From Roseomonas haemaphysalidis (GTDB lineage Bacteria > Pseudomonadota > Alphaproteobacteria > Acetobacterales > Acetobacteraceae): a stretch of 39,905 bases of DNA. How positions within the stretch are numbered: position 1 is the stretch's first letter; each line of letters starts with the position of its first letter. The DNA lies in assembly GCF_017355405.1 (NCBI RefSeq), contig NZ_CP061182.1, forward strand, positions 1 through 39,905. Direction: 5' to 3'. Below are positions 1 to 39,905 of the stretch, in pieces. A model generated the notes under the pieces. It worked only from the letters and a program-made list of their open reading frames with translations. It was not told the origin of the DNA and ran no database searches. Position numbers and translations under genes: made by a program.

Positions 1-21
1 GGGCATGAAAGCCGCCTATGA
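1..21 (+). CDS. istA: IstA, last codons (continuation of 38361-39905)
   Basis: These seven codons, ending in TGA at 19-21, complete the istA frame that runs off the right edge of the window. They lie within the istB coding sequence in a different frame. Confidence 0.85.
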
Positions 22-682
22 CGAGCTGCTCAGCACCGCGCTCAAGCGGCAGTATCCGGCGCAGCAGCTGGTCGGCACTCTGCTGGAAGCCGAGATTACC
101 GAGAAGCAGGCGCGCTCGATCCGCTATCAGGTCGGCGTGGCCAAGCTGCCGCTGATCAAGGAGATCGCCGAGTTCGACTTCGCGGACACCCCGATCAACG
201 AGGGGCTGGTGCGGGAGATGGCCACCGGTGCGTTCCTCGATGATCAGCGCAACGCGGTGCTGGTCGGCGGCACCGGCACGGGCAAGACGCATCTGGCCGT
301 GGCCATCGCGCTGAGCTGCATCCGCCTGGGGCGGCGGGCGCGGTTCTACACCGTGATCGACCTGGTGAACCGCCTGGAAGCCGAGGCGCGCGCAGGCAAG
401 ACCGGCCGCCTGGCCGAGCAGCTGACCCGTCTCGACCTCGTGGTGCTGGACGAGCTCGGCTACCTGCCGTTCGCCCAGTCAGGCGGTCAACTGCTGTTTC
501 ATCTGATCAGCCGCCTGTACGAGCAGACCTCGATCCTGGTCACCACCAACCTGTTGTTCGCGGAATGGCCGACGGTGTTCAACGACGCCAAGATGACCAC
601 CGCGCTGCTCGACCGCCTGACGCACCACTGCGACATCATCGAGACCGGCAACGCCAGCTGGCGGTTCAGAAACCGCAACTAG
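1..682 (+). CDS. istB: IS21 helper ATPase IstB (main part)
   Basis: AAA+ ATPase that assists IstA by target selection and assembly, related to DnaC/DnaA-type ATPases. Visible motifs are Walker A ([11 protein letters not shown], roughly residues 103-113 of the joined protein), Walker B ([13 protein letters not shown]) and a sensor-1-like segment (ILVTTNL). The first 16 residues lie at 39859-39905. The joined length of 242 residues is normal for the family. The ATG at position 5 is an internal methionine, not the real start. The gene ends 72 bases before the IS right end. Confidence 0.93.
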
Positions 683-754
683 CCCATCACCGCGCCCGCA
701 ACCGGGGTCATTTTTGCGCGCCGATCCAGGGTCAATTTTGCACGCCGATTGACA

Positions 755-762
755 TCTTCCGG
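755..762. repeat. 8-bp target site duplication, right copy (TCTTCCGG)
   Basis: This is an exact copy of 38249-38256, directly downstream of the IS21 right end. Its last base supplies the first base of the GAC codon that continues the VapE-like protein ([11 protein letters not shown]...). Confidence 0.93.
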
Positions 763-1379
763 ACATCCGTGTCGGCAAGGACGCGGTGCAACACCTCAAC
801 GGCAAGTGGTTGATCGAGGTGGCGGAGCTTTCTGCCCTCGGTAAAGCCGAAGCGGCGACCCTCAAGGCCTTTATCACCCGCCGCGAGGAGCGCTACCGCC
901 CGAGCTATGGCCGTCACGAAGTGCACGAGCCGAGGCAGTGCGTGTTTATCGGCACGACTAACAAGGCAGCCTACCTGCGTGATGAGACGGGAGGACGACG
1001 TTTCTGGCCAGTGCGTGTGGGGACGATCGATGTCCAGGCTCTGACAGCCGATCGTGACCAGCTCTTCGCCGAAGCGGTGCAGCTTTATCAGCAGGGGGCG
1101 TCGTGGTGGCCAACGGCAGAGTTCGAGGCCACGCATATCCGACCTCAGCAGGAGGCCCGCTACGAGGCTGATGTGTGGGAGGAGGTGATCAAAGCGTATC
1201 TATCGGACAAGGAGCGAGTAACCGTACTTGAACTAGCAAAAGAAGCGCTCGGCTATTCCGTTGATAGGGTCGGCACCGCGGATCAACGGCGTCTCACGGC
1301 GCTCTTGGAACACCTCGGTTGGGAGCATGCTCCACGCGGGCATGGCGGTGTTCGCTACTGGCGGCCCCGCCCGCAATAG
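763..1379 (+). pseudogene. VapE/VirE-like P-loop protein, C-terminal half (split by IS21)
   Basis: This is the C-terminal 205 residues of the virulence-associated E (VapE/VirE) protein whose N-terminal part is at 37242-38256. Reading from the duplicated site the frame gives [16 protein letters not shown], then [13 protein letters not shown], and later [20 protein letters not shown], a strongly conserved family block that carries the sensor/arginine region of the ATPase. There is no start codon of its own beyond an internal GTG at 786, so it is probably not expressed as a useful protein. VapE proteins occur on phages, plasmids and satellites, often in a replication role. Loss here may mean that replication depends on the Rep-like gene near 23.4 kb. 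Confidence 0.92.
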
Positions 1380-1803
1380 TACTCTGACCTTGGAGGCCTC
1401 TCCCCAGCTGAGGATGCTTGCCGACTGGTGACGGATGGTGACGCGTTCTGCCATGAAGTTCCTTGACAAGGTTGAGCTCAAACCAGAGGAGAGGGAGCTG
1501 CTGAGAAAGAGCGTCACCGCCAAGCTGCGTCACCGCTCATGGTTTAGGGGGCGGGCTACCGGTGGGACCTTTGGGTCCCTCCGCCGCGATCGCACAATAC
1601 GGTCGGGCAGAGCATGCGCTCGCGCCAGTTGGCCTGCAGCGACTTGGTTGACACGATTGACAACAGTTGATGCGGGTGGGGGCTTAGTCGGTCAGGGCGC
1701 GCTGCGGCTCAACCAAGGCGCCGCCGATGCAGATCGCTCCGTTGGGCCGCTCGCCCGCAGCCGGATGTGGGCCGCTGCTTCTACTGTCGAGGCTTAACGC
1801 TGG
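1380..1803. other. Intergenic region with no convincing gene
   Basis: A frame starting at 1435/1453 reads MKFLDKVELKPEERELLRKS, which looks protein-like for about 35 codons, but then becomes low-complexity Arg/Ala/Gly sequence and was not accepted as a gene. A short inverted repeat (GGGACC / GGTCCC, 1564-1579) follows. Two TTGACA boxes nine bases apart (1648-1653 and 1657-1662) could be a promoter -35 region for the fusion gene at 1804, but no good -10 box was seen. Confidence 0.4.
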
Positions 1804-3525
1804 ATGTCGTGGGACTGGTACGAGAACCATGCCGCCGCCGTGGTGCCGCAGTACGAGGCCGCCGAGCCGGCCGTGCTGCACGCCTGGCTGGCCGACCTGC
1901 TGCCCGCCCAGCCGGCGGCGATCCTCGACATCGGCGCCGGCAGTGGCCGCGACGCCGCCTGGCTGGCCGCGCAGGGCCATGACGTGGTGGCAGCAGAGCC
2001 AGCAGCTGCCATGCGGGCCGAGGCCCTGCAGCGCCATCCTGAGCCCCGCATCCGCTGGGTGGCCGACGCCCTGCCCGAGCTCACCGGCGTGCTGCAGGCG
2101 GGTCTCTCCTTCGCGGTGATACTAGTCAGCGCGGTCTGGCAGCACCTGCATCCCAGCCACCGCCCGCGCGCCTTTCGCAAGCTGGTGTCCCTGCTGCAGC
2201 CCGGCGGCCTGCTGGCGTTGACCCTGCGGCACGGCCCGGCCGAGACAGATAGGGGCATGCACCCGGTGTCGCTCGAGGAGATCGAGGCGCTGGCCCGTGA
2301 CCACGGCCTGGCGGTGATCCGCCGCGTGGCGCAGGCCGACAGCTTGGGCCGGCCAGAGGTCTCCTGGACCGGTGTGGCCCTGCGGTTGCCGGATGATGGT
2401 ACTGGCGCCCTGCCGCTGCTGCGGCATGTCATCCTCAACGACCAGAAGCAGTCCAGCTACAAGCTCGGCCTCTTGCGCGTCCTATGCCGCGCGGCGGATG
2501 GCGCGGCGGGCCTGGCCCAGCCCGCCAGTGACGCCGAGGTGGTGCTGCCGCTGGGTCTCATCGCCCTGCACTGGCTGCGGCTGTATGCGCCGCTGGTCCA
2601 AGCTGGGCTGCCGCAGGGGCCGGGCAACCAGGGTCCAGATGGGCTGAGTTTTGCGGGGCCAGGCTTTCTCGCCCTGCTGTCCGGCGCCCTCCCCCTGGCC
2701 GAGCTGCGGATCGGCACCCGCTGCAGCGGGGCCGCGGCCCAGGCGCTGCACACCGCCCTCAAGGAGGCCGCCCGGACGGTCGCGGTGATGCCGGCACGGT
2801 TTATGACCTACCCGAACGGGGGACCGATCCTACCGGTGGAGCGCGGCCGCCCAGGGGCGGCCCCCAGCGCCCTGCTGGTCGATGCCGCCTACCTGCGCAG
2901 CTTTGGCAGCCTGCGGGTGCCGCTGCACCTGTGGCGGGCTTTGCAGCGCTTCTCGGCTTGGGTGGAGCCGGCGTTGGTCGCGGAGTGGAGCCGGCTGATG
3001 GGGGACTATGCTCGCCGCATGGGCCGAGCCCTAGACCCGGGCCAGGTGGCGCAGGCGATGGTCTGGGCAGAGCCAGAGCGCGATGTAGCGCTATCGCGCC
3101 GCCTAGCCCTGCAGCAGTTGCAGCGCGGTCAGCCGCTTCATTGCGTCTGGACCGGCAAGGTGCTGACCGCGGACAGCCTGGACATCGACCATCTGTTCCC
3201 CTGGTCGGCCTGGCCGTGCGGAGACCTGTGGAACCTGTTGCCGGCGCACCGGGTGGTGAACCAGCGGCTGAAGCGCGATCGCCTGCCGGCGGCGGTCACC
3301 CTGGCGCAGGCGGAGGAGCGCATCCAAAGCTGGTGGCAGGCGGCCTACCTGGCGCCCGCGGATCCGCTGCTGCCGGGGCGCTTTGTGCAGGAGGCGCGCG
3401 CTAGCTTGCCGAGGCTGGGTGAGACAACGGCGAACCCACGACTGCCGGAGGCGGTGTTTGCTGCCGTCGGCCTGCAGCGACTGCGGCTGCATCATGATCA
3501 ACAGGTGCCGGAATGGATAGCCTGA
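1804..3525 (+). CDS. SAM-dependent methyltransferase fused to an HNH nuclease domain
   Basis: A 573-residue two-domain protein. The N-terminus is a class I SAM methyltransferase: motif I LDIGAGSGRD at residues 41-50, an acidic strand-2 end (VVAAEP), and a LLQPGGLLALTLRHG strand. It lacks the NPPY or PC motifs of DNA methyltransferases, so the substrate may be a small molecule, protein or RNA. The middle (about 200-440) is a helical region without a recognised name, beginning RLPDDGTGALPLLRHVIL. Residues about 447-496 form an HNH nuclease: CVWTG, then DIDHLFPWS, then NLLPAHRVVNQRLK, the HNH_4-like pattern. It stands alone on the plus strand, convergent with the minus-strand pair at 3769-4972. 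Function is unknown. The mix of a modifying and a cutting domain within a plasmid of restriction genes suggests defence, by inference. The start ATG has only a weak upstream GAGG. Confidence 0.8.
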   Translation: MSWDWYENHAAAVVPQYEAAEPAVLHAWLADLLPAQPAAILDIGAGSGRDAAWLAAQGHDVVAAEPAAAMRAEALQRHPEPRIRWVADALPELTGVLQAGLSFAVILVSAVWQHLHPSHRPRAFRKLVSLLQPGGLLALTLRHGPAETDRGMHPVSLEEIEALARDHGLAVIRRVAQADSLGRPEVSWTGVALRLPDDGTGALPLLRHVILNDQKQSSYKLGLLRVLCRAADGAAGLAQPASDAEVVLPLGLIALHWLRLYAPLVQAGLPQGPGNQGPDGLSFAGPGFLALLSGALPLAELRIGTRCSGAAAQALHTALKEAARTVAVMPARFMTYPNGGPILPVERGRPGAAPSALLVDAAYLRSFGSLRVPLHLWRALQRFSAWVEPALVAEWSRLMGDYARRMGRALDPGQVAQAMVWAEPERDVALSRRLALQQLQRGQPLHCVWTGKVLTADSLDIDHLFPWSAWPCGDLWNLLPAHRVVNQRLKRDRLPAAVTLAQAEERIQSWWQAAYLAPADPLLPGRFVQEARASLPRLGETTANPRLPEAVFAAVGLQRLRLHHDQQVPEWIA

Positions 3526-3768
3526 CGCAGAGCATAGCGGTGCCGCAGCCAGGTCCTGCATTCACAGCCAGACCAACATCCAGGAAAACCCACACTCTAC
3601 GACGGCAGCCTTCAGCATTACGCAGGCGGACTGGTTTGCGCGGGTCCGCGCGCAGCCGCCGCGCCGTTGATATCCAAGCTGCCTCTATGTCTTCGAAGCC
3701 ATAATCCACGTTGCCATGGGCGGCCTCTGCTACGCAGGATCGCCCATCGTTGATCCTCAAACGGTTAC

Positions 3769-4530
3769 TCAGAGGTACTGCAACAGTTGATCGACCAGGA
3801 TGCCTACCCTGGTGTTAGTTCCAGCAACTTGACGAATATCGACTTGAAATGTGGCTTCGACCGAGGCGCCGTATCGCGCCGCGAGCCGCTGGGAGGCGCC
3901 GATGTTCGCTACGGTCGTCACCGCTATCCAGGCGCTCTCCCTAAGTTCGCCACAGGCGAAGACTCCGGTCGGTGATATATGAGCGATGTCAAAGCTTGTT
4001 TTCGGAGCGGACGGGTACAGCTCAAGCGAGAGGTCGACAGCCGCGAGCAACATGGCGCGCATCAGTCCGATGGAGAAGCTGCCCGTCAGCTTAAAGCGCT
4101 TCAGCTCAAGCGCCACGCATGGCTTCCCATCCGGATACCCACCTCCGGCTGCGCGCAGGCCATTCCCCACCCGAGCAGGGATGATGGATAAGTCTACTTC
4201 ATGCAGCGCGCCGGAGACGCCACGGAATTGGATCGAGTTGTGGAGCTCGTAGTGTCGGCCGTTATTAATCAGCTGGATATAGCCAGGGGCATCCACAGTC
4301 ACCCCGCACTTCTTCATGCTGCCTGGGGAGCCCCTGAACAACGCCTTCCTTGGCGGGCCTCCGACATGGCAGGTGATCCAGGTTGCCTGGTGACCACGAT
4401 TCCTGAAGGCCAGCGCGACTTCCAGCATAAGCCACGCCTCGTAGCGCTTGCCCTGTTCTCCCATGCCGGCGGCCCCGAGCGACATAGCGAGGAGCCGCGC
4501 AGCTCTCCGGACGTCCTGTTTAGTCGGCAT
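3769..4530 (-). CDS. Hypothetical protein with a PD-(D/E)XK-like nuclease signature
   Basis: A 253-residue protein of no named family that I recognise. A nuclease-type pattern can be seen: an early glutamate (KRYEAW, E31), then HEVDLSI (D113), then VALELKRFK (E142-x-K144), spaced as in the restriction-endonuclease fold. Assigning this fold is inference from motifs only. ATG 4530 is chosen because it lies 4 bases after the stop of the upstream gene (4535) with AAGAG just before it. The frame also extends upstream to an ATG at 4602, which would overlap that gene by 68 bases. The two genes probably form one transcript. It converges on the methyltransferase-HNH gene, with 243 bases between the two stops. 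Confidence 0.7.
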   Translation of the reverse strand: MPTKQDVRRAARLLAMSLGAAGMGEQGKRYEAWLMLEVALAFRNRGHQATWITCHVGGPPRKALFRGSPGSMKKCGVTVDAPGYIQLINNGRHYELHNSIQFRGVSGALHEVDLSIIPARVGNGLRAAGGGYPDGKPCVALELKRFKLTGSFSIGLMRAMLLAAVDLSLELYPSAPKTSFDIAHISPTGVFACGELRESAWIAVTTVANIGASQRLAARYGASVEATFQVDIRQVAGTNTRVGILVDQLLQYL

Positions 4531-4534
4531 ACTC

Positions 4535-4972
4535 TTATCTGCCCGGTCCGCCAGAACCTGGTTGCGGCCCAGGTGAATCCAGCTGTCGCCGTAGCTCGTC
4601 AATGAAAGCGTTGAATGTCTCTTCGAATGCCTGGACAGAAGCCTCCTCGTAAAACGCGAGGTCGACGTCCAACCGGCCGCCTTCTGGAAAGACTAGATCG
4701 GCACCTTGCACATTCAGCGCATCAAGCTGAATCGGGATGACCAAACCCGCTCGTGCTGGATTTACGATGAGGTCTCGCACAGAAGCCGTGACCAAGCTCA
4801 GCTGCTCGTCCGGGGTCCACTCAGGATCATCCGGCGCGGCCCCGCCCTCTCTCTCCAACCCATCCGAGGGACGACCTTCTCGGATCTCAGAGCGAAGCAG
4901 GACCGCCACATCCGGAAAGCTTTCCGCTATGGCCTCGATCGCCTCCTCTGCCGTCTCGTGTATCGGGAACAC
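4535..4972 (-). CDS. Acidic hypothetical protein, first gene of a two-gene unit
   Basis: A 145-residue acidic protein with no recognised domain. It starts MFPIHETAEEAIEAIAESFP with GTG at 4972. An excellent ribosome site (AGGAGG) lies about 7 bases upstream, which makes the start secure. The C-terminus is Gly/Pro-rich (SPGPQPGSGGPGR). It is followed after 4 bases by the PD-(D/E)XK-like gene at 4530. An acidic small protein directly before a putative nuclease could be an inhibitor, a specificity partner or a DNA mimic, but nothing in the sequence proves a role. Confidence 0.7.
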   Translation of the reverse strand: MFPIHETAEEAIEAIAESFPDVAVLLRSEIREGRPSDGLEREGGAAPDDPEWTPDEQLSLVTASVRDLIVNPARAGLVIPIQLDALNVQGADLVFPEGGRLDVDLAFYEEASVQAFEETFNAFIDELRRQLDSPGPQPGSGGPGR

Positions 4973-5268
4973 CTCACAGCCTCCTGAATGCGCCTGTCAC
5001 TGGTTCCTGTGCATGCCGCGACGGCCAAGCAACATACCCCTTAATCCGGGAAGGCGCGAGCGGAACAGCAAGCTGGCTAATCAGCGAAGACGAGGCAGCT
5101 TGGGTATCAATGGCGCGATCCGCTCCCCGTCCGTCAGATCAGACGAATAGCGCTCGGTCTTGTGTGCGAGTGCTGGAGTCGACCTAATACATAAACGCAG
5201 CAACACGATCACTGTGACGTTTCATCCAACCTGAATAGTGCCGCAAGAATATTCTAAAACACGTGGCG
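4973..5268. other. Intergenic region without a recognised gene
   Basis: These 296 bases lie between the end of mcrC and the start of the acidic gene, both on the minus strand. The ribosome site of the 4972 gene lies at its left edge. No convincing reading frame, terminator or repeat was seen. The promoter of the 4972/4530 pair is expected here but could not be placed with confidence. Confidence 0.4.
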
Positions 5269-6324
5269 TCAAACACGAGACACCATGTTCAGAAGGCATT
5301 GCTCTATTTCTTGCCAGGGTCGATCCAGAGCCAGCGTATGGATGCGCACGCGGTGCCCGGCAATGCGGTAGTCGAGCCGCAGATCCTGCGTGCTGGTGCG
5401 GGGGTAAAGTAGGATACCCTCCACCTGCTCGGCGGGCTGCCCACGCGGGTGAATGTGCCGCAGGTAGGTGAGCAGCTGATACAGGTGGCCGGAGCGCACT
5501 TTGTCCGTGCCGCCACGATACTGCGCCAGGGTAGTTTTGTAGAATTTGGCGTCCAGCACGATGGTGCGCTCTGGGCTGCGGAGCGTGACGTCGGTGCGCA
5601 TCGCTGGCAGAAAGCGGGCGTGGTTTGGATCCTCGGAGTTGGCGTCCCAGGTCAGGTGGTCTGCGCCCACCTGGAATGCTGTCTGCTCGCTGCGATAGAA
5701 GTTCCGCACGAAGGCCTCGAACACCGTCGACATCTTGGCCTCGTCCTCGAGGATGTCAGCAAAGCGCGTGCGCCCTGCCCCCTCGCCCGGTAGTAGGCTG
5801 TCGAGGATCAGGCTGCAGATGCGCAGCAGCAGATCGTAGTGGCGGTTGTTGCGGCCGAGCTGCACCCGCTGGAATAGCGCCCGCGTCAGCGGTCGATCCG
5901 ACACCCCCGCCATCTGCCGGTGCAGCGTGCGCAGCGCCTGCGCTTGCTTGGGATCGAGGCCCTCCCTGGCGGCCAGTGTCCGCAGCGTCGCCTTCAGCAC
6001 CTGGTTGTGCGGGATGTCGGCGGAGAGCTCGTCGAAGGCACACACCGCACGGCCGCGGATCAGAGTGCTGCGCTTGAAGGTCTCGGACAGCAGAAACCGC
6101 CCCCGCGGCGAGGCAGTCTCCTCTTCGAGCTCCAGGTAGTGCCGATCCAGCCCCCGCCGCAGCAGGCGTCGCACGCCGTTACTCAGCACCTTGGCGAACA
6201 GATCCACCAGATCGGGGGAGTCGGTGGCCGCCACCTCGATCGCCTGGCCCTCAGGAAAGCGGTCCCAGGCGTAGAGGAACAGGTAGTAGAGGTTCTGGAT
6301 CGGGATTGGGCTTGAGGGCGCCAT
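5269..6324 (-). CDS. mcrC: McrC-like nuclease subunit of a McrBC type IV restriction system
   Basis: A 351-residue McrC family protein, the endonuclease partner of McrB. It begins with the typical PIQNLYYLFLYAWD segment and contains the PD-(D/E)XK core near the C-terminus: MRTDVTLRS (D) followed by TIVLDAKFYK (D-A-K), then a QLLTYL helix. Known McrBC complexes use McrB GTP hydrolysis to translocate and McrC to cut DNA containing methylated or otherwise modified cytosine. The gene starts 12 bases after the mcrB stop on the same strand, so the two are co-transcribed. Length and motifs are complete and no damage was seen. Confidence 0.93.
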   Translation of the reverse strand: MAPSSPIPIQNLYYLFLYAWDRFPEGQAIEVAATDSPDLVDLFAKVLSNGVRRLLRRGLDRHYLELEEETASPRGRFLLSETFKRSTLIRGRAVCAFDELSADIPHNQVLKATLRTLAAREGLDPKQAQALRTLHRQMAGVSDRPLTRALFQRVQLGRNNRHYDLLLRICSLILDSLLPGEGAGRTRFADILEDEAKMSTVFEAFVRNFYRSEQTAFQVGADHLTWDANSEDPNHARFLPAMRTDVTLRSPERTIVLDAKFYKTTLAQYRGGTDKVRSGHLYQLLTYLRHIHPRGQPAEQVEGILLYPRTSTQDLRLDYRIAGHRVRIHTLALDRPWQEIEQCLLNMVSRV

Positions 6325-6336
6325 GGCCGTGGGCCC

Positions 6337-9174
6337 TCAGCTCAGCAGCGTGCTGCGCCACTGCTCCGCCCTGCTGGGGTCGTCGAACCAATACTCCTCG
6401 AGCAGCGGCACGATCTCGGTGTCCACCACGCGCTGGTACCAGGCGTCCTCCGCCTCAGGGGTCAAGCTGTCCTGGCCCGGCTCCGCCTCGGGAGGGCCGG
6501 CAAAGAAGCTGTGGCCGATGCAGAAGCCCGGGCCGAGGTTGGCGCGGTCCTCGCGGATCGTGGCATTCAGGTTGCCGATCCGGCTACGGATCCGCGCCAG
6601 CATGCCGGCGGAGACCTTCTTGTCCGCGAGGTGGGCGGCGAAGCTGTCTTCCGCAAAGCCTGGCTCAACGCTGACAAAGGCAAAGCGGCGGCGCAGCGCG
6701 TAGTCGACCATGGTCAGGCTGCGATCGGCGGTGTTCATCATGCCGAGGACGAACAGGTTCTGTGGCACGTAGAACCGCGCATCCGCCTCCTTGGCATAGG
6801 CCAGCTTGACCCCCCATTCCGGGCCGCGCTTGTCCGGCTCGATCAACAGCATCAGCTCGCCGAGGATCTTAGCCAGGTTGCCGCGATTGATCTCGTCGAT
6901 GATGAAAACGTAGGTCTCATTCGGGTCGGCCAGCGCCCGGCGGCAGAACTCCAGGAACACGCCCTCTTTCAGCTCAAAGCCGCCGCCGTTCGGCCGGAAG
7001 CCCTGCACGAAGTCCTCATAAGCGTAGGCCTGGTGGAACTGCACCGTGCGCACCCGGCTGGGGTCCTCATAGCCCATCAGCGCATAGGCCATGCGGCGGG
7101 CCACATAGCTTTTGCCCACCCCGGGGGCGCCCTGCAGGATCAGGTTCTGCTTGTGCCGCCAGACCTCGAGCGAGCGCTCAAAGGTCGTCTGCGGCATGAA
7201 CAGGCCCCTCATAGCGTCGTCCACCGTGAACGGCTTGCGCTCCTGCACCGCGACCGCTTTGGGGGCCTCGGGGGTGGCCGCGCCCACCGCGGCCTTGAGG
7301 CTGGCGATGGCCTCTGGGTCACCGGTCAGGCGGGTCAGGGTCTTCATTGGCAGCTGATAGGGGGCCGGCCACTCACCCCGCTGCACCCAACGGACGCTGC
7401 GGACGCTCTGCATGCTGGGGCGGCTGGGATCGAAGCTGTAGTCGCCGGTGACCACCCCGTAGCCGATCAGCGTGCTGCGGCCGCGCTTGGCGAAGACCAG
7501 GTCACCCGGTCGCATGACGTGGGCAAAGCCGTGGCAGGCGCGGGCGTCGTTGAACGGGTTGTCCGAGCGCGCGTAGACCTGCCGCAGGGCCGCGGTCATC
7601 TGCTCCAGGCTCGGGTAGCGGCTGAGGTCACCCATCTCGTCCCAGCCGATGGCGATGCGGCCCTGCTCGTAGAGCTCGTCCCAATGCGAGGCGTTCTGCC
7701 CCGGGGCCCAGAGCCAGACCCCCTGCCCTGGCTCGACCACCGACGGCTCGTCGTCGTCCGCCTCCTCCTCGGCCTCACCCACCGCATCCCCCGTCCGGGT
7801 GGGCACCGCCTCGATCACCCGGGCATAGGCATCCAACGCCACCCGCAGATCGGCCTCGATCTCTGCGTCCGCGGGCACCGCCCCGGCGGGGTAGAACTTG
7901 TAGGCGATGGTGCTGCTTTCGTAGTCGGCGGCCAGCGCCGCGTTGGTGCGCAGCCCCAGGGTGTCATCCAGCACATAGCCGGCCGTGGCGAGCTCGGGCA
8001 CCGCCACCCGGGCCCGCTGGGCGCGGCTTTGCAGCTCCTGCCGTCCGGCGACCCGCTTTAGGCCCTGGATGACGTCGGTGACCCCCTGGTTCAGCGTCAG
8101 GTAGACGCCGGATAGATCCTGCGGGAACAGAAACACCACGTAGAAGCCGCGCTGGGTGGAGGTGGTCACCCGGCGGTCCATCAGGGCGATCCAGGGCACG
8201 GTGGCCCAATTGCCCTTGCCGAGGCTCCAGCTGACCTGCACCTCCGGGTGGGCCTGCAGCGCCGGCATGCGGCTCAGCGCCGCCTTGATGCGCTCCAGCA
8301 CGGCCCCCAGCCCCGCCTGGCCAGCGAAGGGCCCCTGGCGGGCGTCTGCGAAGCGCTGCAGGAAGCCCTCCAGCTCCGGGCGCACGACCTCGTCCTGCTC
8401 GGGCACGGTCTCGGCCTCCTCGTCGGCGGGGAACAGCGGCTGGGCGGCACTGCTCGCCGCAGCATCGGGCACGGTGCTGGCCATCAGAGGGGCGAACAGC
8501 GTGGCGGTGCTGCGCACCAGCGCCTCCAACCCACCCTCACCCAGCGCATCGAGCTCCTCGGCGCTGACTGTGCGGCTGATGGCGCCGCTGGCCCAAAGGG
8601 CACCGGTTTCCGACCAGAGAAAGCGCAGCCAGGCGTCGAGCGAGGGGAAGTCGGCCTGGTTGGGCTGCAGCCGGGTTTTGCGGCGAAAGAACCACGGGCC
8701 GGGCGCGGCGTTGATGCGGGCCTCGAGCGCGGCGGCGGCGGCGGAGCCCGGGGCGGGCAAGGCCCGAAAGATCTTGGGCGCGGCGGCGCGCGCTGCGTCC
8801 TTGATCACCTTGGTCGAGAAGTCGCTGGGGTGGATGGTGGCGGCCAGGCCGAGCTCGATGCCGCTGCCCGAGACGATGGCGAAGACCTGCGGCATGCCAA
8901 CGAAGCCGCCGAGGTTGCGGCGGTTAAAGGCGCCGAACCACAGGTCCTTGGGCAGGGCGCCGCGCACGCCGGCAGCCACCGAGTAGCCGCTGGTCAACTT
9001 GGCATCGAACTGCTGGGAGCCACCCAGAGCCTCGACGGCGACCCCGGCGAGGTGCTGCAGGGCGGTGGTGATGCGCTGGTAGGCCTGCAGCTCCTCGGGG
9101 GACAGGTCCTTGTAGCGGGGCCTCGACCGGCTGTGCCGTAGCAGCTCGATGTCCGTCCGCGTGATCCGATCCAC
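6337..9174 (-). CDS. mcrB: McrB-like GTPase with DUF3578 and EVE-like recognition domains
   Basis: A 945-residue motor and specificity subunit of a type IV (modified-DNA) restriction system. Domains in order: an unassigned N-terminal region (about 1-235), an acidic linker, a DUF3578/MrcB N-terminal domain (about 265-455; GKGNWATVPWIALMD, then TTSTQRGFYVVFLF), an EVE-like domain (about 485-620; VWLWAPGQN, DLVFAKRG), and a McrB AAA+ GTPase (about 650-945). Walker A is GAPGVGKS (682-689), Walker B VFIIDEIN (756-763), and the McrB signature MNTADRSL (813-820). EVE domains of the PUA-like fold bind modified bases, so the protein carries more than one possible reader of modification. ATG 9174 gives a full product. 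mcrC follows at once. The unassigned N-terminal 235 residues are unusual for McrB. Confidence 0.93.
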   Translation of the reverse strand: MDRITRTDIELLRHSRSRPRYKDLSPEELQAYQRITTALQHLAGVAVEALGGSQQFDAKLTSGYSVAAGVRGALPKDLWFGAFNRRNLGGFVGMPQVFAIVSGSGIELGLAATIHPSDFSTKVIKDAARAAAPKIFRALPAPGSAAAAALEARINAAPGPWFFRRKTRLQPNQADFPSLDAWLRFLWSETGALWASGAISRTVSAEELDALGEGGLEALVRSTATLFAPLMASTVPDAAASSAAQPLFPADEEAETVPEQDEVVRPELEGFLQRFADARQGPFAGQAGLGAVLERIKAALSRMPALQAHPEVQVSWSLGKGNWATVPWIALMDRRVTTSTQRGFYVVFLFPQDLSGVYLTLNQGVTDVIQGLKRVAGRQELQSRAQRARVAVPELATAGYVLDDTLGLRTNAALAADYESSTIAYKFYPAGAVPADAEIEADLRVALDAYARVIEAVPTRTGDAVGEAEEEADDDEPSVVEPGQGVWLWAPGQNASHWDELYEQGRIAIGWDEMGDLSRYPSLEQMTAALRQVYARSDNPFNDARACHGFAHVMRPGDLVFAKRGRSTLIGYGVVTGDYSFDPSRPSMQSVRSVRWVQRGEWPAPYQLPMKTLTRLTGDPEAIASLKAAVGAATPEAPKAVAVQERKPFTVDDAMRGLFMPQTTFERSLEVWRHKQNLILQGAPGVGKSYVARRMAYALMGYEDPSRVRTVQFHQAYAYEDFVQGFRPNGGGFELKEGVFLEFCRRALADPNETYVFIIDEINRGNLAKILGELMLLIEPDKRGPEWGVKLAYAKEADARFYVPQNLFVLGMMNTADRSLTMVDYALRRRFAFVSVEPGFAEDSFAAHLADKKVSAGMLARIRSRIGNLNATIREDRANLGPGFCIGHSFFAGPPEAEPGQDSLTPEAEDAWYQRVVDTEIVPLLEEYWFDDPSRAEQWRSTLLS

Positions 9175-9289
9175 TCCAGCTCTCCCCTATTGCGAGGAGC
9201 GTACCCGGAGCGTTGCAGTTCGGCTATGTGGCTCTGGCGGCTTTGCCTGAAGGGGTTCCTCTACCCTGCTCCTGCCTGCCCCAGGGGGA

Positions 9290-9700
9290 TCAGCCCACTG
9301 ATGAACCAGACGCGCTGTCCGAGCAGGTCAGGTGCTGCACCGGGTAGCGCGGCGTGAAGCTATCCGCGGACAGGAAGGTCGCCCCCTCAGCGATCGCCTG
9401 GGCGATCAGCAGATGGTCGAAGGGATCCCGGTGGTGCATCGGCAGGCCCACGAGCACGACTAGGTGCGTCGGGGCGATTGGTAGTAGGGTAAAGCTCTGG
9501 GCCTGCAGCTCAGCCAGGATGTCCTCGATGTCAGCCAGTAGCTTGCCGACGCGGACCTTGACCAGGATCTCCCACAGTGACACCGCGGAGACCAGGATAT
9601 CGTTTGCTGGATCAGTGATGCACTCTCGGGCCGCATTACCAAGCCTAGGGTCGTCGGACAGCCACCACAGCAGGGCATGGGTGTCGAGCAGCAGCTTCAC
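9290..9700 (-). CDS. vapC: VapC-like PIN-domain toxin ribonuclease
   Basis: A 136-residue PIN-domain protein, the predicted RNase toxin of a type II toxin-antitoxin pair. The acidic catalytic set is visible: D in LLLDTHALLWW, E in SLWEILVKV, D in HRDPFDHLL, and a late D in LSADSF. These fit PIN metal-binding positions. The gene overlaps the antitoxin stop by 4 bases (ATGA at 9697-9700), so translation is coupled with the antitoxin made first. On a plasmid the pair would act in post-segregational stabilisation and possibly in phage defence. The C-terminal SGSSVG tail is longer than usual. Confidence 0.92.
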   Translation of the reverse strand: MKLLLDTHALLWWLSDDPRLGNAARECITDPANDILVSAVSLWEILVKVRVGKLLADIEDILAELQAQSFTLLPIAPTHLVVLVGLPMHHRDPFDHLLIAQAIAEGATFLSADSFTPRYPVQHLTCSDSASGSSVG

Positions 9701-9972
9701 AGGCCGCCGTTCTCCATGAGCGAGAGGACGTCGTCGGGCAGGGTGTCGAAGTCGGCTGTCATGCGGATCTTGCCTCGTAGCGTGCCTGGCCGCCGGTGAG
9801 GCGGAGCTGGAGGCTGCGGCGGCTGTACCAACGCGACCACCTCACCGCGTGATGTCACTAGGAACGACGAGCCTTGACGCACCTGGCGCAGGTAGCCCGG
9901 CAGGTTGCCGCGGAACTCACGGATACCGATCCGCTGCGGGGTGGGGAGCGGGGCTTTATCCTGCTCAGCCAT
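9697..9972 (-). CDS. Phd/YefM-family antitoxin
   Basis: A 91-residue antitoxin partner of the PIN toxin. The fold signature IGIREFRGNLPGYLRQVRQG...FLVTSRGEVVALVQP is typical of Phd/YefM N-terminal DNA-binding domains. The acidic, flexible C-terminus (DFDTLPDDVLSLMENG) would bind and block the toxin. ATG 9972 has a GAGGTG ribosome site 6 bases upstream. Phd proteins usually repress their own promoter by binding palindromes, and a 17-bp imperfect palindrome lies just upstream at 9988-10004. Confidence 0.9.
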   Translation of the reverse strand: MAEQDKAPLPTPQRIGIREFRGNLPGYLRQVRQGSSFLVTSRGEVVALVQPPQPPAPPHRRPGTLRGKIRMTADFDTLPDDVLSLMENGGL

Positions 9973-9987
9973 GGCGACACCTCATGT

Positions 9988-10004
9988 GTTCACATATTGT
10001 GTAC
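9988..10004 (-). promoter_or_regulatory. Palindromic operator candidate upstream of the toxin-antitoxin pair
   Basis: GTTCACA-TAT-TGTGTAC is an imperfect 7-bp inverted repeat with a 3-base centre, 15 bases upstream of the antitoxin start and overlapping an AT-rich stretch that could be a -10 box. Phd/YefM antitoxins autoregulate through such sites. Binding here is inference. Confidence 0.5.
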
Positions 10005-10135
10005 GCTTCGCCGCCGCGACCGTCAAACCCAATTCCGTCAAAGCTGAAAGCCTCGCTGGTTGGCATCAGTCCCAGACCGTCTGCGACAAAGGAGAGCGAG
10101 TTGCCGGCCTCGGCATCGCTGACTACCTTGGAGCA

Positions 10136-10966
10136 ATGACACCACCGACCTTGCCGCAAGCGTCTGACCTTCCGGCATCAGGGTCAGTGCTTGGGGTCGA
10201 TGTCGGCTTCTCACAGACAAGGCGATCCAGCGCCGTGTGTCGGCTTGACTGGAATGCTGAACAGGTATCCTGGACGATCCAGCGCTTCCGCGCGATACCA
10301 GCCGAGCAGCAGGCGACGATCGCCGTTGTGGCAGGCCAGGTGCAGTTGCAGGCTGCTGCGTTGGATGGGCCATTGCGCGCCGGCTTCGACGTGATCGGCC
10401 GCTATCGCACCGCTGAGCGCATGCTAACGCGTCGCCTTGGGGCCAAAATCGGCAAACCAGGTCAAGCTAGCGTGCCGATTGGCAGGCAGCTTAATGCCGC
10501 CGCTAATGACTGTGCCAACATCGTGCTGAAGCAGGGACACTTGGCTCCTGCCATGCATGAGATACGAATCGACGACAGGTGTATCGCCGAAGCGTTTCCG
10601 AGCGCCTTCCTCGGTGTGCTTCTGGCAGATCCAGTCGCCGTTGCAGCACGTCGCAAGGATCGTTCGGACACCTTCTATCGCCATCTTGCAGAGAATGGTG
10701 CGCTGGTAAGATTGGTGAACGTTCTGTTGCCACGGCGGCGGCTCAGCGTGCCCTTCGAGAGTGTGACGAAGCATGATGATCGAGCCGCACTCATTTGCGC
10801 GCTCACCGCCCTATGTGTCGCAACTGGAGACTTCACCGCGGTGGGCGATGCTGACGGCTGGATCATCCTGCCACCGCGGCGCATCGTTCAAGACTGGGCC
10901 TGGCAGGATCTTGCAGCAAACACCGAAAATGAGGTGTCAGGCTGCCTCTACCAAAGCCTGCCCTGA
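10136..10966 (+). CDS. DUF429-like predicted nuclease (RNase H-like fold)
   Basis: A 276-residue protein resembling the DUF429 family, which is predicted to have an RNase H-like nuclease fold. Acidic positions that fit are D in VLGVDVGFSQTRR, D in LRAGFDVIGRY, E in IAEAFPSAFLG, and D in TKHDDRAALICAL. The preferred start is ATG 10136, because a longer frame back to 9905 would run through the toxin-antitoxin promoter and the end of the antitoxin gene. It is divergent from the toxin-antitoxin pair, and 33 bases separate it from the HNH gene at 11000, so those two are probably one transcript. The family has no settled biological role. Confidence 0.72.
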   Translation: MTPPTLPQASDLPASGSVLGVDVGFSQTRRSSAVCRLDWNAEQVSWTIQRFRAIPAEQQATIAVVAGQVQLQAAALDGPLRAGFDVIGRYRTAERMLTRRLGAKIGKPGQASVPIGRQLNAAANDCANIVLKQGHLAPAMHEIRIDDRCIAEAFPSAFLGVLLADPVAVAARRKDRSDTFYRHLAENGALVRLVNVLLPRRRLSVPFESVTKHDDRAALICALTALCVATGDFTAVGDADGWIILPPRRIVQDWAWQDLAANTENEVSGCLYQSLP

Positions 10967-10999
10967 TATTCTTCACACATCATCGTAGGATATTGCACC

Positions 11000-11758
11000 G
11001 TGGTCGCTCTCAGCAAACTCGACGATCCAGCCCCTGTTCTTCGAGCTCTCGCTGAATATGATCAGCTCGGCGAGGATGCCTTTCTCGCTAAGTATGGCTT
11101 TGATCCATCGCGGGCCTATTGGCTGCCGTACAATGGCAAGCGCTACGTTTCCAAAGCAGTCGTCGGTGCGGCCTTCGGATACCTCGCGCCTAGCGCTTAC
11201 CCGCTCAAAGCATCAGAGTTTGCTGGCGGTAAGGCCACGGTACAAAAAGCACTCACGCGCCTTGGCTTCACCATTGAGGTCAATGATGCTTCTCACCCGA
11301 CGACCAAGCCAACCGGTCTTAGCGCCAATGACGCTGACGAAGCTGCCTTCAATCCCAACGGAATGCTGGATGCTCGGGAGAAGGTCCTACGGGAGATCAA
11401 AGCAAGGCGTGGCCAGAAGGCATTCCGAGATCAATTATTGAAGGCCTACGACGGACGCTGCGCTATCAGCGGCTGTGCAGTGCTCGACGTGTTGGAAGCA
11501 GTACATATCGTTCCATACCGCGGCGACAACACCAATCACCCAATCAATGGGCTCCTGCTTCGGGCTGACCTGCACACACTCTTCGATTGCGGGCTGATCG
11601 CCATTGATCCTGATACCCTCAAAGTTTTGGTGGCAAGTGCTATCAAAGATCCAAGCTACCGAGAGTTCCATGGCCATATGCTGAGGCGGGCAATTGACCT
11701 TCGTCTTGCGCCGAGTCTTGCTGCTTTAAGACATCATCGAAAGGCCGCCCTGGTCTAA
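11000..11758 (+). CDS. HNH endonuclease with ScoMcrA-like N-terminal head domain
   Basis: A 252-residue protein. Residues about 12-91 (PVLRALAEYDQLGEDAFLAK, then YNGKRYVSKAVVGAAFGY) resemble the N-terminal head domain of ScoMcrA, a type IV enzyme that recognises modified DNA. Residues about 140-205 form an HNH_2-type nuclease: CAISGCAV, EAVHIVPYRGD, NGLLLRADLHTLFD. The start is GTG 11000, since the frame begins MVALSKLDDP and no better start was seen. It follows the DUF429 gene closely. It is probably a modification-dependent restriction nuclease, so this plasmid may carry two separate sensors of modified DNA. Substrate is not known. Confidence 0.82.
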   Translation: MVALSKLDDPAPVLRALAEYDQLGEDAFLAKYGFDPSRAYWLPYNGKRYVSKAVVGAAFGYLAPSAYPLKASEFAGGKATVQKALTRLGFTIEVNDASHPTTKPTGLSANDADEAAFNPNGMLDAREKVLREIKARRGQKAFRDQLLKAYDGRCAISGCAVLDVLEAVHIVPYRGDNTNHPINGLLLRADLHTLFDCGLIAIDPDTLKVLVASAIKDPSYREFHGHMLRRAIDLRLAPSLAALRHHRKAALV

Positions 11759-12149
11759 ATCGAAACTGGTTTGAAGCGCCCTTGAAGACTGTTCTACAGC
11801 AGGAAGCAGCAAACGGTTCCGCATCGATAATCCAAATCGGGATGTTGCGGTTGCGATAAGCGCGTTACGACAATAGGAAATATATAGTAGCGTGCATGTA
11901 TAAATTACCCATCAGTTCGACACCTCTCCTAAAAATCAATCGTGAAATTACATTAAAAATAATGATTAAGAAAATTTATGTTCATTATTGAGATAATTTT
12001 GCAGAATGGCACAAAATATTTTTAAAATGTAAAAATAACGCTGGTGTTCGCCCTCGAGCCGATGGTTATCCGCACGATAGTGCTTATAGGTTACAATACC
12101 ACCGATTTTGAGTTGTGCATTTTATGGTTTTGTGTCCCCTTATTGGATT
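11759..12149. other. AT-rich intergenic region before the helicase gene
   Basis: Positions about 11870-12035 are far richer in A and T than the surroundings, with runs such as AAAATATTTTTAAAATG, in an otherwise GC-rich molecule. No gene is seen. It probably holds the promoter of the helicase gene (a TACAAT box at about 12093) and may mark the edge of an acquired segment. A replication origin function is possible in principle but unsupported. A TTG at 12108 could extend the helicase frame upstream by 14 codons. Confidence 0.45.
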
Positions 12150-14141
12150 ATGAGCCGTCCATTCCTGCCTGTGTCGATAGTTGAATTGGAGAAGATAGCC
12201 GCGCATGCACGCACAAGTAATGACAAACAGACGCTCAATTTAGTAGTGTATGAGCTCAGCTTTCGAGCCGTACCGAGAGCAGTCGCGCTTCTCAAGGAAC
12301 TCACTGAGGCAGCAGGCCCTACAACATCAGTTGAGCGATCATCTCCTGCTAGCGGCAATGAGATTGCTAAGTCTCGCAATGCCGAGCGAAAGCCAATTCC
12401 AAAGACGGTCATTGCGACAAGCAACAAAACACCGAGCCACAGGCCGACGCATGAGCAGGATCAGGCAATCCAGCTCTTTGGAACTGGACGCAATCTTAAG
12501 ATCAACGCCTACGCTGGCACAGGTAAGACATCGACGCTGGAGATGCTTTCGCACAGCACGAAGCGCCGTGGCCAGTACCTTGCTTTCAACCGCGACATCG
12601 TAGCCGATGCAAGAAAGAAGTTTCCGAACACTGTTAACTGTGCCACGACGCACAGCCTTGCCTTTCGGTCGGTGGCCGCACGATATGGTGGAAACGCAGC
12701 AAAATTAACAGAAAAAATCAACGCGAATCAGCTTGTAGAGCTTTTTCAACTTAAAGGTATGCGGTTTGGTGGCAGCCATGTGGTTAAACCGCGCTCCTTA
12801 GGCTTCCTTATCATCGATACCGTCCGCCGGTTCACGATGAGTAGCGATGCCGAGCCCCTCTCATCGCACGTACCTCTACATGGCAGTTTGGTAGCCGCTT
12901 CTGAAGCCAGCAAGGAAGAAGCTAGGGACTTTGCCACCCACGGCGCAAAAATGTTGTGGAAGCGTATGTGCGATGCAGGTGACTCAATTCCGCTTGGGTT
13001 CGATGGCTATCTAAAGCTTTGGACTATGTCAGCGCCGGCTATTGCCGCCGATTTCATCCTGCTCGATGAAGCCCAAGACACTAATCCGGCTGTCCTTGAC
13101 CTTCTCCGGAAACAAAAATGTCAGATTGTCTATGTGGGAGACAAGTATCAGCAGATATACGAGTGGCGTGGCGCTGTAAATGCAATGGACAAAGTCCAGA
13201 CTGAGGAAAGTACGTATTTAACCACCTCGTTTCGTTTTGGGCCTTCAATTGCAGAGGCAGCCACCAAGCTATTGCAAAGGATGGGCGAGACGCGGCCCCT
13301 AACAGGCAACTCAGCTTTAGCGAGCCGAATAGGGGCAACGCCTCAGGCTCGTACCATCCTGTGCCGAACGAATGCATCTACGATGACGACCATCATTAGC
13401 GCCCTAAATGCAGGGCAGCGACCCCACCTTGTGGGTGGCAAAGATGAGCTGATGCGGATGCTCGAAGGTGTCAGTGAGCTAAAACGAGGCGAGCCAAGCT
13501 CTGTTCCTGATTTTTTTGGCTTCACACGCTGGGACGAAGTGATCGAGTTCGTCAGCAGCGGCGATGGTGAGCACCTACAGACCTTTGTCAACTTAGTTCA
13601 AACAACCGGTGAGCGGCAGCTCATGTGGGCGTTGCGTCGCACGGCTGACGCCGATGCGTGCGACGTAGTTGTGTCAACCGCTCACAGGGCAAAAGGGCGA
13701 GAATGGCCGACAGTTTTGCTCACAGATGACTTTGTAAAGTCTTGGCAGAAGCCATCTGCAAAGACGCAGACAGAGGATTTAGATGAGCACAGCGAAACTC
13801 GCCTTCTCTACGTAGCCATGACCCGGGCGCGTGAGTCTATCGAGGTACCACAGCCTATTCTTCGTGCTCTAGGGCTGACGACTGGGAATGATTCCCCGAG
13901 AGGGCAATCTGCTGCTACGACACGATCACCCTCAGCGCCGCCAAGACCTGACACACTGCCAACCTCGCGGTCAGAAGCCTTTGCTTCTTCCCCCCCATCA
14001 GCGCCTGCAGCGACGGAATCCAGTACAAGGGGCGATGGATTTCCGCCTATGCGACCCGGTACTTCGTCGCCTCCTTCGGCGACGGTCGCACCGGCAGCAC
14101 CGAAAACCAAAAACCTTCTAAAGAGACTGCTAGGCTTTTAA
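12150..14141 (+). CDS. FBH1/UvrD-like superfamily 1 DNA helicase
   Basis: A 663-residue SF1 helicase with a UvrD-like order of motifs: Walker A YAGTGKTS (about residues 121-128), the NRDIVADARKKFP and THSLAFR segments typical of FBH1-like helicases, motif II FILLDEAQDT (about 303), motif III GDKYQQIYEWRGA (about 328), motif V TAHRAKGREWP (about 510) and motif VI LLYVAMTRAR (about 552). The last 100 or so residues are Pro/Ser/Ala-rich and disordered-looking, ending in KNLLKRLLGF. ATG 12150 was chosen over the TTG at 12108. GC is lower than in most neighbours, suggesting acquisition. It lies downstream of the HNH gene across an AT-rich gap. It could serve DNA repair or a defence system that processes DNA. 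Confidence 0.85.
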   Translation: MSRPFLPVSIVELEKIAAHARTSNDKQTLNLVVYELSFRAVPRAVALLKELTEAAGPTTSVERSSPASGNEIAKSRNAERKPIPKTVIATSNKTPSHRPTHEQDQAIQLFGTGRNLKINAYAGTGKTSTLEMLSHSTKRRGQYLAFNRDIVADARKKFPNTVNCATTHSLAFRSVAARYGGNAAKLTEKINANQLVELFQLKGMRFGGSHVVKPRSLGFLIIDTVRRFTMSSDAEPLSSHVPLHGSLVAASEASKEEARDFATHGAKMLWKRMCDAGDSIPLGFDGYLKLWTMSAPAIAADFILLDEAQDTNPAVLDLLRKQKCQIVYVGDKYQQIYEWRGAVNAMDKVQTEESTYLTTSFRFGPSIAEAATKLLQRMGETRPLTGNSALASRIGATPQARTILCRTNASTMTTIISALNAGQRPHLVGGKDELMRMLEGVSELKRGEPSSVPDFFGFTRWDEVIEFVSSGDGEHLQTFVNLVQTTGERQLMWALRRTADADACDVVVSTAHRAKGREWPTVLLTDDFVKSWQKPSAKTQTEDLDEHSETRLLYVAMTRARESIEVPQPILRALGLTTGNDSPRGQSAATTRSPSAPPRPDTLPTSRSEAFASSPPSAPAATESSTRGDGFPPMRPGTSSPPSATVAPAAPKTKNLLKRLLGF

Positions 14142-14196
14142 GGGTTTGGTAGTGCCTGACCATTGACCTATTTGCTGCGGGAGTGGTGGGGAGGTG

Positions 14197-14680
14197 ATGC
14201 AGATGGTGCTGACGGATGCGCAGTGGGCGGTGCTGGAGCCGCTGATCGAGGCCTGCCGCCCGCACTACGAGACGCAGCATCACCACCTGCGGCGCACGAT
14301 GGACACGATCATCTGGTGTCACCAGAACGGTACCAAGTGGCGTGCTGTCCCTACCGAGTACGGCCCCTGTTGGATGGCGGCGCAGACTTTCATCCGGTTG
14401 GGCAAGCATAGTGTCTGGGAATGCGTGCTGAGCCTGGTGCAGATGCAGGGGTGCGGCTCGGCATAGTCTTCGTCGATGGCAGCGATATCGGGGCGCATCA
14501 AAAGTCTGCTGGTGCGGCCGAGAAAGGGGATCTGGAGCCTGACGTGATACGCGTGAGGCTCTTGGCCGATCACGTGGCGCCTATGGCACCAAAGCCTGCG
14601 TGATCGCTGAAGGCGGCGGCCGTGCCGCCGCCTTCAGCTTAGCGCCGAGTCAGGCGCGCGACCTGCTCAATCGTCTGCCA
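14197..14680 (+). pseudogene. IS5-family transposase remnant
   Basis: The first frame starts at 14197 and reads MQMVLTDAQWAVLEPLIEAC, the IS5-type N-terminal domain, and later WRAVPTEYGPC. A frameshift near 14445 moves the homology to another frame (LGIVFVDGSDIGAHQKSAGA), and a second near 14545 to a third (REALGRSRGAYGTKACVIAEG). Homology ends near 14680, and the rest of the transposase is missing. The remnant lies between the helicase gene and the DUF305-like gene, which it meets end to end. No intact terminal repeats were found. Confidence 0.85.
14606..14638. terminator. Strong hairpin, possible terminator between convergent genes
   Basis: GCTGAAGGCGGCGGC and its perfect reverse complement (15 bp each) flank a 3-base loop CGT, followed by TTAG. 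It lies in the IS5 remnant, between the plus-strand helicase gene and the minus-strand DUF305-like gene. The stem could stop transcription from either side, but only a short T run follows, so termination is inferred. Confidence 0.45.
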
Positions 14681-15251
14681 GTTCCTTGGCAAAGCGGATA
14701 TCGCACGCGGTGATGGACGACCCCGGAAAGATCAGCGCCCCCAGCCCCGGCGGCAACTTCTGGAAGCGCAGGTGGTAGCCCAGCCGCTCCGTCGCCATGG
14801 GCCGCGCGGACAGCCAGCCCGGGCCGGAGGGGTCGATCCGCGTGAGGCGCCCGACCTCGTCGAGCAGGAGGATCTCGAAGCCCTGGTTGGGGATGATCGA
14901 CTGTGCAAGCGCGCAGCACGTCGTTGCGGCTGTCCGGCTGGCCAGATAGTCGCGCGCGAGCATCAGGGCGCCGGCGTGATGCGGCCGCATGCCCTCGACA
15001 TAGCGCAGGTTGGCCTGCTGCCCGGCTTCTACCGCCGCGGCGCTGCTCAGGTCCCACCAGGTGCGGGGGAAGGGTGCGTTGTCGTCTGCCGCCGAATCAT
15101 AGGCGTCGCCCGGCCCCATCTGCGCCCGCGCCACGCCGGAGACTGCGAGGGCCGCAGCCAGTGCCAGGGCGGAATGGCAACCCGGATGGACGTAAGATGA
15201 GGCATACCGCGTATTTCCTATCTTCCAATTCGGCTTCTCGGGCCTTCCCAT
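14667..15251 (-). CDS. Secreted DUF305-like protein
   Basis: A 194-residue protein with a Sec-type signal: a hydrophobic ALALAAALAVSGVARAQ stretch near residues 28-45, ending in an AxA-like cleavage site. The mature part contains MRPHHAGALMLARDYL, the His-His motif of DUF305 proteins, which are ferritin-like helical proteins often linked to copper or metal handling in the periplasm. Its C-terminal portion departs from the family. The start at 15251 is uncertain, because the signal sequence begins about 27 residues in and no closer ATG or GTG was seen in frame. Cysteines occur as TTCCAL. The gene ends against the IS5 remnant. Confidence 0.65.
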   Translation of the reverse strand: MGRPEKPNWKIGNTRYASSYVHPGCHSALALAAALAVSGVARAQMGPGDAYDSAADDNAPFPRTWWDLSSAAAVEAGQQANLRYVEGMRPHHAGALMLARDYLASRTAATTCCALAQSIIPNQGFEILLLDEVGRLTRIDPSGPGWLSARPMATERLGYHLRFQKLPPGLGALIFPGSSITACDIRFAKELADD

Positions 15252-15519
15252 GCGGCAAGGTCAAGCCTGGCGTCGCGGGGCCCGCCTCACCTTAGAGCAA
15301 GCGGACGACAGCATGCACCACTCGTGGCAGGGTAATACTTCACTGGCGGGCGGTAGCCCCGTTTTCAACGAAGGCCGCTTAGGCCAAATAATTTGACGCT
15401 ATCAGATACAAACGCAGTCCGTCAGGAAAATCCACAGATATTCCAACCAGATAATTGAAACGCTTTACAGCCAAAGCTTAACTCTTAGAATTGCTTCTTC
15501 TAACTATAAGAGGTGACGT

Positions 15520-16866
15520 GTGCGGTTGATTTTGGGTGGAATTAACGGGCAGTACCTGCTCAACATCACTGAAAACGCTGCACGCGATACGGATGAAGTG
15601 CTAGCAGCCGTTGCCTACGCGACGAACACTGACCTGTTGTTTGACTGGTGTTGGAACAATAAGATTCCGCTGCGCTTCTATGGCCGGTTGGATGATCAGG
15701 TAGCTGTCGCCGCACCGGTTCTCGAAAATTTCCTGCGCCGCAGGTCGGGCATTCATGTTTGCAAGCTAGTGCAGCACCATCATGCCAAGGTTATCTGGTG
15801 GCGCGGGGTCGGCGTATATATCGGTTCGGCTAACCTGACCGATAGGGCTTGGTACAAGAACGTCGAAGCTGGCTGCTTCTTCACCGACGACGAGATTACT
15901 GACGAGATGGCGGCCGATTTGCACGGGCTCTTTGCTACACTCGAGGAACATGCCACCCCACTGACACAAGAGCTGCTGAGTGAGATGCGTGCACGGGCCC
16001 ACGAAGTGCATCAGGCGCGTAGTGATGCCAAACGCTTTTGGGGGCATCCCAGCCTTATCACATGGCCAGGGCTAGTGCAGACAACTCCGAAAGGCGCTGC
16101 ACAAAAGCGGCGAGATTCTTTCCTGAAAGAGTGGCACGCGACGTTAGAGCATTTGCGAAATATCGGTCTGACTGTCAGCCATCCTGAGAACCGGCCAATC
16201 TGGGTGAATGGTGCGGTGCCGATCGGTGCGCAGGCCGATCAGTTTCTACATGCCTTCTATTACCAACGGACCTTCGCTGGCACGAAAGCCAACTACGCAG
16301 CACATTACGAGCAGAACAAGATGCGTCCTGACAGCGCCCTTGCGGAAGCCGTAACTTGGTGGCGTGGCTTGGCGACAGCACCTCAATCTGAAGATTATAT
16401 GCTGAACGTCAGCGCGCCAGCGTTGCAAGCAGCCCTTGCCGAGCCGCAGCTGGCGACGATGACCGGTGAGCAATTCCGCGAAGTCTGTGACCGCGTTCAT
16501 GCCATACGAGATTACTCCCGCCGTGTGCGCAATCAGGCGGTCAACCTGCCGGATGGCACCAACTATAATATCCTGCAGAAGCTCGACGCGCTCGCCGACC
16601 GCATCTGGAACGACCAGGGATCGATGGGCGGGCGCGTGCGTGATCTGCTGCACCACATCCTCTACAACGGTTCGTCCGATCAGCTACCCGAGCGCCTCTG
16701 GCAGGGCATCGTCGATCCAAAATGGAAAATTGAAGGCTTAGGCGTCAGTGCTTTAGGCGAACTCGTCGGATGGGCCTTACCCGACCACTTCCCACCGAGG
16801 AACGGTCGTACGTCCAAGGCTCTGCGGGCGCTCGGCTATCCGGTAACGATTCACGTAGGACAATAG
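15520..16866 (+). CDS. Phospholipase D-like (single HKD) nuclease-type protein
   Basis: A 448-residue protein of the phospholipase D superfamily. A single HKD-type motif is seen near residues 87-110: HHHAKVIWW...VYIGSANLTDRAW, with the H, K and the GSAN...D positions. PLD-family nucleases with one motif act as dimers. The N-terminus (MRLILGGINGQYLLNITENA) and the long C-terminus have no named domain that I recognise. GTG 15520 is well supported by AAGAGGTGA just upstream. It appears as a single-gene unit. Within this plasmid a DNA-cutting defence role is plausible, but no partner helicase is adjacent. Confidence 0.8.
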   Translation: MRLILGGINGQYLLNITENAARDTDEVLAAVAYATNTDLLFDWCWNNKIPLRFYGRLDDQVAVAAPVLENFLRRRSGIHVCKLVQHHHAKVIWWRGVGVYIGSANLTDRAWYKNVEAGCFFTDDEITDEMAADLHGLFATLEEHATPLTQELLSEMRARAHEVHQARSDAKRFWGHPSLITWPGLVQTTPKGAAQKRRDSFLKEWHATLEHLRNIGLTVSHPENRPIWVNGAVPIGAQADQFLHAFYYQRTFAGTKANYAAHYEQNKMRPDSALAEAVTWWRGLATAPQSEDYMLNVSAPALQAALAEPQLATMTGEQFREVCDRVHAIRDYSRRVRNQAVNLPDGTNYNILQKLDALADRIWNDQGSMGGRVRDLLHHILYNGSSDQLPERLWQGIVDPKWKIEGLGVSALGELVGWALPDHFPPRNGRTSKALRALGYPVTIHVGQ

Positions 16867-17035
16867 CTCAAGGGTCCAGCTAGGGCTCGCCTCTCTCCCA
16901 CTCCCCACACCTTAAAGCATGATAACTACCGGATCTCGCGATCAGCAGATTGCGGGGTGGTGATTGCCTCAATCCGTCTGCTGACGACCTAAACCGGGAT
17001 TTTGCCACAGCGATGTAGGTAGACAGCTCCACGCC

Positions 17036-17377
17036 TCATCTGGAAGCCGCCAGCCGTGTCAGAACTTCGGCCGGCCGGGCCTGTGCCCAGTAGCGGGCAT
17101 GCACGGCCTCGACGTCCTGCGCCCGTATCCGGAGTCCACCCGGCGTCACCGGCCATGCGAAGGATCGGATCCATCCTCGCCCGAACACGACGCGATCCAC
17201 CCCAAGTGACAGCGACCAGACAGCATTGGTCGTATACGCTAGCAGGCCGGACCGCAGGACTACCCGGGCGACGGCGACGGCATCCGCGGTCCGAGCAACC
17301 TCAAGGATGCCCTCGTGTGGCGCATCTATGTCATCGGCCAGGCAGACGCTGTCGCGTGTAAAGCGGAGACGTACCAT
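17036..17377 (-). CDS. Hypothetical protein
   Basis: 113 residues, beginning MVRLRFTRDSVCLADDIDAPHEG... with a composition that looks like a real protein (mixed hydrophobic segments such as VVLRSGLLAYTTNAVWSLSLG). No domain recognised. It has no strong ribosome site, so it is given moderate confidence. It lies between the PLD gene and the secreted protein gene at 17713, with no clear operon partner. Confidence 0.5.
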   Translation of the reverse strand: MVRLRFTRDSVCLADDIDAPHEGILEVARTADAVAVARVVLRSGLLAYTTNAVWSLSLGVDRVVFGRGWIRSFAWPVTPGGLRIRAQDVEAVHARYWAQARPAEVLTRLAASR

Positions 17378-17712
17378 GCCAGGAGCAAAGGCAAGGCGAC
17401 CGCTTGCGTCAAGTGAGGGGGCCTGTCATCAAGCGCCCTCGATGCGTAGCCAGCGAAGCGTAACGCTGAAGATCCGTAGCCCACCCAGCTCTGACCCGCG
17501 GCTCACGGCTTTAGCACGATAATTCTCGAATATCGGGCCTGACCTGCAGGGGGCGCGCCGGTGCCATGGTTCGGCAGCCGAGCATGTCCGCAGCCGACCC
17601 GAAACGGACCAGTCCGCTCTCTAACTGAGACTGCTCCGCAGAACGCCGTGAATGGCGGCTGCGCGATGCGTGGTCCTGGTGTCGTCCCGCGGAAGGCGTC
17701 TACGCTGCTGGG
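17378..17712. other. Intergenic region without a recognised gene
   Basis: These 335 bases lie between divergent genes (17377 minus and 17713 plus) and presumably hold both promoters. An open frame at 17561 was judged a shadow of the secreted protein gene. No repeats or clear promoter boxes were found. Confidence 0.35.
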
Positions 17713-18186
17713 ATGCGAGCCCTTGCCCTTTCCCTCCTGCTCACCGGCGGCTTCGTCGCTGCTGCAAGCGCCGATGAATCACCTCCACCCAGCAGGGTCA
17801 CCTACCTCCTGGGCGGCGTCGTGAGCGGCCCCTACCGCCTCGTCGTTGATCTGGAGAACGATCGCCTGTCGGAGGCCAAGCCACCTCCGGGCGTCAACGG
17901 CGATGGCGCACGGGTTTCCGCGGTGGACATTCCCGAGACGGCACGCCGCGCCTTGACGCCCGTCGAGCACGACAGATTCCGCGCGCTCGCCGCCGCCGTC
18001 TGGCGGGACGGGGCCGCGCGGCGCGGTTGCCTTGAGTTCAACGTGGACGCCATGGTGCGACTGACCATCACCGCCGGCGGCGTCGAACGGCGCTCCGACG
18101 CGCCGGCGCAATGCCTGACGCCTGATGCCGACGCGCTGCTGGGGGCACTGCTCTGCGCTGCCAATCCCACAACTGGCTGTTCGTGA
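17713..18186 (+). CDS. Small secreted hypothetical protein
   Basis: 157 residues with a clear N-terminal signal peptide: MRALALSLLLTGGFVAAASA followed by a mature protein starting near DESPPPS. The mature part contains three cysteines (RRGCLEF, APAQCLTP, LLCAAN) and one more near the end, which could form disulfides in the periplasm. No family recognised. It is alone on the plus strand. Confidence 0.68.
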   Translation: MRALALSLLLTGGFVAAASADESPPPSRVTYLLGGVVSGPYRLVVDLENDRLSEAKPPPGVNGDGARVSAVDIPETARRALTPVEHDRFRALAAAVWRDGAARRGCLEFNVDAMVRLTITAGGVERRSDAPAQCLTPDADALLGALLCAANPTTGCS

Positions 18187-18474
18187 TGGTCAGGGCATTG
18201 GCTTGATTCGAGGCTTTGGATCCTAAGCCGTTCCTTGCCCCCCCTGATCGAGGGGGTACGAGAGCGACACAGCCCAAGGCGCCTAAGCTTCCCATGACCG
18301 CCTCCCACCCTTCTCGGACACTGATCGGTGAACCTAGGCACGCGATAACTGCTTATCGGGCCAACCGATGTGAGCGACTAGGTGCCACAGTTGTGGGCAC
18401 CCAGACCGATCGGTAGCGCACGCGAGACAGCTTTTTTCCGTGTTAGCAAGAAGTATGGGGACGGTCGTCTGGGG
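18187..18474. other. Intergenic region with two inverted repeats
   Basis: CCCCC-TGATCGA-GGGGG near 18238-18254 can form a short hairpin after the secreted protein gene. A second imperfect inverted repeat at 18381-18401 has arms GGTGCC and GGCACC with pairing ACA/TGT inside. Neither has a T-run in the plus direction, so neither is a textbook terminator. They separate the convergent genes ending at 18186 and 18475. Confidence 0.4.
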
Positions 18475-19125
18475 CTATCCAGCCAAGACGGTGGCACGAT
18501 GGGTCAAGATCGCATCCCGCAGGTGCGGGAAGGTATTGAAGCCCGTTTCACTGTTCAGATGGCCGCCCTGCCCGATCACTTCCAACGGTGCATGCAGGTG
18601 ATCGGCCACGTCTTGCGAGCGCGGCAGAGGAACGTAGGGATCATCGTCACCTGCCCAGCAACGGCAGGTTCGTCCTCTGCGCTTACGGATATCAGTCCAG
18701 TCAAAGGGCGCGACGAAGAAGGACGCGTTGATAGGGTCATAGTCTGGCAGATCCAGAGCGCCCACGAAGCCGGAAGCAAGCAACAAGCCTTCGAATGGCT
18801 TGTCTGCCCTCTCCACCAAGCGCAGGGCGAATGCGGCGCCGAGGCTGTGACCCACGATCATCGTCGGCACGGCTGGCAACGCGTTCGTAGCGCGGTCGTA
18901 GGCATCGAACCACGCTTGCAAAGACTGACCTTCCGGAGTGGGGAAGCGGGGGACAATCACTTCGATGCCCTGTGCAGACAGTTCGCTCTGCAGCCACGGG
19001 AACCAGTTGGTGTCCGGTCCTCCGTGCGCACCGTGCAGCACCATCACCCGCAAATTAGATCCGTCACGGCGCATCGGTCGCCTGTCCCTGGCTTGGTCAG
19101 CCTCACTATAGGGCCGCCCATTCAC
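18475..19125 (-). CDS. RBBP9/YdeN-family serine hydrolase
   Basis: A 216-residue alpha/beta hydrolase. The nucleophile elbow is GHSLGA (S94), the oxyanion region VMVLHGAHGG, the acid in AGDDDPYVP, and the histidine in GQGGHLN. These fit the RBBP9/YdeN family of cytoplasmic serine hydrolases with unknown natural substrate. The chosen start at 19125 gives about 20 residues before the fold; ATG 19074 is an alternative. It is convergent with the secreted protein gene and on the same strand as the racemase gene, 137 bases downstream of it. Confidence 0.82.
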   Translation of the reverse strand: MNGRPYSEADQARDRRPMRRDGSNLRVMVLHGAHGGPDTNWFPWLQSELSAQGIEVIVPRFPTPEGQSLQAWFDAYDRATNALPAVPTMIVGHSLGAAFALRLVERADKPFEGLLLASGFVGALDLPDYDPINASFFVAPFDWTDIRKRRGRTCRCWAGDDDPYVPLPRSQDVADHLHAPLEVIGQGGHLNSETGFNTFPHLRDAILTHRATVLAG

Positions 19126-19262
19126 ATCGCCATGCTGTCGGTTGAGGCATGCGATAAATGGTTTACCCCGGCCGCAGCCGCAGAAGCGGTTGGGCGCCGT
19201 GATTCAGCGTTATCTACTTTGTCCGCATCCCTGATCGGATCGCTGTAACCAGTGTCGGCTGC

Positions 19263-19985
19263 TCAGTGGGAAGGTAGTTGATCAAGTTCCGCCAGAGCGA
19301 GATCGACGGCGGCCTGGGCGTGGATGGCGGTGGTATCGAACAGCGGCACAGCACTGTCCTCCGGCGTCACCAGCAGCATGATTTCCGTACAGCCCAGGAT
19401 GATCGCCTCCGCCCCCTGATCCACCAGTCGGGCTATGACGTCGCGGTAGGCTTGGCGTGAGGACGGCGTCGCCCGTCCCTTGACCAGCTCCTCATAGATC
19501 ACCCGGTGCACCAGGGCGCGGTCTTCGTCTCCCGGTACCAGCACCTCCAGCCCGTGCCGCTCGGTGAGCCGCCCCTTGTAGAAGCCCTGCTCCATGGTGA
19601 AAGCCGTACCCAGCAGGCCCACTCTCGTCAGGCCAGCGGCCTTGATCCTTGCCGCGGTTGGGTCAGCGATATGCAGCAACGGCAACCCGATGGCCTGCTG
19701 AACCTGATCAGCCATGCGATGCATCGTGTTGGTGCAGATGACGACGAAGTCTGCGCCCCCAGCTTCCAAGCCACGGGCCGCTGCGATCATCTCACTGGCA
19801 GCATCGTCCCAGCGCCCCGCGTGCTGCAGGGCCTCGATCTCGGCGAAGTCGAAGGACCACATGAGGCAGCGGGCCGAATGCAGGCCTCCCAGTCGGGTTC
19901 TGACCGCTTGGTTGATGATCCGGTAGTATTCCGCCGAGCTTTCCCAGCTCATTCCACCGATCAGACCGATCACCTTCTGCGGCAT
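19263..19985 (-). CDS. Aspartate/glutamate racemase-family protein
   Basis: A 240-residue aspartate racemase-like enzyme, predicted to invert L- and D-amino acids using two cysteines: C in VVICTNTMHR and C in IILGCTEIML. The N-terminus MPQKVIGLIGGMSWESSAEYY is the family hallmark. The start is ATG 19985 with GGAGGGAAG just upstream. The open frame extends a further 106 codons to 20303 without protein-like sequence, so the longer start is rejected. Likely cargo not linked to defence. Confidence 0.9.
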   Translation of the reverse strand: MPQKVIGLIGGMSWESSAEYYRIINQAVRTRLGGLHSARCLMWSFDFAEIEALQHAGRWDDAASEMIAAARGLEAGGADFVVICTNTMHRMADQVQQAIGLPLLHIADPTAARIKAAGLTRVGLLGTAFTMEQGFYKGRLTERHGLEVLVPGDEDRALVHRVIYEELVKGRATPSSRQAYRDVIARLVDQGAEAIILGCTEIMLLVTPEDSAVPLFDTTAIHAQAAVDLALAELDQLPSH

Positions 19986-20190
19986 GCTTCCCTCCGTACT
20001 CAGGTCCTTATGAAGGATAGATCGTCGTCGGGCGGCAAGGTATCTGATAGAGGGTGAACGCTGATCGTGTCGGTGCGTCGCTGCAGGGCGGCCGGGGTTC
20101 GGTGTCCTGTTCATCGTTACCATGGTCCATCGACAGCGCAGGCTGGCGCCGTGGGGTGACAACAGCGCCGGCCACTCCATCTGCCAGAAC

Positions 20191-20565
20191 ATGTCCCAGC
20201 TCCAGGTCTGGCACGACGGGGCCTGCCCGCTGTGCCAACGCGAGATCGCGCTGATGCGACGGCTCGACCGTCGCGGCGCGATCGCCTTCATCGATGTCGC
20301 CACGCCAGAGGCCGCCTGCCCGCTCGACCGGGCGGCCCTGCTGGCGCGCTTCCATGCCCGGGAGGACGGTCAGATGCTGTCAGGCGCCGCCGCCTTCGCC
20401 GCCATGTGGCGGGCCATCCCCGTGCTGCGGCCCCTCGGCTTGATCGCGCGCCATCCCGCGGTGCTGTGGCTGCTGGAGCGCGCCTACCGGGGCTTCCTGC
20501 GCGGCCGCCCTGCCCTGCAGCGCTGGATGCGGCGGCACACCCCCTCCCCCGGAGCCTCGCGATGA
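20191..20565 (+). CDS. DCC-family thiol-disulfide oxidoreductase-like protein
   Basis: 124 residues of the DCC (DUF393) family, named for the motif DxxCxxC; here HDGACPLCQREIALM. They are thioredoxin-like proteins of unclear role. The start is ATG 20191 (MSQLQVWHDG), since the upstream extension to 20122 has no protein character. It overlaps the DUF427 gene by 4 bases (ATGA, 20562-20565), so the two are translationally coupled. The C-terminus is basic and Trp-rich (LQRWMRRHTPSPGASR). Confidence 0.85.
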   Translation: MSQLQVWHDGACPLCQREIALMRRLDRRGAIAFIDVATPEAACPLDRAALLARFHAREDGQMLSGAAAFAAMWRAIPVLRPLGLIARHPAVLWLLERAYRGFLRGRPALQRWMRRHTPSPGASR

Positions 20566-21056
20566 GCGTGGTACCCGATCCCGCCCGCCCCGGGCAGGAA
20601 AGCGTTTGGGCGTTTCCCCGCCCCGCCGTGGCCGAAGCCTGCGCGCGGCACATCCGCATCCAGCATGCCGGCTTCGTCATCGCAGACAGCCGGCGCAGCG
20701 TCCGCACCCTGGAAACCAGTCACCCGCCCAGCTACTACCTGCCGCCCCAGGACGTGGCGATGACCCAGCTGCGCCCGTCCTCGCGCCGGTCGCTGTGCGA
20801 GTGGAAGGGCCAGGCGGTATATTTCGACTTGGTGCTGGACGGCATCGTGCTGCCGGAGATCGCCTGGAGCTACCCACGGCCCACCTCAGCTTTTCAGGCC
20901 CTCGCGGGGTATCTGGCTTTCTATGCGGCCCCCTTGGATCTCTGCGAGGTCGACGGGGAGCGGGTGACACCGCAGCCCGGGGGGTTCTACGGCGGTTGGA
21001 TCACCTCGCACGTGGCGGGGCCCTTCAAAGGCGGGACGGGAAGCCTTGGCTGGTAG
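20562..21056 (+). CDS. DUF427 domain protein
   Basis: 164 residues with the DUF427 pattern: ADSRRSVRTLETSHPPSYYL, then CEWKGQAVYFDL, then LAFYAAPLDLCEVDGERV. DUF427 proteins are small beta-rich proteins of unknown biochemical function, common in alphaproteobacteria and actinobacteria. Translation is coupled to the DCC-family gene through the shared ATGA. The C-terminus adds the segment GGFYGGWITSHVAGPFKG, also found in longer family members. Confidence 0.87.
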   Translation: MSVVPDPARPGQESVWAFPRPAVAEACARHIRIQHAGFVIADSRRSVRTLETSHPPSYYLPPQDVAMTQLRPSSRRSLCEWKGQAVYFDLVLDGIVLPEIAWSYPRPTSAFQALAGYLAFYAAPLDLCEVDGERVTPQPGGFYGGWITSHVAGPFKGGTGSLGW

Positions 21057-21139
21057 CGGGGCCGGCTTTTCGGCGGCATGCTGCAGATCGTCAGCTGGTA
21101 CCAGCCGACAGGTCCCTGCCCCGGTAGACTGGGTACATC

Positions 21140-21793
21140 TCATCCACCAGCTGATCCACAGCTCTGTCCCCGCGATCTGTGGATATCCTTGCCACCGGAG
21201 GTATCACGGCAGCCTAGCGCCAGCTCGGCGATGTAGGGATCGAGCGCGTGGAAGTGGCTGACGGCCTGCTGCAGTTCGCGGCTGGCGTGCGCCCAGAACA
21301 GCAGCGTGACGTGGAAGCGATCGGCCACCAGCTGCCGCACCAAGGGCTCATAGTCGCCGTCACCGGCCACCAGGGTGATGCGGTCGCGGTCAGGGTCAGC
21401 CAGACGATAGGCATCGCGGCAGATGCGGGTCACCACGCCGGTGTCAACGCGCTTCTCGCGGCCGTCGGCACCGCGCTCAACCACCTGCACGTCGAAGCCG
21501 GCGGCCTGGGCATGTGACCATAGCGTCTCGTTGGCATCGGTGATGGAGCCGAAAGCAGCGGCACGCAGTGGGTCATCGACCTCGCGCAGCAGCGCCATTA
21601 GGCGATGGAAGTCGAGGCGGTAAGCGAAGTCGCTGGCATGGCGATGGTTCACGGCGGCGAGGCTAGGCGCCATGCCACGCGCCACGGCGCTGACTTTCTG
21701 GGCCTCGATGAATAGGTTGCTGCAGTCGACATAGGCGAGGTGCACGAGAGGGCCTTTGGGGATGTCCAGACGCTCCGCCGCATGACGAGGCAC
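21140..21793 (-). CDS. NYN-domain (PIN-like) ribonuclease-type protein
   Basis: 217 residues of the NYN (LabA-like) family, related to PIN nucleases. The acidic sites that fit are D in YVDCSNLFIEAQK, D in KRVDTGVVTRICRDAY and the pair in LVAGDGDYEPLV. NYN proteins are predicted metal-dependent RNases. The last 25 residues (GCRDTSGGKDIHRSRGQ...) depart from the fold. It lies alone between the DUF427 gene and the partition genes, on the minus strand like the partition genes. Confidence 0.85.
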   Translation of the reverse strand: MPRHAAERLDIPKGPLVHLAYVDCSNLFIEAQKVSAVARGMAPSLAAVNHRHASDFAYRLDFHRLMALLREVDDPLRAAAFGSITDANETLWSHAQAAGFDVQVVERGADGREKRVDTGVVTRICRDAYRLADPDRDRITLVAGDGDYEPLVRQLVADRFHVTLLFWAHASRELQQAVSHFHALDPYIAELALGCRDTSGGKDIHRSRGQSCGSAGG

Positions 21794-21999
21794 GTGGTAG
21801 CTTGCACGGTATCATCGGGATCCGAGAAGCTGGCCAAGACCTGTCTCGAAGCAGAGTGCCGCTATGGCAGACCTGTTCTAAGCCAAGCACAGCCTTACGC
21901 ACGGGTGCATGAGTTCGACCCTGCTAGTGAGGCCCACTGGTCCGCAAGTCGGTGATCACCTCAATATCTAGCTGCGGCGAGACAGCGCCAATGGAGTTT

Positions 22000-22260
22000 C
22001 TACTTCTTCTGCGCTAGCCATAGAAGAACCGCCTCATCGATGATGTCTTGAATAGTCCGACGCTGCTGGAAAGCTGCCATCCGTAGCGCCTCATGCGTCT
22101 CGACCGTATAGCGGTAGCCGGATTGCCGGCGCCCCACTTTTGGGGCAGCGACTGGCGGCGCAATTGGCTCTGGTGTCGCAGTTGGTGCTGGAACCACAGG
22201 GCGCTTGGTGTCGTCCAAAATTTCAATGCTGGAGAGTGGCCGATATGGCTGCTTGCTCAC
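22000..22260 (-). CDS. Small ribbon-helix-helix-like partition partner of ParA
   Basis: 86 residues. The C-terminal half (GRRQSGYRYTVETHEALRMA...RTIQDIIDEAVLLWL) has the strand-helix-helix character of CopG/ParG-type DNA-binding proteins, which bind the plasmid centromere and recruit ParA. The N-terminal half is Pro/Ala-rich and probably flexible, as in ParG. The start is GTG 22260 with GGGAGG about 8 bases upstream and a GTGA overlap with the parA stop. The longer ATG 22296 start would lie inside parA. Pairing with a small ParA and a repeat cluster upstream matches type Ib partition systems. Confidence 0.78.
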   Translation of the reverse strand: MSKQPYRPLSSIEILDDTKRPVVPAPTATPEPIAPPVAAPKVGRRQSGYRYTVETHEALRMAAFQQRRTIQDIIDEAVLLWLAQKK

Positions 22261-22880
22261 CGCGGGCCTCCCAGGCGGCTGGCAACATAGGCCCACAGCG
22301 CCGCGATCTCGCCTGCAGCAGCCCCACTGGGATCAACCTCCGGTGCAGTCAGGCCTCCAGTCTTTGCCCCAGCATAGTCGGTTCTATCGTGCACCATGGA
22401 GGGGGCGATGGCGCCGTGCTGACTGAGAGCCACCGCTGCCTCGGCCGTCAGCCGTACCCTCTTCTTTACCCGGTTGAGCGCGAACGCCGTAGGCTTTTTA
22501 GCCTGCTGGACGAGAGACACCGTCTCACCCACGGCTCGCAAATCGTCGGGGCTGGGCTGCACTGGGATCAGCACTAGGTCGGCGGCCATCACCGCATCAG
22601 TGACGTCCTGCGTCAGCGCCGGGGGCGTATCGACGATGACGATCTTGAAGCCCGCCGCCTTCAGACCCTCCAGCGTGGCGGCGACGCCACCCTGGATCTC
22701 CGCCAGGACCGGGGTATCCGCAGAGCGTGCATGCCACCACTTGGTCAGGCCGGCCATGTCGTCGGTGTCGATGATCGCCACGGGCCCCTGCCCGCACCGC
22801 TCCGCTTCGACCGCCAAGTGGCAGGTCAGGGTGGTCTTGCCGGCTCCACCTTTGCGGCTGGCCATGGTGATGATCTGCAT
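22257..22880 (-). CDS. parA: ParA-family plasmid partition ATPase
   Basis: 207 residues, the size of the small type Ib ParA proteins. The deviant Walker A is KGGAGKTTLT (about residues 10-19), Walker A' is AIIDTDDMAGLT, and Walker B is KIVIVDTPPAL. ATG 22880 (MQIITMASRKGGAGK) is preferred: it has GGGGGAC just upstream. Earlier in-frame ATGs at 22892 and 22970 would add residues of non-protein character. The enzyme moves plasmid copies on the nucleoid together with the small partner gene that overlaps its stop. The repeat cluster at 22945-23106 is the probable centromere and promoter. Confidence 0.92.
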   Translation of the reverse strand: MQIITMASRKGGAGKTTLTCHLAVEAERCGQGPVAIIDTDDMAGLTKWWHARSADTPVLAEIQGGVAATLEGLKAAGFKIVIVDTPPALTQDVTDAVMAADLVLIPVQPSPDDLRAVGETVSLVQQAKKPTAFALNRVKKRVRLTAEAAVALSQHGAIAPSMVHDRTDYAGAKTGGLTAPEVDPSGAAAGEIAALWAYVASRLGGPR

Positions 22881-22944
22881 ACTGTCCCCCATCCAGCGGC
22901 CACCATGCATAGGGTTGAGACAGAAGTCCAGTACGGTTGCATAT

Positions 22945-23106
22945 TTGCCAACTTGCCAACAAGGGACCATACCAGCTTGGTAACTTGCAAGCTTGCGGGC
23001 GGGCTAGCTAGCGCGCAGGCGAGTAAGCTACGTAGCTTGCGGGCGGGCTAGTTACGTAGATTGCCAGCGCGCAAGTTAGCCAGCGAGCGGGCTTGCAAGT
23101 TGGCAT
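22945..23106. repeat. GC-rich repeat cluster, probable partition centromere and/or iterons
   Basis: A dense set of related short repeats upstream of parA. The 18-mer AGCTTGCGGGCGGGCTAG occurs twice, at 22990-23007 and 23034-23051, 44 bases apart (four helical turns). Inverted copies AACTTGCAAG (22982-22991) and CTTGCAAGTT (23092-23101) bound the block, and GCGCGCAGG/GCGCGCAAG, GCTACGTAGC/TTACGTAG and CCAACTTGCCAAC recur. Such clusters bind ribbon-helix-helix partition proteins or Rep proteins. It is not a CRISPR: unit length and spacing are too short and uneven. Confidence 0.75.
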
Positions 23107-23335
23107 AAGTCGATGTTTTTAAATAGAATATTGCAAAGGCATTGCCGCATCGGCATGCTCCTGCCAGGTGGCAATGATGCCGTCCGAAATGAGAAAGGGG
23201 CTGTCCCAGCAGAACGCCAGAACAACCCCCCGTAGTCTTGGCCTATCCCGCCTGCCAGGGCGGAACGAGGATCACGTCAGAACCTCAAGATAGGCACCCG
23301 CGCTTTCAGCCGCAAGATTCGCGGAACGGGAATCT
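23107..23335. other. Upstream region of rep-like gene, candidate origin
   Basis: An AT-rich patch (GTTTTTAAATAGAATATT, 23115-23132) follows the repeat cluster. Inverted heptamers CATTGCC and GGCAATG flank the following 35 bases. AT-rich DNA beside repeats and a Rep-like gene is the usual layout of a plasmid origin, but no DnaA box was confirmed. Confidence 0.4.
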
Positions 23336-23359
23336 GTGCACTGTTGGTGGCCCTGGAGC

Positions 23360-23932
23360 ATGGGCATGCCTGTATCCTCACGCCCGGCCCGTGCCGGGTC
23401 CGTGCGCGTTGCCGGTTGGCAGCGTCAGTACCTCGGCGACGCCGACCGGCGCCGCATCATGGATGCCGCCCGCCGCCTGGAACGGCGCAGCCATCAGCCC
23501 GGTCTGCACGGCGGCGCCCTCCGGCGCACCGGTATCCTGGTGCTATGGACGCTGCTGTATCGCGGCCCCTCGAAGCACGGCGTCTGCGACCCGTCGATCA
23601 GCCAATTGGCAGAGTGGTCCGGCTGCGCTCGCTCTACCGTGCAGACCGCCCTCGGCCGCATTGAGGCGGCCGGCATCATGGGCCATGTCCGCCGCGGTAT
23701 CGTAGTGACGGTGCGTGGCGCCGCCCGCTGGTGCCAGTGGACCAACGCCTATCTGTTCGCCTCCGTCGAGCGCTGGCACAGCGATACCGAAAACTGGTCA
23801 GCCCAAGTCTCTCTAACAAGAAAGAAGGCTCAGGAAGGGGAAGGAGTGGGAAAGGACAATCCTTTGTCAGCGGCGGAACAGCAGGCGTTGCTGGTGAAGT
23901 GGGGTCTGGCGATGCCTAGCTCGCCTGTGTGA
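23360..23932 (+). CDS. Helix-turn-helix replication-initiator-like protein
   Basis: 190 residues from ATG 23360; a GTG at 23336 could add eight. The core reads ILVLWTLLYRG, then PSISQLAEWSGCARSTVQTALGRIEAAGI, a winged helix-turn-helix, then a basic wing and WTNAYLF. This pattern is seen in small replication proteins of alphaproteobacterial plasmids (for example in Acetobacterales). It follows the repeat cluster and the ParA pair, divergent from them, which supports a replication role. The C-terminus overlaps the end of the AlkX-like gene by 17 bases on the opposite strand. A plain transcription regulator is the main alternative. Confidence 0.68.
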   Translation: MGMPVSSRPARAGSVRVAGWQRQYLGDADRRRIMDAARRLERRSHQPGLHGGALRRTGILVLWTLLYRGPSKHGVCDPSISQLAEWSGCARSTVQTALGRIEAAGIMGHVRRGIVVTVRGAARWCQWTNAYLFASVERWHSDTENWSAQVSLTRKKAQEGEGVGKDNPLSAAEQQALLVKWGLAMPSSPV

Positions 23933-25031
23933 GGCTGGTCCGCGCGATGAGGAAGCGCTGAAAGCGCGCCAGTTCCGCCTCCAGGGCCCTCTGGAAGGCC
24001 TGGCTGTGCGGCGGACGCACTGCATAGCCGAGGTCGACCTGCAACTGGCCCCCGATCAGGGCAAGGTTGATCCACCCGACCACCGCGTCACCGTGGAGCA
24101 GCGGCATGGCGTAGTAGCCGAACTGCCGCCGCACCGGCGGCGTGTAGGCCTCAAAGCGGTAGGCCCAGCCCCAAAGGTGCTCGAACCGCCGCCGGTCCCA
24201 AACAAGGGGGTCGAAGGGTGCCAGGATACGCACGTCACGCGGGATCGGCGGCTGCGGACTGTCCGCCATGCCGGCCGGCCAGAGGTAGCGTTCGCCTTCC
24301 ACGATGGCCTGCTCCAACGCGCCGGTCTTGCGCAGGGCGACCACGACGGGGGGCAGCGGCCCCAGCCCCGGATTACGACGGGCCATCAGCGCCAGCGCGC
24401 CGTGCAGGCTAGTCAACGAGACCGGGGCAAGGATCTGCGCGATGAGTAGCACCGCCCGCCGCGCTCGCTCCGCCGCGTCCAGCAGGGCAGGGGGTTGTGG
24501 TGCCGCAGCGTAGATACGGATGCCATCGCGACGCTGCGCCACGCGCAACAGGCCGAAATGGTGCAAGCTTTCCAGCGCCCGGGTGGTCGCCTTGGAGAAG
24601 CCGCCCCAAGCGTTGATGGCGCGGTCGCGACCGAACCGGACCTCCAGGTCACGCGGGTGGGTTGGGCCTGCCGTCCTGACGAAGTCCAGCACCGCGGCGG
24701 CCAGGGTGTCCGGCTGGTGCAGGCCAGCCGGATGAAGCGGATCGGCGCGGGGGTGCAGCAGGTGCCGGGTCGCGGCCGGCATGAAGCCGTAGGCGTAGAG
24801 GAAGTCCTCTTCCAGGCCGAGCCGCGCGAAGGCTCGATCCAGATCGCCGGCCCGGTAGCCGCGAACCCGGTGCCGCAGGATCAGGTCCTGGGCACGTGCC
24901 GGAGCGCGAATCGGGTCAGCCTGCACAAAGCCAAGGCGATGTAGGGCGTCGGCAAGGGGAAGGGGAGGGAACAACGTGTTGGCACGCGCCAGGGCGCGCA
25001 GTTGCGCCAGTGTCAGGAGACGGGAGGTCAT
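23916..25031 (-). CDS. YcaQ/AlkX-like winged-helix DNA glycosylase family protein
   Basis: 371 residues of the HTH_42 winged-helix family, which includes YcaQ/AlkX, a glycosylase that unhooks DNA interstrand crosslinks. The QxD-type motif is visible in FVQADPIRAPARAQDLILRHR (Q37-A-D39). Further family segments are LGLEEDFLYAYGFMPA, LAPFDPLVWDRRRFEHLWGW and PVRRQFGYYAMPLLHGDAVVGW. It is probably a DNA repair activity protecting against alkylating or crosslinking agents. It is a single gene on the minus strand, convergent with the Rep-like gene. Confidence 0.88.
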   Translation of the reverse strand: MTSRLLTLAQLRALARANTLFPPLPLADALHRLGFVQADPIRAPARAQDLILRHRVRGYRAGDLDRAFARLGLEEDFLYAYGFMPAATRHLLHPRADPLHPAGLHQPDTLAAAVLDFVRTAGPTHPRDLEVRFGRDRAINAWGGFSKATTRALESLHHFGLLRVAQRRDGIRIYAAAPQPPALLDAAERARRAVLLIAQILAPVSLTSLHGALALMARRNPGLGPLPPVVVALRKTGALEQAIVEGERYLWPAGMADSPQPPIPRDVRILAPFDPLVWDRRRFEHLWGWAYRFEAYTPPVRRQFGYYAMPLLHGDAVVGWINLALIGGQLQVDLGYAVRPPHSQAFQRALEAELARFQRFLIARTSLTQAS

Positions 25032-25217
25032 CGGAATGAAAAGGTCATCAGCACTTTAATGCGGGGGCGGCGGCATAAGGGTTGTGGCACGCGATGCCGA
25101 TATGGGGACCACCCACAATGCCTCCTTGACCACACTCAGAACAGAATGAAGCATCAAGAGCCGCTGTAATTTGCCCTGACAGAGCGAGCGCTTGAGAATG
25201 CCACTGAGGACCGGTCC

Positions 25218-26348
25218 ATGAGGAGATTGGTGCGATCCACGGGACTGGCCGCATTGCTGCTCTCGGCGGCCTGTGCCCCCTCTGCGATGTCACCTCCCGC
25301 AGTATCGGAAGACTTACCGGGATACCGACAGAGCTTCTCCCTGGCATCGTTGGGTCCAAACCTGACAGTTACGCCGGCGATCGCGACCGCCTGGATGTAC
25401 GAGTATCGCGGTTCCATGCCCCACAGCGCATTCGTCATAGGCCGCAGCCCGGACGGCCGAGCAACAGCGTTCGTCCAGCGGGGCAGTGCCAGCAGTTCCG
25501 ATGCTGAGACAGGCGCTATCACCCGCTGCAAAGCTGCTGCGGAACGGCTCGGGAAGCCTGACACAGAGTGCCAAGTGGTAGCTTCTGGTGGGGTGGTGAA
25601 TGGCCGTCGGGTGATGGCTGATACGCCCCAACAGGTTGATATCTTCCGCACCAGCCCGTTGCACTTTTTGCGTGGCCCAGAACAATCGGAAGGCGTTGTG
25701 GTGTATGGGCATGGTTATGGTGGCCCAGACGCAGACGGACGCAGTTCCCGTGCGCCCGGCTGGCTAAGTGGGTTCAATGACGCCGGCTGGGACATTCTTC
25801 GGTATGACCGACACCCCGCAGAAGACGAACTGTACAACACTCTGCCTCGGCTGATCCGCGCCGTGCCGCGCCTGCGTGCCCTTGGTTACCGCCGGATTGT
25901 TCTCGCCGGCGGCTCGCGTGGTGGCTGGCAGTCACTGCTGGCGGCAGGTGAAGCAAGCGGCGTGGACACCGTGCTCGCCATCGCGCCGGCAGCACATGGC
26001 CGGAGCGGTGCCGGTCACTCGGCGGTGCTCGACGACTGGCAAAGGGGCCTCGGTGCCCTTCCATCAAAGCAGGTCCGCGTGGCCGCCGTACTGTTTGATG
26101 ATGACCGCTTTGACCCCGATCCAGAGCGCCGAGCGAGCATGCTGATGGCGAATGGCTTACAGCGAGGTGTACCTGTGCTGGCACTGCGACCGCAGCAACC
26201 AGTTCGTGGACATTCAGGTGATGCCCTTTGGCAGTTCACCCATGACTACACCCAATGCCTCGTGAGCTTTGTGATGGATGCATCACCGCCTTCTGCCATT
26301 CGACGTCTACCATGCGGCACTGAATCGAACCCGGCTGTATCGCCGTAA
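25218..26348 (+). CDS. Secreted or lipoprotein-like alpha/beta hydrolase
   Basis: 376 residues. The N-terminus (MRRLVRSTGLAALLLSAACAPS) is a signal peptide with cysteine at 19, close to but not a perfect lipobox. The hydrolase core has VVVYGHGYGG (oxyanion), LAGGSRGGWQS with the nucleophile serine (about residue 230), an acid candidate in LFDDDRFDPD, and a histidine in PVRGHSGDALW. Substrate not predictable. It is alone on the plus strand between the AlkX-like gene and the protease gene. Confidence 0.78.
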   Translation: MRRLVRSTGLAALLLSAACAPSAMSPPAVSEDLPGYRQSFSLASLGPNLTVTPAIATAWMYEYRGSMPHSAFVIGRSPDGRATAFVQRGSASSSDAETGAITRCKAAAERLGKPDTECQVVASGGVVNGRRVMADTPQQVDIFRTSPLHFLRGPEQSEGVVVYGHGYGGPDADGRSSRAPGWLSGFNDAGWDILRYDRHPAEDELYNTLPRLIRAVPRLRALGYRRIVLAGGSRGGWQSLLAAGEASGVDTVLAIAPAAHGRSGAGHSAVLDDWQRGLGALPSKQVRVAAVLFDDDRFDPDPERRASMLMANGLQRGVPVLALRPQQPVRGHSGDALWQFTHDYTQCLVSFVMDASPPSAIRRLPCGTESNPAVSP

Positions 26349-26467
26349 CACAGATAGGTAGCAGGCTGATTGAGGCTTTCGCTGCCCAAAGGACCACTTG
26401 GCGCGAGATTACAAAGTTATCGTTCTAGCCCCCACCGCTGAATCGTGTCTCCGATCCAGTTTGAATA

Positions 26468-27340
26468 ATGACTGACCCTTGGAAGGATAGGCTTCGAATG
26501 AACCGAGAACCGTACCGCATCGCCCACACCCCGGTACATCCCATCAGCGCCAGCATTGTTATGATCGAAATGATCGCCGAGCTTTCCGATCATTCTGAGA
26601 TATCCCTAGGTACAGGCACAGGTTTTCTGGAAGATTTTGAGGGGAAAAAGTACTTAGTAACGAACTGGCATTGTGTAACTGGACGCGATCCACTGAGCGG
26701 TCAACCCAGAGCTACTGATGGAGTAATACCCAATAAATTTAAGATTCGATTTCATAAAATCAAAGAAAACTCGATTGATGTTGGCAACCCCATAATCGGA
26801 GTTTTTGATTTAGATGAGCCGTGGATTATGCATCCAGCTGGCCAAGACATAGATATCGCAGCCGTGGAAATACCAAATGATTGGGATTTTATTAAATATT
26901 CAATTAGATCTGTTGTAGGAGCTTTCGATCCTATGCTTGCAGTAGGCGATGAGGTCTTCATTATCGGTTTCCCACTTTCAATGGGTCCCAGTGGAAGTCT
27001 TCCTCTATGGAAAAGAGGGTCGGTAGCATCTGAACCGGCTGTCCCTGCATTCGGTCAGCCCTGCTATCTCGTTGATTCCGCCAGTCGCCCTGGCATGTCG
27101 GGAAGCCCCATATTAGGAAGGATCATCTCTGCAAAAGATTATCCTAACCTACCAGGAAACGGGCCCGTCACAAAAGATACGCTCATATCTTACACGCCAA
27201 CATGGAGCTTTCTTGGTATCTATTCTGGAAGAATAGGCGTGAAAGACTTATTTGAAGCTCAAATAGGAAAAGTTTGGAGGCCAGAGACTATACAGGAAAT
27301 GCTCGGAAATCCAAGAAAGCTGGATTTTATTTTGAAGTAG
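26468..27340 (+). CDS. Trypsin-like serine protease (AT-rich gene)
   Basis: 290 residues with the S1-type catalytic triad: H68 (LVTNWHCVTG), D129 (GQDIDIAAVEI) and S211 (SRPGMSGSPI). No signal peptide is seen, so it is probably cytoplasmic. Base composition is clearly more AT-rich than almost every neighbour and codon use differs, pointing to transfer. The gene is followed by an AT-rich tail and a Tn3 fossil. Cytoplasmic trypsin-like proteases of this kind occur as effectors or partners in some prokaryotic defence and death systems. Its neighbours give no partner, so a defence role is only a suggestion. Confidence 0.82.
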   Translation: MTDPWKDRLRMNREPYRIAHTPVHPISASIVMIEMIAELSDHSEISLGTGTGFLEDFEGKKYLVTNWHCVTGRDPLSGQPRATDGVIPNKFKIRFHKIKENSIDVGNPIIGVFDLDEPWIMHPAGQDIDIAAVEIPNDWDFIKYSIRSVVGAFDPMLAVGDEVFIIGFPLSMGPSGSLPLWKRGSVASEPAVPAFGQPCYLVDSASRPGMSGSPILGRIISAKDYPNLPGNGPVTKDTLISYTPTWSFLGIYSGRIGVKDLFEAQIGKVWRPETIQEMLGNPRKLDFILK

Positions 27341-27385
27341 ATTAATTTTATTATACGGCTTGATAAATTATTGGGCCTAATCACT

Positions 27386-27843
27386 AGTGCAGAAGCACCA
27401 AGAAGCGCAGAGGAAACCGCCGGCAGAACAAGCTGCTGTGGCGCTGCGAAAGATCGGCCCCATCGAGCTGACGCTGCACGCCCTGGACTGGCTGGAGCGA
27501 CAATAGTTCCGACTGCAAGCTACCGCAGAACTGAACAAGAGTGAAAACCGCAACGGCCTTGCCCGGGCTGGGTGCTTCCACCGCCTCAGGCGGCTACACG
27601 ACCGCACGGCTCTGGCACAGCAGCACCGGACCTGCGGCCTCGCCTTGTCACCGCTGCCATCGCACTGTGGAACACTGTCGATCTCGGCCGCGCCCTGGAG
27701 GCCCCGCGGCGACCTGATCCCGGACGCGCTTCACCTTGCTCGGCTGACAGCGCCTCAACCTCACCGGCGGCTATCTCTGGGGTGCCGACACCAACGTCGG
27801 CCCGGATGGGTTCAGGCTAGGCGACACGGCCGCCACGGCGTGA
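27386..27843 (+). pseudogene. Tn3-family transposase C-terminal fossil
   Basis: Fragments of the Tn3 transposase C-terminus, spread over several frames. Recognisable pieces are LRKIGPIELTLHALDWLER, ATAELNKSENRNGLARA, FHRL, LVTAAIALWNTVDLGRALEA and QRLNLTGGYLWGADTNVGPD. An internal stop (about 27505) and at least two frameshifts break the sequence. The gene end, GFRLGDTAATA then TGA, is at 27843. No resolvase or intact terminal repeats are nearby. Confidence 0.82.
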
Positions 27844-27989
27844 CCGTGTTGCCGGTTCATCCCGCCCACCGTGCTATCCTGCCCGTCTTGCGGCGTTAAC
27901 CCTTCAAGACTGCTAAACGGTTATTTGTGGATGGCTAGCATTTCTGCTGATAGGTGACTTTCTAAAGGCCCGTAGTGGACGCCTTATAT

Positions 27990-29068
27990 CTACTCCGACT
28001 GGCTGATCGTAGGGCTGACCCGAACGACCCAGTCGTGCATCTGCCGGATGAGGCCTAATGCGCCCTCCAAAGCCATCCGCTGCTCCTGCGGGGGGACATC
28101 GACATCAAGGGCAGGACTGATCAACCGCACCATCACGGACGGCTGCTTGCCCTCCACGCGGCTCACCTTGCCCACTTCAGCCTTTGCACCGGGCAAAGAT
28201 GCCAGGGCTGTACCCAATGAGGCCACCCGGTATCCGAAATCATTCAAGACCAGCGACACCTCCTGCTTGGCGCCGAAGTCATGCCGGATGTACTGAACAG
28301 GGAGGTTTCCAGCTATTGGTCTAGCGGGCTTGAAGATCATGGTGGTCGACTTCTTGCCGCCGCTGGAATCGGTAATGAGGAAGTCCGGGCCTAAAGCCTC
28401 GCGAGCCATCGCTCTATAGGCCCCCATGAAGCTAAGGCGTTCTGGATCCGGCCCGAACGAAGTTGTCTGACGCGGAGCGCGGCCAAGCAAGGCGCTCAGG
28501 AGCACAGCCCTGTTGCGGAGACGTGATGCGGTTTCGACTGCCAGGGTGCTGTCAGCCTGCTCGCTCAGAATCTGCTCGGCACGCTGCTCCATATAGGCGG
28601 TGATAGCCTCGATGGTGATGTCAGCGTCGAATGCGGTACGCCCTGGCCCGCTCCTGACGTGCAGGTTGTTTTCCGGGACGACCAGGACCGCGGCAGCACG
28701 CCAGTGGCCGAGCTGGTCTCGCGCCGCCGCTACTTCCGCTTGGTAGCGCTCGGGCTGCCCGTCTTGGAAGCCGGACAGGACCTTGTTCTCGATGAGCAGC
28801 AGAGCCAAAAGGGTGTCGTCATCCGCGAGCAACCGCATGCCGAGATCCGTCTGGCCGACTTCCGATTGCCTGGCCTCGTTCTTCCGCACCGAGACGTGGC
28901 TGTGTAGGCAGGGACGTCAAACGTAGGCACCTGAGCCCGGAACCATGCCCGAAAGTCGGTTGATGAGCCCAGTTCCTCGAGCAGCATGTTATCCAGATCC
29001 CGTTCGCGGCTACTCAAGCGGTTGACTTCAGTCGTTGCTGGCGGGGTAGGCAGGTCCAATATCACCAT
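27990..29068 (-). pseudogene. PD-(D/E)XK nuclease-family gene with a frameshift
   Basis: Two overlapping frames join into one protein. Frame 1 starts at ATG 29068 (MVILDLPTPPATTEVNRLSS) and runs to FDVPAYTATSR. Frame 2 picks up near 28905 as HSHVSVRKNEARQSEVGQTD and continues to 27990. Joined, this reads as a PD-(D/E)XK-type nuclease with D in QTDLGMRLL and the pair in LLIENKVLSGFQ, plus QPERYQ. One C appears to be missing near 28900-28905. The shift is either a real inactivating mutation or a sequencing error. It lies downstream of the ART-like and CxxC genes, all on the minus strand. The C-terminal region (about residues 160-299 of frame 2) has no recognised domain. Confidence 0.78.
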
Positions 29069-29135
29069 CCTGGCATTTTGGTGCGGAACCGAAGCGTCAC
29101 GTATTGTCTGCGTAATGCCAAGCCTCAGGTGGACG

Positions 29136-29654
29136 CTATTCGCTTTGGTGCCTTATGATGTTTTCGGTGATAGCCGTTATCTCGATCAGCCTGACGATGG
29201 CCTGGGTCAGCGGAACGACGGAGACGCTGCCGGGATCCTCATGGGCGTTCCGGTAGACCAGTGCGTCGATGCCCTGAACAGTGAGGGCCTCAAATGGCTC
29301 AATCTCACCGGCCAGCATCGCTGTCGCCTGCGCCTGGCAGACGATGCCGCGGGCTAGGAACTCATCCCCTAAGTGGTCCGTGTCATGCAGGCCGTCTGCA
29401 ATCTCCAGTGGCCTCTGCGGTCGGATCTCGGCCTTGTAGAGAGTCGGCTGGCCTGGTCCCTCTGGCATACCCCAGGGCCGGGCGGCCCCGGGCAGGTCTA
29501 GGACGTCGCGCAGGCGTGCCAAGGCGGCTGCCCGAGTACCCCAGTGCATGCCGGTGAAGCTGCGGATGCCGGGTCCTGCAAGGGTGGCGTGAAACCACGT
29601 GCGCTGGGTACCCAGAAAAGGCAGGAGGGACGCAATCGTCAGGTCCGTCGCCAC
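29136..29654 (-). CDS. ADP-ribosyltransferase-like protein
   Basis: 172 residues resembling phage and plasmid ART-type proteins: an early HATLAGPGIRSF with an FGTR-like WGTRAAALARL, then LYKAEIRPQRPLEIAD, and late GIDALVYRNAHEDPGSVSVVPL. The pattern of a glycine- and acid-rich loop followed by YxN...EDPGS is seen in ART fold proteins, sometimes called PolyVal-type. No classical catalytic glutamate could be assigned. The gene overlaps the end of the small upstream gene by 16 bases and is 67 bases upstream of the frameshifted nuclease gene, so the three probably form one operon. ADP-ribosylation of a target is inference. Confidence 0.6.
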   Translation of the reverse strand: MATDLTIASLLPFLGTQRTWFHATLAGPGIRSFTGMHWGTRAAALARLRDVLDLPGAARPWGMPEGPGQPTLYKAEIRPQRPLEIADGLHDTDHLGDEFLARGIVCQAQATAMLAGEIEPFEALTVQGIDALVYRNAHEDPGSVSVVPLTQAIVRLIEITAITENIIRHQSE

Positions 29655-29872
29655 TTCCGCTCTCCGTCGGCTCGATCGGCGTGGCTGGCCCAGACGCCAG
29701 CCTGGCCAGCAGATAGATCCCCACCGAATCCAAAGGAGGCGTTGGCGCTGCAGACTACGCAGAAATACTCGAAGCGCGGCATGAACCGCACAAGGTCGAT
29801 CCGAACGGGAGCCATGTGGCTATAGGACGTTTTGCTGGCTGGGGTGTAGGGCTGGCGGGGCTGATCGGACAT
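29639..29872 (-). CDS. Small CxxC hypothetical protein, first gene of an operon
   Basis: 77 residues starting MSDQPRQPYTPASKTSYSHM and containing YFCVVCSANASF, a possible metal or redox CxxC, with no recognised family. The 3' end overlaps the ART-like gene by 16 bases. A regulatory-looking repeat region lies just upstream at 29957-30017. It may be an antitoxin-like or accessory protein of the ART-like gene, but no fold is visible. Confidence 0.5.
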   Translation of the reverse strand: MSDQPRQPYTPASKTSYSHMAPVRIDLVRFMPRFEYFCVVCSANASFGFGGDLSAGQAGVWASHADRADGERKWRRT

Positions 29873-29956
29873 GGCGGCGGATGATAGCCGGGGCGGTTGG
29901 GGTAGGGGTAGGGGCGACAGGGCCCATGAATGATTTGGTAGAGAGCTGAATCTTTA

Positions 29957-30017
29957 AACGGTTTGAGAGGTTGATGAACGGTTTGAAGGCCATGCCTGCT
30001 TCTCAACCTCTTTCAAA
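29957..30017 (-). promoter_or_regulatory. Repeat-rich control region upstream of the CxxC/ART/nuclease operon
   Basis: AACGGTTTGA occurs twice, at 29957-29966 and 29977-29986. GAGGTTGA (29967-29974) has an exact inverted partner TCAACCTC (30003-30010), and the flanks TTTGA / TTTCAAA extend the pairing. The region lies between the end of the type ISP gene (30059) and the operon start (29872). It could hold a repressor operator, a terminator hairpin for the type ISP gene, or both. Confidence 0.45.
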
Positions 30018-30058
30018 GCGGCGCTCGACTAGGACTTGGAGGCTAAGGGCTGCTGCCC

Positions 30059-33000
30059 TCAGCCTCTAGCCGTCCATTCATCAGGCTTCCGAAAAACCGG
30101 ATTCTCACTGGCCATGTCCAGGATATCGAGCTCAGGTAGCGCTCGGACGATCTTCATCGTCTCGAGGCTGACCGTGATTACGCGCTGGAACAGCTTTAGC
30201 GGATAGGCAGGGTCCCCAATGGTCTCAGTCGCATATCGGTTGGCATCGTTGACGATCCCGCTCGCCCTATCTGTTTTCACGCACTGGCGCTCCATCACCC
30301 ACTCCAGGGCGGGCTTGCCGTTCACCACGTAATCGTAGGCCTCTAGCGGGATGCCGGTCATGGTGATGTTGGCATTGTAGATGACCGTGGTCTTGTCCTG
30401 CTTTGGCCGCTTCCCACCGAACTTCATTTGCAGCACATGGAAGTAAGCTTCTGGGTCTAGGATGTTCTTCAAGCGTAGATCCCCCTGGACGATGGTCGCC
30501 GGGTAGGGCTCGACAGCCTCATAGCCAACGTGGAGCTCGCCGAGCTTACGGCCAGCTTCAACGAAGGCCCGGAAGTCGGCTGCCTTCTTCACCGCAGGGA
30601 TGCGAGGCAACTGCTTGGACAGATTGTCGGCGTAGCGGGCGCGGTAGTCCTCGGAATGCAGCAAGCCATATACGTAGTAGAAAAGGTCGTCCTTAGTGAT
30701 CTGCTCGCCTTGGTAAGCTGATTCGAAGTAAGCGAGCGCTGCGTCCGTTATACCATCGTTCCGCTTGATTTTTGGGCCACACTTTTTATCGACTGCCTGA
30801 AATAGGAGGTCATCAGCTTCCTCATCTTCCAAAGTATAGACGTATCGAGGAAAGTTCTGCCCATTATAATGAGTTTTGAACTCAGGAACGGCATCGAGCA
30901 TAAGCGCAGACGGCAGATTCGCTTCGCCGACCCCGATCACGCATATAACTCGGTTCTGAGTTTCCTGCTTCGGAAAAATCTTCGGAATCTGAAAAACGTA
31001 CTCATTCATCTTCCGATCGAAGTACATCCACTGTTTTGTGAATGGTCGATAAAGTGACGTAACAACTTTGTCTGGAGACACCTCAAAAGACGTGCCCTTG
31101 CCCACATCAGATTTAAGAGCTCGGCTCCAGCTAATTCTTTTTTCGTCCTTAGTAACAAAATTGCTAACAAAAAGGTCACGTGCTTTGGCTGAAGGAAACG
31201 TTTTTCTGAGGTCAACGAACTTGGATCGTTCGAAATTGTATGCTGACACCATTGCCGACACGTTTTTAATCAGAGAAGCATGGGAAAAATTGAAAACCCA
31301 TGCGTCACGCGCTGATTGAGCCCCTTGGGAGTAGGTTACAAAAATTGGAGCGGCGTGCCCATTACCCTTGTCGCCCATAGGTAAGAAATCAGAAAATGAA
31401 CTATCACGCTGATTGATCCAATCCGACTGCACATTTGGCGCAATCCGTTGCCACTTATCATCTACACTAATGCCAGAAATGCTACCGAATCGCTTAATGA
31501 TATCTAGTTTTTCTTTTTGACTGAGATAATCCCCTATATCGTAGAAGTGGATCTGGCCGTGGTTTGTGGAAGCGGGATTCTTGATCAGGAGCGTGATCGC
31601 AACCGGAGTACGGCTTCCAGAACCGAAAATTTTACCACCTTCGCGCCGCGAACGATCACCACTGGTCCGCTGATTTCCCCGCAGATGGAATATGTAGATA
31701 GTAGAAAATTCCTTGGTCAAGCACTTGCGAAGGCCGTCGGTGGCATTGCCCTCAATCCAACCTGCGTTGCTAACATAGGCGATTACACCATTGTCGCCGA
31801 GCCTATCACTCGCCCAGCGGATAGCACGAATGTAACTATCGTATAGTGCGTTCTTATTCGTAGCTGAAGTTTGAGCGGCGTAGGTTTTCCGAATGCGCCC
31901 ATCCAACTTTGGGTAAACAATATTTGCCGCATTATCGTTTGCACTGCCTTGGCCCACCGAGTACGGTGGATTGCCTACTATCACTCGAATGCCAAGCTTC
32001 TTTTGTCGGCTACGGCGACTGCTGTTATCAACCATCAAGTCGCCGACAAGGTCGCGATCCTGCTCATAGAGTTGAAAGGTGTCAGTCAGGCAGATGCCTT
32101 CGAAGGGCACATAATCGCCTCCCGCCACGCCATGGTAGGCCGCCTCGATGTTGATAGCGGCAATGTAGTAGGCCAGCAGCACAATCTCGTTGGCATGGAT
32201 CTCATGCCGGTACTTGTGCTTCAGTTCCTCGGGTTTGATGAGGCCAGATTGGAGCAGGCGGGTGATAAAGGTGCCGGTGCCCGTGAAGGGGTCCAGGATG
32301 TGGACGCCCTTGCTGCCCAAGGTCTGGCCAAACTCGGATTGCAGAATTTCGTTGACTGAGTGGATGATGAAGTCGACCACCTCGACCGGGGTGTAGACGA
32401 TGCCCAGCCTCTCCGTCATCTCCGGGAACGCTTTGCGAAAGAACTTGTCGTATAGCTCGACGATGATTCTCTGCTTGGCGCCAGCGTTATCGATGCCTTC
32501 GGCCCGCCGCCTGACGCTCCCGTAGAACTTTTGGAGGCTCTCTGATTCCTTCTCGAGGTTGTGCTCGTTCAGAGTGTCCAGCACCTGCTGCATGGCAACG
32601 GAAACGGGGTTCCGCTGAGCGAAGCTGTAGCCGTCGAAGAGGGCCTCGAAGACGGGGCGCGTGATGATGTGCTGGGCCAGCATCTCGATAGCTTCCGCCT
32701 CGCTGATGCTGCCATTCAGGTCGTCGCGGATCTCGGCCAGAAACTTCTCGAAGGCCACCCGCTCGGGCGAGCCCGGCTGCTGGATGACCGCGGCGATACG
32801 GGTGATATGCTTCCTCGCGATGTCGGCGATATCGGTCGCCCAATTTTCCCAATAATCCCGCTGCCCACACTTTTTGACAATCTTCGCCCGGATCGCCGAC
32901 GTGAACTCGTCGAATGTGAACGCTAGCTGCTCCAGGCCACTCGGCTTCGGCTGGCTGTCCCCATAGTCTCGGTCATCGGCCTCACCGCCGCCTGCCCCCA

Positions 33001-35011
33001 GGTCTAGCTGGTGGCCCTCCTTGGCGGTCTTGGTCGGCAGCCGGTCAGAGACGGCAATGACCTCAATCTGGGTGCTGACATCGACGCCAAGCTCCATCTT
33101 GTTGATGGTGGCATCGAAGCGCTCATCGTGTGCCCGGAGCGCATTCAGAATCTGCCAGACTACGCGGTAGCGCTCATTCTGGTTAAGAGCCTCTTCGGGC
33201 GTCATGTCCGCGGGGATTCCAACAGGAAGTATGACGTAACCCATTTTCTTGTTGGGCGCCCGACGCATCACTCGGCCGACCGACTGGACCACGTCGATCT
33301 GTGACTTCCGCGGGTGCAGGAACATGATGGCATCGAGAGCAGGGACATCGACGCCTTCGGATAGGCAGCGCGCATTGCTCAGGATGCGGCAGGTGTGCTC
33401 CTCGTGATCGGCCTTCAGCCACTCCAGTTCCTGCGTCCGGGTCTTGGCGTTGAAGGTCCCGTCCACATGGTGGACCTCGCACCGCAGGGGCTCCTGGTCG
33501 TCAGCGGGAAGCGCGTCTAGGTAGTCTTCCACCACGGCGGCGAACTGGTCACGGACAAGCTTGGAGGAGGCGATGTCCTTGCAGAACGCCAGCGCACGGC
33601 TCATGGGGCGTGTATCGCTGGCCACGTCCGCGGCTAGGTCTGCCTTTGTCAGGGCCTTATAGCAGCCGATGATCTTGGTCGCGTCATCGAGCTTGAGCTC
33701 GTTGTCGGTGTCCTTCAGGCGATTCTGGATGCTTGTGCTCACCATCTGCTCGTCGACGGCCAGCACGATGACCTTATAGTCTGTGAGCAAGCCATTCTCG
33801 ACGGCCCAGCCAAAGCCCCGCTGAAACAGGGTCTCGCCATAGTAGGCGGGATTATTCATCGAGTAGAGTTCAGCGGAAACCTCGTTGGCCTTGGTCCGCA
33901 CCGCGTCGCCGAAAATTCGAGGCGTCGCGGTCATATAGATCCGCTTTTTGCCCGCGATGAAGTCCTGGTTGTGGATCTTGACGAAGTTGCTCTCGTCCTC
34001 GCCCTCCAGGGTGGCGCCGGTAGTCCGGTGCGCCTCATCGCAGATGATGAGGTCGAACTCCGGGAAGTCATGCTTCGTTTGGGCGTCAGCGATCACTTGG
34101 ATGGACTGGTAGGTCGAAAAGACGACCGTCATCTCAGATGCCGTTGAGGTAGCTTTAGCAGCCAGCTTCACGGCGTCTGTCGTCGCTGGGTAGGCGAGGT
34201 CGTGAATATCGATTTCCCCGATATCCTCGTTGCTGCGGCTGCGCCTGCCGACCTGAACGTCTGAGCAGACGGCAAAGGACCTAAGCGGGGTGGTCGTATC
34301 GATAGACCATTCCCGGACGGTCTGGCTCATCAGGGCCAGTGAAGGCACGAGGAACAACACGAACTTGCCGGGACCGGCCAAGTCCTCTGAGATTTTTAGG
34401 CCCGTGAACGTCTTGCCGGTGCCGCAGGCCATGATGAGCTTGCCGCGATCGGCCTCGGCGAGCCCGGCCCGGACAGCCTCCAGGGCTTCCCGCTGATGAG
34501 GGCGGAGCTCCTTCTTCGGCGCCAGGATGATCTTGTCGTCGGCTAGGTAGGCCCGCCAGTCGATGGGGCTCTGCTCCAGCCGCTCGAGGCTGATGCGCGA
34601 GGTAGCGATGCTCTGGCCTGCCAGGGCGTCCTCGGCATTCTTCCCCCAAGGCACCTCGGTGGTGTCGATGACAAGCCGACGGGTGAAGGGGGCCTTGCCG
34701 GACGCTGTAAAGAAGGAGTCGATATCTGTCTTCTGAATGGTGTGGCCCGGCGCGTAGAACTTGCATTGAATGGCGCAATAGCCGTCCTCGTTACGGAGCT
34801 TTGCTACCAGGTCGATGCCGGTATCCGACTGCTTGACGCCTGCCGCTTTCGCGAAGTCCCCGAAAGTCCAAGCTTCCTCGAACTGCTGCGCCATCTCGGG
34901 GTCATGCTTCAAGAACTCAATGCAAAGCCGCTCGAAGTAGGTGCCCTTTTCGCGCTGCGTCTTGGCGCCAGCCCGGTAGCGCTCCAACAGTTCACGGATC
35001 CCAGCTGCCAT
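30059..35011 (-). CDS. Type ISP single-polypeptide restriction-modification enzyme
   Basis: 1,650 residues from ATG 35011; a GTG at 35032 would add seven. Domain order matches type ISP enzymes such as LlaGI and LlaBIII, which cut, move along and methylate DNA in a single chain. An Mrr-like nuclease comes first: GIDLVAKLRNEDGYCAIQCK (D...QxK, near residue 80). An SF2 helicase follows: MACGTGKTF (about 200), IICDEAHR (about 322), VDVPALDAIMFLHPRKS, and a QSVGRVMRR-type motif VI. Then a gamma-type N6-adenine methyltransferase: DPFTGTGTF (about 910) and NPPYSVGQG (about 1015). A target-recognition region ends the protein. Length fits LlaGI-type proteins (about 1,570 residues). The segment coding roughly for the methyltransferase end and recognition domain (30740-32040) is much more AT-rich than both flanks, suggesting exchange of specificity. 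Confidence 0.93.
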   Translation of the reverse strand: MAAGIRELLERYRAGAKTQREKGTYFERLCIEFLKHDPEMAQQFEEAWTFGDFAKAAGVKQSDTGIDLVAKLRNEDGYCAIQCKFYAPGHTIQKTDIDSFFTASGKAPFTRRLVIDTTEVPWGKNAEDALAGQSIATSRISLERLEQSPIDWRAYLADDKIILAPKKELRPHQREALEAVRAGLAEADRGKLIMACGTGKTFTGLKISEDLAGPGKFVLFLVPSLALMSQTVREWSIDTTTPLRSFAVCSDVQVGRRSRSNEDIGEIDIHDLAYPATTDAVKLAAKATSTASEMTVVFSTYQSIQVIADAQTKHDFPEFDLIICDEAHRTTGATLEGEDESNFVKIHNQDFIAGKKRIYMTATPRIFGDAVRTKANEVSAELYSMNNPAYYGETLFQRGFGWAVENGLLTDYKVIVLAVDEQMVSTSIQNRLKDTDNELKLDDATKIIGCYKALTKADLAADVASDTRPMSRALAFCKDIASSKLVRDQFAAVVEDYLDALPADDQEPLRCEVHHVDGTFNAKTRTQELEWLKADHEEHTCRILSNARCLSEGVDVPALDAIMFLHPRKSQIDVVQSVGRVMRRAPNKKMGYVILPVGIPADMTPEEALNQNERYRVVWQILNALRAHDERFDATINKMELGVDVSTQIEVIAVSDRLPTKTAKEGHQLDLGAGGGEADDRDYGDSQPKPSGLEQLAFTFDEFTSAIRAKIVKKCGQRDYWENWATDIADIARKHITRIAAVIQQPGSPERVAFEKFLAEIRDDLNGSISEAEAIEMLAQHIITRPVFEALFDGYSFAQRNPVSVAMQQVLDTLNEHNLEKESESLQKFYGSVRRRAEGIDNAGAKQRIIVELYDKFFRKAFPEMTERLGIVYTPVEVVDFIIHSVNEILQSEFGQTLGSKGVHILDPFTGTGTFITRLLQSGLIKPEELKHKYRHEIHANEIVLLAYYIAAINIEAAYHGVAGGDYVPFEGICLTDTFQLYEQDRDLVGDLMVDNSSRRSRQKKLGIRVIVGNPPYSVGQGSANDNAANIVYPKLDGRIRKTYAAQTSATNKNALYDSYIRAIRWASDRLGDNGVIAYVSNAGWIEGNATDGLRKCLTKEFSTIYIFHLRGNQRTSGDRSRREGGKIFGSGSRTPVAITLLIKNPASTNHGQIHFYDIGDYLSQKEKLDIIKRFGSISGISVDDKWQRIAPNVQSDWINQRDSSFSDFLPMGDKGNGHAAPIFVTYSQGAQSARDAWVFNFSHASLIKNVSAMVSAYNFERSKFVDLRKTFPSAKARDLFVSNFVTKDEKRISWSRALKSDVGKGTSFEVSPDKVVTSLYRPFTKQWMYFDRKMNEYVFQIPKIFPKQETQNRVICVIGVGEANLPSALMLDAVPEFKTHYNGQNFPRYVYTLEDEEADDLLFQAVDKKCGPKIKRNDGITDAALAYFESAYQGEQITKDDLFYYVYGLLHSEDYRARYADNLSKQLPRIPAVKKAADFRAFVEAGRKLGELHVGYEAVEPYPATIVQGDLRLKNILDPEAYFHVLQMKFGGKRPKQDKTTVIYNANITMTGIPLEAYDYVVNGKPALEWVMERQCVKTDRASGIVNDANRYATETIGDPAYPLKLFQRVITVSLETMKIVRALPELDILDMASENPVFRKPDEWTARG

Positions 35012-35124
35012 TCCCCAATCCCCCCGAGGCACAGATAACCCGAGTCATAGCTGAGCTATGCAGGCCTGTCAGGAGTCGGGCTTAAGCTAGGTGATGGCAG
35101 TGGACTTGCTTGCAGATGCCGAGC

Positions 35125-35544
35125 CTACGCTAGCGCCGCCTGGATGGCTCGCAGCCTGGAGAGGCTCACGACCCGCTGACCATTCTTGTCCATCTTGCCA
35201 GCCCGCTCCCAAGCCGGGGCGCCCGGACCGTCGTAGACAAGCTCAGCCTCCTGGGGCGAGACCACTCGGAGGACTAAGAGGCGGTCACAGGTGGCATACA
35301 TCGCCACGCTGCTGCCGCCCATCATTTTGATTTGGATATCCCCATTTGCGTCATAGGCATCGTGGCCTGCCCGGGGCATCGGATAGAGGGTCAGCCCAAG
35401 TGCCTCGGCCGCGATGACCTCGCCGATTGAACTCACCAGATGGCCATCCAGGGTGAACTTGCGCGCGGGGTAGAGGCACTCGAGTTCGGCGGTCGCTTCG
35501 TAAATGCTGGAAACGGGCTCGGGACGGGGAATGCGTCAAGTCAT
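35125..35544 (-). pseudogene. DUF6998-like gene with a stop at codon 3
   Basis: Reading on the minus strand from ATG 35544 gives M, T, then TGA, then an open frame RIPRPEPVSSIYEATAELEC and onward through KFTLDGHLVSSIGEVIAAEA, GHDAYDANGDIQIKMMG and VYDGPGAPAWERAGKMDKNGQ. The body matches the DUF6998 family over its full length, including the region before GTG 35436, which is the only usual start after the stop. The D...QIK pattern suggests a restriction-endonuclease-like fold. Either the gene is broken, starts at a rare ATT codon, or the third codon is an error. It lies 92 bases upstream of the type ISP gene on the same strand, a typical location next to restriction genes. Confidence 0.7.
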
Positions 35545-35697
35545 GGCGGCTAATCCGTAGCGTGAGCTTGGGCTTAGCGTGATGGCTTCTGCTCAGCGTC
35601 GAATAGCGACCAGCCTTAAGTTCACCGGAAGAAGCACTGTCTCAGCCGCTGGAAGAAGACTGAAATCAGCGCTAGCAAGGATTCGTCCGCATGAGGT

Positions 35698-35831
35698 TCA
35701 GTTGCGGTTAAGCCCCATATCTTTACTCAGCAGCTTTGCTTCCAAAAATATTTTATTCTCGTCATATCGCCAGCGGTCGTACCGCTGCCCGCGACCTCCA
35801 ATATCGATATTCAATAGTCCGTCGGTGAGCG
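35698..35831 (-). pseudogene. C-terminal fragment of an unidentified gene cut by an IS3 element
   Basis: On the minus strand the frame VTLTDGLLNIDIGGRGQRYD...KIFLEAKLLSKDMGLNRN ends at a stop at 35698 and reads like the end of a real protein. Its upstream side runs directly into the presumed IS3 left end near 35832. The protein is not recognised. Positions 35545-35697 hold nothing convincing. Confidence 0.35.
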
Positions 35832-35897
35832 TGACCTGCCCCCGTAGAAGTGAGCCGCCGATCATGTGAGATCGGCGGTGCAGTTTGAAGGGTTGGG

Positions 35898-36176
35898 ATG
35901 GCTCGAAAGCAGCACAAGCCGGAGGAGATCGTGGCCAAGCTCCGGCAGGTCGAGGTCTTGGTGGGCCAGGGCAAGACGGTGGCTGAGGGTGCTCGGGCCA
36001 TCGGGGTGACGGAGGCCACATACTACCGCTGGCGTGCGGAGTATAGCGGCCTGAAGCTGGACCAGGTGCGTCGGCTAAAGCAGCTTGAGCAGGAGAACAG
36101 CCGCCTCCGGCGGGCAGTATCGGACCTGACGCTGGAGAAGCTGATCCTCAAGGAAGCCGCTTCGGGAAACTTCTGA
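35898..36176 (+). CDS. IS3-family transposase OrfA
   Basis: 92 residues: a helix-turn-helix protein that binds the IS3 ends (MARKQHKPEEIVAKLRQVEV, GVTEATYYRWRAEYSGL) with a leucine-zipper-like C-terminal helix (QLEQENSRLRRAVSDLTLEK). The reading frame is complete. With only a truncated orfB next to it, it is not able to transpose the element alone. Confidence 0.9.
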   Translation: MARKQHKPEEIVAKLRQVEVLVGQGKTVAEGARAIGVTEATYYRWRAEYSGLKLDQVRRLKQLEQENSRLRRAVSDLTLEKLILKEAASGNF

Positions 36177-36370
36177 GCGCTGCCCGTCGCCGGGCTGCCG
36201 TGAACCACGTCACGGCGGTGCTGGATGTACCTCAGCGGCTGGCCTGCCGGGTGCTGGGCTAGAACCGCTCGACGCAGCGCAAGCAGCGTTGGACGGCCGA
36301 CGACGAGGCAGCGCTGACTAGGGCTGTTGTTGAACTGGTCAAGCAGTATGGCCGCTACGGTTAGTCGGAA
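36173..36370 (+). pseudogene. IS3-family transposase OrfB remnant
   Basis: The start of OrfB can be read as LSAARRRAAVNHVTAVLDVP and later NRSTQRKQRWTADDEAALTR, with in-frame stops (TAG near 36260 and near 36363). The DDE catalytic core is missing. It follows orfA with a short overlap, as in complete IS3 elements. Confidence 0.8.
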
Positions 36371-36574
36371 GCTTTCACAGCGAACGGTGGATGGACCTCG
36401 CAAAGGTCGATTTTGGCACTGTCAGCCATGGCGTGGAGATCGGCCAAGCCTTGATCCCATGCGGGTGAACCGAAGCAGCTGACGTCCACAGCTCGCCGAA
36501 TGCACCGAAAAGTGTTGCGTCTATTTTAAAAGGTAGACATATATCTTTCAAGATAGGTGGGGTAGGGCTTTGGT

Positions 36575-37219
36575 GTGACCGTAGATTCCGAGCTGCTTCA
36601 GAAGGATCTCGAGCGTCTCTGCCGGCAGCGCTTTGAGCTCGGCGTGGTTGCTGAGGTCACCGGCGTGCCCTTGCCCCGCCTATCTCAGTGGCTGAAAGGC
36701 CAGGCGTTTGTCTTGTTCGAGGAGCAGGCGCCTGGCACTGGCCGCCGTCGCCTATTCCATTTGGTGGACGTCTACACCGTCCGCTTCTTCGCGGTGCTAA
36801 CGGATGTCGAGGGAGGCCTCGGCCTTCCTTTGAAGACTGCAAGCCGGGTACTGGATACTGCCTGGGGTCTCACCGAGACCGATGAGGCCGCTACCATGGC
36901 GCCCGGAAGTTGGATCGACCCACGTTCTGACTTCGACCGAGGGCATTTCGGACATCTCAACCCGTGCCGTCCTCGAACCCGCCCGCAGTGGCTGATCGGC
37001 GTCCGGGTGCATCATGTGCATCCGCGCCACAGCTTCTGGCGTGGTCGCTTCACAGAGCAAGCTGAGCGTCCTGACCGCAGTGGTGATCGCACGCCAGCCG
37101 ATCTCTTCTTTGCCCTCGAGGCGACGCCGCACTTGCTGGACGTCAACGCCCAGCTGTTTCAGCGCCTTCGTTGGGCTGACGCCCTCAACCGGCTCCCGCC
37201 GGCTTTCGAAATTCCCTGA
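36575..37219 (+). CDS. MerR-like DNA-binding protein upstream of the VapE-like gene
   Basis: 214 residues from a GTG at 36575 with GGGGTAGGG upstream. The N-terminal 70 residues (FELGVVAEVTGVPLPRLSQWLKG...RLFHLVDVYTVRFFAVLTDV) resemble a MerR-type winged helix, with two helices and a wing that reads a site. The rest has no recognised fold. The stop is 22 bases before the VapE-like start, so the two are co-transcribed. A regulator or a helicase loader are the main guesses. Confidence 0.6.
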   Translation: MTVDSELLQKDLERLCRQRFELGVVAEVTGVPLPRLSQWLKGQAFVLFEEQAPGTGRRRLFHLVDVYTVRFFAVLTDVEGGLGLPLKTASRVLDTAWGLTETDEAATMAPGSWIDPRSDFDRGHFGHLNPCRPRTRPQWLIGVRVHHVHPRHSFWRGRFTEQAERPDRSGDRTPADLFFALEATPHLLDVNAQLFQRLRWADALNRLPPAFEIP

Positions 37220-37241
37220 GCACCCATCAAGAAAGCTGTTT

Positions 37242-38256
37242 ATGACCCATGTTCAGAGTTCCCCCGCGGCGGTATCGCCCGCGGGAAGGCCGCCGCTCGC
37301 CTTGCTGCAAGCGGCTCCGGCTCGCCGTAAGCGTCCCAGTCTGGTTGCCTTCTTGAAGGCCACTGATCAGCAGGCGCTGGCCAACATCGAGCCTTGGTTC
37401 CGAGCACTGTTCCCCACTGCGCAGAGACAGCCTGGTACCGGTGCCTGGTACGTCCTGGCACAGGACATCGGGCGAGAGCCTGAGGAGGATCTTTCTATAG
37501 ATCCTATTGAAGGCGGCTATGACCACGGCATCGGGCGGCCTCGCAGCCCGGTTGATGTAGTTCTGCAGTGGCAACGCCTCGCCACCCGCGAGGAAGCCGC
37601 CCTCTGGCTCTGCGGCAAGATGGCGCTCGATCCCACTCGGCTGGGCTGGGCGGGTGCTGCAGCAGCGGCCCGTGCCGCAGGTCTGCCCGCCTGGCAGCAG
37701 GAGTGTCAGGTAACCTCGGACGGCATTCCGCGACCCAACTTGGCCAACGCTCTGTTGGCTCTGCGGGGTGATCCTGCACTGGCTGAGCTGCTGGCGCAGG
37801 ATGAAATGCTACGCGCGCCTTTGCTGCGAGCGGCTGTGCCGGGCAGCAACGGGCCAAAGGATCGCTTTCCATGCCCCCTGCGTGACACGGATGTGACGGC
37901 GATCCAGGAGTATCTTCAGCACATTGGTATCCCCGGGCTGAGCAAGGATGTGGTGAATCAGGCTGTCGAACGCCGCGCGGCCGAGTGCGCCGTACACCCG
38001 GTGCGGGACTATCTCGACGCTCTGGTCTGGGATGGCACGCCGCGGCTGCAGGGCTGGCTGAGCACCTATCTCGGGGCGGTGCATACCCCTTATACAAGCG
38101 GCATCGGCACCTTGTTCCTGACGGCCATGGTAGCCCGGGTCTACGCGCCTGGCTGCAAGGCCGACTACATGATGGTGCTGGAAGGCGACCAGGGCGCCCG
38201 CAAGTCCACAGCATGCGGCATTCTCGGGGGCGCTTGGTTCTCTGATGCTCTTCCGG
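37242..38256 (+). pseudogene. VapE/VirE-like P-loop protein, N-terminal part (split by IS21)
   Basis: The first 338 residues of a VapE/VirE-like ATPase, starting at ATG 37242. The Walker A motif GDQGARKST lies at about residues 315-323, just before the insertion point, after YMMVLE. After the target duplication the frame enters the IS and stops at TGA 38277-38279. With the IS removed it continues at 763 as DIRVGKDAV, and the whole protein would have 543 residues. The long frame upstream (ATG 37014) overlaps the MerR-like gene and was not chosen. Family members act as primase/helicase-like or satellite replication proteins. Confidence 0.93.
38249..38256. repeat. 8-bp target site duplication, left copy (TCTTCCGG)
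   Basis: TCTTCCGG lies directly before the IS21 left end and is repeated exactly at 755-762 directly after the right end. IS21 elements make target duplications of 4-8 bp. Removing the element and one copy restores an open VapE-like reading frame across the site. Confidence 0.93.
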
Positions 38257-38360
38257 TGTGGATCGGCGTGGAAGATTGACCCCTCTGGCGGGGTGATCGG
38301 CGTTCAAAACTGACCCCCCAAATTTGAGATGCTGCCCCTCCTCAGAGGGGGAGCGGGGGG

Positions 38361-39905
38361 ATGCTGACGGTGGACATGATGGCCCGGGTGCGTCGGGCGC
38401 ATTTCGTGGACGGCAAGTCGATCAAGCAGATCACGCGCGAGCTGGGTCTGGCGCGCAACACGGTGCGGCGGGTGCTGCGCTCGGGCGAGACAGCCTTCAC
38501 CTACGAGCGTCAGGTGCAGCCGCGGCCCAAGCTCGGAGCCTGGACGCAGTTGCTGGAACAGCGGCTCAGCGCCAATGAGCGGCTGCCCAGTCGCGAGCGG
38601 CTCGATCTGATCCGCGTGTTTGAGGACCTGCAGCAGCAGGGGTTCACCGGTGGCTACGATACCGTGCGCCGCTACGCCCGGGCGCGACAGCGGCAGCGTG
38701 GCACGGCCACCTCAGACGCCTATATCCCGCTGAGCTTTGAGCCTGGCGAGGCGTACCAGTTCGACTGGTCGCAGGAGGTCGTGGTGCTGCATGGCGCCAC
38801 GGTCGCGGTGCGGGTGGCGCAGATGCGGCTGTGTCACAGCCGGATGCTGTTCGTGCGTGCCTATCCGCGCGAAAGCCAGGAGATGGTGTTCGATGCGCAT
38901 GACAAGGCGTTCGCGTTTTTCCGCGGCACCTGTCAGCGCGGCATCTATGACAACATGCGTACAGCCGTCGACGTCGTCGGGGTTGGGCGCGAGCGACAGT
39001 TCAATCGCCGGTTCCTGCAGATGTGCAGCCACTACCTGGTCGAGCCAACGGCCTGCACACCGGCCTCGGGCTGGGAGAAAGGTCAGGTGGAGAACCAGGT
39101 CGGCCTGGTGCGAAACCGGTTCTTTAAACCACGCCTGAAGTTCGCCTCGCTGCATGACATGAATGGCTGGCTACTCGAGCAATGCGTGCTTTACGCCCGC
39201 AGCCACCCGCATCCCGAGCGCCGCGACTGCCCGGTGTGGGAGATGTTCGAGCAGGAGCGTCCGGCCCTGGTGCCCTATGTCGGGACGTTCGACGGGTTCA
39301 ACGCCCGCACCTCAGCTGTCTCCAAAACCTGCCTCGTGGCCTATGACAAGAACCGCTACTCGGTGATGGCGCAGGCGGTCGGGCGGCCGGTCGAGGTGCA
39401 TGCCTATGCCGAGCGGATCCTGATCCGCCAGGACGGACAGGTGGTCGGCGAGCATCCGCGCTGCTTTGGCCGCGAGCAGATCGTCTACGATCCCTGGCAT
39501 TACGTGCCGGTGCTGGCGCGCAAGCCCGGTGCGCTGCGCAATGGTGCCCCGTTCAAGGGTTGGGTGCTGCCCGGCGCTCTGGGCCGTGTGCAGGGGCGGC
39601 TGCGTGGCAGCGCGGATGGCGACCGGCAGATGGTGGCCATCCTGCAGGCTGTATCCCTGGACGGTCTGCCCGCCGTGGAGGCCGCCTGCGCCGAGGCGCT
39701 CGCGGCAGGCCTGTGCAGCAGCGATGTGGTGTTGAACGCCCTGTCGCGCCAGCGTCCCGCAACCACCCCGCCGGACATCGCCACCCCCGACGCATTGCGG
39801 CTGCGGCATGAGCCGATCGCCGACTGCGCCCGTTACGACACCCTCAGGAGCCAAAGTCATGGAACGACATCAGGTGCTGGAGCTGATGAGCGAGCTCAAG
39901 CTGGT
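38361..39905 (+). CDS. istA: IS21 transposase IstA (continues at 1-21)
   Basis: DDE transposase of IS21, which cuts and joins the element ends. The frame is open from ATG 38361 to the window end and, across the circular junction, stops at TGA 19-21, giving 521 residues, the usual IstA size. An N-terminal helix-turn-helix (HFVDGKSIKQITRELGLARN) is followed by an rve-type catalytic core. The likely catalytic acids are the D of YQFDWSQE, the D of YDNMRTAV and the E of SGWEKGQVEN. The start is preceded by a G-rich ribosome-binding stretch (GGAGCGGGGGG). The 3' end overlaps the istB start by 68 bases in another frame, a standard IS21 arrangement that couples translation of the two proteins. No internal stop was seen, so the gene appears functional. 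Confidence 0.93.
   Translation, partial: MLTVDMMARVRRAHFVDGKSIKQITRELGLARNTVRRVLRSGETAFTYERQVQPRPKLGAWTQLLEQRLSANERLPSRERLDLIRVFEDLQQQGFTGGYDTVRRYARARQRQRGTATSDAYIPLSFEPGEAYQFDWSQEVVVLHGATVAVRVAQMRLCHSRMLFVRAYPRESQEMVFDAHDKAFAFFRGTCQRGIYDNMRTAVDVVGVGRERQFNRRFLQMCSHYLVEPTACTPASGWEKGQVENQVGLVRNRFFKPRLKFASLHDMNGWLLEQCVLYARSHPHPERRDCPVWEMFEQERPALVPYVGTFDGFNARTSAVSKTCLVAYDKNRYSVMAQAVGRPVEVHAYAERILIRQDGQVVGEHPRCFGREQIVYDPWHYVPVLARKPGALRNGAPFKGWVLPGALGRVQGRLRGSADGDRQMVAILQAVSLDGLPAVEAACAEALAAGLCSSDVVLNALSRQRPATTPPDIATPDALRLRHEPIADCARYDTLRSQSHGTTSGAGADERAQAG
39859..39905 (+). CDS. istB: IstB, N-terminal codons (continues at 1-682)
   Basis: ATG at 39859 opens MERHQVLELMSELKL and the next codon (GT) is completed by base 1 (G). 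The protein then continues [10 protein letters not shown], exactly the usual IstB N-terminus. Together the two parts encode 242 residues. This in-frame continuity is one of three independent signs that the window is a circle. Confidence 0.93.
   Translation, partial: MERHQVLELMSELKL

Follow-up and report, generated by a model that had tools for sequence, protein, structure and literature searches.

The window, the whole stretch of DNA analysed here, represents the entire contig C6 (39,905 bases) and carries at positions 1804–3525 of the forward strand an ATG-initiated open reading frame for a protein of 573 residues. On one side of this gene lie McrC and McrB of type IV restriction (5269–9174, reverse strand), recognised by McrBC (PF10117, NF007277), MrcB_N, and AAA_5. 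Farther along are an HNH_2 nuclease (11000–11758, forward strand; PF13391 at 2e-12 and a tblastn match), of a class that occurs directly upstream of relatives of the protein elsewhere, a PLD nuclease gene (15520–16866), and a type ISP single-chain restriction–modification (R-M) enzyme (30059–35032, reverse strand; Mrr_cat_2, ResIII, and Type_ISP_C), and the window also encodes UvrD-like and ParA-like genes. On the other side, the istB gene of an IS21 element begins at base 5, and istA (38361–39905), named by its place before istB and not by a family search, runs off the window end; because istA crosses the contig end in this way, the 39.9-kb replicon is probably circular. A VapE-like gene is seemingly split by the IS21 element (37014–38279, 38361–39905, 5–682, and 786–1379). 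The window is a defence-rich, plasmid-like element. The original prediction had placed the gene in a defence island between McrBC and other nuclease genes; the defence-rich setting and the McrBC flank hold, but the other nuclease genes all lie beyond McrBC, and the opposite flank consists of istB and a VapE fragment.

The protein contains a class I SAM methyltransferase domain (residues about 1–194; 1804–2385), a middle SBD-like domain (residues about 198–423; 2395–3072), and an HNH_4 nuclease core (residues 447–495; 3142–3288), all on the forward strand, an arrangement resting on the reading frame, the alignment of 71 full-length relatives, and an AlphaFold model with a mean pLDDT of 91.7 and a pTM of 0.88. 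The SAM-binding motif LDIGAGSGRD occupies residues 41–50 (1924–1953), the catalytic D462-H463 pair of the HNH domain lies at 3187–3192, and the candidate pocket residues of the middle domain are Y219-K220 (2458–2463) and M329-P330 (2788–2793). In Pfam, Methyltransf_25 matches residues 40–135 (9.1e-13) and HNH_4 (PF13395) matches residues 447–495 with 25.4 bits, above the gathering score of 22. The methyltransferase matches are confined to Methyltransf_25/23/11/12 and similar families, and as no DNA-methyltransferase family in Pfam matched, identity as a DNA methyltransferase was ruled out. The HMM matches bear out the predicted joining of a class I methyltransferase, not of the DNA type, to an HNH nuclease. 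No NCBIfam model matched the protein at its cutoff, and PADLOC returned mad2 over the methyltransferase part (1.6e-16) and a marginal HNH match to PDC-M62B (0.065).

A tblastn search of 72,556 plasmid records gave 48 with a match, which in eight spans 80% or more of the query, and the same search of 50,697 phage records gave a single match, to the methyltransferase part only; viral contigs searched with the C-terminal alignment yielded no relatives. In a scan of genome contigs, at least 466 stretches encoded relatives, not all of full length. From those listed, 80 loci were kept, spanning Pseudomonadota, Acidobacteriota, Nitrospirota, Cyanobacteriota, Chloroflexota, Rhodothermota, and others, although many are metagenome assemblies whose taxon labels may be mis-binned. 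The frame is unbroken within the contig in 75 of the 80. The full-length alignment (A3) comprises 71 of these loci and the window (72 rows), and excludes L057 and L074 (stop), L076 and L080 (frame break), L052 (cut by the contig end), the close copies L068 (93% to L066), L085 (95% to L084), and L090 (88% to L089), and L072, which has no upstream start codon; L079 and L081, equally without one, were retained. Since the start and the whole length of the window protein align with 71 relatives, neither the reading frame nor the fusion is due to chance. The active sites are intact across this conserved fusion: G44, G46, G48, R49, and D50 of the SAM site are each present in 72/72 rows, with A45 likewise invariant, as are D462, N477, N486, and K490 of the HNH site, and H463 is present in 71/72.

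Among 398 Pseudomonadota genomes, the C-terminal part was matched in 21. The 15 near full-length matches, the window's own genome included, all start within the first five residues of the window protein and are thus all fused, and the 14 besides the window are stop-free across the aligned stretch. Of 58 related genomes (own included), 30 gave a match at E ≤ 0.001, in many cases a weak one confined to the methyltransferase; besides the window, an intact full-length copy exists in G016 only, and the near full-length copies in G020 and G022 are broken by a stop, in G022 also by a frame change. Truncated or frame-broken gene copies were also seen at G002:C170, G016:C28, G016:C54, and L005 (8019–8483). 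Such broken and truncated copies in related genomes suggest fast gene turnover. The pairing of a non-DNA-type methyltransferase with an HNH nuclease, originally regarded as unusual, is real, but it is not an isolated oddity; the fusion is a widespread family and has a two-gene form.

Unfused equivalents are present as adjoining methyltransferase and HNH genes in seven loci (L133, L134, L157, L159, L164, L165, and L166). In L133 and L134, only a few bases separate the methyltransferase gene from the gene after it, which encodes the middle and HNH domains; the C-terminal model recognises the HNH parts of the two loci at 3.0e-5 and 2.6e-4, respectively. Gene order was examined in eight of 18 plasmid records with relatives of the L140 nuclease: a methyltransferase gene lies upstream in five, overlapping in L157, L164, and L166 and about 0.3 kb off in L159 and L165; a HIT gene lies upstream in two (L156 and L158); and L160 has neither. 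The fused-family profiles recognise each of the four separate methyltransferases compared with them (L133, 1.9e-61; L159, 3.2e-21; L134, 4.6e-16; L157, 1.5e-14) and each of the two separate nucleases compared (L157, 6.2e-15; L159, 1.3e-7), with E-values calculated for a nominal 100,000 sequences, and the middle domain alone matches the L140/L133/L134 set with an E-value of 3.3e-5 and a probability of 72%. The Acinetobacter plasmid L157 carries, in this order, genes for HNH endonuclease, methyltransferase, middle-HNH, WYL regulator, DUF1819, DUF1788, and brxC, so that the pair stands beside a BREX locus; the HNH gene preceding the pair and the BREX genes (196–1830) is presumably of the DUF262/ParB type.

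Other relatives of the nuclease have no methyltransferase gene in the few kilobases viewed; these are either adjacent to a HIT gene (L140, L156, and L158) or next to neither gene (L153, L160, L161, and L163). The gene before the L140 nuclease is taken to be HIT by its motif. A HIT gene replaces the methyltransferase gene before middle-HNH in L140 (1088–2538), L156 (2077–3544), and L158 (2187–3559), an alternation hinting at interchangeable nucleotide-active partners. Stand-alone relatives occur on Nostoc, Hymenobacter, and Deinococcus plasmids among others, and on one Nostoc plasmid such a relative adjoins a gene of the SBD-HNH-like set, whose members were chosen for their similarity to the L071 SBD protein. 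In a cyanobacterial plasmid (L151; 1–488 and 1977–2873), a gene annotated as a DNA phosphorothioation-associated putative methyltransferase is situated near an SBD-HNH-like gene, a layout that is a possible parallel for methyltransferases not of the DNA type near PT readers.

The persistence of methyltransferase and nuclease together, as fusion and as two-gene pair, would suit a one-chain R-M enzyme whose methyltransferase puts a non-canonical protective methyl group on self DNA while the HNH domain cuts unmarked DNA, and the layout is analogous to that of type IIG enzymes. However, no DNA-methyltransferase family is matched, and the nuclease relatives with a HIT gene or neither gene nearby have no methyltransferase gene in the region viewed, so protection by the methyltransferase seems non-obligatory for the nuclease family; this explanation is consequently regarded as distinctly unlikely.

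The middle domain was predicted to be large enough for a recognition module, and it does resemble one, the likest being a DNA phosphorothioate-reading domain. In the fold comparison, it aligns with two solved SBDs. In the full-model fold search, the methyltransferase alone was matched, the search of solved structures with the C-terminal profile found no SBD, and the profile comparison of the middle domain with SBD-HNH-like proteins was not significant. The C-terminal and methyltransferase alignments draw on 33 of the 72 rows of A3, and the C-terminal set of 48 rows consists of these 33 fused proteins, seven methyltransferase-paired, three HIT-paired, and five stand-alone ones. Across the 48 rows, the only invariant middle-domain columns are K220, L224, and P330, and Y219 is present in 47/48, with H in the remaining row; in A3, position 219 is Y in 70/72 and H in 2/72, K220 and P330 are each 72/72, and M329 is 70/72. 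The sulfur cavity of ScoMcrA is formed by H116, R117 (replaced by K in the majority of homologues), Y164, P165, and A168, and that of SprMcrA by Y31, Q32, Y78, P79, and A82, and the substitution Y164M strengthened binding by ScoMcrA, according to PMC6224610 and PMC7470945. Y/H219, K220, and P330 seem to match in kind the ScoMcrA residues H116/R117/Y164/P165 and the SprMcrA residues Y31/Q32/Y78/P79, a likeness drawn from sequence. Because the profiles do not connect the families, the K-P spacing is 110 in the fused family versus 47–48 in SBDs, and P270 (42/48 rows) rivals P330 as the pocket proline, the domain is labelled only SBD-like, and the protein is not placed among the SBD-HNH enzymes. 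Meanwhile, dndC was found above the cutoff in 0/19 genomes with a gene copy (16 intact and three broken, G020, G022, and G296; G349 gave one below-cutoff match) and in 0/14 control genomes; the scarcity is weakly compatible with a nuclease that would be harmful to a phosphorothioating host.

The fold matches of the methyltransferase include the tRNA enzymes CmoM (8joz/4htf) and METTL6, which rank level with numerous enzymes acting on small molecules and proteins, all generic class I methyltransferases; the PHROG family 'tRNA methyltransferase' also matches (3.6e-11). For the HNH domain, the nearest solved folds are Cas9-type DNA nucleases. The tRNA-enzyme matches speak for an abortive-infection or toxin-like RNA factor, in which the methyltransferase acts on tRNA or other RNA and the HNH domain cuts nucleic acid upon infection. 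These matches are nevertheless generic, the HNH folds point to DNA, and two HNH_2 partners score on the NCBIfam model for a PT-DNA restriction endonuclease through their HNH part (79.5 and 51.8 bits, below the cutoff of 180), all of which makes such a factor improbable. The same methyltransferase subfamily is also found alone in prophage-like contigs (L008, 2336–3519; L100–L103; L107–L111), directly following a gene whose small product seems, by eye, to span the membrane. This partner gene is present in 9/14 viral loci, and the phi458 pair adjoins an integrase; the two genes may form a separate two-gene prophage cargo.

Around the fused loci, a model combining the HNH_2 gene of the window with seven HNH proteins from plasmids detected an HNH_2 gene in the first 1.5 kb upstream of 13/75. 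Over all flanks (941,503 bases, of which the first 1.5 kb upstream makes up 11.3%), there were 15 domain matches corresponding to 14 different genes, and 13 of these genes lie in that first 1.5 kb; the enrichment value of 7.6e-13 counts L079 twice and relatives as independent, and is therefore not a probability. Queries derived from the neighbours themselves, a circular test, likewise placed HNH_2 within 1.4 kb upstream in 13/75 loci, 12 on the same strand. The linkage is that of a minority, since in 62/75 loci the first 1.5 kb upstream showed no such gene, and the partner is thus optional; the full 1.5 kb was available in 66/75 loci, and of the other nine only L051 has HNH_2. The N-termini of the 14 HNH_2 genes and the Deinococcus one, which we assume to be EVE/SRA-like, fall into four groups by blastp. 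With L083 included (HNH_2 3.3 kb away) and L003 omitted (not in A3), the partner labels need five changes on the tree against a possible minimum of three, and shuffles were as low in 17/200, so the distribution of the groups on the tree does not reflect a single event. Pfam recognised the HNH_2 part alone in six of seven HNH_2 neighbours, adding a below-threshold AraC_binding in the Deinococcus L009, and named no EVE/SRA domain in those scanned. The protein directly upstream of L071 matches a solved SBD (8h0l, 1.4e-4). Among ten neighbours scanned by Pfam and PADLOC, L022 has a Thoeris ThsA next to it and L083 a type IV restriction helicase; the ten neighbours were chosen by eye and not sampled, and therefore show no general enrichment of defence genes. 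A fixed operon partner for all members was rejected, as the gene contexts vary, and the largest neighbour gene cluster (nine loci) was set aside, as its first member resembles a spurious high-GC frame. A mobile-element-borne, selfish or addiction-like pair that merely gathers in islands would fit the varied contexts, the decayed copies, and the plasmid carriage, but carries a low probability given active sites conserved over large divergence, recurrent upstream nuclease genes, a BREX-adjacent copy, and a turnover typical of defence genes too.

With moderate confidence, the protein is best regarded as a single-polypeptide, type-IV-like restriction factor, in which the SBD-like domain docks on marked DNA, the HNH_4 domain nicks or cuts, and the methyltransferase is a functional companion; the conservation of both active sites across 72 proteins argues for this restriction factor. 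From these data, we infer DNA as the target, the reading of modifications, and a role in defence. The SBD-like domain would dock on DNA bearing a particular backbone or base mark, after which the HNH_4 domain would nick or cut the marked DNA. The methyltransferase, of the small-molecule/tRNA type by sequence, could modify this mark or the product of it, or could regulate the nuclease; its substrate is probably anionic, such as a nucleic acid or nucleotide, because several arginines are conserved. In some loci, the upstream HNH_2 protein, with its own variable N-terminal domain, may act with the fusion protein. A bolder version is conceivable though fairly unlikely: a new kind of R-M system whose small-molecule-type methyltransferase would write, mask, or remove a mark on the DNA backbone or a hypermodified base, with the SBD-like domain of the same chain reading the mark, the Cas9-type HNH cutting, and HNH_2 with its variable N-terminal domain serving as an interchangeable second nuclease and operon partner.

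Restriction enzymes that read DNA modifications, and ones that carry their own DNA methyltransferase, are already known. What is new relative to the libraries and texts searched is a conserved, widespread union in which an SBD-like reader and an HNH of the Cas9 type are joined to a methyltransferase without the look of a DNA enzyme. No paper described this architecture in its title or the start of its abstract, the word 'methyltransferase' is absent from the main text of PMC7461809 as far as available, and the accessible portions of PMC10853773 and PMC12839542, which name SAD(SRA)-HNH and cytosine methylases among others, contained no mention of such a fusion. The prediction of an undescribed protein accordingly stands for the family libraries and texts searched, and the fusion probably represents a restriction enzyme of a kind not yet described. 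If true, it would give bacterial immunity an additional chemistry for sensing or marking, and would raise the directly testable question of the target of the methyltransferase and the reason for its linkage to the nuclease.

There are differences between this protein and the closest known systems. In the case of MADS, a defence system with a multi-gene mad operon, only the methyltransferase part is alike; mad2 (PDLC04134) matches this domain in all 76 members of the set A2, possibly generically. Among the seven open reading frames scanned, the only other mad component was mad8, by generic ATPase similarity (IstB, 2.6e-5; McrB, 3.4e-4), and as these seven frames show no mad operon, MADS was ruled out. 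With Septu/retron PtuB, the window protein has no match at E ≤ 0.1, and three PtuB models each match 1/76 members of A2 at E ≤ 0.01. The HNH_2 nucleases upstream of fused relatives belong to a different HNH family and have no methyltransferase. Cas9/IscB-type HNH domains share the HNH_4 core and provide the nearest solved folds, whereas here the protein has 573 residues, a C-terminal HNH, and no other Cas9 part among its Pfam matches. Type IIG R-M fusions combine methyltransferase, recognition part, and nuclease in one chain, as does this protein, which, unlike type II/IIG enzymes, matches no DNA-methyltransferase family. The SBD-HNH PT-dependent endonucleases (ScoMcrA, SprMcrA, and EcoWI; NF045808, without a match to the window protein at E ≤ 0.1) share the order of reader then HNH, and may resemble it in the fold of the reader and in the candidate Y/H-K and P signature; compared with them, the fusion protein possesses an HNH_4/Cas9-type HNH instead of HNH_2, a larger middle domain, and an N-terminal methyltransferase.
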